From Inhella proteolytica (GTDB lineage Bacteria; Pseudomonadota; Gammaproteobacteria; Burkholderiales; Burkholderiaceae_C): a DNA stretch of 64,000 bases. Below the pieces are notes generated by a model. It searched no databases and was not told the DNA's origin. It worked only from the letters and a program-made list of their open reading frames with translations. Shown here piece by piece: positions 1 to 64,000 of this stretch. The translations under genes were made by a program, and so were the position numbers. How positions within the stretch are numbered: the stretch's first letter is position 1; the number at the start of each line of letters is the position of its first letter. Location of the stretch: the NCBI RefSeq assembly GCF_016093275.1, contig NZ_JAEDAK010000006.1:1-64000 (forward strand), read 5' to 3'.

Positions 1-1
1 C

Positions 2-1537
2 GCCGCCGCGCCGCCCGCTTCGGGCGTGCCGCAGGCCGCGGCCCAGCTGGGCAGCCCGGCGCCGGCTGCGCCGGGGGGCGCCACCGCACCCGCGGCGGCC
101 GTGTCCGCGCAGGGCGAAGTGGTGCAGATCGACACCGACCTCGTGAGCGCCAGCTTCGACACCCTGGGCGGCAGCCTGGTGGAGCTGAAGCTGCTGAAGC
201 ACGGCGACGACACGCCCGAGCGCGCCCCGATGAAGGTGCTGGAGCGCCAGCGCTTCTACGCGGCGCAATCCGGCCTGGTGGACGTGCCGGGCGCGCCCAA
301 TCACACCACGGTGATGCGCCTGGTCTCGGCCGAGCGCAAGCTGGCCGATGGCGCGCAGCAGCTGAACGTGCGCTTCGAGTCGCCCGAGCTGGCGGGCCTG
401 AAGCTCATCAAGACCTACACCTTCGAGCGCGGCAGCTACGCGATCAAGGTGCGCCATGAGGTGCAGAACGTCGGCACGGCGCCGGCAAAGCCGCAGCTCT
501 ACCTGCAGCTGCAACGCGACGGCAGCCAGCTGCAAGGCGGTGGCCCGGCCGCTTTCGGCACCGGCACCTTCACCGGCGGCGCGATCTATCACGACAAGAT
601 CAAGTACACCAAGGTCGCCTACACCGATCTGGACAAGAAGCCTTTCGAGGGCGAGCGCGTGGCCCAGGACGGCTGGGTGGCGATGGTGCAGCATTACTTC
701 GCCAGCGCCTGGCTGCGCACGGCCGATGGCCCGCGCGAGTTCTATGCGCGCCGCATCGCGCCGCATCTGTACACCGTCGGCGTGGTGCATCCGCTCGCCC
801 AGGTGGCGCCGGGCGCCAATGTGGTGGCCGATGACGTGCTGTTCGTCGGCCCGCAGGAAGAGAAGAACCTCGCCGCGCTGGCCAAGGGCCTGGACCTGCT
901 GAAGGACTACGGCTGGTTCCACATCCTTGCCAAGCCGCTGTTCTGGCTGCTGGACCAGATCCATGCGCTGATCGGCAACTGGGGCTGGGCCATCGTCATC
1001 CTGGTGCTGCTGCTGAAGGTCGCCTTCTACAGCCTGAACGCGAGCGCCTACCGCTCGATGGCCAAGATGAAGAAGGTCAATCCGCGCATCATGGAAATGC
1101 GCGAGCGCCTGAAGGACAAGCCGCAGCAGATGCAGCAGGAAATGATGCGTCTGTACAAGGAAGAGAAGGTCAACCCGCTGGGTTCCTGCCTGCCCATCGT
1201 GCTGCAGATCCCCTTCTTCATCGCGCTGTACTGGGTGCTGCTGTCCACCGTCGAGATGCGCCACGCGCCCTGGATCGGCTGGATCACCGACCTTTCCGCC
1301 AAGGACCCCTGGTTCGTGCTGCCCGCGCTGATGACGCTCTCCAGCCTGCTGCAGGTCTGGCTGCAGCCGGCCCCGCCGGACCCCATGCAGGCCAAGCTGA
1401 TGTGGATCATGCCGCTGATGTTCAGCGTGATGTTCTTCTTCTTCCCCGCTGGCCTGGTGCTGTACTGGCTGGTCAACAACCTGCTGTCGATCGCCCAGCA
1501 ATGGATGATCAACAAGCAGCTCGGGGTGCAGAACTAG
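2..1537 (+). CDS. yidC: Membrane protein insertase YidC (5' end outside window)
   Basis: Inner-membrane insertase that helps fold and insert membrane proteins with or without SecYEG. The frame is open from the first bases of the window, so the true start lies upstream; the Met at base 26 is probably internal. Visible are a Pro/Ala-rich linker, the large periplasmic beta-sandwich domain (roughly residues 35-290 of the visible part), and the conserved C-terminal insertase domain. The insertase domain has a membrane segment near WGWAIVILVLLLKVAFYS, the cytoplasmic Lys/Met-rich loop (KMKKVNPRIMEMRERLKDK) and three further hydrophobic segments. It ends in QQWMINKQLGVQN, as expected for Gram-negative YidC of about 550 residues. 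The next gene, mnmE, is the usual neighbour in the rpmH-rnpA-yidC-mnmE region near oriC. Confidence 0.97.
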   Translation, partial: AAAPPASGVPQAAAQLGSPAPAAPGGATAPAAAVSAQGEVVQIDTDLVSASFDTLGGSLVELKLLKHGDDTPERAPMKVLERQRFYAAQSGLVDVPGAPNHTTVMRLVSAERKLADGAQQLNVRFESPELAGLKLIKTYTFERGSYAIKVRHEVQNVGTAPAKPQLYLQLQRDGSQLQGGGPAAFGTGTFTGGAIYHDKIKYTKVAYTDLDKKPFEGERVAQDGWVAMVQHYFASAWLRTADGPREFYARRIAPHLYTVGVVHPLAQVAPGANVVADDVLFVGPQEEKNLAALAKGLDLLKDYGWFHILAKPLFWLLDQIHALIGNWGWAIVILVLLLKVAFYSLNASAYRSMAKMKKVNPRIMEMRERLKDKPQQMQQEMMRLYKEEKVNPLGSCLPIVLQIPFFIALYWVLLSTVEMRHAPWIGWITDLSAKDPWFVLPALMTLSSLLQVWLQPAPPDPMQAKLMWIMPLMFSVMFFFFPAGLVLYWLVNNLLSIAQQWMINKQLGVQN

Positions 1538-1723
1538 TTCACGCATTCGCGGGGTGAACCCGCGCTCGGGGGGTAGAGGCGCGGGCCCGCTGCGCCTTTA
1601 ATCCACCCCATGCGGGGCGTGCCACCGCAGGACGCCCGAAGAAAGGCGGTCCGCAGCGGTCGCCAGGTGCTTGCAGGGTTCCACGAGGAACAGCTGCGGA
1701 CCTTCCCCCGCGCCAACACTCCA

Positions 1724-1754
1724 ACGCCGTGCCCACCCCGGGCACGGCGTTTTT
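1724..1754 (+). terminator. Intrinsic terminator between yidC and mnmE
   Basis: A perfect 10-bp stem (ACGCCGTGCC at 1724-1733 with GGCACGGCGT at 1741-1750) with a 7-nt loop, followed directly by TTTT. It would end the yidC transcript. It also argues against an mnmE start at GTG 1729, which would fall inside the hairpin. Confidence 0.8.
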
Positions 1755-1773
1755 CATTCCGGACAATCGCGCG

Positions 1774-3147
1774 ATGCTCGCCCGTCATCAGGATCCCATC
1801 GTCGCCATTGCCACCGCCCCCGGCCGCGGGGCGGTGGGCATCGTGCGCGTCTCGGCGCGTGCGCCGCTGGAGGCGCTGATCCACGCGCTCTGCGGCCAGG
1901 CACTCAAGCCGCGCCATGCCCATTACCTGCCGCTGCGCGCGGCCGATGGCACGGTGCTGGACCACGGCCTCGCCCTGCATTTCCCAGCGCCGCACAGCTA
2001 CACCGGCGAGCAGGTGCTGGAGCTGCAGGCGCACGGCGGCCCGGTGCTGTTGCAGCTGCTGCTCGCGCGCTGCCTGGAAGCCTTGCCGGGCGCGCGCCTG
2101 GCCGAGCCCGGCGAGTTCACCCAGCGCGCCTTCCTCAACGGCAAGCTGGACCTGGCCCAGGCCGAGGCCGTCGCCGACCTGATCGACGCCAGCACCGAAA
2201 CCGCCGCGCGCAGCGCCGCGCGTGCGCTCGATGGCGCGCTCTCCACCGAGGTCAACGCGCTGCGCGATGCGCTGATACATCTGCGCATGTTTGTCGAGGC
2301 CACGCTGGACTTCCCCGAGGAAGAGGACGTCGAGTTCGTCGAGCAGGAGAACGTGCTCGGCCAGCTGGGCGGCCTGCAGCAGCGCCTGGCGCAGATCCTC
2401 GCGCGCACGCGCCAGGGCGCGCTGTTGCGCGACGGCCTGCAGGTGGTGCTGGCCGGCCAGCCCAATGTGGGCAAGAGCTCGCTGCTGAATGCGCTGGCGG
2501 GGGCCGAGCTGGCCATCGTCACGCCCATCCCCGGCACCACGCGCGACCGCGTGAGCGAGCAGATCCAGATCGAGGGCGTGCCCCTGCACATCGTCGACAC
2601 CGCCGGCCTGCGCGAGGCCAGCGACGAGGTCGAGCGCATCGGCGTGGCGCGCAGCTGGGAGTCCATCGCCAGGGCCGACGTGGTGCTGTTCCTGCACGAC
2701 CTGACGCGCCTGCACGAGCCCGAGTACCAGCGCGAGGACGAGCGCATCCGCGCCCAGCTGGCCGCGCATGACGACGCCGCGCACCTGGAGGCGCGGCTCC
2801 TGCACGTCTACAACAAGGCCGATGCCGCGGCCGCGCCGGCAGGGGGCCTGAGCCTTTCGGCCAAGAGCGGCGCGGGGCTGGACGCCCTGCGCCGCGAGCT
2901 GCTGCAGCGGGCCGGCTGGCAATCGGTGCCGGAGGGTCTGTTCATCGCCCGCGAGCGCCATGTGCGCGCGCTGCGCGCCACGCTGGAGCATGTGCAGCAG
3001 GCTGAAGCGCAGGTGCGCCTGCCGGCGCTGGACCTGGTAGCCGAAGAACTGCGCCTGGCGCACGAGGCGCTGAGTGCCATCACCGGTCAGTTCACGGCCG
3101 ATGACTTGCTCGGGGAAATCTTCGGGCGCTTCTGCATTGGAAAGTAG
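1774..3147 (+). CDS. mnmE: tRNA modification GTPase MnmE
   Basis: With MnmG, forms the 5-carboxymethylaminomethyl modification at wobble uridine 34 of certain tRNAs. The 457-residue product has the N-terminal formyl-THF-binding domain ([19 protein letters not shown]), the helical region, and the inserted G domain with GQPNVGKSS (residues 228-236), DTAGLR and the NKAD specificity motif. The C-terminus is the invariant FCIGK, whose Cys is functionally important in the family. The start is placed at ATG 1774 rather than GTG 1729 because the family begins about here and the earlier start lies inside a terminator hairpin. Length is normal for the family. Confidence 0.97.
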
Positions 3148-3148
3148 C

Positions 3149-3165
3149 GCTCCCGCTGCGGGAGC
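3149..3165 (+). other. Hairpin after mnmE
   Basis: A perfect 7-bp stem, GCTCCCG / CGGGAGC, with loop CTG, directly after the mnmE stop codon. No T-run follows, so it is not a classical intrinsic terminator. It may stabilise the mRNA 3' end. Confidence 0.4.
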
Positions 3166-3231
3166 AAAGGCCCGCTGACCCCAGGGTGTGTCTGGAGCGT
3201 GTGCCTGCCGGGCTTTGGCAAGATCGGCGCC

Positions 3232-6200
3232 ATGCAAGAACCCCACTTAGCCGCTGCGCCGGAGTCCTGGGGGCGCACACAGTGGCTGCTGCGCCTGCGT
3301 CACGCCTGGTTCTGGATCGCCGCGGGTGGGGTGGTGGTGGCGGCCTCGGGGGCGGCTTGGATGCAGCAGGCGTTCGATGCGCGCGCCCGTGCAGGGTTCG
3401 AACGCAAAGCGGAACGCACGGCCGAAGACATTCTGGAGCGCTTCAATCGCGTGGAGGCCGGTCTGCGGGCGGTGACCTCCTTGCAGAGTGCCGGCCAGTC
3501 CGTCCAGCAAGACAGTTTCCAGATCTTGGTGGAGGGCCTGCGCCTGCAGCAGGAGCTGCCGGGCGTGCGGGAACTGGGTTGGATCGCTCCACAGCCTGCG
3601 GACCATGGGCCCGCCAGCGCGCCCACGCCGGCCCAGGCGGCACTGCAGGCGATGGCGGCCCTGAACGCCGGGGCCGTGCGCTGGCGGGCGGTGCAGGCCA
3701 GCCCGGGTCTGGATACCGCGGTGGCTCAGGGCCTGGATCTCTCGGCGCAGCCTGGGTGGGACCAAGCCATGGCGCGGGCGGCGGAAGTGGGGCTGGCCAC
3801 GCTGAGCGGCCGTTTGCCTGGCCCCCCGCAGGACGCCCAAGACCGCACCCAGCAGGGCGCCCCGGCGCCGATGCTGGCGATGGTGCTGGCGCAGCGTCGC
3901 AAGGAGGGTGGGCGCGAGGTGGTGGTGGGCATGGCGTTTGCCACCCTGGCGCTGGATGAGTTGCTCGACCGCCTGCGCGATGTGGACGACGGCTGGGTGG
4001 CGGTGGAACTGCGGGATCTGGGCGAGCGCGGCCGCTCGGCGGCGCGCGGCGAGCGACTGCTGAGCTTGGGGGCGAGCCGCCCGGCGGGTGAGGAGGCGAT
4101 GAGCAGCGAACTGCAACTGGCCCTGCAAGGGCGCGAGGCCCAACTCGTGGTGCGCAGCACGGCGCAAGAGGACGCCGAGCATCGCACCTGGGTGCCAGAG
4201 CTGTTTTTCCTGGCCACCAGTTTTGCCAGTTGCATCCTGGGGCTGCTCTTGCGGGTCCAGGGCAGCCAGCGCCAGCGGGCGGAAGAACGGGCCGCCAGCC
4301 TGACCGACGAGCTGCAGCGCCTGGCGCTGGTGGCGCGGCGCACCACCAATGGCGTGCACATCACGGACGCGCAGCGCCGCATCGTCTGGATCAACGAAAG
4401 CTTCAGTCGCCTGACCGGCTATGAGCCTGCGGCGGCTCTGGGCCAGGCGGCCCGGCAGCTGCTGCAGGTGACCGCCGCCCCGCACCTGTTGCAGCGCCTG
4501 GATGCGGCCATGGGGGCGGGGGAGTCCTTCAGCGGCGAGCTGCAGATCCGCAGTCGCGCCGGCGCGCAGTTGTGGGTCGAGGTGGACATCCAGGCGGTGC
4601 GCGATGCCGAGGGGATGCTGCAAGGATTCATCACCGTGCAGACCGATGTGACGGCGCGCAAGCATGCCGAGCTGGCACTGGCGCGCGAGCGCCTGAACCT
4701 GGCCCAGATCATTGAAGGCACTGCCGTAGGAACCTGGCGGCTGGACCTGGACAGCGGCCGACTGGAGGTGAACGAGCGCTGGGCCGAACTGGTCGGTGAA
4801 GACTTGGAGACGCTGGGGCCATTGGGCCTGGACGTGTGGCGGGAGCGCGTGCACCCGGACGATGCGCCGGCCTTCGAGGCCGCCCTCCAGCCCTGGCTGG
4901 CGGGGCGACAGCACGAGCTGGATCGCGAGCTACGGCTTCGTCATAGCGATGGACACTGGGTGTGGGTGCTTCTGCGCGGCCAGCGCTTCGCGGCCGAATC
5001 CGGCCAAGAGGGCGGCAGGGCCACCGGCACGCTGCTGGACATCAGCCAACGCCATGCCCTGGAAGACGAGCTGCGCCGCCAGACCACGCTGCTGAACACG
5101 GTGCTGGAGCACTTGCCCGCCGGCCTGAGCGTGTTCGACGCCGAGCTGCGTCTGGTGATCCACAACCATGCGTACCAGACCCTGCTGGGCTTCCCGGACG
5201 AACTCTTCACGCCCGAGAGACCGGATTTCGCGTCCTTCATCCGCTTCAACGCCTTGCGCGGTGAGTACGGCGAGGGCGATGTGGACACGATCGTGCAAGG
5301 CATCGTGGCGCGTGCGCAGGGCGTGGTGACTCCGCACCAATTCGAGCGCCGCCGCGCCAACGGCATGGTGCTGGACGTGCGTGGCGGCCCGCTGCCGGGT
5401 GGCGGCTTTGTCACCACCTACACCGATGTCACGGCGCAGCGGGTGGCCGAAGAAAAGGCGCAGCAGACTGTGGAGTTGATGCGTCACGCGATCGACGCGC
5501 TGGACGAGGCCTTTGTGCTGTTCGACCCCGACGACCGGCTGGTGTTCTGCAACGAGCGCTACCGTCAGGCCTACCCCATGGTCGCAGACCTCATTCAGCC
5601 TGGGGTCCAGTTCGAAAAGCTGGTGCGCACGGGGGCCGAGCGGGGCGAATACCAAGCGGCCTTGGGGCGGGTGGATGCCTGGGTGGACGAGCGCATGGCC
5701 GTGCATCGTGCGGCCAACACCACGCTGCTGCAGACCCTGACCGATGGCCGCACGCTGCGCATCGTCGAGCGCCGCCTGCCCGATGGGCACACGGTGGGCT
5801 TCCGCATCGACCTGACCGAGTTGGTGCAGGCCACCGCTGCAGCCGAGCAGGCCTCGCGGGCCAAGAGCCAGTTCGTGGCCAACATGAGCCACGAAATCCG
5901 CACGCCGATGAACGCGGTGCTGGGCATGCTGGCCTTGCTGGAGCGCAGCCCCTTGTCGGCACGCCAGCAGGAGTACGCCCACAAGGCCGTCGGCGCCGCG
6001 CGTGCGCTCCTGCGATTGCTGGACGACGTGCTGGATTTCTCCAAGGTCGAGGCCGGCAAGCTGGAGCTGGACCCGCAGCCTTTTTTGCTGGACCACATGC
6101 TGCGCGACGTGGCACTGGTGCTGGCCCAGAACCTGGGGCCCAAGCCAGTTGAATTGGTGGTGGATGTCGACCCCGCGCTGCCCCGCCGACTGGTGGGCGA

Positions 6201-7839
6201 CGCCCTGCGCCTCCAGCAGATCCTGATCAACCTCGGAGGCAATGCCGTGAAGTTCACAGCGGCCGGACAGGTTGTGCTCGCCTTCGACGTGGTGGCGGGC
6301 ACGGGGCCCGGCTTGTGCCTGCGGGTGCGTGTGGAGGACACCGGCATCGGTATCCCGGCCGAGCAGCACCAGCGCATCTTTGCCGGTTTCACACAGGCCG
6401 AAGCGTCAACCACGCGGCGCTTTGGCGGCACCGGCCTGGGCGTGGCCATCAGCCAGCGGCTGGTGCAGCTGATGGGCGGCGAACTGCAGCTGCAAAGCGC
6501 GCCAGGCCAGGGCACCTGCTTCACCTTCGAGATCGAACTGCGACGCGACGAACGGCCCGCTCCGGTAGAGGCGTTGGGAGCGGCACCAGCCCTGGGCCTG
6601 CAGGTGGTGAACCCACGTCTGCGCACTGCCCTGCAGCGTGCCGCCCAAGAGCTGGGTTGGCCGCTGGTGGCGCCGGGGGGGGAGGGAGCTGATGCGGCTG
6701 AGTCGACTGACTCGGCTGGGGGGCGGCCATCTGCCGGAAGTGCGCAGCCCGCGGCACCGGAGGGGCTCTGGCTGGTGGACGAAGCGTTGGAGGACGCCTG
6801 GGGTGTGGCCCGCGCCCTGCGTGCGGCCCATCCCAAGGCCCGGCTATGGCTGCTCGCCGCCCTGGCCGGGCGCGAGCGCTGGGAGCAACTGAGCGAAGCC
6901 AACCCGGGTGTGCTTGACCTGGTGCTGCCCAAGCCCGTGCTGGCTGCCGGCCTGCGCGAGGCTTGGCTGGGGCGCCACGACAGCGCGGATGCCGCCCACG
7001 AGCCCCGCCTGGCTGGGCTGCGACTGCTGGTGGTGGAGGACAACGCCACCAACCGGCAGGTCATCGAAGAGCTGCTGGAGCAGGAGGGGGCGGCGGTGGA
7101 ACTGGCCGAAGACGGCGCGGTGGCCGTCGCTGCGCTGCGCGAGCAGCCCGAGCGCTTTGCTGCGGTCCTGATGGACATGCAGATGCCGGTCATGGATGGT
7201 CTGGATGCCACGCGCACCATCCGCCAGGAGCTGGGGCTGCGCACCCTGCCCATCATTGCCATGACCGCCAACGCCATGGCCAGCGACCGCGAGCAGTGCT
7301 TGGCCGCCGGCATGGACGACCATGTGGGCAAGCCCTTCGACCTGGATCACCTGGTGTCCATGCTGTGCCAGCGGTGCCGCCCGCCCGAGCTCGATGCGCG
7401 TTCGGGCGCAGCGGCAGCGGGCCCAACGGGTCGTGGAGCAGGGAGCGAACGCGTGGCGGCTGCCGTGGCCGCGGTGCAGGTGCCCGCCGGTTGGTTGGCC
7501 CAGGGGCAGGCGCTGGGGGTGGACTTGCAGGTGGCTCTGGAACGCTACCTGGGCCGTGTGCCGCTCTATTCGCGCAGTTGCCAGGGGCTGCTCAAGGCGG
7601 CCCTGGGCCTGCGCGCGGTGCTGGAACGGGGTGAGCCGCTCGAACAGGCACAGGCCTTGCACAGCCTCAAGGGCCTGGCCGCCATGGTGGGCGCCACGCC
7701 CCTGGCCGCCCTGGCGCTGGCCGGGGAGCAGCGTGCCAAGGCGGGGGAAAGGCTGAGCCCGGAATCGCTGCCTGCGCTGTTGGAGTGTGCCGAGACCCTA
7801 CCGCAGGCGCTCGTCGACCTGGTCAGCCGCGGCGAGTGA
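3232..7839 (+). CDS. Hybrid sensor histidine kinase with CHASE, four PAS, receiver and Hpt domains
   Basis: A 1535-residue membrane-bound phosphorelay protein. In order: a short N-terminus; TM1 about 26-44; a periplasmic CHASE-like sensor to about 320; TM2 about 324-341; and four PAS-like units near 365-480, 490-615, 620-745 and 755-870. Then come HisKA with SHEIRTP (phospho-acceptor His887), an HATPase domain with DTGIGIP and GGTGLG, and a degenerate receiver-like stretch. A true receiver follows with VVEDN and acceptor Asp1315 (VLMDMQMPVMDG), then a C-terminal Hpt domain with HSLKG (His1477). All three phosphotransfer sites are present, as in the BarA/EvgS class. ATG 3232 is preferred, but GTG 3199 in the same frame is possible; neither has a clear ribosome binding site. 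The cognate output regulator is not nearby. The 3' end overlaps the convergent phosphatase gene by 17 bp. Confidence 0.9.
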   Translation: MQEPHLAAAPESWGRTQWLLRLRHAWFWIAAGGVVVAASGAAWMQQAFDARARAGFERKAERTAEDILERFNRVEAGLRAVTSLQSAGQSVQQDSFQILVEGLRLQQELPGVRELGWIAPQPADHGPASAPTPAQAALQAMAALNAGAVRWRAVQASPGLDTAVAQGLDLSAQPGWDQAMARAAEVGLATLSGRLPGPPQDAQDRTQQGAPAPMLAMVLAQRRKEGGREVVVGMAFATLALDELLDRLRDVDDGWVAVELRDLGERGRSAARGERLLSLGASRPAGEEAMSSELQLALQGREAQLVVRSTAQEDAEHRTWVPELFFLATSFASCILGLLLRVQGSQRQRAEERAASLTDELQRLALVARRTTNGVHITDAQRRIVWINESFSRLTGYEPAAALGQAARQLLQVTAAPHLLQRLDAAMGAGESFSGELQIRSRAGAQLWVEVDIQAVRDAEGMLQGFITVQTDVTARKHAELALARERLNLAQIIEGTAVGTWRLDLDSGRLEVNERWAELVGEDLETLGPLGLDVWRERVHPDDAPAFEAALQPWLAGRQHELDRELRLRHSDGHWVWVLLRGQRFAAESGQEGGRATGTLLDISQRHALEDELRRQTTLLNTVLEHLPAGLSVFDAELRLVIHNHAYQTLLGFPDELFTPERPDFASFIRFNALRGEYGEGDVDTIVQGIVARAQGVVTPHQFERRRANGMVLDVRGGPLPGGGFVTTYTDVTAQRVAEEKAQQTVELMRHAIDALDEAFVLFDPDDRLVFCNERYRQAYPMVADLIQPGVQFEKLVRTGAERGEYQAALGRVDAWVDERMAVHRAANTTLLQTLTDGRTLRIVERRLPDGHTVGFRIDLTELVQATAAAEQASRAKSQFVANMSHEIRTPMNAVLGMLALLERSPLSARQQEYAHKAVGAARALLRLLDDVLDFSKVEAGKLELDPQPFLLDHMLRDVALVLAQNLGPKPVELVVDVDPALPRRLVGDALRLQQILINLGGNAVKFTAAGQVVLAFDVVAGTGPGLCLRVRVEDTGIGIPAEQHQRIFAGFTQAEASTTRRFGGTGLGVAISQRLVQLMGGELQLQSAPGQGTCFTFEIELRRDERPAPVEALGAAPALGLQVVNPRLRTALQRAAQELGWPLVAPGGEGADAAESTDSAGGRPSAGSAQPAAPEGLWLVDEALEDAWGVARALRAAHPKARLWLLAALAGRERWEQLSEANPGVLDLVLPKPVLAAGLREAWLGRHDSADAAHEPRLAGLRLLVVEDNATNRQVIEELLEQEGAAVELAEDGAVAVAALREQPERFAAVLMDMQMPVMDGLDATRTIRQELGLRTLPIIAMTANAMASDREQCLAAGMDDHVGKPFDLDHLVSMLCQRCRPPELDARSGAAAAGPTGRGAGSERVAAAVAAVQVPAGWLAQGQALGVDLQVALERYLGRVPLYSRSCQGLLKAALGLRAVLERGEPLEQAQALHSLKGLAAMVGATPLAALALAGEQRAKAGERLSPESLPALLECAETLPQALVDLVSRGE

Positions 7840-8515
7840 AGTCCGCCAGCAACTTCTCCATCGTGCTCAGGCGCTCCTGCGGGCGCAGCAGATCCTGCGC
7901 ATTGAGGTTGACGGCACGCAGCAACGCGTCGCCAGGGCCGCCGAGGTCGACGATGTTGATGCAGGCCGGGTCCTGCTGCCAGCCCGGCAGCAGCAGGCGC
8001 TGGCCGCCGCTGACCCAGTGGCTGAGCAAGGCGGCGTTGACGACGCCGTGCAGCACCCACAGGGCGCAGTCCCAGGGTTCGGCCAGCAGGCGCTGCGTGG
8101 CGGGCAGGGCGCGCGCCCACAGCTCGCCCAGGCTCTCGCCGCCCAGGAAGCGGGTGTCGTCCGTGAGCGGGCCGCGCTGCAGCGTGGTGAAGACGGCGTC
8201 GAGCTCGGCCGGCGCGATGTCGCGCAGGCGGCCGCCGTGGATCTCGCGCAGGGCGGGCACTTCCTCGATGGCCGGCTGCGGGCCGGGCAGTTCAGCAAGC
8301 ACGGCGGCGGCCGTCTGGCGCGTACGCGGCAGGCCGGAGCAAACGACGCGATCAAAGCGCACGTTCTGGGCTGCGAACAGCAGACCGGCCGCGCGCGCCT
8401 GATCCTGGCCAGCGGCCGTCAGCGGCACGGTCTCGGCCTGCAGCGGCGCGCCGCTGACGGGGTCGAAGTAGCTCACGGCGCCGTGGCGCATGAGGTAGAG
8501 GCGGCGGCGGGTCAT
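7823..8515 (-). CDS. Histidine phosphatase family protein (phosphoglycerate mutase-like)
   Basis: A 230-residue cytoplasmic phosphatase of the branch-1 histidine phosphatase superfamily. The N-terminal LYLMRHGAV carries the RHG catalytic motif (nucleophile His). The second conserved His is in WVLHGVVNAALL, and the internal CSGLPRTRQTA block is typical. Substrate cannot be inferred; relatives include cobalamin phosphatases, SixA and phosphoglycerate mutases. The start is set at ATG 8515, where the domain begins and a GGGGAG ribosome binding site precedes it; an upstream in-frame extension lacks family similarity. It converges on the hybrid kinase gene with a short overlap. Confidence 0.85.
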   Translation of the reverse strand: MTRRRLYLMRHGAVSYFDPVSGAPLQAETVPLTAAGQDQARAAGLLFAAQNVRFDRVVCSGLPRTRQTAAAVLAELPGPQPAIEEVPALREIHGGRLRDIAPAELDAVFTTLQRGPLTDDTRFLGGESLGELWARALPATQRLLAEPWDCALWVLHGVVNAALLSHWVSGGQRLLLPGWQQDPACINIVDLGGPGDALLRAVNLNAQDLLRPQERLSTMEKLLADFTRRG

Positions 8516-8589
8516 CTCGGGCTCCCCAATCGTTCTAGTGGCCCGCAGATCGCATGAAACAGGCGCCACCAAGTGCCACCGCGGAACCG

Positions 8590-8651
8590 GCTTTGCCGGG
8601 CCGCTGGTGGCGCCCCCTGGGGGGAGGCACCGGAGGTGCTTCGAGGGGGAC
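8590..8651. repeat. Intergenic GC-rich repeat-like block
   Basis: The gap between the phosphatase start and the antiporter stop holds a block built on GGCGCCCCCTGGGGGGAGG followed by a small hairpin GCACC-gga-GGTGC. Similar C-run/G-run intergenic blocks are common in Burkholderiales genomes (recalled, not searched here). It could act as a transcript-end structure for the antiporter gene. Confidence 0.3.
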
Positions 8652-10643
8652 TCATTTCAGCAATCGTTCCTCGGCACGGCCCAGGCTCTCAGGCGTGCCG
8701 CTCAGCACCAAGGTGTCGCCGCCCTGCAGCAGGGTGCTGTCCTGCGCCGCCACCACCACGCCGTCGGCGCGGCGCAGCGACACCAGGGCCAGCCCTTGCG
8801 CTGGCAGCAGCAGGTCGGCCACGGTCTGGCCGGCCCATTCACTGGCCACGGGCAGGGTGAAGGGGCGCAGGCGCACCTGCTCGCGGTCGTCGCTGAGGTC
8901 GTCGTCGGCGCCGTGGAAGTAGCCGCGCAGCAGGCCGTAGCGGGCGTCGCGCGCCTGCTGGGTGATGCGCAGCACACGCCGCATCGGCACGCCCACCAGG
9001 GCCAGCGCGTGGTTGGCCAGCATCAGGCTGCCCTCGATGGCCTCGGGCACCACCTCGGTGGCGCCGGCGGCGCGCAGCTTGTCGAGGTCGGCGTCGTCCA
9101 CGGTGCGCACCACCACCGGCACCTTGGGCGCATGCGCGCGGATCTGGCGCAGCACCTTCAGGGCTGAGGGGGTGTCGTGGTAGCTGATGACGACGGCGCT
9201 GGCGCGGTTCAGGCCGGCGGCCATCAGGGCCTGCGGACGGGCGGCGTCACCGAACACCACCGACTGGCCGGCTGCGGCGGCCTGGCGCACGCGGTCGGGG
9301 TCCAGGTCCAGCGCCATGTAGGGAATGCGCTCGGCCTCCAGCAGGCGCGCCAGATTCTGGCCGCTGCGCCCGAAGCCGCAGATGATGACGTGCGCGTCGC
9401 TCTTGAAGGCCTTCTTGGCGATGGTGGTGAGCTGCACCGACTGCAGCAGCCAGTCGCTGCTGGACAGCTTCATGACGATGCGGTTGCTGTACATCACGAT
9501 CAGCGGCGTCACCAGCATCGAGAGCACCATCGCCGCCAGCACGGGCGATTCCCACTGCGGCGCCACCAGGCCCTTGTCGGCGCCCAGGCCCAGCAGCACG
9601 AAGCCGAACTCACCCGCCTGCGCCAGGTAGAGGCCGGTGCGCAGCGACACCCCCGAGGGCGCGCCCAGCAGCTTGGCCAGCGCCGCCACCAGCAGAAACT
9701 TGGCCAGCGTGGGGCCGAGTAGCAGCATCAGCACCAGGGGCCATTGCTGCACCACCGGCTGCCAATCGAGCTTCATGCCGATGGTGATGAAGAACAGGCC
9801 CAGCAACACGTCGTGGAAGGGCCGGATGTCGGTTTCCACCTGGTGCTTGAACTCGGTCTCGGAGATCAGCATGCCGGCCACGAAGGCGCCCAGGGCCAGG
9901 CTGAGGCCGGCGTGCTCGGTCAGCCAGGCCAGGCCCAGGGTGACGAGCAGCAGGTTGAGGATGAAGAGCTCGTCGCTCTTGCGCCGCGCCACCAGGGTCA
10001 GCCACCAGCGCATCCCCTTCTGGCCACCCCAGAGCAGCAGGCCGAGTACGACGACGGCCTTGAGTCCGGCCCAGCCGAGGTCCTGCGCCATGTCGCTGGC
10101 GCTCGCGCCCAGGGCGGGGATGAGCACCAGCAGCGGCACCACGGCCAGATCCTGGAACAGCAGCACGCCCATCACGCGCCGGCCATGCTCGCTTTCCAGC
10201 TCCAGGCGTTCGGCCATGAGTTTGACGAGGATGGCGGTGGAGCTCATGGCCATGGATGCCCCCAGCACCAGCGCGCCGGCCCAGCCCAGCTCCCACTGCA
10301 CCCCCAGCCAGCCGAACACCAGGGCCAGCAGCTCATTGCCGATGACGGCGCCGAGCAGCGTCAGCAGCACCTGCAGCAGGCCCAGGCCAAACACCACGGC
10401 GCGCATGGCGCGCAGCTTGGGCAGGTTGAACTCCAGCCCGATGGCGAACATCAGGAACACCACGCCGAACTCGGCCAGGTAGCGCAGGCCGGCGGAATCC
10501 TTAGTCAGCGCCAGCGCGTTGGGGCCGATCAGCACCCCCACCGCCAGGTAACCCAGCATGGGCGGCAGCTTCAGGCTGCGGCAGGCCACCACGCCGAGCA
10601 CGGCGGCCACGAGGTAGAGCAGGGCGAGGTCCAGGCTGGTCAT
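8652..10643 (-). CDS. CPA2-family monovalent cation:proton antiporter (KefB/KefC/YbaL type)
   Basis: A 663-residue inner-membrane transporter exchanging K+ or Na+ for protons. The N-terminal about 390 residues form a Na_H_Exchanger domain with roughly twelve hydrophobic helices (LDLALLYLVAAVLGVVACRS, then FGVVFLMFAIGLEF). A cytoplasmic RCK/TrkA-N domain follows with the Rossmann motif IICGFGRSGQN and a GDAARPQ segment. A TrkA-C domain fills about residues 580-660 (LVSLRRADGVVV ... GDTLVLSGTPESL). This three-part layout matches glutathione-gated or nucleotide-gated Kef/YbaL proteins; which ligand gates it is not visible. The start is ATG 10643, where the first helix begins. It is divergent from the next gene across a 65-bp gap. 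Confidence 0.9.
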   Translation of the reverse strand: MTSLDLALLYLVAAVLGVVACRSLKLPPMLGYLAVGVLIGPNALALTKDSAGLRYLAEFGVVFLMFAIGLEFNLPKLRAMRAVVFGLGLLQVLLTLLGAVIGNELLALVFGWLGVQWELGWAGALVLGASMAMSSTAILVKLMAERLELESEHGRRVMGVLLFQDLAVVPLLVLIPALGASASDMAQDLGWAGLKAVVVLGLLLWGGQKGMRWWLTLVARRKSDELFILNLLLVTLGLAWLTEHAGLSLALGAFVAGMLISETEFKHQVETDIRPFHDVLLGLFFITIGMKLDWQPVVQQWPLVLMLLLGPTLAKFLLVAALAKLLGAPSGVSLRTGLYLAQAGEFGFVLLGLGADKGLVAPQWESPVLAAMVLSMLVTPLIVMYSNRIVMKLSSSDWLLQSVQLTTIAKKAFKSDAHVIICGFGRSGQNLARLLEAERIPYMALDLDPDRVRQAAAAGQSVVFGDAARPQALMAAGLNRASAVVISYHDTPSALKVLRQIRAHAPKVPVVVRTVDDADLDKLRAAGATEVVPEAIEGSLMLANHALALVGVPMRRVLRITQQARDARYGLLRGYFHGADDDLSDDREQVRLRPFTLPVASEWAGQTVADLLLPAQGLALVSLRRADGVVVAAQDSTLLQGGDTLVLSGTPESLGRAEERLLK

Positions 10644-10708
10644 GGGCGGGCCGATGGTATCGGGCCCGTCCGCCATAGCATCCCGCGGTGGACGAAGGGG
10701 GGCTTGGC

Positions 10709-11461
10709 ATGGCAGGGCGAACCGGTCTGGGCATGTGGATGGCGGTGGGGCTGGCCTGCGGGTTGGCTGCGGCCCAGGCGCGCCCGCCCGCGCTGCAAGA
10801 TGTGGATTCGCGCGGCTTCTCCCCCTGGCTGGCCCAGGCCCTGGCGAGCCCGCACATGGAAGACCTGGATTGGGCGGCCCACCTGCTGCTGTTCTGCGCC
10901 GAGCCCGAACGCTGGTTGGACAGGGTGCGCTCGGCCGACTGGGCGGCCTACGCCCGCCCTGGCGTGCGGGTGCGCGTCGTCAGCCTGAACGAACGCGCCG
11001 CCCGTCTGTGCCAGACCGTGGACGCGGATCAACTGGCGCAGCTACCCGAGTTGGCGACCCGCCTGGAACAGCGCGGACACCCGACCGACAGCCTGCGGGC
11101 GCTGGCCATGAGCCCCGCCGAGCGGCAGGCCGCCCGCGAGCGGGCCCAAGAACGCTCGCCCCAGCAGCGCCAGACCCTCTGGCATGGCGAGGATCGGAGC
11201 TACTGGGTGCTGTGGACCCTGCGCCTGTGTGCGCCTGATCGCGTCCAGGCGGACCCCGACTGGCAGGCGGTCTGGGAGCGTTTGGAGGCTACGCGCCAGG
11301 CGCAGCAGCTGCCCGCGCCGGCCGTGCCGCTGGATCGCACACGCCGTCCTCGCGTGTCGCCCCATGTCCTGGAAGACCTGCGCCTGTTGAGCGCCAGCCA
11401 GGAAAAGATGGAAAAACAGCTGCTCCAGCATTGCCCAGCGGCGCGAGACAGCGGCCGCTGA
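10709..11461 (+). CDS. Secreted protein of unknown function
   Basis: I do not recognise this 250-residue protein. It starts with a clear signal-type segment (MAGRTGLGMWMAVGLACGLAAAQA), so it is probably periplasmic. The rest is hydrophilic and predicted mostly helical. It has only a few Cys residues (LLFCAEPE, RLCQTV, LRLCAPDR, HCPAARD) that could form disulfides, and a Q/R-rich middle. ATG 10709 is chosen over GTG 10688 because a strong AAGGGGGG ribosome binding site precedes it and the signal peptide then begins at residue 1. It ends 13 bp from the convergent pilU gene. Confidence 0.6.
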   Translation: MAGRTGLGMWMAVGLACGLAAAQARPPALQDVDSRGFSPWLAQALASPHMEDLDWAAHLLLFCAEPERWLDRVRSADWAAYARPGVRVRVVSLNERAARLCQTVDADQLAQLPELATRLEQRGHPTDSLRALAMSPAERQAARERAQERSPQQRQTLWHGEDRSYWVLWTLRLCAPDRVQADPDWQAVWERLEATRQAQQLPAPAVPLDRTRRPRVSPHVLEDLRLLSASQEKMEKQLLQHCPAARDSGR

Positions 11462-11474
11462 GCGGCTGGGCGCC

Positions 11475-12596
11475 TCAGCGAATCTCCAGCCCCGAGGCGT
11501 CCGGCAGGTCTCCGGAGGTCAGGCGCACGCGCAGCGAGAGGTCGGTGCGCGAGTCGGCGTTGTCCAGCGCCTCTTCCAGGCTGATCTTGCCGGCGCGGTA
11601 GAGCTGGTAGAGCGACTGATCGAAGGTCTGCATGCCGAGCTCGTTGCTGTGCGCCATGGCGTCCTTGAGCTCGTCCACATTGCCCTTGAGGATCAGGTCG
11701 GACACATGGGGCGACTGCAGCAGCACCTCGACGGCGGGCACGCGCCCGCCCTGCAGGCCGGGCAGCAGGCGCTGGGCGATGACGCCCTTGAGGTTGAGCG
11801 AGAGATCGAGCAGGGCCTGATGGCGCGCCGCCTCGGGGAAGAAGTTCAGCACCCGGTCGATGGCCTGGTTGGCGTTGTTGGCGTGCAGGGTGGAGAGGCA
11901 CAGATGCCCGGTCTCGGCATAGGCCAGCGCGTGGCGCATGGTCTGCTCGTCGCGGATCTCGCCGATCAAGATCACGTCCGGGGCCTCGCGCATGGCGTGG
12001 CGCAGCGCCTCCTCGAAGCTGCGCGTGTCCAGCCCGACCTCGCGCTGGTCCACCACCGAGAGCTTGTGGTTGTGCACGAACTCGATCGGGTCTTCGACGG
12101 TGAGGATGTGCCCCGGCGTGCTGCGGTTGCGCCAGTCCACCAGCGCGGCCAGGGTGGTGCTCTTGCCCGAGCCGGCCGCGCCCACGCACAGCACCAGGCC
12201 GCGCTTGATCAGGGCCAGCTCCTTCAGGTGCGCGGGCAACTGCAGGTCTTCCAGCGACGGGATCTGTGCGCTGATGTAGCGCGCCACCAGCGAGACCTCG
12301 CCGCGCTGCATGAAGACATTGAAGCGAAAGCGCCCCAGGCCTTCGAAATTGGTGGCCAGATCGCACTCCAGCGTGGACTCGAACTCGCGGATCTGCGCCT
12401 CGCGCATCACCGAATAGGCCAGCGCCTTGGCCTGCATCGAGTTCAGCGGCGGCAGCTTGAGCGGTCGCACCACGCCCTGGATCTTCACCGCCGGCGGCGA
12501 GCCGACCGAGAGGAACAAGTCCGACGCCTGGTTCTGCACCATGAAGCGCAGATAGGGAGCCAGGTTGCGCGGGTCGCCGAACTCGTGTGTGTCCAT
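11475..12596 (-). CDS. pilU: Type IV pilus retraction ATPase, PilU type
   Basis: A 373-residue hexameric AAA-like ATPase of the PilT/PilU group that powers pilus retraction at the inner membrane. It has the N-terminal PAS-like region (NQASDLFLSVGSPPAVK), Walker A GAAGSGKST, an Asp-box GHILTVEDPIEF, Walker B VILIGEIRD and the His-box HLCLSTLHANNA. The stretch ELGMQTFDQSLYQLYRAGKI followed by DNADSRTDL is characteristic of PilU rather than PilT. Only pilU is present in the window; a pilT partner, usual next door, is absent here. ATG 12596 is preferred to TTG 12608. Confidence 0.88.
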   Translation of the reverse strand: MDTHEFGDPRNLAPYLRFMVQNQASDLFLSVGSPPAVKIQGVVRPLKLPPLNSMQAKALAYSVMREAQIREFESTLECDLATNFEGLGRFRFNVFMQRGEVSLVARYISAQIPSLEDLQLPAHLKELALIKRGLVLCVGAAGSGKSTTLAALVDWRNRSTPGHILTVEDPIEFVHNHKLSVVDQREVGLDTRSFEEALRHAMREAPDVILIGEIRDEQTMRHALAYAETGHLCLSTLHANNANQAIDRVLNFFPEAARHQALLDLSLNLKGVIAQRLLPGLQGGRVPAVEVLLQSPHVSDLILKGNVDELKDAMAHSNELGMQTFDQSLYQLYRAGKISLEEALDNADSRTDLSLRVRLTSGDLPDASGLEIR

Positions 12597-12728
12597 GGGG
12601 CGGCTCAAGGCGGGGGTGACGGACCCAGTCTACGAGCCGGCCATCGACGCTCCCGCTTGACCTGGAACAAGCTTCGGGGCCCACGATGCGCGGCCCGCAT
12701 GAGGGGATGCCCAAGCGGCGTCGGTTCA

Positions 12729-12742
12729 CTTGTCCATACAAG
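12729..12742. promoter_or_regulatory. Inverted repeat upstream of gdhA
   Basis: CTTGT-CCAT-ACAAG, a perfect 5-bp inverted repeat about 50 bp before the gdhA start in an otherwise AT-poor region. It could be an operator for the glutamate dehydrogenase gene. No known consensus is recognised. Confidence 0.25.
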
Positions 12743-12790
12743 GTTTCTTCGGGTTACCGTGCGCCCCACTAAAAATTCTTCGGAGGCGTC

Positions 12791-14062
12791 ATGCCGAACC
12801 TGTCTTTTGTTTCGCCCACGCGCAACTCGCCTTGGGGCACCTATCTGAGCCAGATCGACGCGGTGGAGCCCTATCTGGGCAATCTGGCGCGCTGGGTCGA
12901 GACCCTGCGCCGCCCCAAGCGCGCGCTCATCGTGGACATCCCCATCGAGATGGACAACGGCAGCATCGGCCACTTCGAGGGCTACCGCGTGCAGCACAGC
13001 CTGACCCGCGGCCCCGGCAAGGGCGGCGTGCGCTACCACCCCGATGTGACGCTGGAAGAAGTGATGGCCCTGTCCGCCTGGATGACCATCAAGAACGCCG
13101 CAGTGAACCTGCCCTACGGCGGCGCCAAGGGCGGCATCCGCGTCGAGCCCAAGATGCTCAGCAACAAGGAGCTGGAGAAGCTGACGCGTCGCTACACCAG
13201 CGAGATCGGCATCATCATCGGCCCGCAGCAGGACATCCCCGCGCCGGACGTCAACACCAATGGCCAGATCATGGCCTGGATGATGGACACCTACTCGATG
13301 AACGTCGGCGCCACCGCCACCGGCGTCGTCACCGGCAAGCCGATCCCCCTGGGCGGCTCGCTGGGCCGCGTGGCCGCCACCGGCCGCGGCGTGTTCGTCG
13401 TCGGCCGTGAAGCCATGCGCCGCCTGAACATCAACATGGAAGGTGCGCGCGTGGCCGTGCAGGGCTTCGGCAACGTCGGCTCGATCGCCGCCAAGCTGTT
13501 CGCCGCCAACGGCGCCAAGATCGTCGCCGTGCAGGACCACACCGGCACCATCCAGAACGAGCATGGCGTCGACATGCAGGACCTGCTCGACCACGTGGCC
13601 AAGCGCGGTGGCGTGGAAGGCTTCAAAGGCGCCGACGCGATCGCCAACGAGAACTTCTGGGACGTCAAGACCGATGTGCTGATCCCGGCCGCGCTGGAAG
13701 GCCAGGTCAATGAAGAGCGCGCCCGCCGCATCCACACCCGTCTGATCCTGGAAGGCGCCAACGGCCCGACCACGCCGGACGGCGAGGCCGTGCTGGCCGA
13801 CCGCGGCATCGTGGTGGTGCCTGATGTGATCGCCAACGCCGGCGGCGTGACGGTGTCCTACTTCGAGTGGGTGCAGGACTTCAGCTCGTTCTTCTGGACC
13901 GAGGACGAGATCAATCTGCGCCTCGACAAGATCCTGATCGGCGCCTTCAAGGGCATCTGGGAAACCAGCGAGCAGCACAAGATCCCGCTGCGCACGGCCG
14001 CGTTTACCGTGGCGTGTACGCGGGTCTTGCAGGCGCGTGAGGAGCGCGGTCTGTACCCCTGA
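12791..14062 (+). CDS. gdhA: Glu/Leu/Phe/Val-type dehydrogenase (glutamate dehydrogenase)
   Basis: A 423-residue cytoplasmic enzyme, most likely reversible oxidative deamination of glutamate to 2-oxoglutarate and ammonia. It has the substrate-binding domain with the catalytic-lysine motif [11 protein letters not shown], the family motif [14 protein letters not shown], and an NAD(P)-binding Rossmann domain with VQGFGNVG. Length and sequence fit the hexameric bacterial/archaeal-type GDH rather than leucine dehydrogenase, but substrate preference is not proven by eye. A GGAGG ribosome binding site sits at 12781-12785. The gene stands alone and ends in a strong terminator. Confidence 0.9.
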
Positions 14063-14084
14063 GCCTTCGCTGCTTCCCCAACGG

Positions 14085-14112
14085 AAAGGGCCCGCTTCTG
14101 CGGGCCCTTTTT
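14085..14112 (+). terminator. Intrinsic terminator after gdhA
   Basis: Stem AAAGGGCCCG (14085-14094) pairs with CGGGCCCTTT (14101-14110), with a 6-nt loop and a run of T residues on the right side. Confidence 0.85.
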
Positions 14113-14138
14113 CATGGGGTGCGGCTGGCGCCATGGTT

Positions 14139-14714
14139 TCAGCCCCGCCGCCGGCGCAGCGCCGCAAGGCCGCCCAGGCCGGCGAGCATCAGCAGGGCAG
14201 AGGCGGGCTCCGGCACCGCCAGGGTGGGCACGGTGTCGATCAGCAGGCCGTTCAATCCGACGGTCTGGATCCCGCCGTCCTGATCGATGTTGAAGTGCAC
14301 CGCGGTCACGTTGTGAAAGGCGAGGGCCTGGAAGCCGTTCTGGTCGAGCGTCAGGGTCTGGCCGTTCGAGCCCCGCAGGGTCATGGAGCGGGCCTCATTG
14401 GCAAAGGCGGCAATGTCGACGCCCAGCAGATCGAAGGCGGCGCCACCGAAGCTCAGCGTCCAGCCGATGTCGTCCAGATTGGTGGGGCCGTTGTGAAAGC
14501 CCAGATCACCGATGAAGCCCCGGTCGAAGTGGTTGCCGGCCTGCGCCATCTGCAGGCGAAAACCGTCCTCGTCGTAGGTGTCCCTCAAACTGGGATTGGC
14601 GACGGCCACATTGCTGTCCAGGCCGCTGGTCAGGTCCAGCGTCACCGGCGCGGCGAGCGGGGCCAGGCTGGCGCAGCCCAAGGCCAGGCCGGCAAGTTGT
14701 TTGCAGATGTTCAT
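14139..14714 (-). CDS. PEP-CTERM sorting domain protein
   Basis: A 191-residue exported protein. ATG 14714 gives a signal peptide (MNICKQLAGLALGCASLAPL). The C-terminus has the full exosortase signature: VPEPAS, then a hydrophobic helix (ALLMLAGLGGLAAL) and a basic tail RRRRG. In the family, such proteins are cleaved and anchored or secreted by the exosortase EpsH/XrtA system linked to exopolysaccharide production. No exosortase gene is in this window. The body is Gly/Asn/Asp rich and probably all-beta; a specific role cannot be assigned. Confidence 0.85.
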   Translation of the reverse strand: MNICKQLAGLALGCASLAPLAAPVTLDLTSGLDSNVAVANPSLRDTYDEDGFRLQMAQAGNHFDRGFIGDLGFHNGPTNLDDIGWTLSFGGAAFDLLGVDIAAFANEARSMTLRGSNGQTLTLDQNGFQALAFHNVTAVHFNIDQDGGIQTVGLNGLLIDTVPTLAVPEPASALLMLAGLGGLAALRRRRG

Positions 14715-14857
14715 CGGATTTCCCGGGATGGGCTTGAAAGCGACGGACGAAGCAAGGTCTGCGCCACCGGGCCGAAAGCCCAACCGGCTCAAGACCTCAG
14801 CGCCCGCGCCCGGCCCCCGCTACCGAGGGGCCGTCAAGCGCGCCGACACTGGGTTCA

Positions 14858-16771
14858 TCACCAGGCCGTGCTCAGGCTGATCGCCAGCAGCCGCCCCGGC
14901 CGTTCCGCATAGCTGCCGGCGCCGCGCAGCTCGAAGCTGCGCTGGTTCGTGGCGTTGGTCAGCAGCGCGCGCAGCGTCAGCGGCCGCGCGCCGATCTGCA
15001 GCGGCCAGCGCAGGCCCAGGTCCAGTTCGGTCAGGGCCGGCAGCTCCACCGCGTTGTCGCGCGTGGCGGCCATCGCTCCGGTGTGCGAAAGGCCAGCGTC
15101 GAAGCTCGGGCCGCCGAGCGACTTCGGGGTCCAGACGGCGTTGAGCTTGAGCACGCGCTCGGCCTGGCCCACCGGGCGCTCGCCCACGCGGCCCAGGCGC
15201 ACGGCCTCGCCGCGCACCTCGGGCTGCATCAGCACGGCGCCGGCCACCACGCGCACTTCGGCGCTGACCTGGCCGGCCAGCGAAAGCTCCAGGCCGCGGT
15301 GCCGCACATCGCCCAGCTGGGTGTAGAGCTGGGCGGCGTCCAGATTGAAGTAGGGCTTGCGCACATCGAAGAGCCCGGCCACCAGGCGCAGGCGCGGCGC
15401 GATCTGCCAGCGCAGCCCGGCGTCGAACTGGCGCGTCAGGATGGCGGGCAGGGCCTGATTGCGGTTGCTGGCATTGCCGGGGGCGATGCCGCTCTCTTCC
15501 AGCCCGCGCGTGAAGCCGCCGTAGGCCACCAGGCCGGGGGCCAGATGCCATGCGCCGCTGAGGTTGTAGAGCCAGGGTTGGGCGCGGTCTTCCACTTCCG
15601 GCTGGCCGGGGCGGGCGAAGCGCTTGCGGTAGCTGCTGCGCTGCAGGCCGGCGTTGGCCTCGAAGCTGCGGCCGTGGCGCAGTTCGTAGGCCAGGCCCAA
15701 CCAGTGCTGGTCCACCTCGTCGCGCGTGCGCGGCCCGAATTGGAACTGCGGCTGCGCCAGCGTGACGGGGTCGCCCATGCGGCTGGGGCCCAGGTCCAGG
15801 GTCTGCGAGCCGCCGTTGCGGCGCTCGCGCAGGCGGCCGGCCGCCTGGGCATGCAGGCGCTGGCGCCAGTCGCCCTCGCCGAAGGTCCAGGAAAGGCGCA
15901 GCTCGCCGCTGTCGGCCGCGGTGCGGCTCGGCGGGTCGACGATCAGCAGGCGCCGGCCGCGGCCATCGGGCTGCACGTCCAGCAGCAGATGCGTCACCGA
16001 CTGCCGGTCGTCGAACTCCGAATGGAACAGGCCGGCACGCAGCTCCCAGGCGGGGCTGAAGCGGTGGCGCAGCAGGCCGCCCCGGTTCAGGCCGACGCCC
16101 GAGTAATACGCCCAGTTCGGGCCATCGAACTGGCGCGGCGTGCTCAGCGGCGGCAGGCCCGGCGTGGCGGTGGAGAGCTGCGGGCCGATCTGGTCGTGCG
16201 TGGTGTCGTGGCGCGAGAAAAAGGCCATGGCCTCCGTGTCGGCGCCGGGCCGCCACCACAGGGCCAGGCTCGCGTTCCAGGCATTGCTGTCGGTGCCGTT
16301 GCCGTACTCGGTGTGGATCAGCGAGGTGCCGCCGCTGAGCGCGAACTGGCCGTTCAGCGGCTGCGTGAAATCGACATCCAGCACGCGCCCGCCCCAGTGG
16401 TCCACGGTGCCCACCACCAGGCCATGGCCTTCTTCGCCGGGCCGGCGCAGCTGATGGTCCACGATGCCGGTGGGCGCCGGGAACACGAAGCCCTGCGCGG
16501 TGAGCCCCACGCGCACCACGCTGGCACTGCGCAGGCGCGCGCTCAGGTTCCAGACCTGATCGAAGTACAGGCCATCGATGCGCACATTGCCCGCCGCCGT
16601 GGGCGAGAAGCCGCGCACGCTGCTGCTGTTGTACAGACCAATGGTTTCCCGGCCCACGCTGGTGCCGAAGGCATCGCCGGCGGCTTGCACCGCGCTGCCA
16701 CTGGTGTTCGCGAGGGCGGCACTGGCGCCGAGAAGGGTGGCGCTACAGGCCAGCACACGCAGAGACAACAA
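14858..16771 (-). CDS. TonB-dependent outer-membrane receptor
   Basis: A 637-residue outer-membrane receptor: signal peptide (LRVLACSATLLGASAALA), a plug domain (ETIGLYNSSSVRGF, RIDGLYFDQ), then a long beta-barrel rich in alternating Tyr/Arg/Gly strands. It ends with an aromatic residue (LLAISLSTAW), the signal for barrel assembly. It is slightly short for the family and no clear TonB box is seen near the N-terminus. The start is a TTG preceded by GGAG; this is uncertain. It is divergent from the TPP riboswitch and thi operon, so uptake of thiamin or a pyrimidine/thiazole precursor is a reasonable inference. It lacks a riboswitch of its own on the minus strand. Confidence 0.82.
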   Translation of the reverse strand: MLSLRVLACSATLLGASAALANTSGSAVQAAGDAFGTSVGRETIGLYNSSSVRGFSPTAAGNVRIDGLYFDQVWNLSARLRSASVVRVGLTAQGFVFPAPTGIVDHQLRRPGEEGHGLVVGTVDHWGGRVLDVDFTQPLNGQFALSGGTSLIHTEYGNGTDSNAWNASLALWWRPGADTEAMAFFSRHDTTHDQIGPQLSTATPGLPPLSTPRQFDGPNWAYYSGVGLNRGGLLRHRFSPAWELRAGLFHSEFDDRQSVTHLLLDVQPDGRGRRLLIVDPPSRTAADSGELRLSWTFGEGDWRQRLHAQAAGRLRERRNGGSQTLDLGPSRMGDPVTLAQPQFQFGPRTRDEVDQHWLGLAYELRHGRSFEANAGLQRSSYRKRFARPGQPEVEDRAQPWLYNLSGAWHLAPGLVAYGGFTRGLEESGIAPGNASNRNQALPAILTRQFDAGLRWQIAPRLRLVAGLFDVRKPYFNLDAAQLYTQLGDVRHRGLELSLAGQVSAEVRVVAGAVLMQPEVRGEAVRLGRVGERPVGQAERVLKLNAVWTPKSLGGPSFDAGLSHTGAMAATRDNAVELPALTELDLGLRWPLQIGARPLTLRALLTNATNQRSFELRGAGSYAERPGRLLAISLSTAW

Positions 16772-16844
16772 GGGGGGGCTCCAGATGAGGGGCGCGCAGT
16801 GTAGGCAGGGGGCGGTGGGCAGTCGGCAGTCATGACTACACTCC

Positions 16845-16938
16845 GCGTCCGCTCCGGGGTGCCCTGCATGGGCTGAGATGGTGCTGTTGAGACCAAACCC
16901 GAGAACTTGATCCGGTTCGTACCGGCGTAAGGAGAGTC
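16845..16938 (+). promoter_or_regulatory. TPP riboswitch (thi box)
   Basis: This leader contains the conserved TPP aptamer elements in order: CTCCGGGGTGCC (16852-16863), GGGCTGAGA (near 16870-16878), ACTTGATCCGG (near 16905-16915) and CCGGCGTAAGGAGAG (16922-16936). P1 can pair CTCC with GGAG. Binding of thiamin pyrophosphate is expected to repress the operand thiC operon. Downstream, CCGCCC (16945-16950) can pair with GGGCGG (16969-16974), a possible expression platform; the thiC ribosome binding site AAGGA is at 17001. Confidence 0.9.
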
Positions 16939-17001
16939 GTGAATCCGCCCTGCGTGCATCCGTGCGCCGGGCGGGGCGCCTTCCGGAGCACTCACCGCTG
17001 A

Positions 17002-19909
<2,908 letters not shown>

Positions 19910-19913
<4 letters not shown>

Positions 19914-20122
19914 AAGTCACCGTGCTGACCGATCAAGGGCCGCTGCAACTGGATGCGCCCGCCACCCTGCAGCAGGCGCTGCAGGCCCTGCTGCACGGGC
20001 GCGATCCCGAGCTGGTGGCCAGCGCCGTCAACGGCCGCTTCGTGCCGCGCGGGCAGCGCGCCGGGTTCGCCTTGAAGGACGGTGACTGCGTGCAGGTCTT
20101 TTCTCCAATCACGGGGGGGTGA
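19910..20122 (+). CDS. thiS: Sulfur carrier protein ThiS
   Basis: A 70-residue ubiquitin-fold protein ending in the Gly-Gly tail (SPITGG) that is adenylated and converted to a thiocarboxylate, then donates sulfur for the thiazole ring. Size and tail are typical. It overlaps thiO by 4 bp and is followed by thiG after 4 bp. ThiF and ThiI are not in this window. Confidence 0.95.
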
Positions 20123-20126
20123 ATCC

Positions 20127-20909
20127 ATGTCACTTCACATTGGCGCCACGGCGCTCTGCAGCCGCTTCCTGCTCGGCACCGCCGGCTACCCCTCGCCCGA
20201 GACCCTGCGCCAGGCCATCGCCGCCAGCGGCGCCCAGGTGCTCACCCTGGGCCTGAAGCGCACGCTCGGCACCGGCCAGCCGGACAACGGCTTCGTGCAG
20301 ATCATTCGCCACGCCGCGCAGCAGCAGGGGGCGCGCCTGCTGCCCAACACCGCCGGCTGCCGCACGGCGCATGAGGCCGTGCAACTGGCGCTGATGGCGC
20401 GCGAGCTCTTCGGTACCGACTGGATCAAGCTCGAAGTGGTGGGCGACGAGCAGTTGCTGGCCCCCGACCCCTTCGAGCTGCTGAGCGCTGCGCGTGAGCT
20501 CTGCGCACAAGGCTTCACCGTGCTGCCCTATTGCACCGACGACCTCGTGCTGAGCCAGCGCCTGCTGGACGCTGGCTGCGCCGCGCTGATGCCCTGGGGC
20601 GCCCCGATCGGCTCCGGCCAGGGCCTGCTCAACCCCTTTGCGCTGCGTGCGCTGCGGGCGCGTTTCCCGCGCGCCACCCTGATCGTCGACGCCGGCCTGG
20701 GCGCGCCCTCGCAGGCCGCACAGGCCATGGAGCTGGGCTTCGACGGCGTGCTGCTCAACTCCGCCGTGGCCCAGGCCGCCGACCCGGTGCGCATGGCGGC
20801 CGCGTTTGCCGCCGCCATCGAAGCCGGCCGCCAGGCCTACGCGGCCGGGCTGATCGCGCCGCAGGACCTCGCCATTCCCTCCACCCCCGTGTGGGACCGC
20901 GCCGCATGA
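20127..20909 (+). CDS. thiG: Thiazole synthase ThiG
   Basis: A 260-residue TIM-barrel enzyme that joins 1-deoxyxylulose 5-phosphate, dehydroglycine and ThiS-thiocarboxylate into the thiazole phosphate. Clear motifs are LLPNTAGCRTAHEAV, DWIKLEVVGDEQLLAPDPFE (with the Schiff-base Lys), LMPWGAPIGSGQG and VDAGLGAPSQAAQAMELG. ATG 20127 is chosen because the family starts here and GGGGGGGTGAATCC precedes it; an in-frame ATG at 20082 lies inside thiS. The end overlaps the next gene by ATGA. Confidence 0.96.
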   Translation: MSLHIGATALCSRFLLGTAGYPSPETLRQAIAASGAQVLTLGLKRTLGTGQPDNGFVQIIRHAAQQQGARLLPNTAGCRTAHEAVQLALMARELFGTDWIKLEVVGDEQLLAPDPFELLSAARELCAQGFTVLPYCTDDLVLSQRLLDAGCAALMPWGAPIGSGQGLLNPFALRALRARFPRATLIVDAGLGAPSQAAQAMELGFDGVLLNSAVAQAADPVRMAAAFAAAIEAGRQAYAAGLIAPQDLAIPSTPVWDRAA

Positions 20910-22462
20910 ACGCCGCCCTCGAAACCCGCCCCATCGTCTGGAGCGTGGCCGGCAGCGACAGCGGCGGCGGCGCCGGCATCGCCGCCGATCTGCGCGCCTT
21001 CGACGCCCTGCGCGTGCACGGCTGCACGGCGCTGGCCGCGCTGACCGCGCAGAACTCCGTGGCCGTGCAGCGCGTGCAGGCGGTGGACCCCGACCTGCTC
21101 GATGCCCAGCTCGCCGCGCTGGCGGCCGACCTGCCGCCGGCCGCCATCAAGACCGGCATGCTGGGCAGCGCCGCCAACGTGCGCGTGCTGGCGCGCTGGC
21201 TCAAGCGCTTGCGCGAGCAAGCGCCCGTGGCCCTGGTGATCGACCCCGTCTGGCGCGCCAGCAGCGACGGCGGCAGCCTGGCCGACGCCGAGCTGCGCCG
21301 CGCCCTGCGCAGCGAGCTGCTGCCGCTGGCCACGGTCTGCACGCCCAACCGCCGCGAGGCCGCCTGGCTGCTCGATCTGCCCGCCTTCGCCAGCGATGGC
21401 CACCTGCTTGCCGCCGTGCCGGCGCTGCAGTCCCTGAGCGGCTGCAGCTGGGTCGTCACCGGCGGCGATGAAGGCGGCGAGCGCGCACGCGACCTGTTGC
21501 TCAGCCCGCAGTTCCAGGGCTGGCTCAGCAGCCCGCGCCTGGACACGCCGCACCACCACGGCAGCGGCTGCACCTTTGCCTCGGCACTGGCCGGCGCGCT
21601 GGCGCAGGGCTTCTGCGCGGCCGATGCCGCCGTGTTGGCCAAGATGGCGACGACCCAGGCGCTGCGCGCCGGCGGCCCGGCCGGCCAGGGCGCCGGCCCG
21701 GTGCGCGCCGAGCCCGGCTTTGCGCACCGGCTCGACAACCTGCCGGCTGCCGAGCCCCTGCAGGGCCTGCCCACGCTGCCCGCCTTCGCCCCCTGCGAGC
21801 TGCAGGGCCTGTACGCGGTGGTGGACAGCGCGGCCTGGGTCGAGCGCCTGCTCGCCGCCGGCGTGCGCACCCTGCAGCTGCGCATCAAGCGCGCGCCCGC
21901 TGTCGTGTCGGATGCGGCACTCGAAGCCGAGCTGCAGCGCGCCGTGCAGGCCGCGCGCGCGGCGGGGGCGCGGCTCTACGTCAACGACCATTGGCGGCTG
22001 GCGCTGCGCCATGGCGCCTACGGTGTGCACCTGGGCCAGGAAGACTTGCAGGCGCCGGACCTGGATCTGCCCGCCCTGCAGGCCGCCGGGCTGCGTCTGG
22101 GCCTGTCCAGCCATTCGCTCTGGGAGCTGGCGCGCGCGGTGGCACTGCAGCCCAGCTATCTCGCCTGCGGCCCGGTCTACCCGACGACGACCAAGGCCAT
22201 GCCCTGGCGACCCCAGGGCGCGCACAACCTGGCTTGGTGGGCCGGCCTGCTGGCGCCGCTGCCGGTGGTGGCCATCGGCGGGCTCACACCCGAGCGCGCC
22301 GTCAACGCCGCGCGTGCGGGGGCAGGGACCGTCGCCATCGCTTCCGGGCTGACGGCGGCGGCGGACCCCGAGGGGGCGGTGGCGGCCTATCAGGCGGCGT
22401 GGCAGGCCGGGCGGGCAGGGGTGGGGCTGGCGATGCCGGAGTTGCCGCGGCCGAGCATATGA
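20906..22462 (+). CDS. thiDE: Bifunctional HMP(P) kinase / thiamine phosphate synthase (ThiD-ThiE fusion)
   Basis: A 518-residue fusion. Residues about 8-270 are a ThiD kinase (WSVAGSDSGGGAGIAADLRAF, IKTGMLGS, the anion hole DTPHHHGSGCTFASALA) that phosphorylates HMP and HMP-P. Residues about 300-505 are ThiE (LQLRIKRAP, YVNDHWRLAL, GVHLGQEDL, ACGPVYPTTTK, VAIGGLTPE) that couples HMP-PP and thiazole phosphate to thiamine phosphate. The linker is short. In the ThiE half the usual LRxK segment reads LRIK, so it looks functional. It is the last gene of the thiC operon, overlapping thiG by 4 bp, and together the five genes cover most of de novo thiamine phosphate synthesis. Confidence 0.93.
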   Translation: MNAALETRPIVWSVAGSDSGGGAGIAADLRAFDALRVHGCTALAALTAQNSVAVQRVQAVDPDLLDAQLAALAADLPPAAIKTGMLGSAANVRVLARWLKRLREQAPVALVIDPVWRASSDGGSLADAELRRALRSELLPLATVCTPNRREAAWLLDLPAFASDGHLLAAVPALQSLSGCSWVVTGGDEGGERARDLLLSPQFQGWLSSPRLDTPHHHGSGCTFASALAGALAQGFCAADAAVLAKMATTQALRAGGPAGQGAGPVRAEPGFAHRLDNLPAAEPLQGLPTLPAFAPCELQGLYAVVDSAAWVERLLAAGVRTLQLRIKRAPAVVSDAALEAELQRAVQAARAAGARLYVNDHWRLALRHGAYGVHLGQEDLQAPDLDLPALQAAGLRLGLSSHSLWELARAVALQPSYLACGPVYPTTTKAMPWRPQGAHNLAWWAGLLAPLPVVAIGGLTPERAVNAARAGAGTVAIASGLTAAADPEGAVAAYQAAWQAGRAGVGLAMPELPRPSI

Positions 22463-22508
22463 GGCAGCCGATTCCCAGCGGGCTCTAATGGCACGCCAAG
22501 GAGCAGCG

Positions 22509-23309
22509 ATGCCGAATCGATCAATATGGTGGGTCCTTGCTCTCTGGCTCTGGGCTGGCTGGATTGGCATGGCCGACGCAGCGTCACATCAACCGCTGCA
22601 GCCGGGCACCTTCATTCGCATCGGTGAAACCGGGACCTTGATGCTCCGGCGCGCCGGCACGGGTGCACTCGAGTTCGAGCTGGAAAGCTTTGGCGCCAAC
22701 GGCAATATCTGCACGGCCAAAGGGCGGGTGTCTGGTCGCGTTGCCACTGCTGTCGCGGACGACGAAGAGCAGGCGCAGGACCCTTGTCGTCTGGAACTGC
22801 AGCCGCGGGGCGACCGTTTGCGCGTGAACGTGCTCACCGGGGCTTGTGCAGCGCACTGTGGCTTGCGAGTGACCTTGGATGGCGACTTTCGAAGCCCCGC
22901 GGCGGGTTGCAAGCGCGCCGCCATCGCGCAACGCCGTGGCCAGTTCCTGAAGCAGTACCGCGCCCAGCAGCATGCCGAAGCGGTGCGCACCGCTCAGGCA
23001 CTGCTGACTGAGTGCGAGGACTTCCTGTTCTGGATCACGCAGGACGCCATCCGTAGCGATCTGGCCTTGGCCCAGCTTCGGGCCGGGCACCCACAGGCCT
23101 GCCTCAGCACCCTGGCCCAAACCGCCGCGGGAAAGGTGGACGATGAGGCCGGGCTGCGGCGCGCCCTTTCCCCCAATGCTTACGAAAGCTATGAGTGGGC
23201 CCACGCGATCTGGCACAACCGCCGGCTGTGTCAGCAGGCCATTGGCGGGGGCGTCGGATCGCAGGCGCCGGTCAAAGAGCGGCCTGAACCTGACGTCGCG
23301 CCGCAATAG
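22509..23309 (+). CDS. Secreted protein, first of a tandem paralogue pair
   Basis: Not recognised as a known family. The 266-residue product has a signal peptide (MPNRSIWWVLALWLWAGWIGMADA), then a likely beta-rich N-terminal domain (TFIRIGETGTLMLRRAGTGALEFELESF). Paired Cys residues follow (CTAKG, CRLEL, CAAHCG, GCKRAA), then a helical C-terminal part (FLKQYRAQQHAEAVRTAQALL, FLFW, DLALAQLRAGHPQAC, YEWAHAIWHNRRLCQQA). The C-terminal part resembles a helical repeat with conserved Cys. AAGGAG at 22498-22503 supports ATG 22509. The gene at 23539 is a close paralogue in every block. Confidence 0.65.
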   Translation: MPNRSIWWVLALWLWAGWIGMADAASHQPLQPGTFIRIGETGTLMLRRAGTGALEFELESFGANGNICTAKGRVSGRVATAVADDEEQAQDPCRLELQPRGDRLRVNVLTGACAAHCGLRVTLDGDFRSPAAGCKRAAIAQRRGQFLKQYRAQQHAEAVRTAQALLTECEDFLFWITQDAIRSDLALAQLRAGHPQACLSTLAQTAAGKVDDEAGLRRALSPNAYESYEWAHAIWHNRRLCQQAIGGGVGSQAPVKERPEPDVAPQ

Positions 23310-23538
23310 GTTGCGAGGGTGTGGTGTGCACTGCGCGCCTCGGGTTCGACAGAGAGGCGCTGGAGTCTGCGCTGCACACCGGGTGGCGCACCTTGCGGAA
23401 GTTCGATGCGGACTGCTTGCACCTGAGCCTGCTCAGTTCCCCGCATTTGGAGTTGGCGCGCGCCGACACCACGCCCCCGTTTGCATCGCCACCGCAGTGG
23501 ACGCTCGGGCCTCTAATGATGAGCCCAAGGAGATGGAA
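23310..23538 (+). other. Gap between the paralogues, with duplicated leader
   Basis: No convincing gene. The last 40 bases before the second paralogue (GGGCCTCTAATGATGAGCCC then AAGGAG) mirror those before the first (GGGCTCTAATGGCACGCC then AAGGAG). The duplication therefore seems to have included the leader. A 77-codon open frame from GTG 23321 covers most of the gap but shows no recognisable features. Confidence 0.4.
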
Positions 23539-24336
23539 ATGCTTGCCGTCATGAGACTGCTGATCTGGGCCATGTTGCTTTGGACCGTGCCGCTGGCCGT
23601 GGCCGGCGCGGCGCCGGATAAGGCTCTGGAGTCAGGTACCTACATCCGCACCGGCGATACCGGGACGCTGACGCTGCGCCGTGCGCGCACGGGCGCGCTT
23701 GAGTTCGAGCTCGACACACTGGGGGCCAATGCCCATGAGTGTTCGGCCGCCGGGCAGGTGAGCGGCCGCATCGCCACGACTCTCGCGCTGAGCGATGAGC
23801 GCCCCAATGAGGTCTGCCGACTTGATTTCCAGATCCAGGGCCCGCACATTCGGGTGCGTGTGCTCACCTCGGACAATTGCTCCAGACACTGCGGGGCGCG
23901 AGCCGCGTTCGAAGGCGACTACAGCAAGCCGCCGGCGAACTGCACGACCACGGCCGTCGCGCAACGGCGGGCCCAGTTTCTGAAGCAGTACCACGCCAAG
24001 CAGCATGCCCTGGCGGCGCAGTCCGCCGAGGCGCTGCTAAAGGATTGCTCTGACTTTCTGTTCTGGTTCACCCAGGACAGCATCCGCAGCGATCTGGCCC
24101 TGGCCCAGCTGCGGGCCGGCCAGCCGAAAGCCTGCCTGGCCACGCTGGAACAGACCGCAGCGGGCAAGGTGGCAGACCAGGAGGGCTTGCGCGCTGCCCT
24201 GCCGCCAGTTGAGTACGACAGCTATGAGTGGGCCAACGCGATCTGGCACAACCGCCGCCTGTGTCAGCAGGCCATCAGCAGCAGCGTCGTGCGGCAGGAC
24301 CAGGGGAGAAACGGACCCGGCGCCGCGCGGCCGTAG
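23539..24336 (+). CDS. Secreted protein, second of a tandem paralogue pair
   Basis: A 265-residue paralogue of the preceding gene. It shares the signal peptide layout (MLAVMRLLIWAMLLWTVPLA), the GTYIRTGDTGTLTLRRARTG block, the Cys pattern (CSAAG, CRLDF, CSRHCG, NCTTTA) and the C-terminal blocks QRRAQFLKQYHAKQHA and YEWANAIWHNRRLCQQA. ATG 23539 has AAGGAG six bases upstream, as in the first copy; ATG 23533 would leave no spacing. Function unknown; probably periplasmic. The shared spacing of Cys suggests disulfides. Confidence 0.65.
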   Translation: MLAVMRLLIWAMLLWTVPLAVAGAAPDKALESGTYIRTGDTGTLTLRRARTGALEFELDTLGANAHECSAAGQVSGRIATTLALSDERPNEVCRLDFQIQGPHIRVRVLTSDNCSRHCGARAAFEGDYSKPPANCTTTAVAQRRAQFLKQYHAKQHALAAQSAEALLKDCSDFLFWFTQDSIRSDLALAQLRAGQPKACLATLEQTAAGKVADQEGLRAALPPVEYDSYEWANAIWHNRRLCQQAISSSVVRQDQGRNGPGAARP

Positions 24337-24430
24337 GCCTCGCGAGGGGAGCAAGTGCCCGGCGCACGGTGCGCGAAGGCGCTGCCGCCCGGCTCCCCGG
24401 CGAGCCTCGATCGCTTCGCCGTGCTCACGC

Positions 24431-25318
24431 TCAGCCGCTCAACCGCCGCACCACCTGCTCAGCCTCGTTGGGAATCTCGTTCAGGTGCCGCCCGAGCTCG
24501 CCCTGGAAGTCCTCAAAGCGCCAGTGCATGGCCTCTTCGCACAGGGCGTCGAAGCGCGCGCCCAGCAGCCTGGAGTGCGGGTCCAGGCGGGTGACGACGG
24601 TCAGGCCGCTGGGGTAGGTGGGCAGGGTGAAGACCTGCAGATCGGGCCGATGCCGCTGCAGCAGCACGATGGCCTTCCAGGTGTCGCCGCACCAGAAGAT
24701 CGACTCGCGCTGCCGGCTCGCGGTCAGCGGGGCGAGGGGAAAGGTGTCATGGAACAGCACGATGGTGTGGCGCTGGGCGTGCTGCTCGATGTGGCGGAAA
24801 TCGATCAGCGCCTGGTCGAAGGTGTGCAGGCCGTCGATGAAGGCCAGTTCGATGCCCCGCCCTTCGAACACGGCGTCCAGGTCCGGCTGCGCAAAGAAGG
24901 CGCCGCTGGTGAGTTGGAACAGCTTGCTGCGGGCCCGCAGGGCGTACTGGATGTCCAGCTGCGGGTCCACGCCCACTGCCAGCGTGGGCGCTTGGGCGAA
25001 GGCGAACGAGGCGCCGGTTTCCACGCCGATTTCCAGGTAGCTCGCCGGTGCAGCGAATTGCTGGAAGAACTGCAGCCACTCCAGATAGCCCGGCCCAGGA
25101 AACCGCGCCCGGGCCTGCGCGAAGTGCTGGCGCAGCAGCGACTGCTCCGCGCCATCGGGCTCGAAGCGGCCCGCGCACGCGGGCGCTGCGAAGAGCCTGC
25201 GGTCCTGCAGGGGCGCGCGGGCCAGCGGCTGCGGGCCCTGCAGCCAGCGCCACGGCAGGGCGGGTGGGGGCAGGCCCGGAACGGGCGGCCTGCGAAGGAA
25301 GAAGCGTGTCAGCGGCAT
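24431..25318 (-). CDS. Class I SAM-dependent methyltransferase
   Basis: A 295-residue protein with a Methyltransf_24-like core: motif I YLEIGVETGASF, an acidic VDPQLD at the end of beta-2, and IELAFIDGLHTFDQALIDF, a motif common to this group, followed by FHDTFPL. The N-terminal about 75 residues are a less conserved helical extension. Substrate is unknown; relatives act on small molecules or sugars. It lies just downstream of the LuxR gene on the same strand, 46 bp apart, with a hairpin between. Confidence 0.75.
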   Translation of the reverse strand: MPLTRFFLRRPPVPGLPPPALPWRWLQGPQPLARAPLQDRRLFAAPACAGRFEPDGAEQSLLRQHFAQARARFPGPGYLEWLQFFQQFAAPASYLEIGVETGASFAFAQAPTLAVGVDPQLDIQYALRARSKLFQLTSGAFFAQPDLDAVFEGRGIELAFIDGLHTFDQALIDFRHIEQHAQRHTIVLFHDTFPLAPLTASRQRESIFWCGDTWKAIVLLQRHRPDLQVFTLPTYPSGLTVVTRLDPHSRLLGARFDALCEEAMHWRFEDFQGELGRHLNEIPNEAEQVVRRLSG

Positions 25319-25326
25319 CGCGAAGG

Positions 25327-25344
25327 GCCGGTCGAAGGACCGGC
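25327..25344 (-). other. Hairpin between LuxR gene and methyltransferase gene
   Basis: GCCGGTC-GAAG-GACCGGC is a perfect 7-bp stem with a 4-nt loop, 9 bases upstream of the methyltransferase start. There is no T-run. It could modulate readthrough or translation of the downstream gene. Confidence 0.35.
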
Positions 25345-25364
25345 GCGCGCAGTCTAGGAGGCTC

Positions 25365-26360
25365 TCAGCGCTCGGGCGGCAGAGCGGCTCTGCGCGCCAA
25401 GCCCAAGGCCCCGCCCAGCTCCACCTTGTTGCGCACCTGCAGGGCCAGATAGGCGTCGCGCAGATAGGTGCGCACGGTGGCCGGCGTCAGGCCCAGTTGG
25501 CGGGCGATCTCCTTGTTCGACTGACCCTGGGCGAACAGTTGCGCCACCTGGCGACGGCGTGGGGACAGCGGGACTTCTTGCGCGCCTTCCTCGTCCAGCA
25601 GCAGCCAGAGCTGGCCCCCCTGCAGGCTGCAGCGCAGGCCGGCGGCCGCCGCGGGCAGGGCGCCGCCTTGCAGGGCGGCGCTGAAGTCGGGCGGCAGGCG
25701 CAGGCCGTCCCAGCCCGGCCAGCGCGCCAGCAACCACTCTCCCAGCCGCGTGCCGACGTAGACCAAGCGGCCGCTGCGATCGGCGCAGGCGGCCCGCGCG
25801 GGTGCGCCACCCGGCCCGGCGCGCAGCGCGTCCTGCAGCGCGAACTGCCAGAGCTGCAGCAGATGGCGGGCCCACACGCCGAAGCAGCGTGCGTCGGTGT
25901 CGCTGAAGGGCTCGTCCGCCGGGCCGCGGTAGAGGCAGATGAAGAAGCCATGGCCGGTCGCGGCGTCTTCCAGCGCCAGGCCCATCGCGTGCTCGATGCC
26001 GTGGCGGCGGTCGAAGGCGCGCACCGCCTCGGGCAGGGGCAGGCCGGCGTCACTGCCGCGCTGCACCTGGCCCGGCTGCGCGCGAATCGCGTCGCCGAAG
26101 TGGTCCTCGGCCGCAATCGACAGCCAGTCGGCCGCGAAGTGCTCCGGCAGGCCCAGGCTCTGGCTTTGGTAGATGGCGGGCGGCCCGCTGCGGTCGGCGT
26201 CCAGGGCCAGGCCCCACCAGCCGCTGCGAAAGCGCAGCAGCGTCTGCAGCGTGTGCAGGGCCTCGCCCAGGAATGCGCCCGCCGGCGGGCGCCGCGCCAG
26301 GCCACCCAGCGCCAGCAGCTGCTCGCTCAGCTGTTCGAGGGTCGGTGCGGGGCAGGGCAT
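25365..26360 (-). CDS. LuxR-family transcriptional regulator
   Basis: A 331-residue regulator. The C-terminal about 65 residues form a LuxR/GerE helix-turn-helix (LSPRRRQVAQLFAQGQSNKEIARQLGLTPATVRTYL, split as LSPRRRQVAQLFAQGQ, SNKEIARQLGL, TPATVRTYL). The N-terminal about 180 residues look like a degenerate GAF-type sensor (HGFFICLYRG, FSDTDARCFGVWARHLLQL). There is no receiver domain, so it is not a classical response regulator. It is divergent from the serine hydrolase gene at 26501 and upstream of the methyltransferase gene; either could be its target (inference). Confidence 0.85.
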   Translation of the reverse strand: MPCPAPTLEQLSEQLLALGGLARRPPAGAFLGEALHTLQTLLRFRSGWWGLALDADRSGPPAIYQSQSLGLPEHFAADWLSIAAEDHFGDAIRAQPGQVQRGSDAGLPLPEAVRAFDRRHGIEHAMGLALEDAATGHGFFICLYRGPADEPFSDTDARCFGVWARHLLQLWQFALQDALRAGPGGAPARAACADRSGRLVYVGTRLGEWLLARWPGWDGLRLPPDFSAALQGGALPAAAAGLRCSLQGGQLWLLLDEEGAQEVPLSPRRRQVAQLFAQGQSNKEIARQLGLTPATVRTYLRDAYLALQVRNKVELGGALGLARRAALPPER

Positions 26361-26500
26361 CGAAGGCGTTCCGAGAAGGGGCGGCGGCCGATGCTAGGCC
26401 TGGGCCCAGCGTGCCCGCCAGTCTGCATTTGCGGATCTGGTGGTGCGTGGCCGCCCTCCCTAGGCTTGCGGCCCTTCATCCACCCCTGCGAGCACCCGCC

Positions 26501-27763
26501 ATGCGCCACCCGACGACGAGACGACACCTGATCCAGCTGCTGGGCGGCGGCGCAATGGGCAGCCTGCTGGCCGGCTGTGGCGGCGGCGCCGATGAGCCGC
26601 TGGCGCCGCCCGATCCCGCCGAAACCCTGGCCACCAACCTGCTGCTCACCACCCCCGCGAACCAGGCCGCCACCTACCGCAACGTCGACCGCATCGCCCC
26701 CACCCGGCGGGTGCGCCGCGGCGGCGCGGTGCGGGCGCTGCCGGTTCATGCGCGCTCGCTCGGCGGGCTGAAGTTTGACTTCGCTGGCCAGCAGGTTGGC
26801 CTGGACGACTACCTGGCGCGCAACCGCGTGGCCGGCCTGCTGATCCTGAAGGACGGCGCGGTGGCGCTGGAGCGCTATGGCCTGGGCAACACGCCGGCTT
26901 CGCTGTGGACGAGCTTCTCGGTCACCAAGTCCATCACCGCCACCCTGGTGGGGGCGGCGCTGCGCGAGGGCCATCTCGCCAGCCTGGACGAAGGCGTGGC
27001 ACAGCGCCTGCCCGCGCTGCGCGGCACGGCCTACGCGGCCAACACCGTGCGCCAGCTGCTGCGCATGAGCTCGGGCGTGGCCTGGAACGAGGACTACGCG
27101 CTGGGCGCCGGCTCGGACATCGGCCGCCTGGTGCAGGCCGTGCAGGCGAACCGGCGCGGCGCCGTGCTGGAGCTCATGGCCAGCCGCCCACGCGCCGCCG
27201 CGCCCGGCACGGTCTTCAACTACAGCACCGGCGAATCCTTCGTGCTCGGCGCGCTGGTGGCCGCCGCGACCGGCCGCTCGCTCAGCGACTACCTGTCGGA
27301 TCGGATCTGGAGCCGCGCCGGCATGGAGGCCGACGCCTACTGGATGCTGGAAGCCGCCGATGGCCTGGAGATGGGCGGCGACAACCTCAGCGCCACCTTG
27401 CGCGACTACGGCCGCCTGGGTCTGTTCCTGCTGCAGGAGGACGGCAGTCGGCTGCCGCCGGGCTGGCTGCGCCAGGCCAGCCAGCCCGAGGGCACCCCCA
27501 CCGCCTGCGGCAGCCTCTACTCCGGTTACCCGCTCGGCTACGGCTACCAATGGTGGGCCTTCCCCAGCGGCGCCGAAGCCCTGCCGGGCCACGACGGCGC
27601 CTTCGCGGCCATGGGCATCTTTGGCCAATTCCTCTACCTGAACCCGCGCGAGAACCTGGTCGCCGTGGTCTGCAGTGCCTGGCCTGCGCCCTGGGTGGAT
27701 GCGGCCGAGCTGGAGACCTTTGCGCTGCTCGGTACCGCCGTGGCGGACCTTGGGCAACGCTGA
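26501..27763 (+). CDS. Serine hydrolase, beta-lactamase/6-aminohexanoate hydrolase type, exported
   Basis: A 420-residue exported hydrolase. The N-terminus has a twin-arginine stretch (TTRRHLIQLLGGG) and a lipobox LLAGC, so Tat export and lipoprotein anchoring are both possible. The catalytic SxxK is in FSVTKSITATL, the second motif is FNYSTGE (YxT), and a GHDG motif occupies the third position. The layout resembles the NylB branch of class C beta-lactamase-like proteins; substrate unknown. ATG 26501 starts the export signal. It is divergent from the LuxR gene across about 140 bp. Confidence 0.82.
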   Translation: MRHPTTRRHLIQLLGGGAMGSLLAGCGGGADEPLAPPDPAETLATNLLLTTPANQAATYRNVDRIAPTRRVRRGGAVRALPVHARSLGGLKFDFAGQQVGLDDYLARNRVAGLLILKDGAVALERYGLGNTPASLWTSFSVTKSITATLVGAALREGHLASLDEGVAQRLPALRGTAYAANTVRQLLRMSSGVAWNEDYALGAGSDIGRLVQAVQANRRGAVLELMASRPRAAAPGTVFNYSTGESFVLGALVAAATGRSLSDYLSDRIWSRAGMEADAYWMLEAADGLEMGGDNLSATLRDYGRLGLFLLQEDGSRLPPGWLRQASQPEGTPTACGSLYSGYPLGYGYQWWAFPSGAEALPGHDGAFAAMGIFGQFLYLNPRENLVAVVCSAWPAPWVDAAELETFALLGTAVADLGQR

Positions 27764-27793
27764 ACAAGTCCCTCGTGCGTTGCGCATCCCTGT

Positions 27794-27873
27794 CTTGGGC
27801 GGGCTGCGGCGTTGCAAATGCTCGCCATAGCTGCGGCTATGGCTGTGCTTTGCGCCTTGCATCCCATCCCAAG
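27794..27873. repeat. 80-bp imperfect palindrome between convergent genes
   Basis: The element starts CTTGGG and ends CCCAAG. At its centre is a perfect GCCATAGC-TGCG-GCTATGGC type hairpin, and the arms GGCGTTGCAAA and TTTGCGCCTTGC pair imperfectly. It sits between the 3' ends of two convergent genes, where such REP-like palindromes are typical. It may act as a bidirectional transcript end. Confidence 0.55.
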
Positions 27874-27930
27874 CCAGGGCGCGCGCCGGCACGGGGACTC
27901 ATTCAGCCTTGCCCTTGCGCTGAACCGGGC

Positions 27931-28623
27931 TTAGGCCGCCAGCGGCCAGGCCAGCCCCAGCGGCAGCTCGGCCGGCCCGAACAGCAGATGCAGCACGCGC
28001 CGCCGGCTGCTGCCGCGCGCCTTGGACGAGGCATGCAGCAGCAGCGGGCGCAGCAGCAGCCCATCGCCCGGTGCGGCCGGGCAGGGTTTCAGCGCGCGCG
28101 GCAGTGCGGCAATCTGGGCGTCGCTCAGCACCCCGCTGCGGTGCGTGCCCGGCAGCACCTGCAGCGGCCCGTCCGCCACTCCGCAGGGGTCCAGGTGCAG
28201 GCGCAGGGCCAGCAGTTCGGCCAGCAGCGCGGCCGGGGGCTGCACGAACAGCAGGCCTTCCTTCTCCGACCAGGGCCCCAGGCCCGCGGCCGCCACGCGG
28301 TGGGCCACCGGGATGCTCAGGTCCTGGTGCAGCGGCACCAGCCAGTTGCGCTGGCCAGACTTTTCAAACAGCGTGCATTGCACGGCGCGGTGCGCGGGAG
28401 GCAGCAGGCCCTGCAGCGCCGGGTGTGCGCGCAGGCGCGCCACGAGCTGCTGGCACCAGGGCTGGCTCAGCAGGGTGCGGCTGCCCGCGGCACACGCGGG
28501 CAGCGCGGCGCAGGCGGCGGTCAGTTCGGCGCAGGCGGAGGTGTCGAGCAGGCCGGGCAGCGCCAGATGGCCGTCGCGTTCGAGCGTCATCAGGCCGGAC
28601 GTTGGGGTGGGCGAAGGCTCCAT
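27931..28623 (-). CDS. Phytanoyl-CoA dioxygenase-family protein
   Basis: A 230-residue non-haem Fe(II)/2-oxoglutarate oxygenase candidate. It has LHQDLSIPV, giving the HxD half of the iron-binding triad. LHASSKARGSSRRRVLHLLF carries the distal His, with a following Arg suitable for 2-oxoglutarate. The sequence GPLQVLPGTHRSG is typical of the PhyH fold. Substrate unknown. It begins 7 bp after the stop of the upstream serine hydrolase gene, so the two form an operon. Confidence 0.75.
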   Translation of the reverse strand: MEPSPTPTSGLMTLERDGHLALPGLLDTSACAELTAACAALPACAAGSRTLLSQPWCQQLVARLRAHPALQGLLPPAHRAVQCTLFEKSGQRNWLVPLHQDLSIPVAHRVAAAGLGPWSEKEGLLFVQPPAALLAELLALRLHLDPCGVADGPLQVLPGTHRSGVLSDAQIAALPRALKPCPAAPGDGLLLRPLLLHASSKARGSSRRRVLHLLFGPAELPLGLAWPLAA

Positions 28624-28629
28624 CGTCGC

Positions 28630-30036
28630 TCAGGCCTGCAGCCTGAGCTTCAGCAGTCGCTGGCCCGGCAGCAGTACCTGGGCCTTGTCCTGGCCGATGG
28701 CGCGCCATTCCAGCAGGCCGATGGGCGACACCAGCGCGGCGCGTGCCAGGCCGGGGGCCAGGGCCAGCACGCGCAGGCGTTCGCGGCGCGGCTGCGGTGG
28801 GGCATGCAGGCGCGTGGCCAGGGCCTCGGGCAGCTCCAGCTCGCCCTGGCAGTGGCCCGCCACGCGCACAAAGCGCAGCCGGCCTTCGAAGGCCTCGTCT
28901 TGCAGCTCGGCCTGGAAGCGTGTGTGCCCGGTCGGGCAGTCGGCCGCCACCAGGTCCTTCGGCAGCGGGCGGAAGGGCGCGCTGAGCAGTTCGGCCGTGC
29001 GCTCGATGGCGGAAGTCCACAGCGCGTTCGACAGCAGGCTGACGCTGAGCTGCTGCTCGGGCCACAGCAGCAAGACGCTGCGCGCGCCGCTGGTGACGCC
29101 GGCATGGTGGCGCAGCGCCTGGCCTTCCAGGTCCTGCCCCAGGCGCCAGCCAAAGCCCATTTGGAAGTCGCGCTCGCCGGACGGTTCGCCGCTGTTCAAG
29201 CGCTGGGGTGTCCACATCCAGTCGCGCGTGGCGGCATCCACCACGCGGCCCTGCAGCACCCGGCCGCCCCATTCGGCCAGCGCGCCCGGCGTGGCCGCCA
29301 GGCCGCCGCCGCCCCAGGTGTAGCTGTAGTCGTGCGGCGCGGCGGGCTGAGGGCCTTGCGGCGTCAGCGTGTAGGGGCGGCTCATCGTCCGGTCCTGCGC
29401 GTCGTCGCTGCGGTCCACGCCGATGGCCAGGCCGGGCGTGGTGTGGCGGGCCAGGAAGTCCAGGTAGTTCAGGCCGCTGCGCGCCTCCACCACGGCGCTG
29501 AGCACGGTGTAGCCCCAGGAGGAATAGTGGAAGCGCGCGCCGGGTGCGCCGACGAGTTGGCGCGCCTGCAGATGTGTGGCGGTGGCCTCGCGCGCGCTGG
29601 CATGGGCCTGGTGGCCGCGCCCGCTGTCCTGCGCCTGGTAATGCGGCACGCCGGCGCTGTGCGCAGCCAGCTGCGCGCTGCTCAGCGGCGGCCAGTCGGG
29701 CGGCAGGGCCTCGCCCAGCAGCGGCTGCACCGGGGCCTCGGGGTCCAGCTGGCCCTGCTGCACCAGCTGCGCGGCGGCGGTGGCGGCAAAGAGCTTGGAC
29801 ACGCTGGCCAGGCGAAAGCGTGTGTCCGCCTGCACGGGCAGCTGCTGCGCCAGGTCGCGCAGCCCGCTGCTGCCCTGCCACACCAAGCGCCCCTGCTGCC
29901 ACACGGCCGCGCCCAGGCCGGGCACGCCGCTGCTCTCGCGCAGGGCGTCGAGCAGGGCCTGGGACTGCAGCTGCGGCGCGGGCGCGCTGAGGGCGGTGGC
30001 CAGCGTCAGCAAGGTGGGGGCCAGCAAGAAGCTCAT
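28630..30036 (-). CDS. Serine hydrolase (class C beta-lactamase-like)
   Basis: A 468-residue exported hydrolase. ATG 30036 gives a signal peptide (MSFLLAPTLLTLATALSAPAPQ). SxxK is in RLASVSKLFAATA, followed by the YxS-type motif in FHYSSWGYTVLSAVV and a late HHAGVTSG in the place of the third motif. A C-terminal beta-rich extension of about 110 residues follows the catalytic domain. Beta-lactamase activity itself is not implied; many members are esterases or peptidases. It forms an operon with the PhyH gene. Confidence 0.82.
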   Translation of the reverse strand: MSFLLAPTLLTLATALSAPAPQLQSQALLDALRESSGVPGLGAAVWQQGRLVWQGSSGLRDLAQQLPVQADTRFRLASVSKLFAATAAAQLVQQGQLDPEAPVQPLLGEALPPDWPPLSSAQLAAHSAGVPHYQAQDSGRGHQAHASAREATATHLQARQLVGAPGARFHYSSWGYTVLSAVVEARSGLNYLDFLARHTTPGLAIGVDRSDDAQDRTMSRPYTLTPQGPQPAAPHDYSYTWGGGGLAATPGALAEWGGRVLQGRVVDAATRDWMWTPQRLNSGEPSGERDFQMGFGWRLGQDLEGQALRHHAGVTSGARSVLLLWPEQQLSVSLLSNALWTSAIERTAELLSAPFRPLPKDLVAADCPTGHTRFQAELQDEAFEGRLRFVRVAGHCQGELELPEALATRLHAPPQPRRERLRVLALAPGLARAALVSPIGLLEWRAIGQDKAQVLLPGQRLLKLRLQA

Positions 30037-30149
30037 GGGCGAGGGGCGGAGCGAAAAGCGTGCAGTCTGCGGGCTGGCGGCTCGGGGCCCATCCGTCATG
30101 CCCGGGCGGCCGCGCGTACGCTGGCGGGCCTGCTGAACCCGAGCACCGC

Positions 30150-30713
30150 ATGAACCCGACCGATCTGCTGACCCCCCGCCTGCGCTTGTGCCCGCCGCGC
30201 GCCGAACAGGCCGAGGCCGTGGCCGCCTTTCTGGCCCGCAACACCGCCCATTTCGAACCCTGGGACCCGCCGCGGCCCGAGGGCCTGGCCACCGCGGCCT
30301 ACCAGCGCGATTCCTTGCCGCGCCAGGCCGAGGCCTTCGAGCAGGGCAGCTGCTACCGCTGGTACGTCGAGCCGCTGCAGCAGCCGGGCACGGTGATCGG
30401 CAAGCTGGAGGTCAGCGGCGTCTCGCGCGGCCCGCACCAGAGCGCCTTCTTCGGCTTCGCCATCGACCACGCGCACGAGGGCCAGGGCCTGATGCGCGAG
30501 GCCGCTGAGGCCGTCATCGCCGCCGCCTTCGGCCCCGGCATCCAGCTGCACCGCCTGCAGGCCGCGCACCAGCCGCAGAACCGGCGCAGCGCTGGCTTGC
30601 TGCAGCGCCTCGGCTTCACGCCCATCGGTCTGGCGCGGGGGTATCTGTTCATCCACGGCGAGTGGCGGGACCACCAGTTGGTGGAGCTGCTGAATCCGGC
30701 GTTCAGCTGGTAA
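30150..30713 (+). CDS. GNAT-family N-acetyltransferase (RimJ-like)
   Basis: A 187-residue acetyltransferase of the RimJ/RimL group. Evidence is TPRLRLCPPRAEQAEAVAAF at the N-terminus, the strand/helix region FGFAIDHAHEGQGLMREA (the Q/RxxGxG/A-type acetyl-CoA motif), and LQAAHQPQNRRSAGLLQRLGF with the conserved Asn. The usual ribosomal-protein targets cannot be confirmed. The start at ATG 30150 gives the family length. It converges with the next gene, with 3 bp between stops. Confidence 0.85.
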   Translation: MNPTDLLTPRLRLCPPRAEQAEAVAAFLARNTAHFEPWDPPRPEGLATAAYQRDSLPRQAEAFEQGSCYRWYVEPLQQPGTVIGKLEVSGVSRGPHQSAFFGFAIDHAHEGQGLMREAAEAVIAAAFGPGIQLHRLQAAHQPQNRRSAGLLQRLGFTPIGLARGYLFIHGEWRDHQLVELLNPAFSW

Positions 30714-30716
30714 GGC

Positions 30717-31577
30717 TCAAACCATGGGTCCGGCGGGCCGCCAGCGCTGGCGCAGCAGGGCCCACAGCTGTGGCGCTAGCGCGGCCACCATGCCGGTCAG
30801 CAGCAGGGGCATCAGGACGCCCGCCAGGCTGAACGGGGCGGCGTACAGGATGGCCCATGCCAGGCCTGCCGCAGCGGCCTGTGCCAGCAGGGTGCGCCCG
30901 ATGTGGAGCTCTTCCCGGTGCAGCCGGCGAAAGAAGCCTGCGGTGCCATGCACCCAAAGCAGCAAGGCAGGTAGGGCACCGGCTGCGCTCAGCCCATCCT
31001 CCACCCAGACTGCGCGACGCGCGGCTCGGGCCCTGTCTTCGATCTCCTGGCGCAGGGCTGCCAGGCCTTGCTGCGTGGGCTCCAGGTTCAGACGGTGCAG
31101 CCGGGGAGCAGCACTGCGGAACACAGGCCTCCAGTCCAATCCGTCCACGCGTTCGAGCTTGTCCAGCAATGCGTCTGGAGTTACTTCGGACGACTGCAGC
31201 TCCAAGCTGACCCGCAGCTGCTCCATGAAGGCCTGGGTCGTCGGTTCCATCGGCTCCCAATAGCCCTGCGAGATGCTCAGCACATAAAGACCGGGCTCGC
31301 CCTGCAGGCCTGCCCGTGCGGCGAAGCGGGCCGTGAACGCGGCTTGCGCCGGCTCGACCGGCAATAGCGTCAGCAGCCGCCTGCAGCCTCGATCCGCTTG
31401 CTCCAGCACCTGGAACTCCGTGCTGCATGCCTGGTGCTGGCCGGCGCAGTGCAGCACCGTGAGGCGCCGAAGCGCCGAGCAAGACAGGGCCTGCGCCGCG
31501 CCGGTACCGATCAGCAACAGGGTGACCAACAGGGTCCGCAACGAGCGGGCAAGCGGGGCGGCTTGGGCATGGGGCAT
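30717..31577 (-). CDS. Membrane-associated protein of unknown function
   Basis: Not recognised. The 286-residue product has a signal or TM segment (LARSLRTLLVTLLLIGTGAAQALS), a Cys-containing extracytoplasmic part (CSALRRLTVLHCAGQHQAC, GCRRLLTLL) and two C-terminal hydrophobic segments (LLAQAAAAGLAWAILYAAPF; LMPLLLTGMVAALAPQLW). This suggests an inner-membrane protein with a periplasmic domain. The start is placed at ATG 31577, just before the signal-like segment. Confidence 0.55.
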   Translation of the reverse strand: MPHAQAAPLARSLRTLLVTLLLIGTGAAQALSCSALRRLTVLHCAGQHQACSTEFQVLEQADRGCRRLLTLLPVEPAQAAFTARFAARAGLQGEPGLYVLSISQGYWEPMEPTTQAFMEQLRVSLELQSSEVTPDALLDKLERVDGLDWRPVFRSAAPRLHRLNLEPTQQGLAALRQEIEDRARAARRAVWVEDGLSAAGALPALLLWVHGTAGFFRRLHREELHIGRTLLAQAAAAGLAWAILYAAPFSLAGVLMPLLLTGMVAALAPQLWALLRQRWRPAGPMV

Positions 31578-31648
31578 GGCCCCGATGGTGCCCGAACCAA
31601 AGCCCCGGCATTTCCGCCGGAGGCTCGACCCTGGCAAGCTGCCACCCC

Positions 31649-33100
31649 ATGAGCCTCTCCCTGCCCTTCGACAACAGCTACGCCCGCGAACTCCCTGGCC
31701 TGTACGTGGACTGGCCGCCGGCTGCCGCGCCGGCGCCGCGCCTGCTGTTCCTGAACCAAGCCCTGGGTGCCGAACTGGGCCTGCCGCCGCTGGCCGAAGA
31801 CCAGGCCGCCGCCCTGTTCGCCGGCAACGCGCTGCCCGCCGGTGCCCAGCCGATTGCGCAGGCCTATGCCGGCCACCAGTTCGGCGGCTTCTCGCCCAGC
31901 CTGGGCGATGGGCGCGCGCTGCTGATCGGCGAGCTGATCGATGCGAGCGGCCAGCGCCGCGACCTCGCCTTCAAGGGCTCGGGCCGCACGCCCTTCTCGC
32001 GCGGGGGCGATGGCAAGGCGGCGGTGGGGCCGATGCTGCGCGAGGTGCTGATCGGCGAGGCCATGCATGCCTTGGGCGTGCCGACCACGCGTGCGCTGGC
32101 CGTGGTGGCCACGGGCGAGTCGGTCTACCGCGAAGAGGCCCTGCCCGGCGCGGTGCTGACGCGCGTGGCCGCCAGCCATCTGCGCGTGGGCACCTTCCAG
32201 TACTTCGCCGCGCGCGGCGAATTCGAGCAACTGGCGCGCCTGGCCGATTACGCGATCGCCCGCCACGACCCCGGCTTGAGCGCGCACCCCGAGCGCCTGA
32301 TCGAGTTCCTGCGTGCCGTGAGCGCGCGCCAGGCCCGCCTGATCGCGCAGTGGATGAACCTCGGCTTCATCCATGGCGTGATGAACACCGACAACATGAC
32401 GATTTCGGGCGAGACCATCGACTACGGCCCCTGCGCCTTCATGGAGGCCTACGACCCCGCCACCAAGTTCAGCTCGATCGACCAGCGCGGCCGCTATGCC
32501 TACGGCAACCAGCCGCCCATCGCGCAATGGAACCTGGCCCGCCTGGCCGAGGCGCTGCTGCCCCTGCTGGCCGACCCCGAAGGCCCCGAGAGCGCGATGG
32601 ACGCCGCCGTGGCCCAGGTCACCGCGGTGCTGGACGGCTTTCCGGCCCTGTACGAGGCCGCGCTGCGCGCCGGCCAGGCGCGCAAGCTGGGGAGCGCAGA
32701 CGCCGCACTCAGCGATGACTGGCTGGCCCTGCTGCAGCAGGGCAAGGCCGACTTCACCGCCAGCCACCGCGCGCTGGCCGCGGCGCTGGAGGGCGACGAA
32801 ACCCCGCTGCGCCGCCGCTTTGAAAGCACGGAAGGCCTGGACGCCTGGCTGGCACGCTGGCGCGCCGCCTGCGCGGCCACGCCGGCTGAATTGCGGGCCG
32901 CCAACCCGGCGGTGATTCCGCGCAACCACCGCGTCGAAGAGGCGCTGGCTGCCGCGTCCGAAGCAGACGATCTCACCCTCTTCGAGGCGCTGCTGGTCGC
33001 GCTGCGCCGGCCCTTTGACGAGGACCCCGCGCGGGCCCGCTTCACCGAGCCCGCACCGCCCGCGCAGGCGGCCTGCTACCGCACCTTCTGCGGCACCTGA
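31649..33100 (+). CDS. selO: Protein adenylyltransferase SelO (YdiU family)
   Basis: A 483-residue pseudokinase that transfers AMP to Ser/Thr/Tyr of target proteins and is linked to redox stress. Typical motifs are YAGHQFGGFSPSLGDGRA, LAFKGSGRTPFSRGGDGKA, REVLIGEAMHALGVPTTRAL, GFIHGVMNTDNM and the DYGPCAFM metal site. The protein ends FCGT: the Cys three residues from the C-terminus is where selenoprotein members carry selenocysteine. Length is normal for the bacterial family. No operon partner is obvious. Confidence 0.95.
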   Translation: MSLSLPFDNSYARELPGLYVDWPPAAAPAPRLLFLNQALGAELGLPPLAEDQAAALFAGNALPAGAQPIAQAYAGHQFGGFSPSLGDGRALLIGELIDASGQRRDLAFKGSGRTPFSRGGDGKAAVGPMLREVLIGEAMHALGVPTTRALAVVATGESVYREEALPGAVLTRVAASHLRVGTFQYFAARGEFEQLARLADYAIARHDPGLSAHPERLIEFLRAVSARQARLIAQWMNLGFIHGVMNTDNMTISGETIDYGPCAFMEAYDPATKFSSIDQRGRYAYGNQPPIAQWNLARLAEALLPLLADPEGPESAMDAAVAQVTAVLDGFPALYEAALRAGQARKLGSADAALSDDWLALLQQGKADFTASHRALAAALEGDETPLRRRFESTEGLDAWLARWRAACAATPAELRAANPAVIPRNHRVEEALAAASEADDLTLFEALLVALRRPFDEDPARARFTEPAPPAQAACYRTFCGT

Positions 33101-33117
33101 AGCGGCACCTGAAGCGG
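33090..33117 (+). repeat. Short tandem duplication at the selO 3' end
   Basis: GCGGCACCTGAA occurs twice in a row, followed by GCGG, spanning the selO stop codon. It looks like a simple replication-slippage duplication without a clear function. Confidence 0.5.
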
Positions 33118-33149
33118 CCTATGCTGGCCTCGAAAAGGAGGCCGGAGCG

Positions 33150-34118
33150 ATGTTGAAGTGGATGCTGATCACCCTTGCCGCGGCCCTGCTGCCGCTGGCC
33201 GCCTGGGTGACGCAGCGCTTCCGCGCCGACATGGCCGAGGCCTACGCCCGCCTGCAGACGGGTTCGCAGCTGCTGACCACGCCGCAGGAGGCCATCGAGT
33301 ACCGCGTGCAGGGCCAGGGCGCAGCGGTGCTGGTGGTGCATGGCAGCGGGGGCGGCTTCGACCAGGGCGAGCTGCTGGCCGAGGCCACGCTGGGCTCGGG
33401 CTGGCGGCTCGTCATTCCCTCGCGCTTCGGCTACCTGCGCTCCAGCCTGCCGGCGCAGGCGAGCTTCGAGGCCCAGGCCCACGCCTATGCCCGCCTGCTG
33501 GACCACCTGGGCCTGCCGCGGGTGGCGGTGCTGGCCTTCTCGCAGGGCGGGCCCTCGGCGCTTTGGTTCGCGCGCCTCTACCCGCAGCGCGTGTCGGCGC
33601 TGGTGCTGCTGTCGGCCGGTGTGGCGCGGTCCGCCGAGGCCGCGCAGCAGCAGGCCGATGCCAAGGGCGCGGCGCTGATGCGCCTGTTCCAGCACGACTT
33701 CGCCTACTGGGCGCTGACGAAGGCCTTGCCGGATCGCTTTCTGGACCTGATGGGCGTGGACGCCGCGGTGCGCGCCGCCCTGCAGCCGGCGCAGCGCCGC
33801 CTGGCCGACGCACTGCTGCAGCGCATGAACCCGGTGGCCCCGCGCGCGGCCGGGGCGCGCCTGGACAACCAGGCCGAACTGCCCGGTGCCGAGACCCTCG
33901 CCGCCATTCGCGCCCCCACCCTGGTGCTGCATGCGCGCGATGACGGCCTGCAGCGCTTCCACAACGCCGAATCCGCCGCCCGCCACATCCCCGGCGCCCG
34001 CCTGCTGGCCTTTGATCGCGGCGGGCATTTGCTGCTGGCCGTGGAAAACGCGGCCGTGCGCCGCGCCGTGGCCGAGCACTTGCAAGCGCACCCTAGCGTG
34101 GCGCCACCCGCCGAGTAG
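33150..34118 (+). CDS. Alpha/beta hydrolase with N-terminal membrane anchor
   Basis: A 322-residue hydrolase with a hydrophobic N-terminus (MLITLAAALLPLAAWVTQRF region) that may anchor it. VLVVHGSGGGFDQG gives the oxyanion HG motif. The nucleophile elbow reads AFSQGGPS, with Ala where Gly is usual, the acid is in LHARDDGL and the His in DRGGHLLL. A complete catalytic triad is therefore visible. AGGAGG at 33135-33140 supports ATG 33150. The 3' end overlaps the convergent pseudogene by 26 bp. Confidence 0.8.
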   Translation: MLKWMLITLAAALLPLAAWVTQRFRADMAEAYARLQTGSQLLTTPQEAIEYRVQGQGAAVLVVHGSGGGFDQGELLAEATLGSGWRLVIPSRFGYLRSSLPAQASFEAQAHAYARLLDHLGLPRVAVLAFSQGGPSALWFARLYPQRVSALVLLSAGVARSAEAAQQQADAKGAALMRLFQHDFAYWALTKALPDRFLDLMGVDAAVRAALQPAQRRLADALLQRMNPVAPRAAGARLDNQAELPGAETLAAIRAPTLVLHARDDGLQRFHNAESAARHIPGARLLAFDRGGHLLLAVENAAVRRAVAEHLQAHPSVAPPAE

Positions 34119-34609
34119 GCCGGCGCGCCGAGGCGATGCGCAGGGCCAGCTGCATCGGTTCGGCCTGCGCCAGGTTGCACAGCACGATCACCGTCAGCTC
34201 CGGCGCGGCCGCATGCAGGTAGGCGATCTTGAAGCCCTGCCAGGCGCCTTCGTGGCGGTAGCCGGCCAGCGGGTCGGGTGGGCCGGGCAGCTCCCAGCCC
34301 AGGCCGTAGGGGTGGGTGCTGCCGTCGTTCAGGCGCACGGGCGTGAACACCTGCTGCCAGCTGGCCGCGCTCAGCAGCGCGCGGCGGCACACGGTGCTCC
34401 AGGTTCGCCCAGCCATAGCCCCGGGCGTGCAGCAGCTGCCCGCGCTGCACCACGGCCACGGCCGCGCCGGGGATGCGGCGCTCGCGCAGGTCCGCTTGCA
34501 CCAGCGCGTCGATGCTGCGCGCTGCATCGGGTTTGGCCGCCGCGCCCGGCGCCAGCGTGGCCGCGGTCCAGCCCAGCAGCATGCGACGCTGCAGCCGGGG
34601 GGCGTTCAC
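34093..34609 (-). pseudogene. Decayed serine hydrolase (beta-lactamase family)
   Basis: The first part, from GTG 34609, reads a signal peptide and a normal family N-terminus (RSIDALVQADLRERRIPGA, VAVVQRGQLLHARGYGWANL). After about 60 codons the frame shifts. The other frame continues with a normal C-terminal part (LNDGSTHPYGLGWEL, YRHEGAWQGFKIAYL, LTVIVLCNLAQAEP). The middle of the domain, which should carry SxxK and YxN, is missing, so this is an internal deletion plus frameshift and not an active enzyme. The GTG overlaps the stop of the upstream J-domain-like gene as GTGA, suggesting the intact ancestor was translationally coupled. Confidence 0.75.
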
Positions 34610-35709
34610 CAGCCCTCCGGCCGTGCCTCGGCGCGCATGCGCTTGATCCAGCGCTTGGCCTTGTCGCGTTCGCGCAGTGCGTCCAGGTCGCGCCCGGCCA
34701 GGAAGACCTCGCCGCGCCAGGCGGCCTGGGCCTGCGTCAGCAGCGGGGCCAGGCGTGCCGGTTCGGGCTCGCGCTCGGGGTTCAGCTCGAACTGCGCGCA
34801 GAACTGCGCGGCGCGCTGCTTGAGCTCGGCGCGCAGCTCGTCCAGCTGCTCCTGCAGCACGGCGTTGAAGTGCTGGATCTGCGCCTCGCTCGCGCGGCGC
34901 AGGTGCTGGGCATCGATCTGCTCCACCTCCAGCTGCAGGCCCAAGAGCGCGAGCAGGTCCTCGGCCGCGTAGGCGGCGTTCACGCGCTGCATCAGCGCGG
35001 TGCGGCGGGCGGCTTCCTCGGCATCGGGGGCGCGGTCGGGGTGCAGGGCGCTGGCCAGCTTGCGGAACACCTCGCGCAGGGTCTGCTGTGTCTGGGCCTG
35101 GGCGGCTTCCTGCTGTGCCTGTCGGCGCAGCTGCGCGGCCGTGGGCTTGCGGCGCGCCTTGCGCGCGGCGGCCTCGGCTTCGGCATCGGCCTGCTGCTGG
35201 TCCAGCTGGGCGCGCACGTGGCGGAACAGCTCGTCGGGGCTGGCGAAGTCTTCGTCCTCCAGGTCCAACCCGGTGTGCGCGGCCAGCGCGGCTTTCAGGC
35301 GCTGCAGCTCCAGGGCCTGGGCGCGGTCCAGCGCCAGGTCGGCATGGCGGTCGTGCAGGGCCTTCCAGTGCGCGCGCTCGGCGGTGCTCAGCGCCGCGTC
35401 GGCCAGGGCCTCCTGAGCCAGATTGCAGGCGATGTCGCGCATCACCGCGCGCTCGCCCGCCGTCCAGCCCTTGGGCTCGGCCAGCCAGGCGTCCAGCTGC
35501 GTGGCCACGGCACGGCGCAGCGCCAGGGCTTCGGCGCGCAGCGGCGCCACCTGCTGGGCAAAGGCGGCGGCGAAGGGCGGCAGGGCGTCGTCCCAGGCCT
35601 GCAGCTTCTGGCGTGCGCCGTCCAGCTGCTTTTGCAGCTGGTTGAACTTGCGCTGCGCGGGGCCGAGCGCGGCGTCCGGGGGCTGAGGGATGGTGAGCAG
35701 GCGGGCCAT
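34606..35709 (-). CDS. J-domain-like coiled-coil protein
   Basis: A 367-residue, highly charged, mostly helical protein. Around residues 205-260 the sequence LREVFRKLASALHPDRAPDAEEAARRT...MQRVNAAYAAEDLLALL resembles a J domain, including the HPD motif needed to stimulate Hsp70. The J-like region is central rather than N-terminal, flanked by long coiled-coil-like segments rich in Gln/Ala/Arg. The classical DnaJ Gly/Phe and zinc-finger regions are absent. It could act as a specialised DnaK co-chaperone (inference). ATG 35709 is chosen as the likely start; the extension upstream adds only Pro/Gly-rich residues. Confidence 0.65.
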   Translation of the reverse strand: MARLLTIPQPPDAALGPAQRKFNQLQKQLDGARQKLQAWDDALPPFAAAFAQQVAPLRAEALALRRAVATQLDAWLAEPKGWTAGERAVMRDIACNLAQEALADAALSTAERAHWKALHDRHADLALDRAQALELQRLKAALAAHTGLDLEDEDFASPDELFRHVRAQLDQQQADAEAEAAARKARRKPTAAQLRRQAQQEAAQAQTQQTLREVFRKLASALHPDRAPDAEEAARRTALMQRVNAAYAAEDLLALLGLQLEVEQIDAQHLRRASEAQIQHFNAVLQEQLDELRAELKQRAAQFCAQFELNPEREPEPARLAPLLTQAQAAWRGEVFLAGRDLDALRERDKAKRWIKRMRAEARPEGW

Positions 35710-35755
35710 GGGGCGCGGATTGTCCGGCCCGCCCCGGCCCACTCACTGCCAGCCC

Positions 35756-36181
35756 CTACTTGGCCTGGATGCGGTGCACGTACTCGATCAGCGTCAGGAT
35801 GCGGGCGCGCACATAGGCTTCGGGGTCATAGGGCAGCTCGCCGTAGTACTCGCCCGCCTGCAGTCGGTACTCGCGGCCCCAGACCGGCATGTCGCGCGTG
35901 CCATGCGCGGGCAGATTGCCGGCCTCGATGGCTTCGTACATGCGGGCGATCGGCAGCACGCCGCCGTTCTGCTTGGCCAGCAGCGTCAGATCCGGCGTGC
36001 GCCGTGTCAGCAGCTCGGCCAAGGGGCCATTGCCCTTGCCCGACACCCCATGACAGGCCGCGCACTTGGATTCGAACTCCCGCTTGCCGAAGTCGACCCG
36101 CTCGCGCGGGGTCTGGGCTCCGGCGGCCACGGCCAGGGCCGCGCAGGCCAGACCGGAAAGAAGATGTGCGACTTGAACCAT
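35756..36181 (-). CDS. Class I c-type cytochrome, periplasmic
   Basis: A 141-residue protein with a signal peptide (MVQVAHLLSGLACAALAVAAGA), one haem-binding CAACH motif (KCAACHGVSGKGNG) and a candidate Met ligand in GTRDMPVWG. It is likely a soluble periplasmic electron carrier. A strong AGGAGGGTGTC ribosome binding site precedes ATG 36181. It stands alone; no oxidase or dehydrogenase partner is adjacent. Confidence 0.88.
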   Translation of the reverse strand: MVQVAHLLSGLACAALAVAAGAQTPRERVDFGKREFESKCAACHGVSGKGNGPLAELLTRRTPDLTLLAKQNGGVLPIARMYEAIEAGNLPAHGTRDMPVWGREYRLQAGEYYGELPYDPEAYVRARILTLIEYVHRIQAK

Positions 36182-36286
36182 GACACCCTCCTGAAAGCAT
36201 CCCAGCATGGCCCCGGCGCTGGCGGCCGGCTTTGACTTGGCGCAAGGCCAGGAGGGCGTGGCCGGGGCGGCAGGCCGCCCGCTGCC

Positions 36287-36784
36287 TCAGCGCGGGGCCG
36301 CGGGCGCCGGCAGCTGCAGCTGCTGCGCCACCGCCAGGCATTGGCGAATGTGCTGCTCGCACACCCACTTCAGCGCGGAATAGGTGAGCAGGGCCGACAC
36401 CGCCTGCCCCGCCACCGGCACGAACTTCGCCGCCTGCTGGGTGGTCAGGCGCACGCCCACGGCGGCCAGCGCCTTCAGGATGAGATCGCGCGTGATGAGC
36501 CGCCCGATCAGCAGGCTGCCGCCAGCGCTCACCGCCTTCAGCACCGCCACCTTGCGCTCGGGCGCCAGGTGCTCGATCTGCTCGGGCGTGAGCCCGAAGG
36601 CGAGGTTGATCTGCGGGATCAGGCGCAGCAGGATGCCGACATCGGTGGCCCAATCCAGCATCGGCACCGGCACCGCCGCTACTCCCGCGGCCAGCAGGGC
36701 GCGCTTGCGCACCAGGTTGCGGCAGTGCCGCACGGCGGCTTCCAGGTGGGGCGGGATGGGTTCAGGCAAACGCATGGCGGCCAT
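36287..36784 (-). CDS. DUF697-like small membrane-associated protein
   Basis: A 165-residue protein with two amphipathic/hydrophobic regions: RALLAAGVAAVPVPMLDWATDVGILLRLIPQ and TTQQAAKFVPVAGQAVSALLTYSAL (the longer one runs about residues 30-60). The VPVPMLDWATDVGILL pattern resembles DUF697-type domains often attached to small GTPases, but no GTPase is present. The assignment is by resemblance only. The start could be ATG 36784 or ATG 36775. It follows map on the same strand by 23 bp. Confidence 0.55.
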   Translation of the reverse strand: MAAMRLPEPIPPHLEAAVRHCRNLVRKRALLAAGVAAVPVPMLDWATDVGILLRLIPQINLAFGLTPEQIEHLAPERKVAVLKAVSAGGSLLIGRLITRDLILKALAAVGVRLTTQQAAKFVPVAGQAVSALLTYSALKWVCEQHIRQCLAVAQQLQLPAPAAPR

Positions 36785-36807
36785 GGTGCCAGTCTGCCGC
36801 GGGCGGC

Positions 36808-37602
36808 TCAGGCGATGGGCGGATAGTCCCCACAACCCTCCGGCCAGGGTGTCAGCACTTCGAAGCCCTGCGGCGTCACCGCCACCATGTGCTCCCATTG
36901 GGCCGATAGCGACCCATCGGCCGTCACCACCGTCCAGCCGTCCTTCAGCAGCTTCACCTTGCGCCCACCCGCATTGATCATGGGCTCCACCGTGAAGATC
37001 ATGCCGGCCTGCAGGCGCAGACCCTGGCCGCGCTGGCCGTAGCTCAGCACATCGGGCTCGGTGTGGTACGCGGTGCCGATGCCATGGCCGCCGTAGTCGC
37101 GCACATCGGTGTAGCCACCCTGCTTCGTCACGGCCTGGATGGCATGCCCGACATCGCCCAGCGTGGCGCCGGGCCGCACCTGCAGGATGCCGGCGCGCAT
37201 CGCCAGGTAGGCGCTGTCCACCAGCTGGCGCGCCGCGGGGCTCACCGTGCCCACGCAGTACATCCGGCTGGTGTCGCCAAACCAGCCCTCGTGCACCAGG
37301 GCCACATCCAGGTTGACGATGTCCCCGTCCTTCAGCACGTCCCGAGCCGAGGGCACGCCGTGGCAGACCGTGGCGTTCACCGAGGTGCACAAGGTGTGCT
37401 TGAAACCGTGGTAACCCACATTGGCGGGCCGGCAGCGCAGCTCCTGCACGATGAAATCATGGCAGCGCTGGTCCAGCTCCAGCGTGCTGACGCCCGCCTT
37501 CACATGGGGCGCAATCATCTGCAGCACCGCCGCCGCGCGCTCGCCGGCGGCCCGGGCGCGGGCGATCTCGTCGGGCGAGCGCAGGGCGATGGCGGCCTTC
37601 AT
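36808..37602 (-). CDS. map: Type I methionine aminopeptidase
   Basis: A 264-residue metallopeptidase that removes N-terminal Met. The metal ligands are in DIVNLDVALVHEGWFGDTSRM (two Asp), GGHGIGTAYHTEPDV (His) and MIFTVEPMIN (Glu), with the last Glu in QWEHMVAV. GYHGFKHTLCTSVNATVCHG is typical. In Burkholderiales the housekeeping map usually lies next to rpsB; this one is coupled to a ParD-like gene, so it may be a second paralogue. Its start overlaps the ParD-like stop by 4 bp (ATGA). Confidence 0.93.
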   Translation of the reverse strand: MKAAIALRSPDEIARARAAGERAAAVLQMIAPHVKAGVSTLELDQRCHDFIVQELRCRPANVGYHGFKHTLCTSVNATVCHGVPSARDVLKDGDIVNLDVALVHEGWFGDTSRMYCVGTVSPAARQLVDSAYLAMRAGILQVRPGATLGDVGHAIQAVTKQGGYTDVRDYGGHGIGTAYHTEPDVLSYGQRGQGLRLQAGMIFTVEPMINAGGRKVKLLKDGWTVVTADGSLSAQWEHMVAVTPQGFEVLTPWPEGCGDYPPIA

Positions 37603-37853
37603 GCTCGCGCCCGCGTGTTGGGCTTCTTGGCCGGGGCCAACTCATCCGCCAGCCGCGCCAGGTCCAGCCCACCATCCCGCTCGGCGCGGATCAGCAGCTG
37701 GCCCAGCTGGGCATGCGTCAGCTGTGGGTGCAGCTCGGCCAGCAGGCCCACGCGCATCCAGTGCTCGGCCTGCGCATTGATGGAACGCGAGAAGGCCGCG
37801 CTGGCGATGCGCAGGTTCTCGTGCATGGAGTCGGAGAGTTTGACGATGCCCAT
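37599..37853 (-). CDS. ParD-like protein upstream of map
   Basis: An 84-residue protein, MGIVKLSDSMHENLRIASAA, with a ribbon-helix-helix-like N-terminus (VKLSDSMHENLRIASAAFSR) as in ParD-like proteins. It has no ParE-type toxin neighbour; instead it is translationally coupled to map. ATG 37853 is preferred over upstream frames because the family starts there. A palindromic site sits immediately upstream and may be its own operator. Confidence 0.7.
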   Translation of the reverse strand: MGIVKLSDSMHENLRIASAAFSRSINAQAEHWMRVGLLAELHPQLTHAQLGQLLIRAERDGGLDLARLADELAPAKKPNTRARA

Positions 37854-37857
37854 GGCG

Positions 37858-37872
37858 GCGCATGATATGCGC
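37858..37872. promoter_or_regulatory. Palindrome upstream of the parD-like/map operon
   Basis: GCGCAT-GAT-ATGCGC is a perfect 6-bp inverted repeat with a 3-bp spacer, 5 bp before the ParD-like start. It lies in a locally AT-rich stretch that is probably the promoter. It fits an autoregulatory ribbon-helix-helix operator (inference). Confidence 0.45.
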
Positions 37873-37918
37873 TTTGTATATGTTTCGAATAATCGACCGG
37901 GGCGCATCCGCGCCGGGC

Positions 37919-38815
37919 TCAGGCCCGGCAGAACTCGGCGATCGCCCGCCAGGCGCGCTGGCTCTCGGCCAGCTTGGGCAGGGCCAGCGGGTAGTCGTGC
38001 AGCATGCCCGCGCCGATCAGCTCTTGCACCGCCACGCCGGCGGCGCGGGCCTTGGCAACGCAGCGCCTCGTGTCGTCCAGGATGACCTCATGCCCACCGA
38101 CGACGAAGAGCAGCGGCGGCAGGCCCTCGAAGCGCCCGAACAGCGGCGAGATGCGCGGGTCCGTGGCGTCGGCGCCGGCCAGGATCTGCGGCACCCAGGC
38201 CTCCGCATGCTGGCGGCCGAACCAGTCCAGGCGCCGGTTGGTCTCGACCGAGGTGCCGCTGCAGCTCAGGTCCGTCCAGGGCGAAATGACGAAGCAGCGC
38301 TCGGGCAGGGGGCCGCCCTCGTCGCGCATCGCCATCATCAGCGCCAGTGCCAGGCCGCCCCCGGCCGAATCGCCGGACAGCGTCAGCGCCGCCCCGGGGT
38401 GGAGCGCAGCGAGAGCCCGCCAGGCCCGCTTGACGTCCTCGAAGGCGGCCGGGAAGGGGTGCTCGGGCGCCAGCCGGTACTCGGGCATGAAGACCTGGGC
38501 CCGGCAGCGAAAGCTCAGGTTGTTGGCGCGTGCCCGGAAGGAGGCCGCCGAGCCGAAGAAGTAGACGCCGCCATGCAGGTGCATCAGCAGGCGCTGGGGC
38601 TCGGCCAGCGAGCAGGTGGACTCGGCGGGCACGCCGCCGAGGTCGTGGTCGGCAAAGCTGATGGCCGGATAGCGCGCCTTCAGCTTGGCGCGTGACACCG
38701 TCGACAGGCGCTCGTACTGCGCCCGGATGTCCTGCATCGGCCGGCTGGGCCGGAACACCCAGCGGCCGATCTGGGTCTGCAGCCAGACCGTGGCGCGCTC
38801 GCGCACCGAGCTCAT
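37919..38815 (-). CDS. Alpha/beta hydrolase, hormone-sensitive lipase group
   Basis: A 298-residue esterase/lipase candidate. The oxyanion motif reads LHGGVYFFG (HGGV where HGGG is usual). The nucleophile is in LSGDSAGGGLAL, the acid in GGHEVILDD, and the His in GAGMLHDYPL. PEYRLAPEHPFPAAFEDV is a hallmark of the HSL family. The start is uncertain: ATG 38815 overlaps the stop of a short upstream ORF with a strong ribosome binding site. An in-frame ATG at 38872 would add 19 residues. Confidence 0.82.
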   Translation of the reverse strand: MSSVRERATVWLQTQIGRWVFRPSRPMQDIRAQYERLSTVSRAKLKARYPAISFADHDLGGVPAESTCSLAEPQRLLMHLHGGVYFFGSAASFRARANNLSFRCRAQVFMPEYRLAPEHPFPAAFEDVKRAWRALAALHPGAALTLSGDSAGGGLALALMMAMRDEGGPLPERCFVISPWTDLSCSGTSVETNRRLDWFGRQHAEAWVPQILAGADATDPRISPLFGRFEGLPPLLFVVGGHEVILDDTRRCVAKARAAGVAVQELIGAGMLHDYPLALPKLAESQRAWRAIAEFCRA

Positions 38816-38877
38816 CGGCGGCACCTGGCCAGCGACGGCGCAGAAAGCTTGCGGACAGATCCAGCGAGCCATGCCAT
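38812..38877 (-). CDS. Putative short leader ORF coupled to the esterase gene
   Basis: A 21-codon frame beginning ATGGCATGGCTC follows a near-ideal AGGAGG with a 5-base spacer. It ends in a TGA that overlaps the esterase ATG (ATGA). The peptide (MAWLAGSVRKL...) has no recognised function. Translation of the leader could deliver ribosomes to the esterase start, which otherwise has no good ribosome binding site. The alternative is that the esterase starts at ATG 38872 using the same AGGAGG at a longer spacing. Confidence 0.35.
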   Translation of the reverse strand: MAWLAGSVRKLSAPSLARCRR

Positions 38878-39020
38878 GGCAGCCTCCTAGCCCGGGACGG
38901 GCCGGCCAGCCTAGCACCGCCACCCCCAGGGCTGTCGGCCCGGATCGGCGCTGGATGCGGCCCCCCAATCCCGTTCCGGGCCGCGGCCATAAAATCCGCC
39001 CCCTTTTTTCGCAGGGCAGC

Positions 39021-39830
39021 ATGCAGGCAAGGCAACAGCAGGTGAATCCGCTGGTCAGCAGCAGCGGGGCGCCGGGCTGGAGCAGCATCCGCACTGCAGG
39101 CCCGGCGCTGCCGCATGTGCTCAAGGCCTGGGGCCTGCCGCTGGCGGCGGCGGCCCAGGGGCCGGTGAGCGAGCGCCTGGCCCAGAGCCTGTCCTGGCTG
39201 GACGCGGTGGCCCTGGCCGAGGTGCTGAACGGCGCCTTACCCGCACCTGCGCCGGACGCCACCCAGCGCCTGCAGGCCACCCGCGCCTGGGCCCGCAGCG
39301 CGCTGCAGCGCCTGCAGGCCGAGTTGCAGGCCGGCTTCGCCGACCCTGTACTGGTGCGCGAAGGCCCCACCACCACCAGCCTGCGCCGCCCACCGGCACG
39401 CGCCAGCGCGGCGCCCAAGCCGGCGGGCGCGCTGGATGCCGTGGCCCCCTACCGCCTGCACCACAGCACGCAGCAGCGCAGCCTCGCCATCCGCGCGACG
39501 ACCCTGCGCGGGCAGCTGCGCAGCCAGCTCAGCAGCACCACCCCGCGCCTGGCCCGCTTGGCCGCGCTGGACGCCGTGTTCGAGCGCGCGCTGCAGGCGC
39601 GCGAGGAGCAGGCCCTGGCCAGCCTGCCCTCGATGACGGCGCAGCGCGGCATCAGCCTGCGCGCGGCCGACCCGGAACCGGACCCCGAGGATCGCAGCGC
39701 CTGGCCCGCCCCCGGCTGGCGCGGCCAGCTGTGGGACGAACTGCAGCAGGTGCTGCAGGCCGAGCTGGACCTGCGCCTGCAGCCGGTGCTCGGCCTGATC
39801 GAAGCCCTGCACGACGACGACACGAATTGA
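39021..39830 (+). CDS. DUF3348-type protein, first gene of the stator-like cluster
   Basis: A 269-residue, soluble, Ala/Leu/Gln/Arg-rich helical protein. By its content and its place directly before a DUF802 gene it matches what I recall as DUF3348 proteins of Burkholderiales. Segments such as YRLHHSTQQRSLAIRATTLRG (from residue 150) and LRAQLWDELQQ-like C-terminal helices are seen; there is no signal peptide or TM. Its role is unknown; it may be a cytoplasmic partner of the membrane pair that follows. The promoter may include CATAAAAT near 38989. It ends 22 bp before the DUF802 gene. Confidence 0.7.
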   Translation: MQARQQQVNPLVSSSGAPGWSSIRTAGPALPHVLKAWGLPLAAAAQGPVSERLAQSLSWLDAVALAEVLNGALPAPAPDATQRLQATRAWARSALQRLQAELQAGFADPVLVREGPTTTSLRRPPARASAAPKPAGALDAVAPYRLHHSTQQRSLAIRATTLRGQLRSQLSSTTPRLARLAALDAVFERALQAREEQALASLPSMTAQRGISLRAADPEPDPEDRSAWPAPGWRGQLWDELQQVLQAELDLRLQPVLGLIEALHDDDTN

Positions 39831-39852
39831 CGACCGGAAGACGAACCGCCTG

Positions 39853-42399
39853 ATGAACCGCTTCACCGCCCTCCTGTCGAACACCGCCCTTGTGGCCGGC
39901 GCCCTGGCCCTGGCCTGGGCGGCCTGGGCCACCGCCCAGCACCACCCGCTGGCCCTGGGCATGACGGCCCTGATCGCCGCCTTCTACGCCCTGGGCGCCT
40001 GGGAGCTGCGCGCCTACCGCCGCGCCAGCCTCAGCTTCCAGTACGCGCTGGATGGTCTGCAAGCCGCCGCGCCGGCCAGCGCCGAGGCCTGGGTGCAAGT
40101 CCTCCCGGCACCGCTGCGCGCGGCCGTGCGCCTGCGCCTGCAGGGCCTGCCCGCGGCCTGGCAAGCCCCCGCGCTGGCCCCGGCCCTGGCCGCGCTGCTG
40201 GTGCTGCTGGGCATGCTGGGCACCTTCATCGGTCTGGTGCAGACCCTGGGCGGCACCGCGCAGGCGCTGCGCGCCACGGCCGATCTGGCCGCCATGCGCG
40301 CCGCCCTCACCACGCCCGTGCAGGGCCTGGGCCTGGCCTTCGGTTGCTCGGTGGCCGGTGTGGCCGGCTCGGCCATGCTGGGCCTGATGAGCGCGCTGGC
40401 GCGCCGCGAACGCGCCACCACCGCCCAGGGCCTGGAGGCCGCCCTGGCCGGCCCGCTGCAGCCCTGGACGGCCGCCGCCCGCCAGCAGGCCACCCAGGCC
40501 GCGCTGGAGCAGCAGGCGCAGGCGCTGCCGCAGCTGGTGAGCGCCCTCGGCGCCCTGAGCACCCAGCTGAGCCAGCAGCAGCAGCAGTTCCATGAGCAGA
40601 CCGCGCAGCGCTTCAGCGCGCTGGCCGAGTCCGTCGACGCCAGCCTGCGCCAGGCCCTGAGCGCCAGCGCCCAGCAGGCCGCCGACACCCTGCGCCCGGC
40701 CGTGCAAAGCACGCTCGACGCCCTGGCCACCCAGGCCGGCCAGCTGCAGCAAGGCCTGGCGAACGATCTGCGCCAGCAGCTCGAACCCCTGAACCACAGC
40801 CTGCAAGGCATGGCCCAGCGCGTCGAGCAGGCGCTGATGGCCCAGGCCGAGCGCCAGGCCCAGACCCAGGCCACCCAGACCGACACCCTGCAGCAGGCCC
40901 TGGCCGAGACCGCCAGCGCGGTGCGCAGCAGCGCTGAGCAGCTGCACAGCCGCCTGGCCGCGCAGGCCGAACAGCAGCTCGGCCAGGCCGCCAGCGCGTT
41001 GCGTGCCGACAGCCAGGCCGTGGCCGAGCGCCTGCAGGCCGCCCTGCAAGCCCAGGGCGAAGCTGCCACCCAGCAGGCCCAGGCCCTGCAGCAGGCCCTG
41101 GCCGCCAGCGCCGCCCAGGCCGCGCAGGCGCTGCAAGCCAGCGTGCAGGAAAGCTGCGCGGCCCTGCAGGTCCACAGCCAAACCAGCCAGCAGGCCCAGC
41201 AGCAGAACGCTGAGCACACCCAGGCCGCGCTGCAAGCCAGCGCCGGCCACATTCAGCAGGCCCTGGAGGCCAGCGCCGCCCGCGTGCAAACCACGCTGGA
41301 AGCCAGCGCCGAGCGCGTGGCCCAGGCCCTGCAACAGGGCGCACAGGAAAGCCAGCAGGCCCTGCAGCTGGGCGCGCAGGCCAGCCAGCACGCACTGCAG
41401 GCCACCACCGAGCGCCTGCAAACCCTGCTGGAACAACACAGCCACACCCAGCGCGAAGCCCTGGCCGAGAGCCTGGCCCAGGCCGGTGCCACCCTGCAGC
41501 AGGTGGCCCAGCACACCCAGCAGGCGCTGGACGAGGGCGCCGCCCAGCAGCAGGCGCGTGCCAGCGGCCTGGCCGAAGACTTCAGCCAGCGCAGCGAGCA
41601 GCTGCTGGCCCATCTGCGTGAGGCGCAGCACGGCCTGCAGCAGCGCCTGGCGCAAGACGACGCCGAGCGCCTGGCCGCTTGGCGCGAGGCCCTGGCCGCC
41701 CAGGCCGCCGCCTTGCAGCAGGGCTGGCAGCAGGCCGCCGCCGCGCACGCCGCGCAGCAGGCCGAGCAGGCGCAGGCCCTGGCCCACACCGCCCAGGCCG
41801 TGGTGGCCCAGGCCGAGGCCCAGGCCCGCCACACCGTGCAGGAAGTGACCACCCTGCTGCAGCAAGCCGCCGAGGCCCCGCGCGCCGCCGCCGAGGTGGT
41901 GGCCTCGCTGCGCGAGCAGCTCTCGCGCAGCCTGGCGCAGGACAACGCGGCGCTGCAGGAACGCGCCGAGCTGATGCAGACCCTGCACCAGCTGCTGGCC
42001 ACACTGCAGCAGGCCGCCGGCGAGCAGCGCCACGCCATCGACACCCTGGTGCAGGGCAGCGGCGAACAACTGGCCCAGCTGGGCGAACGCCTGGCCACCG
42101 AACTGGCCAGCGCGCGCAGCGGCCTCAGCGAGGCTTCGGTGCAGCTGGCCGCCAGCGCCGCCGAAATGGGCAGCCTGGGCGAAGGCTTTGGCGCCGCCGT
42201 GGCGCAGTTCCACAGCGGCAGCGAGCGTCTGGTCGGCCATCTGGAGCGCCTGGACGAAGGCCTGAGCCGCGCCCAGACCCGCAGCGACGAACAGCTCGCC
42301 TACACCGTGGCCCAGGCGCGCGAGCTCATCGAGCTCTGCACCCTGGCGCAGAAGCAGGTGCTGGACGCGCTGCGTGAGCGCGCCCCGGCCCTGGCATGA
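39853..42399 (+). CDS. DUF802 protein: MotA/ExbB/ZorA-like membrane domain with very long coiled-coil tail
   Basis: An 848-residue protein. The first 185 residues hold four TM segments (about 11-28, 33-50, 108-131, 157-182). The last pair reads [20 protein letters not shown] and [20 protein letters not shown], the signature of the MotA/TolQ/ExbB proton-channel family. Residues 185-848 form a continuous Gln/Ala/Glu-rich helical region with repeated QQAxxALxA-type units, a long cytoplasmic coiled-coil tail like that of ZorA in Zorya anti-phage systems. It overlaps the next gene by ATGA. Known Zorya effectors (ZorC, ZorD, ZorE) are absent, so the resemblance concerns the motor part only. Codon use is normal for the region. 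Confidence 0.85.
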
Positions 42400-43067
42400 G
42401 CGGCATGGACCTCGACCACGAACTCGGCAACCACGCCGACACCAGCGTCTGGGCCGCCTTCGGCGATCTGATGGTCGGCGTGCTCGGCGCCTTCGTGCTC
42501 ATCCTGGCCCTGGCCCTGGTGACGCAGATGGACCTGGCCAGCCGCCTGGAAGAAGAGACCCGCCAGCGCCAGCTTGAAGCGCTGCGGCGCGAGGCGCTGG
42601 AGCGCGCCCTCGCCGGCCCGCTGGCCAGTGGCCTGATCAGCCTGAACGAGGGCCGCATCGGCATCAGCGGCAGCGTGCTCTTCGCCACCGGCTCCGACCA
42701 GCTGCACGCCGAAGGCCGCGCCCTGCTGCACAGCCTGGCCGCCCCGCTGGCGAATTACCTGGCCGCGCGCGACGAGGTGCTGATGGTCAGCGGCTTCACC
42801 GACGACAAACCGGTGCGCGGCGGCAACGCGCGCTTTGCCGACAACTGGGAACTCTCGGCCCTGCGCGCGCTCACGGTGACGCGCACGCTGATGGCCGAGG
42901 GCTTGCCCGCCGGCTCGGTGTTCGCCGCCGCCTTCGGCCCGCAGCAGCCGGTGGCCAGCAACGAAGACGCCGCCGGCCGCGCGCTGAACCGCCGCGTCGA
43001 GCTTTCGCCCATGCCGCGCCGCGCGCGTGCGGCCGAGGGCGCCGCATCCGCGGCTTCCGCCCCCTGA
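42396..43067 (+). CDS. OmpA/MotB-family protein, ZorB-like partner
   Basis: A 223-residue protein with one N-terminal TM (about 19-42: WAAFGDLMVGVLGAFVLILA). This TM carries a membrane-embedded Asp24, matching the proton-accepting Asp of MotB/ExbD/ZorB. A short linker helix leads to an OmpA-like peptidoglycan-binding domain (about 85-205), with LFATGSDQLHAEG, VSGFTDDKPV, NWELSALRALTV and ALNRRVEL. The 4-bp overlap with the DUF802 gene points to a stoichiometric stator complex. The likely role is a proton-driven rotary or force-generating unit anchored to the cell wall; the actual biological task is unknown. Confidence 0.85.
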   Translation: MSGMDLDHELGNHADTSVWAAFGDLMVGVLGAFVLILALALVTQMDLASRLEEETRQRQLEALRREALERALAGPLASGLISLNEGRIGISGSVLFATGSDQLHAEGRALLHSLAAPLANYLAARDEVLMVSGFTDDKPVRGGNARFADNWELSALRALTVTRTLMAEGLPAGSVFAAAFGPQQPVASNEDAAGRALNRRVELSPMPRRARAAEGAASAASAP

Positions 43068-43070
43068 ACC

Positions 43071-43625
43071 ATGGACGCGCAGGCCCTGCACCAGGACCCG
43101 GAGGCCGCGCTGCAGGCCCACCCCCTGCGCGCCCACACCGCGCCGGCCCGCTGGGCCGTGCTGCAAGGCCTGGCGCGCCGCGCCGCGCAGCAGCAGGGGG
43201 CTTTGCGCGCGGCCTTGCTGCACAAGCTGGCGCAGCGCCTGCAGGCGCTACCCGTCGCGGCTGATGGTGCCGCTGCGGCCACTGCGGACGCTCAGCCCGC
43301 AGCGTCCAGCCCGCTTCAGGCGCTGGCGGCCCTGGTCCCCAGTCGGCCCGACGAACTGCAGGCCCTGCAGTTCGACCGCCGCGACTGGACCCGATTGCGC
43401 CTGAGCCAGCGCCTCAGCGAGCCTAGCGCCGCACCCGAAACCCCGGCCAGCCAGCTCGGCCCCCTGCACACCCAGGTGCTGGTGCCGCAGGCGCTGGCCC
43501 AGCTGCGCGAGCTCTCGCCCGAGTACCTGCAGCGCCTGCTGACGCAGCTGGATCAGCTGCTGGCGCTGGCGCCGGCCAGTCCGGCGAGTGCCGGTGCCCC
43601 CAGGCGCGGGCGCCGCAAAAGCTGA
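43071..43625 (+). CDS. DUF2894-type protein, last gene of the stator-like cluster
   Basis: A 184-residue soluble helical protein starting 4 bp after the OmpA gene. It contains RWAVLQGLARRAAQQQGALR and a C-terminal block with LVPQALAQLRELSPEYLQRLL and a basic tail PRRGRRKS. It matches what I recall as DUF2894 proteins that co-occur with DUF802 and DUF3348 genes. Function unknown. It may bind the cytoplasmic tail of the DUF802 protein or nucleic acid through its basic C-terminus (inference). Confidence 0.7.
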   Translation: MDAQALHQDPEAALQAHPLRAHTAPARWAVLQGLARRAAQQQGALRAALLHKLAQRLQALPVAADGAAAATADAQPAASSPLQALAALVPSRPDELQALQFDRRDWTRLRLSQRLSEPSAAPETPASQLGPLHTQVLVPQALAQLRELSPEYLQRLLTQLDQLLALAPASPASAGAPRRGRRKS

Positions 43626-43664
43626 AGCCTCGTTGGCGCGGTTGCCGGCTCGCAACGTGTCGTA

Positions 43665-44285
43665 CTACCTGCTGTCTGCCCGAGGCTTGCGCGTGATCAC
43701 TTCGATCGCCACCGGAGGTAGGGCTGGAGGGGGCGGCGGCCTCAGGCACCAGCTGCGATCGGCCTTACGCCCATGCGGAATCAGGGGGCTCCTGCGCATA
43801 TCGACCGTGCGCATGCTTTCGACCCGGCCCTGTTGCACCTCCAGCTGAACATGCCACTCCCAGATCTCGTTGGCATACGGGTTGCCGCAGAGCTTGCGTC
43901 CTTTTGGGAACCAGAGCCTGCCGCTGATCCATTGGGCCGGTATGGGCGCGCCAGGTGATCCATAGGCCTGGAGCAGGCTGAGAGGCTCAGGGCCGCAGCG
44001 GCCGAAATCGATCAGCAGCAGCTGGCGTCCTTCGAGTGCCAGATTTTGAACCGGTGCGCCAGTGGCGGTGCAGTTGAAGCCCTGCCGTTCCGCCTCGCGT
44101 AGCGCGGCGCTCCAGGGAAACGCTCGCATGTCATCCGTGATGCCGAAGAGCCGCTGCGTTTCAGAGTGGATGCGAAGCGTTTCCTGCATTGGCGGCGTGG
44201 CCCGGGCCATGGGGAGATTCATGATCAGTGCGCACAGCACGGGCCACTTTGGGGCAAGCCAGCGAGGGCAAGGCGGTTTGGGCAA
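43665..44285 (-). CDS. Exported protein of unknown function
   Basis: A 206-residue protein I do not recognise. If translated from TTG 44285 (AAGGAG about 10 bases upstream), the N-terminus is a signal peptide (MPKPPCPRWLAPKWPVLCAL). ATG 44222 is an alternative that would shorten it. The middle reads like a small beta-rich domain with paired Cys (FNCTATG, FGRCGPE, KLCGNPY, SWCLRP). Trp/Tyr-rich NPYANEIWEWHVQLEVQQG suggests strands. Probably periplasmic. Confidence 0.5.
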   Translation of the reverse strand: MPKPPCPRWLAPKWPVLCALIMNLPMARATPPMQETLRIHSETQRLFGITDDMRAFPWSAALREAERQGFNCTATGAPVQNLALEGRQLLLIDFGRCGPEPLSLLQAYGSPGAPIPAQWISGRLWFPKGRKLCGNPYANEIWEWHVQLEVQQGRVESMRTVDMRRSPLIPHGRKADRSWCLRPPPPPALPPVAIEVITRKPRADSR

Positions 44286-44546
44286 TTCGGGGGCGCTCCT
44301 TGCGCGTGGAGTTTGGGGTCAGTATGTTCAATGGGGCGCCGGCACGCAGACTTCGTGAGACCCAGTCCCGCCGCCTTGCGCTTGGTCTGGCGCCGCCGGC
44401 CTCGAACGCCTGCGGGAGCAGACCTCCATCGATCTCAACCGGGGTTCGCATGTGCGCTGTCCTCGAAGGCGATCTGCAGGGTTGGGCTAGTCGCGGCAGA
44501 GGTGAGCGGCCCATCCCCGACAAGCCGCCCGCTTCACCCGCACACC
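44286..44546. other. Intergenic region
   Basis: 261 bases between the exported unknown and the VOC gene. Overlapping open frames exist on both strands but none has a convincing start, motif or coding character. I see no terminator or repeat. Confidence 0.4.
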
Positions 44547-44948
44547 TCAGCGCGCCACCTTCGGCCGGAACAGAGCGCACAGCTTGTTGCCGTCCGGGTC
44601 GCGCACATAGGCCAGCTCCAGCGTGATGGCGCCGCCCTGGCGCGGGCCGGGTGGGTCTTCGATCGAGACGCCACCGTGGGCCACCGCGGCATCGTGGAAG
44701 GCCTTTACCTGCTCGGCCGAATCGCACTTGAAGCCGATGGTGCCGCCGTTCGCGGCGGTGGCGGGTTCGTCGTTGATGGGTTCGCTGACGCAGAAGGTGG
44801 CGCCGGCGTGGCGGTAAAACAGGCGCTGGTGGCCGGTCTTGGCGGTGTCGCGGATCGCCTCGCCGCCGCCCAGCACCTTCAGCACCGCGTCGTAGAAGCG
44901 CTTGGCGCGCTCGATGTCGTTGGTTCCGACCATCACATGGCTGAACAT
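44547..44948 (-). CDS. VOC-family (glyoxalase-like) protein
   Basis: A 133-residue vicinal oxygen chelate protein: FSHVMVGTNDIERAKRFYDAVL at the N-terminus, a second beta-alpha-beta unit, and the C-terminal YVRDPDGNKLCALFRP. The metal-ligand positions are a His (residue 4) and a Glu in the last strand region that is not fully clear. It could be a glyoxalase/dioxygenase-type enzyme or a resistance protein. GAGGAG upstream supports ATG 44948. Confidence 0.8.
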   Translation of the reverse strand: MFSHVMVGTNDIERAKRFYDAVLKVLGGGEAIRDTAKTGHQRLFYRHAGATFCVSEPINDEPATAANGGTIGFKCDSAEQVKAFHDAAVAHGGVSIEDPPGPRQGGAITLELAYVRDPDGNKLCALFRPKVAR

Positions 44949-45099
44949 GGATTGACTCCTCGTTGCTTGGGGAGGGCGCAGCCTAACGGCCCCGCGGCCC
45001 CCCCGCGTTGCGCGCCGGCCCCATGACGATTGACCCGCTGCCGCGTCCGCCGCACACTCGCGGCCTTCCTTCCTCAACACCCACTTCAAGGAGATGACC

Positions 45100-45156
45100 A
45101 TGAATGCAGCAGATCGTGTCGCCCTTCTGAAGTCGGCCGCTTGCCTGGCGCTCTGA
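45100..45156 (+). CDS. Candidate 18-residue small ORF
   Basis: AAGGAG at 45088-45093 with a 6-base spacer precedes ATG 45100, which encodes MNAADRVALLKSAACLAL and stops. Two hairpins follow within 75 bases (a CCCGG/CCGGG stem and GGCCGC-AGCTCT-GCGGCC). It may be a leader peptide, a true small protein, or the surviving start of a gene lost by insertion of the nearby repeat element. No downstream gene is in frame. Confidence 0.3.
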   Translation: MNAADRVALLKSAACLAL

Positions 45157-45282
45157 GCGCCCTGCGCTCCTGAAGAAGACCCGGCGCCCCGCCCGGGTTC
45201 ATTGACCCAAGGCCGCAGCTCTGCGGCCGGCTTCCCCTCCCAGCCTGTTCTGCGCACCTGCCGGTGCGCAGTGGGTCCGCTT

Positions 45283-45550
45283 AGGGCCTGTTAACACTAC
45301 GCGAAGCCACCGCGTTGCCAGCCAGAAAAGGCGCCAACGAGGCGCGAAATGAAGCCGGGGTAGGCCCCCGGCGAGGCTTCGCAACGAAGTGGGCGCCTTT
45401 TTCTGGTGGCAACCCGAAGGGAATGGGGCTGCCCGGCCGCCATGCGTCGTTGCAACGCTCGCCCAGACGCGGGTCTGGGCGTCGCGCTGCGCCTAGCCTG
45501 GCGGCTGGGCGGCCCCATTCGCGGGGCTCCGCGTAGTGTTAACAGGCCCT
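45283..45550. mobile_element. 268-bp element with 21-bp perfect terminal inverted repeats
   Basis: Left end AGGGCCTGTTAACACTACGC (45283 on, plus G) is the exact reverse complement of the right end (45530-45550). Pairing continues inward with few mismatches. Inside are further nested inverted repeats: 45314-45335 with 45392-45413, GCCGGGG/CCCCGGC at 45354-45372, and CGCCCAGAC/GTCTGGGCG near 45459-45480. No transposase or long ORF is present. This is the layout of a MITE-like or structured repeat. A 24-bp piece recurs at 53136-53159. No target-site duplication is clear. Confidence 0.65.
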
Positions 45551-45584
45551 GGTCGCGGACGAAGCTTGAGCTCAATGGACCCCC

Positions 45585-46652
45585 ATGATCGACATCGCTT
45601 TCGAAGCCCTGCGCCCGCTCGGCCTCAGCCCCACCATCGCCCTGCGCGCCGCGCAGATGCATGAACCCAGCGCCAGCCGCCTGAGCCTGGCCCGCGTCAC
45701 CGAAGTGCAGCGCGACTGCGTGACCCTGCACGACGGCATGGCTGAGCACAGCGCCCGCCTCTTGCCCCGGCTGCTGCAGCAGCTGCAATCGGAAGCCACC
45801 CAGCTGACCATCGGCGACTGGGTTGGCATGACCGTCGACGCCCATGCCCAGGCCTGGGCCGTCGAGCGCGTCGCCCCCATCACCCAGATCGCCCGCCGTG
45901 CCAACGACGGGCGGCGCCAGCTGCTGGCCAGCAATGTCGACGTGGCCCTGCTGGTGATGGGCCTGGACGCCGACTTCAACGCCCGTCGCATGGAGCGCTA
46001 CCTGGCCATGGTGCGCAGCTGCGAGGTCACGCCCGTCGTCGTGCTCACCAAGCAGGACATCGCGCCGGCCGCGCCCGAGCGCATCCAGGAGATGTACCGC
46101 CGCCTGCCCGCCACCGTGCCGGTGCTGCCGGTGAATGGCTTGTCCCACGAGGCCCGCACCGCCATCGGCCCCTGGCTGCACCCGGGCCAGACCCTGGTGC
46201 TGCTGGGCTCATCCGGTGCGGGCAAGTCCACGCTCATCAACACCCTGGCGGGCGCCGACCAGGCCACTGGCGGCGTGCGCAGCAGCGACGGCCGCGGCCG
46301 CCACACCACCACCGCGCGCTCGCTGCACCGCTGCGCGCAGGGCGCTTGCATCATCGACACCCCAGGCCTGCGCACCTTCCGCCCCGACGCCGACGCCCAA
46401 CAGCTCGCCGCCACCTTCGAAGACGTGCAGGCCCTGGCTCAGCAATGCCGCTTCCGCGACTGCCGCCACGAGAACGAGCCCGGCTGCGTGGTGCGCGCCA
46501 GCGTCGACGCCGACCGGCTGCAGAACTACCAGAAGCTGTTGCGCGATGCCCAGCGCGTCGAGATGACGGCGCTGGATCGCATCGAGCAACGCAACAAGTG
46601 GAAGGCGATCGGCAAGGCCGGCAGCCAGCGGGCGCGGGAGAAGCGGGCGTGA
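45585..46652 (+). CDS. rsgA: Ribosome small subunit-dependent GTPase A
   Basis: A 355-residue circularly permuted GTPase that helps late 30S maturation. It has an OB-fold N-terminus and the permuted order G4 (VVLTKQD), G1 (LLGSSGAGKSTLIN), G2/switch region (GRGRHTTTARSL) and G3 (IIDTPGLR). The C-terminal zinc knuckle is CRFRDCRHENEPGC. Its N-terminal region is longer and less typical than E. coli RsgA, and many Burkholderiales carry a second rsgA next to orn; whether this is the housekeeping copy is unknown. It starts 34 bp after the inverted-repeat element, which may therefore lie in its leader. Confidence 0.9.
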   Translation: MIDIAFEALRPLGLSPTIALRAAQMHEPSASRLSLARVTEVQRDCVTLHDGMAEHSARLLPRLLQQLQSEATQLTIGDWVGMTVDAHAQAWAVERVAPITQIARRANDGRRQLLASNVDVALLVMGLDADFNARRMERYLAMVRSCEVTPVVVLTKQDIAPAAPERIQEMYRRLPATVPVLPVNGLSHEARTAIGPWLHPGQTLVLLGSSGAGKSTLINTLAGADQATGGVRSSDGRGRHTTTARSLHRCAQGACIIDTPGLRTFRPDADAQQLAATFEDVQALAQQCRFRDCRHENEPGCVVRASVDADRLQNYQKLLRDAQRVEMTALDRIEQRNKWKAIGKAGSQRAREKRA

Positions 46653-46754
46653 GCGTGCCAGGCTGCGCCCCTCCGTGCAGGACGCCGGGGCGCGGCGCCG
46701 GCCCTGGCGTTCCGGGCCACGCCCACCCAACGAACCCTTTCGAGCGGAGTCCTC

Positions 46755-47141
46755 ATGATTGATCACCTGAGCCTCGTCGTCAGCGACTACGAGAAGAGCA
46801 AGGCCTTCTATGCGCAGGCCCTCGCGCCGACCGGGCATTCACGCCTGGTCGAGCTGCCCCCGAGGCCGGGTGCGCACGCGGGCAGCGCCGGCTTCTGCCA
46901 CGAGGACGGATCCGATTTCTGGATCGGCCCCGGCGTGGCGCTCACCCCGCCGCTGCACATCGCCTTCCGCGTGCCCTCGCGCGCCGCGGTGGACGACTTT
47001 CACCGGGCGGCTCTCGCCGCCGGTGGCCGGGACCACGGCGCGCCCGGCTTGCGGCCGCAATACCACCCGAACTACTACGGCGCCTATGTGCTGGATCCGG
47101 ACGGGCACAACATCGAAGCCGTCTGCCACGAGCCGGTGTGA
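46755..47141 (+). CDS. VOC-family (glyoxalase-like) protein
   Basis: A 128-residue single-domain VOC protein: MIDHLSLVVSDYEKSKAFYAQAL, then DFWIGPG, HIAFRVPSRAAVDDFHRAAL and the closing NYYGAYVLDPDGHNIEAVCH. His4 (first strand), the mid-chain His and the C-terminal Glu in NIEAV fit the metal site. Substrate unknown. GGAG before ATG 46755 is a good ribosome binding site. Confidence 0.85.
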   Translation: MIDHLSLVVSDYEKSKAFYAQALAPTGHSRLVELPPRPGAHAGSAGFCHEDGSDFWIGPGVALTPPLHIAFRVPSRAAVDDFHRAALAAGGRDHGAPGLRPQYHPNYYGAYVLDPDGHNIEAVCHEPV

Positions 47142-47159
47142 GCGCGACCGGCCAGGCCC

Positions 47160-47501
47160 TCAGCTCTCGGGGTCGTCCCCGAACTCGCGCAGTTCCTGCG
47201 CGCAGCGGCAGGCCTGGGCGATCCGCGCCGCCCACCGCACGGCGACCTCGCGCGAGGGCAGGCGCAGCACACAGAAGCCGCCGTCGAACTCCCGCGTCTG
47301 CGGATAGGTGGCCTGGCGAACCGTGCTGTCGGCCTCCACCATGAGGGGGGCGACTGCCGTGTGGATGCCGCCCGCGAACGCATAGACCCCTGCCGCCTTG
47401 GCCTCGCGAATGACCTGGCGCGCCGCCTCGCCCACGGCGGCCAGTTCCTCGGCGGGGACGTTCATCGCACTGGCGGGGAAGGAGATGAGGTAGTTCGGCA
47501 T
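47160..47501 (-). CDS. YCII-family protein (copy 1)
   Basis: A 113-residue protein starting MPNYLISFPASAMNVPAEEL. It is related to YCII/YciI and DGPF proteins: an alpha+beta fold with QVIREAKAAGVYAFAGGI and the FDGGFCVLRLPSRE segment that replaces DGPFxExKE. YCII members are small enzymes or fusion partners of ECF sigma factors; function here unknown. It has a close paralogue at 50563 in the same orientation, 24 differences over 113 aligned residues by my count. The two flank the HNH/tRNA module. Confidence 0.78.
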   Translation of the reverse strand: MPNYLISFPASAMNVPAEELAAVGEAARQVIREAKAAGVYAFAGGIHTAVAPLMVEADSTVRQATYPQTREFDGGFCVLRLPSREVAVRWAARIAQACRCAQELREFGDDPES

Positions 47502-47772
47502 CGTGGGGTCCTTGCGTTGAGCTCGGGGCTGTTTGTAAGGCCTGGGGCCTTGGGTAGGTGGGCGACGACGCGGCTGGGCTGCCGCAGCAGGCGGACAAGG
47601 ATCTGCAGCGAAGGCGTCGCGGGCCCATGCACAGCGGGTTCGGGAACCTGGCGCGGCGCGCAGCTTGGATTGGCCGGGTTGGCCGGAGCAGCTCATCGCG
47701 GCCACGAGGCGCTCGGCCATTCCACAAGCGCAAGCGCCCCCGGCCGAATGGCACGAGGGCGCAGTTCCTGGA
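47502..47772. other. Intergenic region between YCII copy 1 and HNH gene
   Basis: 271 bases. I see no gene, repeat or terminator that I can support; the frame running on upstream of the YCII start is compositionally biased (Pro/Arg rich) and looks non-coding. Confidence 0.4.
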
Positions 47773-48330
47773 TCAGCTCAGGCGAGACGCACGAGGCAGT
47801 CGGGCCGCGAGCCACTGATGCACGTCGGCCCGGATGTTCCGGCCCTTGAGCAGGAAGTCCTCGTGGCGGTTCGGCACATAGGGCAGGTAGAGCAGGGGCA
47901 TGCCCGCCTGCTCGGGCGTGCGGTCGGCCTTGGTGGCATTGCAGGCGCGGCAGGCGGCCACGGTGTTCATCCAGCTCAGGGCGCCGCCGCGGCTTTCCGG
48001 CACGATGTGGTCGATCGTCAGCTCCCGTTCCGGGGCCTGTTCGCCGCAGTACGCACAGGTGTGCCGGTCGCGCCGCAGCACCTTGGACTTGGCGTAGCAG
48101 GGCAGCTGATTGAACAGATTGACCCGCGAGGCACCGCGCAAGGCCACGATGGCCGGCACTTCCAGGGTGGATTGCCGGCCGGTGGCGGCATTCATGCCGC
48201 CGCGCAGCACCGCCATGGGCTCGTCCCCCAGCGACCACACCACGGCCCGGCTGGCCACGTGGCTGGCCGCGTCTTGCACGGAAATCCAGGCCTGCGGCAT
48301 TCCCGTGATGTCCAGCTGGAGCACTTCCAT
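47773..48330 (-). CDS. HNH endonuclease downstream of the tRNA array
   Basis: A 185-residue protein with a C-terminal HNH nuclease domain: RRDRHTCAYCGEQ (CxxC), LTIDHIVPESRGG (HNH His and Asp), SWMNTVAACRACNATKADR (CxxC and Asn). The structural zinc Cys pairs and the catalytic His are all present. The N-terminal half (LQLDITGMPQAWISVQDAAS) is a family-specific domain. AAGGAG lies before ATG 48330. It is co-oriented with and 120 bp downstream of the last tRNA gene. It might be transcribed with the array; whether it acts on DNA or tRNA is unknown. Confidence 0.88.
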   Translation of the reverse strand: MEVLQLDITGMPQAWISVQDAASHVASRAVVWSLGDEPMAVLRGGMNAATGRQSTLEVPAIVALRGASRVNLFNQLPCYAKSKVLRRDRHTCAYCGEQAPERELTIDHIVPESRGGALSWMNTVAACRACNATKADRTPEQAGMPLLYLPYVPNRHEDFLLKGRNIRADVHQWLAARLPRASRLS

Positions 48331-48375
48331 GGTCTCTCCTTGGTTTGAAGGGCAGCTGCACGCCAGCTGGGTCGG

Positions 48376-48396
48376 TGCAGGCCGGTTGATGGCCGG
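48376..48396. other. Hairpin between tRNA array and HNH gene
   Basis: GGGCCGG-CCATCAA-CCGGCCT, a 7-bp stem near the start of the gap between tRNA-Gln and the HNH gene. No T-run follows on either strand. It might be a processing or pausing structure. Confidence 0.3.
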
Positions 48397-48450
48397 CCCT
48401 TCTGAGGGGGCGGCAGGTGGCGCGGCAACGCGCGTGGTGACACAAGGGTC

Positions 48451-48525
48451 TGGCAGGGGCGCGCGACTCGAACGCGCAACACACGGCTTCAAAGGCCGTT
48501 GTTCTACCGATTGAGCGACGCCCCA
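48451..48525 (-). tRNA. tRNA-Gln (TTG)
   Basis: Cloverleaf of 75 nt including encoded CCA. Anticodon loop CTTTGAA gives TTG on a perfect 5-bp stem (ACGGC/GCCGT); T arm GCGCG-TTCGAGT-CGCGC. Position 1 is T and position 72 is T, a mismatch at the end of the acceptor stem with G73; a weak 1-72 pair is compatible with Gln identity. The D stem has one mismatch. Last tRNA of the array. Confidence 0.82.
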
Positions 48526-48536
48526 TCCGAACAAGT

Positions 48537-48612
48537 TGGCTCCGTAGGCAGGCTTCGAACCCGCGCACTCCCGGTTAACAGCCGGGCGCTCTACCTGCTG
48601 AGCTACTACGGA
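48537..48612 (-). tRNA. tRNA-Asn (GTT)
   Basis: 76 nt with CCA. Acceptor TCCGTAG/CTACGGA, anticodon stem CCCGG/CCGGG with loop CTGTTAA (anticodon GTT), T arm GCGGG-TTCGAAG-CCTGC, G73. All arms pair well. Confidence 0.93.
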
Positions 48613-48627
48613 ATGGGTTGGTTGGGG

Positions 48628-48702
48628 TGGCGCCTCCGGCACGAGTCGAACGTGCAGCCTTCGGGTTCGGAACCCGGTGCTCATCCATTGAGCTTCGGAG
48701 GC
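48628..48702 (-). tRNA. tRNA-Arg (CCG)
   Basis: 75 nt with CCA. Acceptor GCCTCCG/CGGAGGC, anticodon loop TTCCGAA (anticodon CCG), T arm GCACG-TTCGACT-CGTGC, G73. The outermost anticodon-stem pair is a C-A mismatch. The anticodon reads CGG. Confidence 0.9.
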
Positions 48703-48706
48703 GAGA

Positions 48707-48797
48707 TGGCGGATGCACTCGGATTCGAACCGAGGCGCCGGTGTGGACCGGCGACGGCTTAGCAAGCCGCTCCCTTAGACCGCTCGGGCATGCATCC
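48707..48797 (-). tRNA. tRNA-Ser (GCT)
   Basis: 91-nt class II tRNA with CCA. Acceptor GGATGCA/TGCATCC, anticodon loop TTGCTAA (anticodon GCT), long variable arm CGCCGGT...ACCGGCG, T arm CTCGG-TTCGAAT-CCGAG, G73. Only 4 bases separate it from tRNA-Arg. Confidence 0.93.
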
Positions 48798-48802
48798 TGG
48801 GT

Positions 48803-48891
48803 TGGTGCCGACGCTCAGGTTCGAACTGAGACGCCCTCGCGGGCGACGGCTTCTGAGGCCGCTGCGTCTTCCGTGGTTCCGCCACGTCGGC
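48803..48891 (-). tRNA. tRNA-Leu (CAG)
   Basis: 89-nt class II tRNA with CCA. Acceptor GCCGACG/CGTCGGC, anticodon loop CTCAGAA (anticodon CAG), variable arm CGCCC-GCGA-GGGCG, T arm CTCAG-TTCGAAC-CTGAG, A73 as expected for leucine. Confidence 0.93.
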
Positions 48892-48914
48892 AGGGGAAGG
48901 GGGGCCATGTCCTT

Positions 48915-48990
48915 TGGGGTGACCGGCCGGATTCGAACCGGCGATGCAAGGGTCACAACCTTGAGCCTTGGGCCGCTAGGCGACGGTCAC
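48915..48990 (-). tRNA. tRNA-His (GTG), without encoded G-1
   Basis: 76 nt with CCA. Acceptor GTGACCG/CGGTCAC, anticodon stem CAAGG/CCTTG with loop TTGTGAC (anticodon GTG), T arm GCCGG-TTCGAAT-CCGGC, C73. The base before position 1 is T, not the G-1 that normally pairs with C73 and is needed by most bacterial HisRS. Confidence 0.9.
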
Positions 48991-49010
48991 ACCAAAGGAC
49001 ACGGCAAGAC

Positions 49011-49086
49011 TGGCGCCACCAGCGGGTTTCGATCCCGCGGCCTCCGGTTCGACAGACCGGCGCTCTCCCAGCTGAGCTATGGCGGC
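49011..49086 (-). tRNA. tRNA-Asp (GTC)
   Basis: 76 nt with CCA. Acceptor GCCGCCA/TGGTGGC (one G-T), anticodon stem CCGGT/ACCGG with loop CTGTCGA (anticodon GTC), G73 as in Asp tRNAs. The T loop reads ATCGAAA, so the usual T54 is A. Confidence 0.9.
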
Positions 49087-49105
49087 ATAAAGGGATGGGA
49101 AGGGT

Positions 49106-49182
49106 TGGTCGGGGTGACACGGTTCGAACGTGCGACAGCTCGCTCCCAAAGCGAGGGCTCTACCTGGCTGAGCTACACCCCG
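49106..49182 (-). tRNA. tRNA-Pro (TGG)
   Basis: 77 nt with CCA. Acceptor CGGGGTG/CACCCCG, with the C1-G72 pair typical of bacterial proline tRNA; A73. Anticodon stem CTCGC/GCGAG with loop TTTGGGA (anticodon TGG). Confidence 0.93.
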
Positions 49183-49322
49183 ATGTTGTTTTGGTTGGAT
49201 GTGAAGGGAAAGGATGTCGGTGACGGGTTCCGACGCCACCCCAATCGTTGGTGGCCGGTTTCCGCCCCCGAAGCGTGAGCTCGACGGGGGCTTCTGAAGC
49301 GTGATGCAAGCCTGCGCAGACC
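49183..49322. other. Spacer inside the tRNA array
   Basis: 140 bases between tRNA-Glu and tRNA-Pro. I find no eleventh cloverleaf. A 7-bp inverted repeat GCCCCCG/CGGGGGC (about 49264-49291) is present. Confidence 0.4.
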
Positions 49323-49397
49323 TGGTGCCCCGTGTGGAAATCGAATCCACCTCTTCGGCTTGAAGGGCCGAGAACCTCACCAGAGGTCCAACGGGGC
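49323..49397 (-). tRNA. tRNA-Glu (TTC), unusual C33
   Basis: 75 nt with CCA. Acceptor GCCCCGT/ACGGGGC, D stem GACC/GGTT, T arm GTGGA-TTCGATT-TCCAC, A73. The anticodon stem TCGGC/GCCGA encloses loop CCTTCAA, giving anticodon TTC but C instead of the near-universal U33. Confidence 0.82.
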
Positions 49398-49451
49398 CGG
49401 TCTTCCATCTGGGCTGTCTCCGCACGCGACGAGCGGCAGCGCATCGCTGCA

Positions 49452-49473
49452 TGCCAGCGCGGCCGCGCTGGCA
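49452..49473. repeat. 22-bp perfect palindrome in the tRNA array
   Basis: TGCCAGCGCGG and its exact complement CCGCGCTGGCA meet without a spacer between tRNA-Gly and tRNA-Glu. It resembles a site for a dimeric DNA-binding protein or nuclease rather than an RNA hairpin. Confidence 0.55.
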
Positions 49474-49477
49474 CACA

Positions 49478-49507
49478 TGCACACCGGACCGGTCCGGTGC
49501 TTGTGCA
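49478..49507. repeat. Second palindrome in the tRNA array
   Basis: CACCGGACC-GGTCCGGTG (49482-49499) is an 18-bp perfect palindrome. Outer arms TGCAC(A) and TGTGCA extend it with a small bulge. It lies 4 bases from the 22-bp palindrome. Confidence 0.55.
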
Positions 49508-49522
49508 CGGGGACACCCCAGA

Positions 49523-49598
49523 TGGAGCAGACGGAGGGGATCGAACCCTCGACCTCAACGGTGGAAGCGTTGCGCGCTACCGACTGCGCCACGTCTGC
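49523..49598 (-). tRNA. tRNA-Gly (TCC)
   Basis: 76 nt with CCA. Acceptor GCAGACG/CGTCTGC, D arm GCGC/GCGC, anticodon stem CAACG/CGTTG with loop CTTCCAC (anticodon TCC), T arm GAGGG-TTCGATC-CCCTC, T73. First tRNA of the array. Confidence 0.94.
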
Positions 49599-49605
49599 AA
49601 GGCTT

Positions 49606-49640
49606 GTGAGGCAGCACCGCCCTATGCGGGCTCGCCTCAC
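49606..49640 (-). promoter_or_regulatory. Leader hairpin before the tRNA array
   Basis: In the array transcript GTGAGGC pairs with GCCTCAC, and an inner GCCCG/GGGC-type stem closes the loop. It lies between the boxA-like site and tRNA-Gly, comparable to structured rRNA leaders. Confidence 0.5.
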
Positions 49641-49647
49641 GGCAAGT

Positions 49648-49658
49648 TGTTAAAGAGC
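49648..49658 (-). promoter_or_regulatory. boxA-like antitermination site
   Basis: The minus strand reads GCTCTTTAACA, matching the core of the rrn boxA consensus TGCTCTTTAACA bound by NusB/NusE. It is 50 bases upstream of tRNA-Gly, so the array may be transcribed under antitermination. A possible -35 TTGACT lies at 49709-49704, without a clear -10. Confidence 0.6.
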
Positions 49659-49731
49659 GGCCCCCCAGGCCAGGCCCAAGGGCGCCAACGCACGCGCTGC
49701 GTCAGTCAACAGAGGTGGCAGCACGAGGCTG

Positions 49732-49771
49732 AAAACAAAGAGGCCCGGATCCTTGGGGGAGTCCGGGCCTC
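49732..49771 (-). terminator. Intrinsic terminator upstream of the tRNA array
   Basis: Stem GAGGCCCGGA/TCCGGGCCTC (10 bp, 12-nt loop) followed on the minus strand by TTTGTTTT. It would end a transcript coming from the 50090 region and insulate the array from it. Confidence 0.75.
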
Positions 49772-49794
49772 TTGCGAGCTTGGAAGATGTGCGC

Positions 49795-49974
49795 CTACGC
49801 GCCATCCTCTCCCGGTGGTTCCTGGTCCTCCTGATTCACCAACCCAGCATGGGCGTGGTGCCGGGGCGACCGGACCTGCGACGGCAGGGCATCAAGGCCA
49901 CTCACGCACGCACCCAGACTGGCGCTGCCCGGCAGGGGCGGCACTTGGGTGGCGGGGCGGTAGGTGCGGTTCAC
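49795..49974 (-). CDS. Candidate small ORF divergent from the regulator gene
   Basis: A 59-residue frame from GTG 49974 (N-terminus MNRTYRPATQVPPLPGSASL) that stops 23 bases before the terminator. Third positions are GC-rich as in real genes here, but the ribosome binding site is weak. The family is unknown. A promoter with a perfect TTGACA (50094-50089, minus) and an operator-like site in its spacer lies upstream. This gives a promoter-gene-terminator unit facing away from the regulator gene, like a small repressor-controlled gene. Confidence 0.38.
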   Translation of the reverse strand: MNRTYRPATQVPPLPGSASLGACVSGLDALPSQVRSPRHHAHAGLVNQEDQEPPGEDGA

Positions 49975-50068
49975 GATGCGTCCGTTGCGGTTGAAGAGGT
50001 TTTGGGAATTCTGCGGTGGTCAGGTTGGACAAGAAGCCCTTCGGCTCCTTGTGTCGATGGATTGAAGT

Positions 50069-50083
50069 GTGAAGAACGTTCAC
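50069..50083. promoter_or_regulatory. Operator-like site 3 (GTGAA-N5-TTCAC)
   Basis: GTGAA-GAACG-TTCAC, lying between a minus-strand TTGACA (50094-50089) and the expected -10 position. Occupancy would block the divergent minus-strand promoter. Confidence 0.6.
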
Positions 50084-50102
50084 AATCCTGTCAAGCGCAA
50101 CC

Positions 50103-50117
50103 GTGAAAAACCTTCAC
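50103..50117. promoter_or_regulatory. Operator-like site 1 (GTGAA-N5-TTCAC)
   Basis: GTGAA-AAACC-TTCAC, just upstream of a TACAAT -10-like hexamer (50121-50126, plus). With the site at 50131 it forms a 16-bp perfect inverted repeat (50103-50118 and 50130-50145) around that -10. Confidence 0.65.
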
Positions 50118-50130
50118 GCCTACAATTTGC

Positions 50131-50145
50131 GTGAAGGTTTTTCAC
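50131..50145. promoter_or_regulatory. Operator-like site 2 (GTGAA-N5-TTCAC)
   Basis: GTGAA-GGTTT-TTCAC, immediately after the TACAAT hexamer and at the first possible codon of the regulator gene. Binding here and at site 1 would repress the regulator's own promoter. Confidence 0.65.
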
Positions 50146-50538
50146 AACACAAACCCGGCGCTCGACGTGGCTTCCAGCATCACCACCATCCGCAGGCAGA
50201 ACGTCCTGAGCCTCTTCCAGACCTTTGCGGAGGAGCGCATCGCCGCCGGCGATCAGCCCAAGGGCCTGGAGGCCACGTTCGCAGCCCATCTGGGTGTGAG
50301 CGGTGCCACCTGGAGCATGGCCAAGTCCGGCAGCCGCCCCATCGGGGACAAGCTCGCCCGGCAGATCGAGCACAGCTGCGGCAAGGAGGCCGGCTGGCTG
50401 GACGAGGAGCGCGAACCCCAGGGCCTGACCGCCGCAGAGCAGCAGTTTCTGGCCATGGCCCTGCAGGCCTGGCGCGCCACCAACAGCGACGGCAGGAAGC
50501 AGCTGCGCGCGCTGATGAAGCAGTTCCGGTCCGCCTGA
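50131..50538 (+). CDS. Small lambda-repressor-like (XRE-type) regulator
   Basis: A protein of up to 135 residues. The region FAAHLGVSGATWSMAKSGSR-PIGDKLARQIE reads as a helix-turn-helix of the lambda-repressor-like class, followed by a C-terminal helical part (LTAAEQQFLAMALQAWRATN) likely for dimerisation. The start is unclear: GTG 50131 lies inside an operator-like repeat and only 5 bases from a -10-like TACAAT, so translation would be nearly leaderless. GTG 50167 is an alternative. Three copies of GTGAA-N5-TTCAC around its start suggest autoregulation. It sits beside the tRNA array and may control that module (inference). Confidence 0.68.
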   Translation: MKVFHNTNPALDVASSITTIRRQNVLSLFQTFAEERIAAGDQPKGLEATFAAHLGVSGATWSMAKSGSRPIGDKLARQIEHSCGKEAGWLDEEREPQGLTAAEQQFLAMALQAWRATNSDGRKQLRALMKQFRSA

Positions 50539-50562
50539 GCGTCCGGGCCGGTGCGCCGCCCT

Positions 50563-50904
50563 TCAGCTCTCGGGGTCGTCAAAGAACTCGCGCAGTTCCT
50601 GCGCGCACCGGCAGGCTTTGGCGATCTTGGCTGCCCACAGCTCGGCCGCTTCACGCGAGGGCAGACGCAGCACACAGAAGCCGCCGTCGAAGTCCTTCGT
50701 CTGCGGATAGGTTCCCTGGCTGAGCGTGCCGTCCCCGTCCACCCGCTGCGGCGGCATCGCCGCGTTGATGCCACCGGCGAACCTGTACACGCCGGCCGCC
50801 TTCGCCTCGCGAATGACCTGGCGCGCGGCTTCGCCCACGACGGGAAGCTCCTCGGCGGGGACGTTCATGGCGCTGGCGGGGAAAGAGATGAGGTAGTGGG
50901 GCAT
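50563..50904 (-). CDS. YCII-family protein (copy 2)
   Basis: A 113-residue paralogue of the gene at 47160 with the same start (MPHYLISFPASAMNVPAEEL) and end (AQELREFFDDPES). The 3' ends are also nearly identical in DNA (CAGCTCTCGGGGTCGTC in both). AAGGA precedes the ATG. The divergent middle (about residues 40-75) suggests an old duplication. The two copies are direct repeats bracketing the HNH/tRNA/regulator module. Confidence 0.78.
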   Translation of the reverse strand: MPHYLISFPASAMNVPAEELPVVGEAARQVIREAKAAGVYRFAGGINAAMPPQRVDGDGTLSQGTYPQTKDFDGGFCVLRLPSREAAELWAAKIAKACRCAQELREFFDDPES

Positions 50905-51054
50905 CGGGAGTCCTTCAATGGGAGACGGTGTTGTTGTCCAAGCCGGGGCCTTGGCGCTTGAGTTGCAGGAATCGCACTTCAGATGCCCTCGGCCCCCAAG
51001 GGGCGGGGCCCCGTGCTTTGGCCTGTCGTTCAACCGGACTCGGCCCGCCGGCGA

Positions 51055-51477
51055 TCAAGCATCTTTTCGTGTGTCGCGTTGATGTGCCGCCAGGGACTCC
51101 AGCAACCACGCGCGCGCCGCCCCCGGCAGCGCCACGAATGTCATTGCAAGAGCCCCCAGCGTGAACACCAGGCTCAGCCCTGGATGAACGACCGCGAGGT
51201 CGATGGCTACGAAGACGGCGCTCAGCACGCTGGACATTGCAAAGTACAGCAGCCATTCGCCTGCCGTCTGCGGCCCACCGTGCTTTCCGAAGAGGTCGCC
51301 GTGCCATGCCGAGATGGCCATCGGAGCCGTGAGCATGGAACCCCCGATGGCGACAAGCCAGAAATCCTTGCCGGAAAAGAAGATGGCCGCACACGCGCTA
51401 ACCAATGCCAGGAGCAATGCCAAGCCCAGCGCTGAGGCAATGACAGCATGCTTGCGGGATGCGGCAGCCCTGACCAT
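51055..51477 (-). CDS. Small membrane protein of unknown function
   Basis: A 140-residue protein with four hydrophobic segments: HAVIASALGLALLLALVSAC, FWLVAIGGSMLTAPMAISAW, WLLYFAMSSVLSAVFVAIDL and LSLVFTLGALAMTFVALPGA. No family recognised. ATG 51477 is taken as the start, though no ribosome binding site is evident and the frame stays open upstream. Confidence 0.6.
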   Translation of the reverse strand: MVRAAASRKHAVIASALGLALLLALVSACAAIFFSGKDFWLVAIGGSMLTAPMAISAWHGDLFGKHGGPQTAGEWLLYFAMSSVLSAVFVAIDLAVVHPGLSLVFTLGALAMTFVALPGAARAWLLESLAAHQRDTRKDA

Positions 51478-51501
51478 TTGAGCGAAGTCTATGCAGGGGC
51501 C

Positions 51502-51703
51502 TGAGTCTGCGCATAGCCACCTGGCTGGGGGGCAGGCATTCGACTCGGTTGGGGCTGCCGCCAGTCGCCAATTGGGCGGCCAGCTTGGTACCAGGGCGGT
51601 CGGAGCTTGTCGAATACCGACGGATTCGATCGTCGTCTTGCCGGAGCCCGCAGCCCCGCAAGAGGCTGTTTCGGCATCCCCTCGGCCAGCTCGGAGCACG
51701 CAC
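51502..51703. other. Intergenic region
   Basis: 202 bases between the membrane protein and the VOC gene. On the minus strand a stretch reads CGAAGSGKTTIESVG, which looks like a P-loop, but it is out of context and has no domain around it. An inverted repeat CTTGC...GCAAG lies at about 51639-51664. I see no supportable gene. Confidence 0.4.
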
Positions 51704-52117
51704 ATGACCAAGACGATCTTCATCACCCTCCCCGTCACCGACCTCACTGCCTCCACTGCCTTCTACAAGGCCCTGGGCTTCGAACCCAATCCGCAATTCA
51801 GCGACGACAGCGTCAGCGCCCTGGCTTGGAGTGAAGCGATCCACCTGATGCTGATGACTCACGCCAAATGGCGCGGCTTCACCGACCGGCCCTTCCCGCC
51901 GGCCGGCAGCGCCGGGCACATGCTGAACCTGGGGCTGGACGGCCGTGCGGCCGTGGACCGCATGAACGAGGCTGCGGCGGCTCACGGAGGGCGGGCCGAC
52001 GTGAACCCGGTGCAGGACCTGGGCTTCATGTACGCCCGCGACCTGGCCGATCCCGACGGCCATCTCTGGGGTGCGTTCTGGATGGACCCCGCGGCGGCGG
52101 GCGCTTCACAGGGCTGA
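51704..52117 (+). CDS. VOC-family protein (PhnB-like/lactoylglutathione lyase-like)
   Basis: A 137-residue protein: TKTIFITLPVTDLTASTAFYKALGFEPN, LAWSEAIHLMLMTHAKW, HMLNLGLDGRAAVDRM and the closing YARDLADPDGHLWGAFWMD. It resembles the glyoxalase/bleomycin-resistance group with Phe/Leu-Pro at the N-terminus. The first metal-ligand His is not obvious, so it may be a non-enzymatic or differently liganded member. ATG 51704 begins the domain. Confidence 0.82.
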   Translation: MTKTIFITLPVTDLTASTAFYKALGFEPNPQFSDDSVSALAWSEAIHLMLMTHAKWRGFTDRPFPPAGSAGHMLNLGLDGRAAVDRMNEAAAAHGGRADVNPVQDLGFMYARDLADPDGHLWGAFWMDPAAAGASQG

Positions 52118-52180
52118 GCGGCGCCGTCCACCGCAGCCACGGCTATCGTCGTGGCCCCCGCCGCCCCACCCGCGCCCCCA

Positions 52181-53104
52181 ATGCACCAGCTCCGCGCCCA
52201 CCTCCTGGCCAGCCTGCCCCTCGTCGCGGTGTTCGTGCTGCTGCAGGTGGCGCTGCCGGACCCGACCCTGCTCTGGGTCAACGCCCTCGCGCAGGCCCTG
52301 CTCTTCGTGGGCGTGGCGCTGCTGCCGGCCTGGCGCACCGGGCGCATGTCGTATGTGGACATCGCCTGGCCGCTGGGCCTGGCCTTGATCGGGCTGCAGG
52401 TCCTGCTGCTGGGCGACCCTTCAAACCTGCGCACCTTGGTGATCGGCCTGCTCTACCTGATCGCCGGCGGGCGCATGGGCGTGATGGCCCTGGTGGGCTG
52501 GCGCCATGGCCACTTTCAGCGCGAGCTGCCGCGCTATGAGTACCAGCGCCTGCGTTGGCAGCGCCGCGGCTGGAACGAGCGGGCGGCGCTGCTGTTCGAG
52601 ACGGCCTCGCAGGGCCTGGCCAACATGAGCGTGCTGGCGCTGCCGGCGCTGCTGCAGGCGGCCAATCCGGCGCCGGGCCTTTCCGCGCTGGAGCTTGCCG
52701 GCCATGCGCTGTGGCTGGCGGCCCTGGTGTTCGAAAACGTGGCCGATACGCAGAAGGCGCGCTTCGGTGCGCGCATGCGCAGCGCCGGGCAAAAGAATGC
52801 GCATTGCGACGTCGGCCTGTGGCGCTACAGCCGCCACCCGAACTACTTCGGTGAATGGATGGTGTGGAACGCGCTGGCGCTGAGCAGCCTGCCCTCGGTG
52901 CTGGTGCTCGCCGCGGCCGGCCCGGTGTGGCGGGGCCCGCTGCTGGCGGCGGCGCTGGCCTACATGAGCTGGGTGATGTACGGGGTGCTGACGCATTACT
53001 CGGGCGCCAAGCCGGCCGAGCATTACAGCGTGCTGAAGCGCCCCGGCTATGCCGAGTACCAGCGCCGCACCTCGATGTTCTTCCCGCGCCGGCCGCTGGA
53101 CTAA
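52181..53104 (+). CDS. DUF1295 membrane protein (steroid-reductase/isoprenylcysteine methyltransferase-like)
   Basis: A 307-residue integral membrane protein with about six to seven hydrophobic segments. The C-terminal motif GLWRYSRHPNYFGEWMVW is the DUF1295/steroid 5-alpha-reductase-like signature, where NADPH or SAM-type cofactors bind in relatives. HYSGAKPAEHYSVLKRPGYAEYQ is typical of the end. Substrate unknown, possibly a lipid. ATG 52181 starts before the first helix. Confidence 0.85.
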   Translation: MHQLRAHLLASLPLVAVFVLLQVALPDPTLLWVNALAQALLFVGVALLPAWRTGRMSYVDIAWPLGLALIGLQVLLLGDPSNLRTLVIGLLYLIAGGRMGVMALVGWRHGHFQRELPRYEYQRLRWQRRGWNERAALLFETASQGLANMSVLALPALLQAANPAPGLSALELAGHALWLAALVFENVADTQKARFGARMRSAGQKNAHCDVGLWRYSRHPNYFGEWMVWNALALSSLPSVLVLAAAGPVWRGPLLAAALAYMSWVMYGVLTHYSGAKPAEHYSVLKRPGYAEYQRRTSMFFPRRPLD

Positions 53105-53135
53105 GGCCGCCTGCCCCCGGACTTGCCGGCGCTCC

Positions 53136-53159
53136 CTGGTGACAACCCGAAGGGAATGG
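53136..53159. repeat. Fragment matching the 45283 element
   Basis: CTGGTGACAACCCGAAGGGA-ATGG differs by one base from 45403-45426 inside the inverted-repeat element. The surrounding bases do not continue the match, so this is a remnant or a shared short module. Confidence 0.5.
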
Positions 53160-53223
53160 CCCCGAGCTCCCCGGGTGGGATCCGGGCCTAACCTCGGCCC
53201 CAACGATCGAAGAAGGCAATCCG

Positions 53224-54063
53224 ATGTTGACCCCCACCCAACAGCAGCAGTACCAGCAGGATGGCTACCTGGTGCTGCCGAACTTCAAGACCGCCGCCGA
53301 GATCGCCGCGCTGCGCGAGCGCGCCGAGGCCATCGTCGAGGCCTTTGATCCGGGCGAGAGCCGGACGATCTTCACGACGAATGAGCAATCGCGGCATACC
53401 GACGACTACTTCATGGGCTCGGCGGACACCATCCGCTGCTTCTTCGAGGAAGAGGCCTTCGACGCCCAGGGCCAGCTGAAGCAAGCCAAGGCGCTGTCGA
53501 TCAACAAGATCGGCCACGCGATGCACGACCTGGACCCGGTGTTCGAGCGCTTCTCGCGCGGGCCGGCGCTGGCCGAGCTGGCGCGGGACCTGGCCTTAAG
53601 AGCGCCGCAGATCTGGCAGTCGATGTACATCTTCAAGCAGCCCGGCATCGGCGGCGAAGTGGGCTGGCACCAGGACGCCACCTTCTTCGACACCACGCCG
53701 ATCACCGTCACCACTTTCTGGTTCGCGCTGGAAGACGCGACGCTGAACAACGGCTGCCTGTGGACGGAGCCGGGCGGCCACCGCGGCCCGCTGCGCGAGC
53801 GCTTCGTCAAGCAGGGCGCGGGCGCGGGGATGGAAAAGCTGGACGCCACGCCCTGGCCCGATGGCAGCCGCGCGGTGCCGCTGGAGTGCGGGGCGGGCAC
53901 GCTGGTGGTGTTCCACGGCCTGCTGCCGCACTACAGCGCGGCGAACCGCTCGGCGCAGTCACGCCACGCCTACACCTTGCACGTGACGGATGCGGGCAGC
54001 GCCTACTCGCCGCGCAACTGGCTGCAGCGCGGCGCGAACCTGCCGGTGCGCGGTTTTATCTAG
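53224..54063 (+). CDS. Phytanoyl-CoA dioxygenase-family protein
   Basis: A 279-residue Fe(II)/2-oxoglutarate oxygenase. VGWHQDATFF gives the HxD iron ligands, and VVFHGLLPHYSAANRSAQSRHAYTLH gives the distal His and the 2-oxoglutarate-binding Arg. Tyr/Gly-rich FKQPGIGGEV precedes them. It is much closer to human PHYHD1-like proteins in layout than the gene at 27931. Substrate unknown. Its TAG stop shares the palindromic CTAG with the stop of the convergent kinase gene (4-bp overlap). Confidence 0.88.
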   Translation: MLTPTQQQQYQQDGYLVLPNFKTAAEIAALRERAEAIVEAFDPGESRTIFTTNEQSRHTDDYFMGSADTIRCFFEEEAFDAQGQLKQAKALSINKIGHAMHDLDPVFERFSRGPALAELARDLALRAPQIWQSMYIFKQPGIGGEVGWHQDATFFDTTPITVTTFWFALEDATLNNGCLWTEPGGHRGPLRERFVKQGAGAGMEKLDATPWPDGSRAVPLECGAGTLVVFHGLLPHYSAANRSAQSRHAYTLHVTDAGSAYSPRNWLQRGANLPVRGFI

Positions 54064-57000
54064 CTTTCCAGCAGCGCCGCAAACAGGGCTTCGTTCTCGC
54101 TGTCGATCGCCTGCAGCAGCCGCGCCCGCCAGGCCTGGATGCCCGCGCTGGCCGGGAAGTCCTCGCGGTCCAGGATGCGGCGCAGGTCCGAGTAGCGGTA
54201 GATCGGGATCGGGCGCAGCGCCGCCACGATGGGCGCCAACAGCGCGCGCTCGCTGGCATCGAGTTCGGGCACGGAAAGGTCGGTCTGGCTGGCCTGCGTG
54301 CGCACGGGCTCAAGGGCTGCGCCCGGCGCGGCATCGGTGGTCGCAAGCGGCAGCGTGAACCAGAAGGTCGAGCCTTGGCCCACTTCGGAAGCCACGCCGA
54401 TCTGCCCGCCATGGGCCTCCACCGCCAGCTTGCAGAAGTTCAGCCCCAGTCCGGTGGAGCGCACCAGGCCGGAATCCCGCGCCTGGTATTGACCGAACTT
54501 GGCGAACACCGCCTCCAGGCGCTCGGCCGGGATGCCCTCGCCGCTGTCCTGCACCTGCACGCGCACCTGCGCCTCGCCCTCGGCCGCGGCATGGATCACG
54601 ATGCGGCCATTGGTCGGCGTGTACTTCACGGCATTGGTCAGCAGATTGACGAGCACGCGCTCCAGCATCTCGCCGTCGCCGCGCACGCTCAAACCCGCGG
54701 GCACTTCCAGCTCCACCGTCTGGTTCTTGCGCTCCACCAGGAAGCGCACCTGCTCCACCGCCTGGGCCGCCAGCGCGGCCAGGGCCACGGGGCGGGTGTC
54801 CAGCACCACCTGGGTGTCCTCGAACTTCTGCACGTCCAGGATGTTCAGCACCAGGGTCAGCATCTGCCGCGAGGATTGCTTCAGCTGTTCCAGGCGCGAA
54901 AGCAGCGCAGGTGAATCCAGCGTGCTCAGGATGGCGCCCAGCGGGTTCTTCAGGTCGTGGACGATCATGCCCAGCATCCCGCGCTTGAACTGGTCCAGCG
55001 CCACCAGGCGCTCGTTGGCGCTCCGCAGCGCCTCGGTGCGCTCGGTCACCGTGGCTTCCAGCGCGGCCTTTTGCGCCAGCAGGCGGTGAAGCCGCCAGCG
55101 CAGCAGGCCCCAGCCCAGCGCGGCCAGCAGCAGCGCATAGCCCAGGTAGGCCCAGGGGCTGCGGTACCAGGGCGGCAGCACCGCAAAGCTGTAGCGGGCT
55201 TCGCCGCCCACCGTGTCGTACAGGTCCTTGGCGCGCACGCGGAACACGTAGCGGCCTTCGAGCAGGTTGTTGTAGTCCTTGTAGCTCTCGGCGCTCCAGT
55301 CGGACCAGCCCTTGTCGCTGCCCTCCAGCATCACCTGGTAGCGCAGCGCGCCGTCGCCATCAAAGCGCGGCGCGCCGTACTCGAAGCGCAGGGCGTTCTC
55401 GGCGTAGGGCAGTTCCAGCGCCGCGGGCTTGCCCTGGCCGCCAAAGAGCAGGCGGCCGCGCGCGTCCGTCACCCGGCTCAGCAGGGTGCCAAAGGGCTTG
55501 GGCTCGGCCTTGTCCAGCCGGCCGTCGTAGCGGAACACGCCTTCACCCATGCCGAACCAGGCCACGCCGTCGCCATCGGCGTAGATGCTGAAGGTCTCCT
55601 GCCCGGTCAGCGGCCGCAGCATGCGCGCGTCCCAGCGCTGGCCGCCCTGGCCATCGGGGCGGATCAGCCCCGTCTCCTTCAGGCCCGTGGCCGGGTCTTC
55701 GGTGTAGGCCCACAGGCCATTGGCGGCGTCCTCGTGCAGCACGTACACGGTGCGGGGCTGCGGGAACAGCTGGGCATAGCGCGGGTCGGGGGCGAAGCGG
55801 CCGGTGCCAGCCTCGAAGCGATAGATGCCGGCGCTGGTGGCAAAGGCGGGCCGGCCGCCCACCGGGAACACCAGGTTGAAGTTGGCGCTGGGCAGGCCCT
55901 GCTCGGTGCCAAAGCGGGTGAAGGGCAGTTCGCCCACCGTGCCGTCCGCCTGCAGGCCAGTCAGGTCCACGCGCACGATGCCGCTGTTGTAGGTACCCAC
56001 CCAGAGCCGGCCGTCGGCGTCCTCCACCAGCGTGCGAACCGAGTCCTTCAGGCCCGGCACGCGCCCGGCTTCGCGCCAGCGCTGGCCATCAAAGTGCAGC
56101 AGTGCCAGGCCGTCGCCTAGGCCCACCATCAGCCAGCCGGGGTGCTGGCGCGGCGCGAGCAAGGCTTGGGCGTTGTAGGCGTCCAGCACGGCGGTGGGGT
56201 GGTCGTCTTCCACGGCGTGCACTCCATAGGCTCCGGCCTGCAGTAGGCGCTGGCCGGTAGAGAGAAAGGCCCAGGTCAGGTCGCGAATTTGGGGCACAGG
56301 CAGCAGGCGGGGCCGCGGGCCGGGCTGTAGACCATAGGCCCCTTGCGTGGTGCCAAGTAGCAATTGACCCATGTGACGGTGAACGCTGCTCACCGGTTGC
56401 TCCAAACCGTGGCGTGCGTCCAGCCGGCTCAGCGGAGCCGCCATGGCCAGGTGGGCCAGCCCATTGCCCAGGGCCAGCCACAGTCCGCCATCTCGGTCTT
56501 GAAAGGTGGCGGTCACGCTTTGGTCGCCGAGGCCCTCTGACTTGCCATAGCGGGCATTTAGGCGGCCTTCCGCATCCAGCACGTACAAGCCGCCCTTCAG
56601 CGTACCGACCACCATTCGGCCATCAGCAAGCCGCAACAGGCTCTTTTCCTGAACCTCATCAGCCAACAGGGCGGCATCCACTTCAGTAGGCCAGGGCGTG
56701 ACGCGGCCTTGCTCGTAGCGCACAAAACCATGATCCCGGCTGTAGATCAACAGGACGGGATGCTCCCCACCGCCGCCAGGCAAGGCCAGCAGGCCGATTG
56801 GCTTCTTTTCATCAAAGCGCCCCCCTTCGGGCAAGCCAACCAGACGCTCACCGCGTAACTGCAACAGGCCGCGCCCGGACTCGACAACAAACACCCCCTG
56901 CGCGCCACCTTGGGCTACTCCGAAAAGCCCTGCCGGTGCCCAATGGTGGAAGCGACCGTCCCGCCAGAGCAGCAGCCTTTGGGGGCTGGAGAACACCACG

Positions 57001-57473
57001 CCGTCGGTGGTGATCAGGGTGTTCCAAACGTCAGAGAAGCCGCGCGCCTCGGCCGGCAATCGGTGCAGCAGCGATATGTAGTGCAACTGACCATCCGCCG
57101 CCGGAGACAGGTAGCCCACTTCGCCCACGGCGCCCACAAAGACGCGCCCCGTGTGATCGACCGCCAAGGAGCGCACTGTCGATTGATTGGTAACCGGCGT
57201 CAGGCGCCAGCGCTGGCCGTCAAAGTGGAGCACCCCCCGGTTGTTGCCTACGAACAGCGTGCCGTCAGCACCTTGCGCCAGGGCCCAGTTCTGCCCCTCT
57301 GCCCCGTAGTCGCTTGGACGGACGGTGCGCAGCAGGGGGGTGCCTGCCTCCAGCTGGGGCGCGGCGGCAGCCGGCGCGGCGATGGCGGCATGCGATGCGC
57401 TGAACCCAAGCAGCAAGGCGCAGCAAAGCAGCGTGCGCCAGCCGCTGCCGAGCAAGAACAGAGGAGTGCGCAT
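54060..57473 (-). CDS. Two-component-regulator-propeller sensor histidine kinase
   Basis: A 1137-residue membrane sensor kinase. After a signal peptide (MRTPLFLLGSGWRTLLCCAL) come about 700 residues of beta-propeller repeats (GQNWALAQGADGTLFVGNN, VRSLAVDHTGRVFVGAV, RTLVEDADGRLWVGTYNSG). A Y_Y_Y domain follows (LRYQVMLEGSDKGWSDWS, FRVRAKDLYD), then one TM (WAYLGYALLLAALGWGLL). The kinase core has HisKA with GMIVHDLKNPLG (His839) and HATPase with LLTNAVKYTPTNG, DSGEGIP and TGLGLNFCKLA. A tail of about 80 residues follows. There is no receiver domain, so a separate response regulator must exist. ATG 57473 gives the signal peptide; the longer upstream frame is not supported. Confidence 0.92.
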   Translation of the reverse strand: MRTPLFLLGSGWRTLLCCALLLGFSASHAAIAAPAAAAPQLEAGTPLLRTVRPSDYGAEGQNWALAQGADGTLFVGNNRGVLHFDGQRWRLTPVTNQSTVRSLAVDHTGRVFVGAVGEVGYLSPAADGQLHYISLLHRLPAEARGFSDVWNTLITTDGVVFSSPQRLLLWRDGRFHHWAPAGLFGVAQGGAQGVFVVESGRGLLQLRGERLVGLPEGGRFDEKKPIGLLALPGGGGEHPVLLIYSRDHGFVRYEQGRVTPWPTEVDAALLADEVQEKSLLRLADGRMVVGTLKGGLYVLDAEGRLNARYGKSEGLGDQSVTATFQDRDGGLWLALGNGLAHLAMAAPLSRLDARHGLEQPVSSVHRHMGQLLLGTTQGAYGLQPGPRPRLLPVPQIRDLTWAFLSTGQRLLQAGAYGVHAVEDDHPTAVLDAYNAQALLAPRQHPGWLMVGLGDGLALLHFDGQRWREAGRVPGLKDSVRTLVEDADGRLWVGTYNSGIVRVDLTGLQADGTVGELPFTRFGTEQGLPSANFNLVFPVGGRPAFATSAGIYRFEAGTGRFAPDPRYAQLFPQPRTVYVLHEDAANGLWAYTEDPATGLKETGLIRPDGQGGQRWDARMLRPLTGQETFSIYADGDGVAWFGMGEGVFRYDGRLDKAEPKPFGTLLSRVTDARGRLLFGGQGKPAALELPYAENALRFEYGAPRFDGDGALRYQVMLEGSDKGWSDWSAESYKDYNNLLEGRYVFRVRAKDLYDTVGGEARYSFAVLPPWYRSPWAYLGYALLLAALGWGLLRWRLHRLLAQKAALEATVTERTEALRSANERLVALDQFKRGMLGMIVHDLKNPLGAILSTLDSPALLSRLEQLKQSSRQMLTLVLNILDVQKFEDTQVVLDTRPVALAALAAQAVEQVRFLVERKNQTVELEVPAGLSVRGDGEMLERVLVNLLTNAVKYTPTNGRIVIHAAAEGEAQVRVQVQDSGEGIPAERLEAVFAKFGQYQARDSGLVRSTGLGLNFCKLAVEAHGGQIGVASEVGQGSTFWFTLPLATTDAAPGAALEPVRTQASQTDLSVPELDASERALLAPIVAALRPIPIYRYSDLRRILDREDFPASAGIQAWRARLLQAIDSENEALFAALLES

Positions 57474-57522
57474 GCCAAGGCTCCGTGCGGGTGCTCGGGC
57501 CGTTACTACCACGGCCCTTTGG

Positions 57523-57612
57523 GGCGCGCGAGGGTACCTGCTCACGGCCCCGCAGCTGATCGGCGTTATTGCCGGGTAGGCGTGCCGCGGCCTGGAACTA
57601 CCCTCGCGCGCC
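57523..57612. repeat. 14-bp inverted repeat pair in the divergent promoter region
   Basis: GGCGCGCGAGGGTA (57523-57536) and TACCCTCGCGCGCC (57599-57612) are exact complements 62 bases apart. They lie between the divergent sensor kinase gene and the gene at 57667. They could be a looped regulatory site or the ends of a small inserted segment. Confidence 0.5.
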
Positions 57613-57666
57613 GGTTCGCCGCCCCTCAATAGTGGGGGGCTTGCGGCCGCCGAACAGGAGGAAACC

Positions 57667-58041
57667 GTGAGTAACAGCAATACCAACGTCAGCATCGTCA
57701 ATGTCACCGTGGTCAACAGCCAGACGGTGAACCTCAGCTATTCCACCGGCAACAACCCGCCCGCCAACAACAACGGCAATGTGCCGGAGCGTGAAGGGCA
57801 GGGCGCGGCCACCATCAGCTACAGCTCGGGTGTGGCCGGCTGGTCGGTCTGCGGGTATGTGGTCACCGGTGCCGTTCCTTCGGACATGAGCATCAGCACC
57901 GTGGGCAATAGCGTGGTCATTCGCGACGCAGCGACGGCAACGACGCAGGAGCAGCTGAACTTCAGTCTCCAGGTCAAGGATGCGCACGGCCATGTCTACA
58001 CCAGCCCTGATCCGCTGGTCATCAACGTGCCGCCCAAGTGA
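57667..58041 (+). CDS. Small beta-rich protein, possibly DP-EP family
   Basis: A 124-residue, Ser/Asn/Val-rich protein without a signal peptide or Cys pair, probably all-beta. The C-terminus YTSPDPLVINVPPK parallels SKDPVIVNEPD in the gene at 58241, the DP...(E)P ending of the family I recall as DP-EP. AGGAGG (57655-57660) supports the GTG start 57667. Function unknown; it lies beside the sensor kinase gene, divergently transcribed. Confidence 0.6.
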   Translation: MSNSNTNVSIVNVTVVNSQTVNLSYSTGNNPPANNNGNVPEREGQGAATISYSSGVAGWSVCGYVVTGAVPSDMSISTVGNSVVIRDAATATTQEQLNFSLQVKDAHGHVYTSPDPLVINVPPK

Positions 58042-58240
58042 TCCGACTGGAGGGTGCAACGCGCCAGGCATTCCCGGCGGGTTGGCAGGAATGAGCGCTT
58101 GTGTCCAACTGGCCGGATGCTCCATTCCGTCACGGCCAGGGCGAATGGCACTTGCTAGCATCCGCCGCCCTGGCGCATGGGGGCCTGGCCTGTGAAGCCG
58201 GGCTCAATGTGCGCGCCTTTTCACACCTCAAAGTCTCCGC

Positions 58241-58711
58241 GTGAAACCCGCACTCCTGCTCAGCCTCGCGACCCTTCTGCCGCTGTCGACCCTGGCCGCG
58301 ACCCCTTGTCAACGCTCGCTCTCGGCCAACCCCAACATCGTCATTCCGGTGTACGTGAACGCCCAGCGTGAGGTCAGCAACCACCCGCAGTACCCGGGCG
58401 GCAGCTTCACCAGCTACCGCGTGAGCCTGGGCGCCAACAACGAGTTTGACCAGCTCTGCATCACGCACCGCAACGCGGTGATGCTGTTCACTCTGCTCAA
58501 CCAGAGCCAGTACGAGTTCATCGACATCCGCTTCTACGAGAACGGCCTGCCCTCTGCGCAGATCCTGCAGACCGAGGTGCAGGGGAATTACGTGCGGGTG
58601 ATCAACAAGAACGATTCCGCCACCCGGCTGAAGTACGTGGTGATCCTGCGTGACCGCAGCACGGGCGCGGTGATCAGCAAGGATCCGGTGATCGTCAACG
58701 AGCCGGATTGA
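58241..58711 (+). CDS. Exported small protein, possibly DP-EP family
   Basis: A 156-residue protein with a signal peptide (MKPALLLSLATLLPLSTLAA), one Cys near the mature N-terminus and one mid-chain. The body is beta-rich (NIVIPVYVNAQREV, YEFIDIRFYENGL, RLKYVVILRDRSTGAV), ending DPVIVNEPD. The last 30 residues align with the end of the previous gene. GTG 58241 is the start; no strong ribosome binding site. Possibly a secreted surface or matrix component (inference). Confidence 0.58.
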   Translation: MKPALLLSLATLLPLSTLAATPCQRSLSANPNIVIPVYVNAQREVSNHPQYPGGSFTSYRVSLGANNEFDQLCITHRNAVMLFTLLNQSQYEFIDIRFYENGLPSAQILQTEVQGNYVRVINKNDSATRLKYVVILRDRSTGAVISKDPVIVNEPD

Positions 58712-58838
58712 GGGTTCGCGCCGACCAGCACGGCCCGCGGCGGGCGCGCGGCGGCACCGGTTCTACGATCCGGCCGCACCCAGCCGCTGGACCCCGGCGT
58801 TGGCCAAGCCCCCTCCTTCCCGCGCCGGCGGAGCCGTG

Positions 58839-59804
58839 ATGCAGCAGATCCTCGTCGTTGACGACGAACTCGAGCACCTGAACGCCCTTTGCGAGCTCCT
58901 GCAAGGCGGCGGCTATCAGGTGCTGCGCACCAGCCGGCCGGAGCGGGCGCTGGCGATTGCCGAGAGCCAGCGGCCCGATCTCGTCATCACCGATTGGGAC
59001 ATGCCGGGCCTCTCCGGCATCGAGCTGATCCGCCAGCTCAAAGCACACCCAGCCACGCGCGACATCCCGGTCATCATGTGCACCGGCAGCATGACCACGG
59101 CGGCGCACCTGGAAACCGCGCTGCAGGCCGGCGCGGTGGACTATGTGCGCAAGCCGGTGGAGCCCATTGAGCTGCGCGCACGCACCCGCTCGATGCTGCA
59201 GCTCGCCGCCTCCTACCGGCAGATCCTGGCCAAGGAGCAAGAGCTGGCGCGGCAGAACGAGCTGCTGAACCAGCAGAAGCAGGAGCTGCACCAGGCGGCC
59301 ATCACCGACCGGCTCACCGGCCTGCACAACCGCGCCTATCTGGTGGACCAGCTGAGCCGCGAGTTCAGCAACAGCCGGCGCTACGGCCGCCCCTTGAGCT
59401 GCCTGCTGCTGGACATCGACCACTTCAAGTCGGTCAACGACCGCCACGGCCATCTGGTGGGCGACGCGGTGCTGCGCCACACCGCACAGCTGCTGAGCCG
59501 CGGCCTGCGCCGCGGCGACGTGCTGGCGCGCTACGGCGGCGAGGAGTTCGTGCTGCTGCTGCCCGGCACCCCGGCCGCCAGCGCGCAGGCCTTGGCCGAG
59601 AGCCTGCGCGCCAGCGTGGCCCAGGCCGTATGGGTTCAGGGGGAACTGAGCCTGCCGCTCACGATCAGCATCGGCGTGGCCGACAACCTGGCGGGCCAGG
59701 CGGAGGACGAGACGGCGCTGCTCCGCCACGCCGACGCGGCGCTGTACGCGGCGAAGCGCCAGGGCCGCAATCGGGTGGTGGTGCACGCCGAGCCGGTGGG
59801 CTGA
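58839..59804 (+). CDS. Response regulator diguanylate cyclase (copy 1)
   Basis: A 321-residue cytoplasmic protein: N-terminal receiver with VVDDE and acceptor Asp52 (VITDWDMPGL), a short coiled coil (about 130-160), and a GGDEF domain. The active site is RYGGEEF (GGEEF at 233-237), competent for cyclic-di-GMP synthesis. RRGD five residues earlier fits the inhibitory I-site RxxD. ATG 58839 follows GGAG. The next gene is a near-identical layout, so the pair arose by tandem duplication. The cognate kinase is not obvious. Confidence 0.93.
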   Translation: MQQILVVDDELEHLNALCELLQGGGYQVLRTSRPERALAIAESQRPDLVITDWDMPGLSGIELIRQLKAHPATRDIPVIMCTGSMTTAAHLETALQAGAVDYVRKPVEPIELRARTRSMLQLAASYRQILAKEQELARQNELLNQQKQELHQAAITDRLTGLHNRAYLVDQLSREFSNSRRYGRPLSCLLLDIDHFKSVNDRHGHLVGDAVLRHTAQLLSRGLRRGDVLARYGGEEFVLLLPGTPAASAQALAESLRASVAQAVWVQGELSLPLTISIGVADNLAGQAEDETALLRHADAALYAAKRQGRNRVVVHAEPVG

Positions 59805-59883
59805 GCCGTCGTACCATCGCGCCGCACCAGGCCGAGCGCGGGCTGTTGGAGCGCCCCTTCTACCCGGCGGTTGTGGCACGGCG

Positions 59884-60882
59884 ATGCAGCAGATTCTTGT
59901 GGTTGACGATGAGATCGAGCACCTGAACGTGCTGTGCGAGCTGCTGCAGGCCGCCTCGTACGAGGTGCTGCGCACCAGCCAGCCCGAACGCGCGCTCGCC
60001 ATTGCGGAACGCAGCCAGCCGGACCTGGTCATCACCGACTGGGACATGCCGGGCCTCTCGGGCCTCGAACTGATCCGCCAGCTCAAGGAGCGTGCGATGA
60101 CGCGGGACATCCCGGTCATCATGTGCACCGGCAAGATGACCTCGTCCGCGAACCTGGACGCCGCGCTGCAAGCCGGCGCGGTGGACTACCTGCGCAAGCC
60201 CGTGGATCCGATCGAGCTGTGTGCCCGCACGCGTTCGATGCTGCAGCTCTCGACCCTGTACCGCGAACTCAAGGCCAAGCAGCACGCGCTGGCCCTGCAG
60301 AACGAGTTGCTGAGCCAGCAGAACGCCATGCTGGATCAGCAGAAGCAGGCCCTGCACAAGGCGGCCACGACGGACCAGCTGACCGGCCTGTACAACCGCG
60401 CCTACCTGATGGAGCAGCTGGGCCGCGAATTCGCCGGCAGCCAGCGCCTGGGCCACCCCCTGAGCTGCCTGCTGCTGGACATCGACAGCTTCAAGTCCTT
60501 CAACGACCGCCACGGCCATCTGGTGGGCGATGCGGTGTTGCGGCATGTCGCGCAGCTGCTGGGCGGCAAGATCCGGCGCAACGATGTGATGGCCCGCTAC
60601 GGCGGCGAGGAATTCGCGGTGCTGCTGCCCGGCACCGCCGCGGCCGCCGCCACGGGCCTGGCCGAAACCCTGCGCGCGGCGGTGGCGCAGTCGGTGCTGC
60701 AGCTGGGCGACCTGAACTGCCAGGTGACCGTCAGCATCGGCGTGGCCGACAGCCTGCTGGGCGCACCGCCGAACGAGACGGCCTTGCTGAAGCACGCCGA
60801 CGAGGCGCTCTACGCGGCCAAGCACCAGGGCCGCAATCGGGTGGTGGTGTTCGAGGCCGGTGGCAAGGCCTTGGCGCGCTGA
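59884..60882 (+). CDS. Response regulator diguanylate cyclase (copy 2)
   Basis: A 332-residue paralogue of the preceding gene: the same MQQILVVDDE start, Asp52, linker coiled coil (longer by about seven residues, a heptad), LLLDIDSFKSFNDRHGHLVGD, and GGEEF at 240-244 with I-site RRND. The extra heptad in the linker could change dimer geometry between the copies. It starts 79 bp after copy 1 without a clear ribosome binding site. Confidence 0.93.
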   Translation: MQQILVVDDEIEHLNVLCELLQAASYEVLRTSQPERALAIAERSQPDLVITDWDMPGLSGLELIRQLKERAMTRDIPVIMCTGKMTSSANLDAALQAGAVDYLRKPVDPIELCARTRSMLQLSTLYRELKAKQHALALQNELLSQQNAMLDQQKQALHKAATTDQLTGLYNRAYLMEQLGREFAGSQRLGHPLSCLLLDIDSFKSFNDRHGHLVGDAVLRHVAQLLGGKIRRNDVMARYGGEEFAVLLPGTAAAAATGLAETLRAAVAQSVLQLGDLNCQVTVSIGVADSLLGAPPNETALLKHADEALYAAKHQGRNRVVVFEAGGKALAR

Positions 60883-61029
60883 GGCACCGAGCCCCTGCGC
60901 GCCGGGTTCGCGTTGGCAGGCCACAACGCCCGTCTCGATTCTTCTTGCGCCGCGGCACCGCGCTGCGCATCATTCGCGCCCTTGGTTGAAGGCGCCCACG
61001 ACAGCGCCCGCCTGACGGAGATCCCTGCT

Positions 61030-61062
61030 ATGTCCTCCCTGTTCATCTCGACGATCGACTGA
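61030..61062 (+). CDS. Candidate 10-residue leader peptide
   Basis: ATG TCC ... encodes MSSLFISTID then stops; GGAG lies 9 bases upstream (61017-61020). Directly after the stop comes a 9-bp hairpin ACACGGTTC/GAACCGTGT. About 60 bases further on is an intrinsic terminator placed before the next gene. This order fits an attenuation leader or a short processed RNA. Small size means it could be chance. Confidence 0.35.
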   Translation: MSSLFISTID

Positions 61063-61092
61063 ACACGGTTCCCGAGCCCCGGCTGAACCGTG
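61063..61092 (+). other. Hairpin after the leader ORF
   Basis: ACACGGTTC (about 61063-61071) pairs perfectly with GAACCGTGT (about 61084-61092), overlapping the end of the small ORF region. It could be an anti-terminator or pause hairpin. Confidence 0.5.
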
Positions 61093-61125
61093 TCTGTTCC
61101 CAGATACGGCCTCAGACCGCGCGGC

Positions 61126-61162
61126 ATAAAAAAGCCCCGCTGCCTTCTCGAGCCGGGGCTTT
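61126..61162. terminator. Terminator 18 bases before the AAA/M41 operon
   Basis: AAAAAGCCCCG and CGGGGCTTTT form a stem around a GC-rich loop, with an A-run on the left and T-run on the right, so it can act in both directions. Its place directly before ATG 61180 suggests either the end of a small RNA or attenuation of the downstream genes. Confidence 0.75.
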
Positions 61163-61179
61163 TGTATTTCCAGAACCGA

Positions 61180-61422
61180 ATGAGTGCACAACTCCGTGCC
61201 CGTGCCTTGCAAGAAGGCCGGGTCAAGGCCCTGCGCCGCATGAAGCAGCCGATGTCGCTGCTGCTGGAAGCCAACCCTTCAGCGCGTGACCCCGTGGCGC
61301 GCGCGTTGGCCCAGCGTGGCCTGCGTGGCGCAGGCGAACACATCCAGAGCCGCGGCGCGCAGCGCCGGGCCGACCGCATGGCGCTGCAGGCGCTGTTGCG
61401 AAGGGAGGATTGGGATGAATGA
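61180..61422 (+). CDS. 80-residue protein coupled to the AAA/M41 protease gene
   Basis: A small basic helical protein (N-terminus MSAQLRARALQEGRVKALRR) rich in Arg/Ala/Leu. Not recognised. It overlaps the following gene by 8 bp, so the two are translationally coupled and the product is probably an adaptor, inhibitor or substrate of that ATPase. No ribosome binding site is seen before ATG 61180; ATG 61240 in the same frame is an alternative. Confidence 0.58.
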   Translation: MSAQLRARALQEGRVKALRRMKQPMSLLLEANPSARDPVARALAQRGLRGAGEHIQSRGAQRRADRMALQALLRREDWDE

Positions 61423-63310
61423 TCCCCAGAGCCTGCGTGTGCAGCTGGCGCAGAAGAACCAACAGCTGCAGCAGATCGCCGCCCAGCTCAAGTCCGAGCT
61501 GTTCGGCATCGACGCCATCGTCGACCGCGTGATCGACTCGGTGCGCGCCTGGGTCCTGATGCCCGAGCTGGTGACGCGGCCCGTCATCGTCTGCCTCTGG
61601 GGCCTGACGGGCACCGGCAAGACCCAGCTGGTGCGGCGGCTCACGCAGCTGCTGGGCTTCTACGACCGCTACGTGGAAGTGCAGATGGACGGCTTCTCGA
61701 ACGGCGCGGGCTGGCGCGGAGCGCAGAGCATCTCCGGCATGCTGGCGCAGAGCGGCGTGCGCGAGGGCGAGCCCGGCATCCTGGTGCTCGACGAATTTCA
61801 ACGCTTTCGCACCATCAACGAAAAGCGTGGCGAGCTGCGCGTCGAGCGCTACCAGGATGTCTGGGCCCTGCTGTCCGACGGCAAGCTGCCACCGGCGCTC
61901 TCGTTGCTGGGCGACATCGAGTCCTCGATCGCCGAGGCCGCCTTCGACGCCGAGCGTGCCGACGAGGACGACGCCAAGCGCCGCTTCAAGCTGCGCCCCT
62001 GGGAAGCGCAGGAGCTGCAGCGCCAGCTGAAGATCGACGATCCCCTGCTCGACATCATGGCCTGGACGCCCGAGCAGCTGCAGCAGCGCCTGCGCGACTT
62101 CCGCGAGAGCGGCCAGCCGCAATGGGAGACCGACTACAGCCGCCTGCTGATCTTCGTCTGCGGCAACCTCGACGAGATGTACGAGGACCTGGCCACCAGC
62201 GTGGACGACTGCGACAGCGATGCCGACATCTTTCATGCGCTGACCGGCAAGCTGTCCGTCATCGATGTGAAGCAGGCCTTGAACAAGCGCTTCAAGCCCG
62301 AGCAGGTGGCACGGCTGGGGAATGAGCATGTGGTCTACCCCTCGCTTTCGCGCCGCGCGTATGAGCAGTTGGTCGAGCAGGGCTGCGCGCGCTATGCCCG
62401 CGACACCGCGGCCCGTTGCGGCCTGCAGTTCGAGCTGGCCGCCAGCGTGCGCGAGCAGATCTATGCCAACGCCGTGTTCCCGGCCCAGGGCACGCGGCCG
62501 CTGTTTTCGTCGCTGCACGCCATCCTGGGCGCTGGCCTGGCCAAGGCGGCGCTGTGGGCGATCGAGCGTGGTGCGGCGTCGGGCGAGACGGTGGGCCTGA
62601 CGGCCGATGGCCGCAGCCTGATCGCGCATTGGCGCGGCCGGTCGCAGGCCATCGCGGCGCCCTTCGAGATCAGTCGCCTGCGCCAGCGCAGCAACCCCGA
62701 CTTCCGCGCCCTGTTGGCGGTGCACGAGGCCGGCCATGGCCTGGTGCATGCGCTGCTGTTCGGCCGCGCGCCGCAGGAGATCAAGATCCATGTGGCCAGC
62801 TTCGAGGGCGGCTACAACGCCTACAGCGGGCGCAAGGTCTGGTCGCGCCGCAATCTGCTCGATTCCATCTGCACCAGCCTGGCCGGCCGCGCCGCCGAGC
62901 TGCTGGTGTTCGGGCCCGAGCTGAGCAGTGGCGGGGCCGAGAGCGATTTGCGCAAGGCCACCGAAACGGCGGCGCGCATGCTGCGCCACCTCGGTCACGG
63001 CGAGCGCATCGGCCGCGTGGATGTCTGCGCCGGCAGCGAGGACAACCTCTGCACCGATGTGGAGGCCAGCAACGCGCCCGTCGAAGCCCTGCTGCTGACC
63101 GAGCACGCGCGCGCCACCGAATTGCTCGAGGCCCACCGCGGCGCCCTGCTGGCCCTGGTGGACGAGCTGATGGCCCAGGGCCAGGTGATGCCGGCCCGCT
63201 TTGCGGCGGTAACGGGCCTGGCACTGGCCCAGCCGGCCGACGCCCTGGACCCTTACGCGGCCAGCCTGGCGGCGTTTCGGGCGCAGGGGCGGGAACGGCT
63301 GCGCGCTTGA
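61415..63310 (+). CDS. Soluble AAA+ ATPase fused to an M41-type zinc metallopeptidase
   Basis: A 631-residue protein without TM segments. Residues about 40-330 are an AAA+ domain: Walker A GLTGTGKT (63-70), Walker B ILVLDEF (Asp126-Glu127) and sensor-1-like FVCGNLDE. Residues about 430-620 are a peptidase with HEAGH (His437, Glu438, His441), then LAGRAAELLVFG and GGAESDL, with Asp511 in the place of FtsH's third zinc ligand. FtsH normally has two N-terminal TM helices and a different AAA type; here the ATPase looks closer to Clp-type and the protein is cytosolic. GGGAGGA supports ATG 61415. It presumably unfolds and degrades specific proteins; substrate unknown. Confidence 0.8.
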   Translation: MNDPQSLRVQLAQKNQQLQQIAAQLKSELFGIDAIVDRVIDSVRAWVLMPELVTRPVIVCLWGLTGTGKTQLVRRLTQLLGFYDRYVEVQMDGFSNGAGWRGAQSISGMLAQSGVREGEPGILVLDEFQRFRTINEKRGELRVERYQDVWALLSDGKLPPALSLLGDIESSIAEAAFDAERADEDDAKRRFKLRPWEAQELQRQLKIDDPLLDIMAWTPEQLQQRLRDFRESGQPQWETDYSRLLIFVCGNLDEMYEDLATSVDDCDSDADIFHALTGKLSVIDVKQALNKRFKPEQVARLGNEHVVYPSLSRRAYEQLVEQGCARYARDTAARCGLQFELAASVREQIYANAVFPAQGTRPLFSSLHAILGAGLAKAALWAIERGAASGETVGLTADGRSLIAHWRGRSQAIAAPFEISRLRQRSNPDFRALLAVHEAGHGLVHALLFGRAPQEIKIHVASFEGGYNAYSGRKVWSRRNLLDSICTSLAGRAAELLVFGPELSSGGAESDLRKATETAARMLRHLGHGERIGRVDVCAGSEDNLCTDVEASNAPVEALLLTEHARATELLEAHRGALLALVDELMAQGQVMPARFAAVTGLALAQPADALDPYAASLAAFRAQGRERLRA

Positions 63311-63361
63311 TGCGGGGCGGGGCGCTATCGTCGGGCGCCTGCCCTGCACCGGATCCCGCCC

Positions 63362-63757
63362 ATGACCGATCGCCTCGCCTCCTGCAGCTGCGGCCAGCTT
63401 CAAGCCCGGGTCGAGGGCGAGCCGCTGCGCGTCTCGATCTGTCACTGCCTGGCCTGCCAGCGCCGCACGGGGGGTCCGTTCGCGCAGCAGGCGCGCTACC
63501 GGCGCGAGCAGGTGGCGCTGACGGGCCGCTCGACCGAGTTCGTGCGCGTGGGCGACGAGGGCCCGGGCGCGCGTTTTCACTTCTGCCCGGTGTGCGGCGC
63601 CACGGTGTTCTACGAGCCCTTGGGGCTGCCGGATTGCCTGGCCATTCCGGTGGGCGCCTTCGCCGATCCGGGCTTTCCGGCGCCGACGGTCTCGGTCTAC
63701 GAGGAGCGCATGCACGGCTGGGTGCAGCCGCCGGCGGATGCGCAGCATTTCCCTTGA
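63362..63757 (+). CDS. GFA-family zinc protein (glutathione-dependent formaldehyde-activating-like)
   Basis: A 131-residue protein with zinc-binding motifs CSCG (N-terminus), CHCLACQRRTG and FCPVCGATVFY, the full GFA/CENP-V fold pattern. Relatives include the S-hydroxymethylglutathione synthase Gfa, but most members have unknown roles. Length is usual. The gene is separate from the protease gene by 51 bp. Confidence 0.88.
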   Translation: MTDRLASCSCGQLQARVEGEPLRVSICHCLACQRRTGGPFAQQARYRREQVALTGRSTEFVRVGDEGPGARFHFCPVCGATVFYEPLGLPDCLAIPVGAFADPGFPAPTVSVYEERMHGWVQPPADAQHFP

Positions 63758-63796
63758 GCGGCCCGGCCATGGTGGCGGCCGCAGCGGAGCAGACCC

Positions 63797-64000
63797 ATGT
63801 ATGAATCCAGGCGGCACGCACCGATTCCCAGGGCGCACTTCATGCGCCGCCTGCTCGGGCACTTCCTGGTGGCGCTGGGCCTGCTCGCGGCCTCGCTGCT
63901 GGCCGGCATGGCCGGGTACGCGTACTTCGAGCAACTGCCCTGGCGCGATGCCTTCCTGAACGCCGCCATGCTGCTGGGCGGCATGGGGCCGGTGAACAGC
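63797..64000 (+). CDS. Membrane protein, 3' end outside window
   Basis: 68 codons are visible from ATG 63797 (GGAG upstream). The N-terminus is basic (MYESRRHAPIPRAHFMRRL), followed by one TM (FLVALGLLAASLLAGMAGYAYF), then LPWRDAFLNAAMLLGGMGPV, which begins a second hydrophobic stretch. The family is not identified; the pattern would fit a small two-or-more-TM inner membrane protein. Confidence 0.6.
   Translation, partial: MYESRRHAPIPRAHFMRRLLGHFLVALGLLAASLLAGMAGYAYFEQLPWRDAFLNAAMLLGGMGPVNS

Follow-up and report, generated by a model that had tools for sequence, protein, structure and literature searches.

The window, a 64 kb stretch of DNA, carries ten tRNA genes in a dense array on the minus strand (48452..49598). 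ARAGORN detects exactly these ten and no other tRNA in the window, confirming the original prediction of ten tRNAs for ten amino acids on one strand within 1.15 kb. In the direction of transcription, the array reads Gly(UCC)-Glu(UUC)-Pro(UGG)-Asp(GUC)-His(GUG)-Leu(CAG)-Ser(GCU)-Arg(CCG)-Asn(GUU)-Gln(UUG). The spacing of 4-23 bases that had been described for several of the genes applies to seven of the nine gaps, the remaining two measuring 125 and 140 bases. CCA is indeed encoded by all ten tRNAs, as read from the sequence, with the final A of tRNA-Gln at position 48451, one base past the ARAGORN end. The Rfam tRNA model recovered eight array tRNAs in one search of the window (Glu and Pro absent) and eight in another (Leu and Pro absent), backing nine of the ten in all, with Pro called by ARAGORN only. 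As anticipated, the array is followed on the same strand by the gene of a 185-amino-acid HNH endonuclease (47773..48330, minus strand; Pfam HNH_5, E 9.8e-17), and a divergent regulator gene lies nearby (likely 50167..50538, plus strand).

The whole genome contains 64 tRNAs, and every array anticodon is represented by at least one same-anticodon tRNA outside the array, from which the array tRNA is very different in sequence. In the genomes of five congeners, ordinary tRNAs are all that the array DNA matches, and no array is found; the block is accessory in the genus. Redundant anticodons and absence from the five congeners rule out a housekeeping tRNA operon, in agreement with the original prediction, which had named sole genomic copies combined with genus-wide synteny as the pattern expected of such an operon; this pattern was not observed. 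The suggested supply of codons for high-demand or foreign genes was not borne out. Arrays of this type do cover most amino acids by a few isoacceptors apiece, as might be expected of such a role, but every anticodon of the array already exists elsewhere in the genome, which makes that role highly improbable. With ten tRNAs in 1.15 kb, redundant and divergent relative to chromosomal isoacceptors and accompanied by an HNH gene (a frequent, not universal, companion), the block corresponds to a tRNA array unit in the sense of Morgado and Vicente.

The HNH protein belongs to an array-associated group, here termed accessory, which comprises 35 loci including the window and occurs in 34 of 299 family genomes among the matches listed. 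The group was delimited at 60% identity or more, a cut chosen after seeing a gap in the match list between the lowest member (60%, 242.7 bits) and the next match (57%, 218.7 bits), and was not recovered as one clade in the tree. Same-strand tRNAs lie upstream of the accessory HNH gene in 31 of the 35 loci, compared with no array in 27 control loci of a ubiquitous (core) HNH paralogue. The other four accessory loci are without tRNAs, and one of these has a stop inside the HNH gene. The four fullest arrays consist of 22-28 tRNAs each in an order largely common to them, while 11 of 35 loci retain three or fewer upstream tRNAs. An array of 27 tRNAs is present in Methylibium petroleiphilum PM1. Because the same array type recurs in relatives, the array is not a product of chance. 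A homologue of the regulator is present in 29/35 accessory loci (window included) versus 0/27 core loci, and this joint recurrence of array, HNH gene and regulator across related loci supports the functional module that had been proposed. Operators, leader, two-hairpin RNA, the connection to RtcB and the larger arrays of relatives go beyond what had been predicted. Nine of the 35 loci reside on contigs of 1.9 Mb or more, and thus not on small mobile replicons.

Beyond the family, a scan of viral contigs with the HNH protein yielded no relative, and a scan of genome contigs gave four distant matches, none with an array. A solved-structure search with the HNH protein returned matches to HNH domains only. 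Similarly, PADLOC matches the HNH domain alone (residues 81-143, best E 1.3e-9), and we rejected an assignment to a known defence system. A single cross-phylum clade of array HNH proteins was neither supported nor disproved, as array HNHs of other phyla are scattered on long branches.

The regulator (ORF open from 50131, likely GTG start at 50167) is of HTH type, matching a PHROG 'transcriptional repressor' (E 1.4e-8) and no Pfam family; a solved-structure search gave a best E of only 0.17. Three palindromes, GTGAA-N5-TTCAC, at 50069-50083, 50103-50117 and 50131-50145 are putative operators, and the same palindrome type occurs upstream in seven other accessory loci. The first of them overlaps the predicted array promoter (50066..50094, minus strand), which was placed from aligned leaders by consensus resemblance only, with a -35 TTGACA at 50089-50094, a 17-base spacer and a -10 CACACT at 50066-50071. 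The transcript would then begin with a leader, composed of a GTG-initiated ORF of 59 codons plus stop, ending in PPGEDGA (49795..49974), a hairpin H1 that holds the ORF stop codon in its loop by folding (49783..49809), and an intrinsic terminator (49732..49771) formed by hairpin H2 (49740-49771) and a T-rich tail (49732-49739), all on the minus strand. An element GCTCTTTAACA (49648..49658, minus strand), which we take to be boxA, begins 60 nt before the first tRNA; counting the window, ten of the 35 loci have a boxA-like element 60-63 nt ahead of their first tRNA, with a single mismatch in two of the ten. Taken together, operators and terminator suggest that array expression is controlled.

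The leader, defined as a small ORF directly before a terminator, is found in 31/35 accessory loci compared with 0/8 core loci searched, with a profile built from ten of those accessory loci. A leader model gave 53 strong matches (at least 45 bits, a cut set after seeing the results) among the matches listed, 26 of which were in the model; 17 of the 27 outside it, again among the matches listed, precede an array or the RNA ligase gene rtcB. In nine array-free loci among the matches listed, one holding a single tRNA, the leader precedes RtcB, and eight strong matches have neither an array nor RtcB downstream. Leader ORFs were extracted from 25 of the 31 leader loci by a script that sought the end motif and favoured ATC-GTG starts; a permissive script found similar ORF ends in five of the six leaders thus missed. 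In 17 of the 25 folded leaders all three stop bases fall inside the hairpin loop, and in eight the stop is partly paired. AGGA precedes 12 of the 25 ORF starts and AGG precedes 18, the window having neither. Conservation of the leader peptide is confined to its last codons: over the whole ORF, the three codon positions differ at nearly the same rate (0.53, 0.56, 0.58), and the conserved end could partly reflect hairpin H1. At the sequence level, the leader has the order of a ribosome-mediated attenuator, a leader ORF followed by an intrinsic terminator. However, when 12 leaders were folded to minimum energy with a ribosome placed either on the stop codon or 5' of it, the terminator persisted in all of them, and we do not class the leader as such an attenuator because no alternative antiterminator structure was seen in folding. 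Searches of the leader gave no Rfam match.

These control elements bear on the possibility that the locus is a selfish homing element, in which the HNH enzyme promotes its own spread, with the tRNAs as its targets or as passengers. The HNH and zinc-binding residues look intact in the window protein, and the HNH gene persists in the four tRNA-free loci. We nevertheless consider homing improbable: the HNH gene lies 3' of the tRNAs in all 31 tRNA-bearing accessory loci, most of which keep regulator and leader, and two leader-led arrays (L268, L275) have no HNH gene over more than 11 kb downstream. Three more HNH-less arrays end at contig edges and are uninformative on HNH absence. A homing role has been proposed for mycobacterial arrays in the available text of PMC5966550.

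Between tRNA-Glu and tRNA-Pro, the array contains a two-hairpin RNA element, E2 (49215..49262, minus strand). Covarying E2 is present in 28 of the 35 accessory loci; 100% of cells are paired, with 11 two-sided changes, and none of 500 shuffles scored as high. The tRNAs themselves are structurally maintained. In nine isotype groups the array tRNA stems are 96-100% paired, and up to 16 of 21 stem pairs show two-sided changes, a level that none of 200 shuffles reached for seven of these groups, although these figures are inflated by ARAGORN itself selecting tRNAs with paired stems. Not all window tRNAs are nearer to other arrays than to the host, and the acceptor stem of tRNA-Pro is nearer the host (0.93 versus an array median of 0.67). 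The window copy might be the decaying remnant of a much larger ancestral array, without importance today, as its ten tRNAs against 22-28 in the fullest relatives, the many loci with few tRNAs, and low Rfam scores for Glu (48.9 bits) and Gln (40.7 bits) could indicate. This we regard as slightly less probable still than homing, since the window has not only ten tRNAs called complete with CCA but also operators, leader ORF, terminator, boxA and E2, the last with compensatory changes in both stems.

Gene neighbourhoods further connect the arrays to RNA repair. RtcB lies in the fetched stretch near 22/35 accessory HNH loci (19 full genes by clustering) versus 0/27 core loci, and an SPFH gene in 13/35 versus 0/27. 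By genome, RtcB occurs in 28 of 34 with an accessory HNH and in 55 of 265 others (among the matches listed; Fisher 2e-12, a value that overstates independence because the genomes are related). Genes for RtcA, RtcR, Rsr and RlaP also adjoin arrays in relatives, at fewer loci than RtcB. The window has no rtcB in the locus, as an Rtc RNA repair operon would; the sole RtcB found in its genome is encoded on a different contig, as part of an RtcR-RtcB-RlaP-RtcA cluster with no leader-model match and an E2-model score of at best 12 bits. RsgA was considered as a constant array neighbour and dismissed, being found beside the array in the window only, where a second RsgA-type GTPase (45585..46652, plus strand) has only distant matches in the five congeners and is a possible functional partner of the array. 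Elsewhere, an RsgA paralogue lies 361-401 nt downstream of E2 in three of 12 weaker sites fetched; the E2 and leader models found neither element at the RtcB or RsgA genes of the window genome.

Alternatively, the array could be cargo captured from a plasmid or phage, its tRNAs resisting host anticodon nucleases. Eight of 14 plasmid or phage loci fetched, a jumbo phage included, combine an array with a related HNH gene, the accessory HNH group is patchily distributed, and position 33 is not U in 25 of 289 array tRNAs, whereas it is U in all 54 host tRNAs. Such anti-defence has been put forward for phage tRNAs in the accessible part of PMC10264068. A dedicated regulator, a leader and RNA-repair neighbours, however, speak against mere cargo, as do the leader before RtcB without an array, the nine loci on large contigs, and a window array in which Glu alone of the ten tRNAs departs from U33. 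We therefore hold cargo to be unlikely, if the least unlikely of the alternatives.

Our favoured reading, with a probability of roughly 0.55, is that the window contains a small version of a backup tRNA operon that occurs across the family, is expressed conditionally and is coupled to RNA repair. That related bacteria place the same control elements before an RNA-repair enzyme suggests a reserve tRNA supply for damaged translation. Redundant and divergent isoacceptors, kept stems, the linkage of HNH gene, regulator, leader, E2 and RtcB, and parallels in Anabaena and Salmonella argue for this reading. It is weakened by the window's RtcB lying elsewhere, the terminator kept in folding, the unconserved leader peptide, the eight orphan leader matches, the four tRNA-free HNH loci, the HNH group not forming one clade, and the host-like Pro. 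Composition, redundancy, divergence, kept stems, family-wide linkage and accessory distribution are direct observations, and a role in resistance to tRNA cleavage would fit them.

We postulate that at rest the divergent HTH protein would bind the palindromes over the array promoter and repress it. Upon transcription, the leader ORF, stop-codon hairpin and intrinsic terminator could gate entry into the array, with translation of the leader ORF as the likely sensor, and boxA might then aid RNA polymerase across the untranslated tRNAs. The released tRNAs, divergent and structurally sound, may sustain translation under conditions that cleave host tRNAs or block translation, and RtcB, RtcA and RlaP would mend RNA breaks. 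Upkeep, spread or rearrangement of the array is the most likely function of the HNH protein. More tentatively, with odds somewhat short of even, the leader, with its ORF stop in the loop of the pre-terminator hairpin, and E2 might together gate tRNA arrays, RtcB and RsgA as an undescribed family-wide translation-damage regulon. If so, cells would use a ribosome to sense failing translation and would respond by supplying new tRNAs, repairing RNA and looking after their ribosomes.

The association of tRNA arrays with HNH genes has been described before; published examples, in the available portions of the papers, come from cyanobacterial and mycobacterial plasmids, mycobacterial genomes and phages (PMC10272220, PMC5966550, PMC12803027, PMC10264068). 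Our literature search did not meet the regulatory architecture found here, and a search on Burkholderiales tRNA clusters and Methylibium arrays found no paper. Mycobacterial arrays, in the accessible text, are similarly dense, redundant and host-divergent, with HNH as the commonest companion, an XRE regulator in one group, and plasmid and phage locations; that text does not mention RtcB, leader or E2 (PMC5966550, PMC12803027). The sole mycobacterial array HNH in our tree (Mycolicibacterium, L182) stands apart from those here on a long branch. Phage tRNA clusters, for which evasion of anticodon nucleases is proposed, share anticodon loops altered relative to the host but are phage-borne, and a term search of the available text found no RtcB (PMC10264068). 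The Rtc operon (RtcR-RtcB-RtcA, Rsr, Y RNA) resembles the repair genes beside relatives' arrays, both concerning damaged tRNA, and Salmonella RtcR responds to cut tRNAs; a term search of the text at hand found no tRNA genes (PMC7790460). What sets the arrays here apart from that operon is a predicted repressor and leader of their own; in the window genome, RtcB is encoded on a separate contig.

The best reading of the block, by analogy, is a backup tRNA set that may work like the trn operon of Anabaena PCC 7120, a 26-tRNA plasmid array beside scattered housekeeping tRNAs which, in the sections available, is silent until translation is inhibited (PMC10272220). There, one repressor, TrcR, controls the array, rtcB and rsgA, and one HNH gene and one slipin gene rise in its mutant. 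TrcR is a ribbon-helix-helix protein, whereas the regulator here matches phage-repressor PHROGs; leader ORF, terminator and E2 go unmentioned in those sections (PMC10272220). Co-regulation extends over scattered genes in Anabaena (PMC10272220), whereas here the only pointers to it are gene linkage and a shared leader RNA. Comparable components may thus have been assembled into a comparable response in distant bacteria. Dozens of array copies are available within one bacterial family, on chromosome-sized contigs in some cases and on plasmids in others, with a common regulator, leader and second conserved RNA and with the leader also before RtcB alone, which makes the backup-tRNA hypothesis directly testable. 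The arrays are tied to RNA repair by genomic evidence that does not depend on gene names, and leader and E2, neither of which matches Rfam, are candidates for two regulatory RNA families.

The original prediction of a one-strand array with a nuclease gene and a regulator is borne out. ARAGORN calls ten minus-strand tRNA genes for ten different amino acids at 48452-49598 and no further tRNAs in the whole 64 kb of the window. The Rfam tRNA model supports nine of the ten in at least one scan, while tRNA-Pro is an ARAGORN call only. The HNH gene (47773-48330, minus strand) lies 3' of the array on the same strand. Upstream is a divergent HTH-type gene (50167-50538, plus strand), hereafter the regulator, which matches a PHROG transcriptional repressor (E 1.4e-8) and no Pfam family. 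A TPP riboswitch aptamer above the Rfam gathering score is located at 16845-16950 of the window.

The array block of the window is accessory and does not have housekeeping status. A housekeeping operon would hold the only genomic copies of its tRNAs and be syntenic across the genus; in our census of fetched stretches of the window genome (64 tRNAs), each anticodon of the array is found in one or more tRNAs elsewhere, and in the five other Inhella genomes (congeners) the array DNA matches ordinary tRNAs only, as cross-hits. A clear related block was found by array DNA search in one genome from another genus. Among the matches that an 18-kb search across the genus listed, approximately 43.6-53.2 kb is hit only by isolated fragments (a VOC-type gene, a dispersed repeat, a YCII-type gene, the HNH paralogue and ordinary tRNAs), and the left and right flanks of the block have separate match sites. 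Two YCII-like genes (47160-47498 and 50563-50904), 79% identical, lie one on each side of the module and could be the trace of a duplication or an insertion.

Compared to their best host isoacceptors, the ten array tRNAs show anticodon-arm identities of 0.35-0.76; the acceptor stem of tRNA-Pro is 0.93 identical to its host counterpart. Among 76-base array tRNAs, 96-100% of stem cells are paired in nine isotype groups, with two-sided changes in up to 16 of 21 pairs and a pairing statistic above all 200 shuffles in seven of the nine groups, a result inflated by selection through ARAGORN. Despite this inflation, the turnover of stems with pairing kept argues against decay. U33 is invariant in 54 host tRNAs and replaced in 25 of 289 array tRNAs, which are related and non-independent sequences; the replacement recurs in the first tRNA-Gly and is seen in the tRNA-Glu of the window and two relatives. 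For phage tRNAs, anticodon-loop changes are proposed as nuclease evasion in one study (PMC10264068). In a few array tRNAs ARAGORN calls two- or four-base anticodons (L095 3287-3370, L137, L154, L283 and L286); these are degenerate or unusual.

Relatives of the window HNH protein occur in at least 277 of the 299 genomes of the family Burkholderiaceae_C and fall into two groups. The core paralogue (<58% identity) is ubiquitous, with one copy in the window genome (at C13), whereas the accessory group (≥60%) comprises 35 loci, the window among them, in 34 genomes. In 31 of these 35 loci, tRNAs precede the HNH gene on the same strand, with at least two tRNAs in 29 and up to 28 in the largest array; they are absent from L123, L140, L145 and L149. 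No array was found at 27 core-paralogue control loci, three of which have one tRNA-Met. The HNH tree joins the eight core paralogues in a single supported clade (97/97), and the accessory group does not come out as one clade. The fullest arrays mostly share a common order, read by eye as approximately Gly-Thr-Glu-Ala-Asp-Phe-Arg-Tyr-Trp-Cys-Asn and continuing Ile-Pro-His-Lys-Leu-Met-Ser-Lys-Gln-Val-Arg-HNH, of which the window array and several others look like reductions. Some loci carry an extra tRNA 3' of the HNH gene.

Recurring gene families surround the accessory loci, with names confirmed by Pfam for the neighbours. The regulator is found near 29 of the 35, RtcB near 22 (full genes in 19 by gene-family clustering) and an SPFH/slipin protein near 13; none of the three occurs at the 27 control loci. 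Ro60/TROVE, RlaP, RtcA and RtcR adjoin fewer. RtcB is present in 28 of the 34 accessory genomes versus 55 of the 265 other family genomes. The single RtcB of the window genome is on another contig, within an RtcR-RtcB-RlaP-RtcA cluster. A further gene family lies near the arrays at L129, L138 and L148, and its L138 member matches PcfJ.

When the upstream regions of twelve loci were aligned in two sets, they had in common a TTGAC -35 element, a palindrome in the spacer/-10 region and, far 3' of the promoter, a strong intrinsic terminator. Upstream of the window array, the predicted -35 and -10 elements lie at 50089-50094 and 50066-50071, and palindromes at 50069-50083, 50103-50117 and 50131-50145. 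A terminator-region profile built from ten loci recognises a copy at 31 accessory loci out of 35 and at none of eight core loci. This leader contains a small ORF ending near PGEGSA-stop, extracted from 25 of 31 leaders (stops: 17 TAG, 4 TAA, 4 TGA). P-G or S-G stands at a constant distance from the stop in 19 of the 25; in these 19, the final six sense codons vary by 0.25, 0.23 and 0.46 at codon positions 1-3, most at the third, and the whole ORF has no third-position excess (0.53, 0.56, 0.58). In 17 of the 25 leaders a hairpin loop holds all three bases of the stop codon; in the other eight it holds part of them. Opening of the terminator by a ribosome placed at two positions was not seen, the hairpin being intact in all 12 folded leaders. 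In ten loci, a sequence which we take to be boxA-like starts 60-63 bases 5' of the first tRNA.

The leader also occurs away from accessory arrays. A covariance model run over the 299 family genomes gave at least 53 hits of ≥45 bits, 26 of them in the model and 27 new. The new hits include one accessory HNH locus, five arrays lacking HNH in the stretch (three truncated where the contig stops), two arrays accompanied by both RtcB and a fragment of HNH, and nine loci with RtcB 0.4-4.0 kb downstream and no array (one with a single tRNA), so that an array or RtcB follows 17 of the 27. One more is at a contig end and one outside the examined set. The remaining eight (L269, L270, L273, L276, L277, L278, L279 and L280) have neither array nor RtcB; the regulator is present in five, as is the second RNA element, E2, and these loci may be relics or serve other target genes.

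E2 is a 47-base element of two hairpins with loops AACGAUUGG and AACCCGUSA. Of the 55 non-core loci examined, 40 have it: 26 of the 35 accessory loci and 14 of the 20 leader loci. None of eight core loci does, and the E2 model adds two more accessory loci. Across 29 distinct sequences every cell is paired, with 11 two-sided changes, a level reached by none of 500 shuffles, and slid controls are 28-49% paired. E2 has no Rfam match. Of the 44 hits above 55 bits in the family genomes, 43 fall at a leader or accessory locus; the remaining one, in genome G096, adjoins a regulator homologue. A sample of 349 genomes from across the order gave matches at E 1e-9 in two, both members of the family.

A further 53 family hits score lower (28-51 bits); two of these are at accessory loci. 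Among twelve such sites fetched, 11 are intergenic with similar flanks and L295 looks coding. This weaker relative, about one per genome (L288-L294, L296, L297, L298, L300), is intergenic with shared flanking sequence and could be a small RNA or leader in its own right. In three of the twelve, an RsgA gene starts 361-401 bases downstream, with 45-49% identity to a second RsgA of the window (45585-46652), itself 1.1 kb from the HNH gene and matched at only 31-33% in the five congeners. A role of RsgA in the system is suggestive only, because the gene was not found near arrays in other loci and the E2 model finds no copy upstream of it here. Just 5' of this gene lies a dispersed repeat of approximately 270 bp (45282-45550), with many copies in the window genome and two congeners among the matches listed.

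The array is an already known kind of locus, since tRNA arrays accompanied by HNH genes have been described in mycobacteria (PMC5966550, PMC12803027) and a related case in Anabaena. In Anabaena, translation inhibitors induce a 26-tRNA operon that is otherwise silent, its repressor also controls rtcB and rsgA, and one HNH gene and one slipin gene go up in the repressor mutant (PMC10272220). New here are the HTH regulator, the leader, E2 and the RtcB linkage; judged by titles and abstract starts, none of the open-licence PMC papers listed in our searches describes the present system.

Of 14 plasmid or phage loci with HNH relatives, eight carry arrays of 11-39 tRNAs (Methylibium, two Variovorax, Acidiphilium, Nostoc, Mycolicibacterium, Frondihabitans and a Salicola phage) and six do not. 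The HNH gene lies inside or before the array in some, and the array-linked proteins are not brought together in the HNH tree. Both the leader and E2 models match two plasmids, that of Methylibium and one from Variovorax, and give no match at the other 12 loci (best other E2 score 16.4 bits). Genes for an HD-domain protein and AlkB lie within the Methylibium plasmid array (L174 6188-7540), and one for an RNA ligase family protein within a Variovorax plasmid array (L175 6659-7720).
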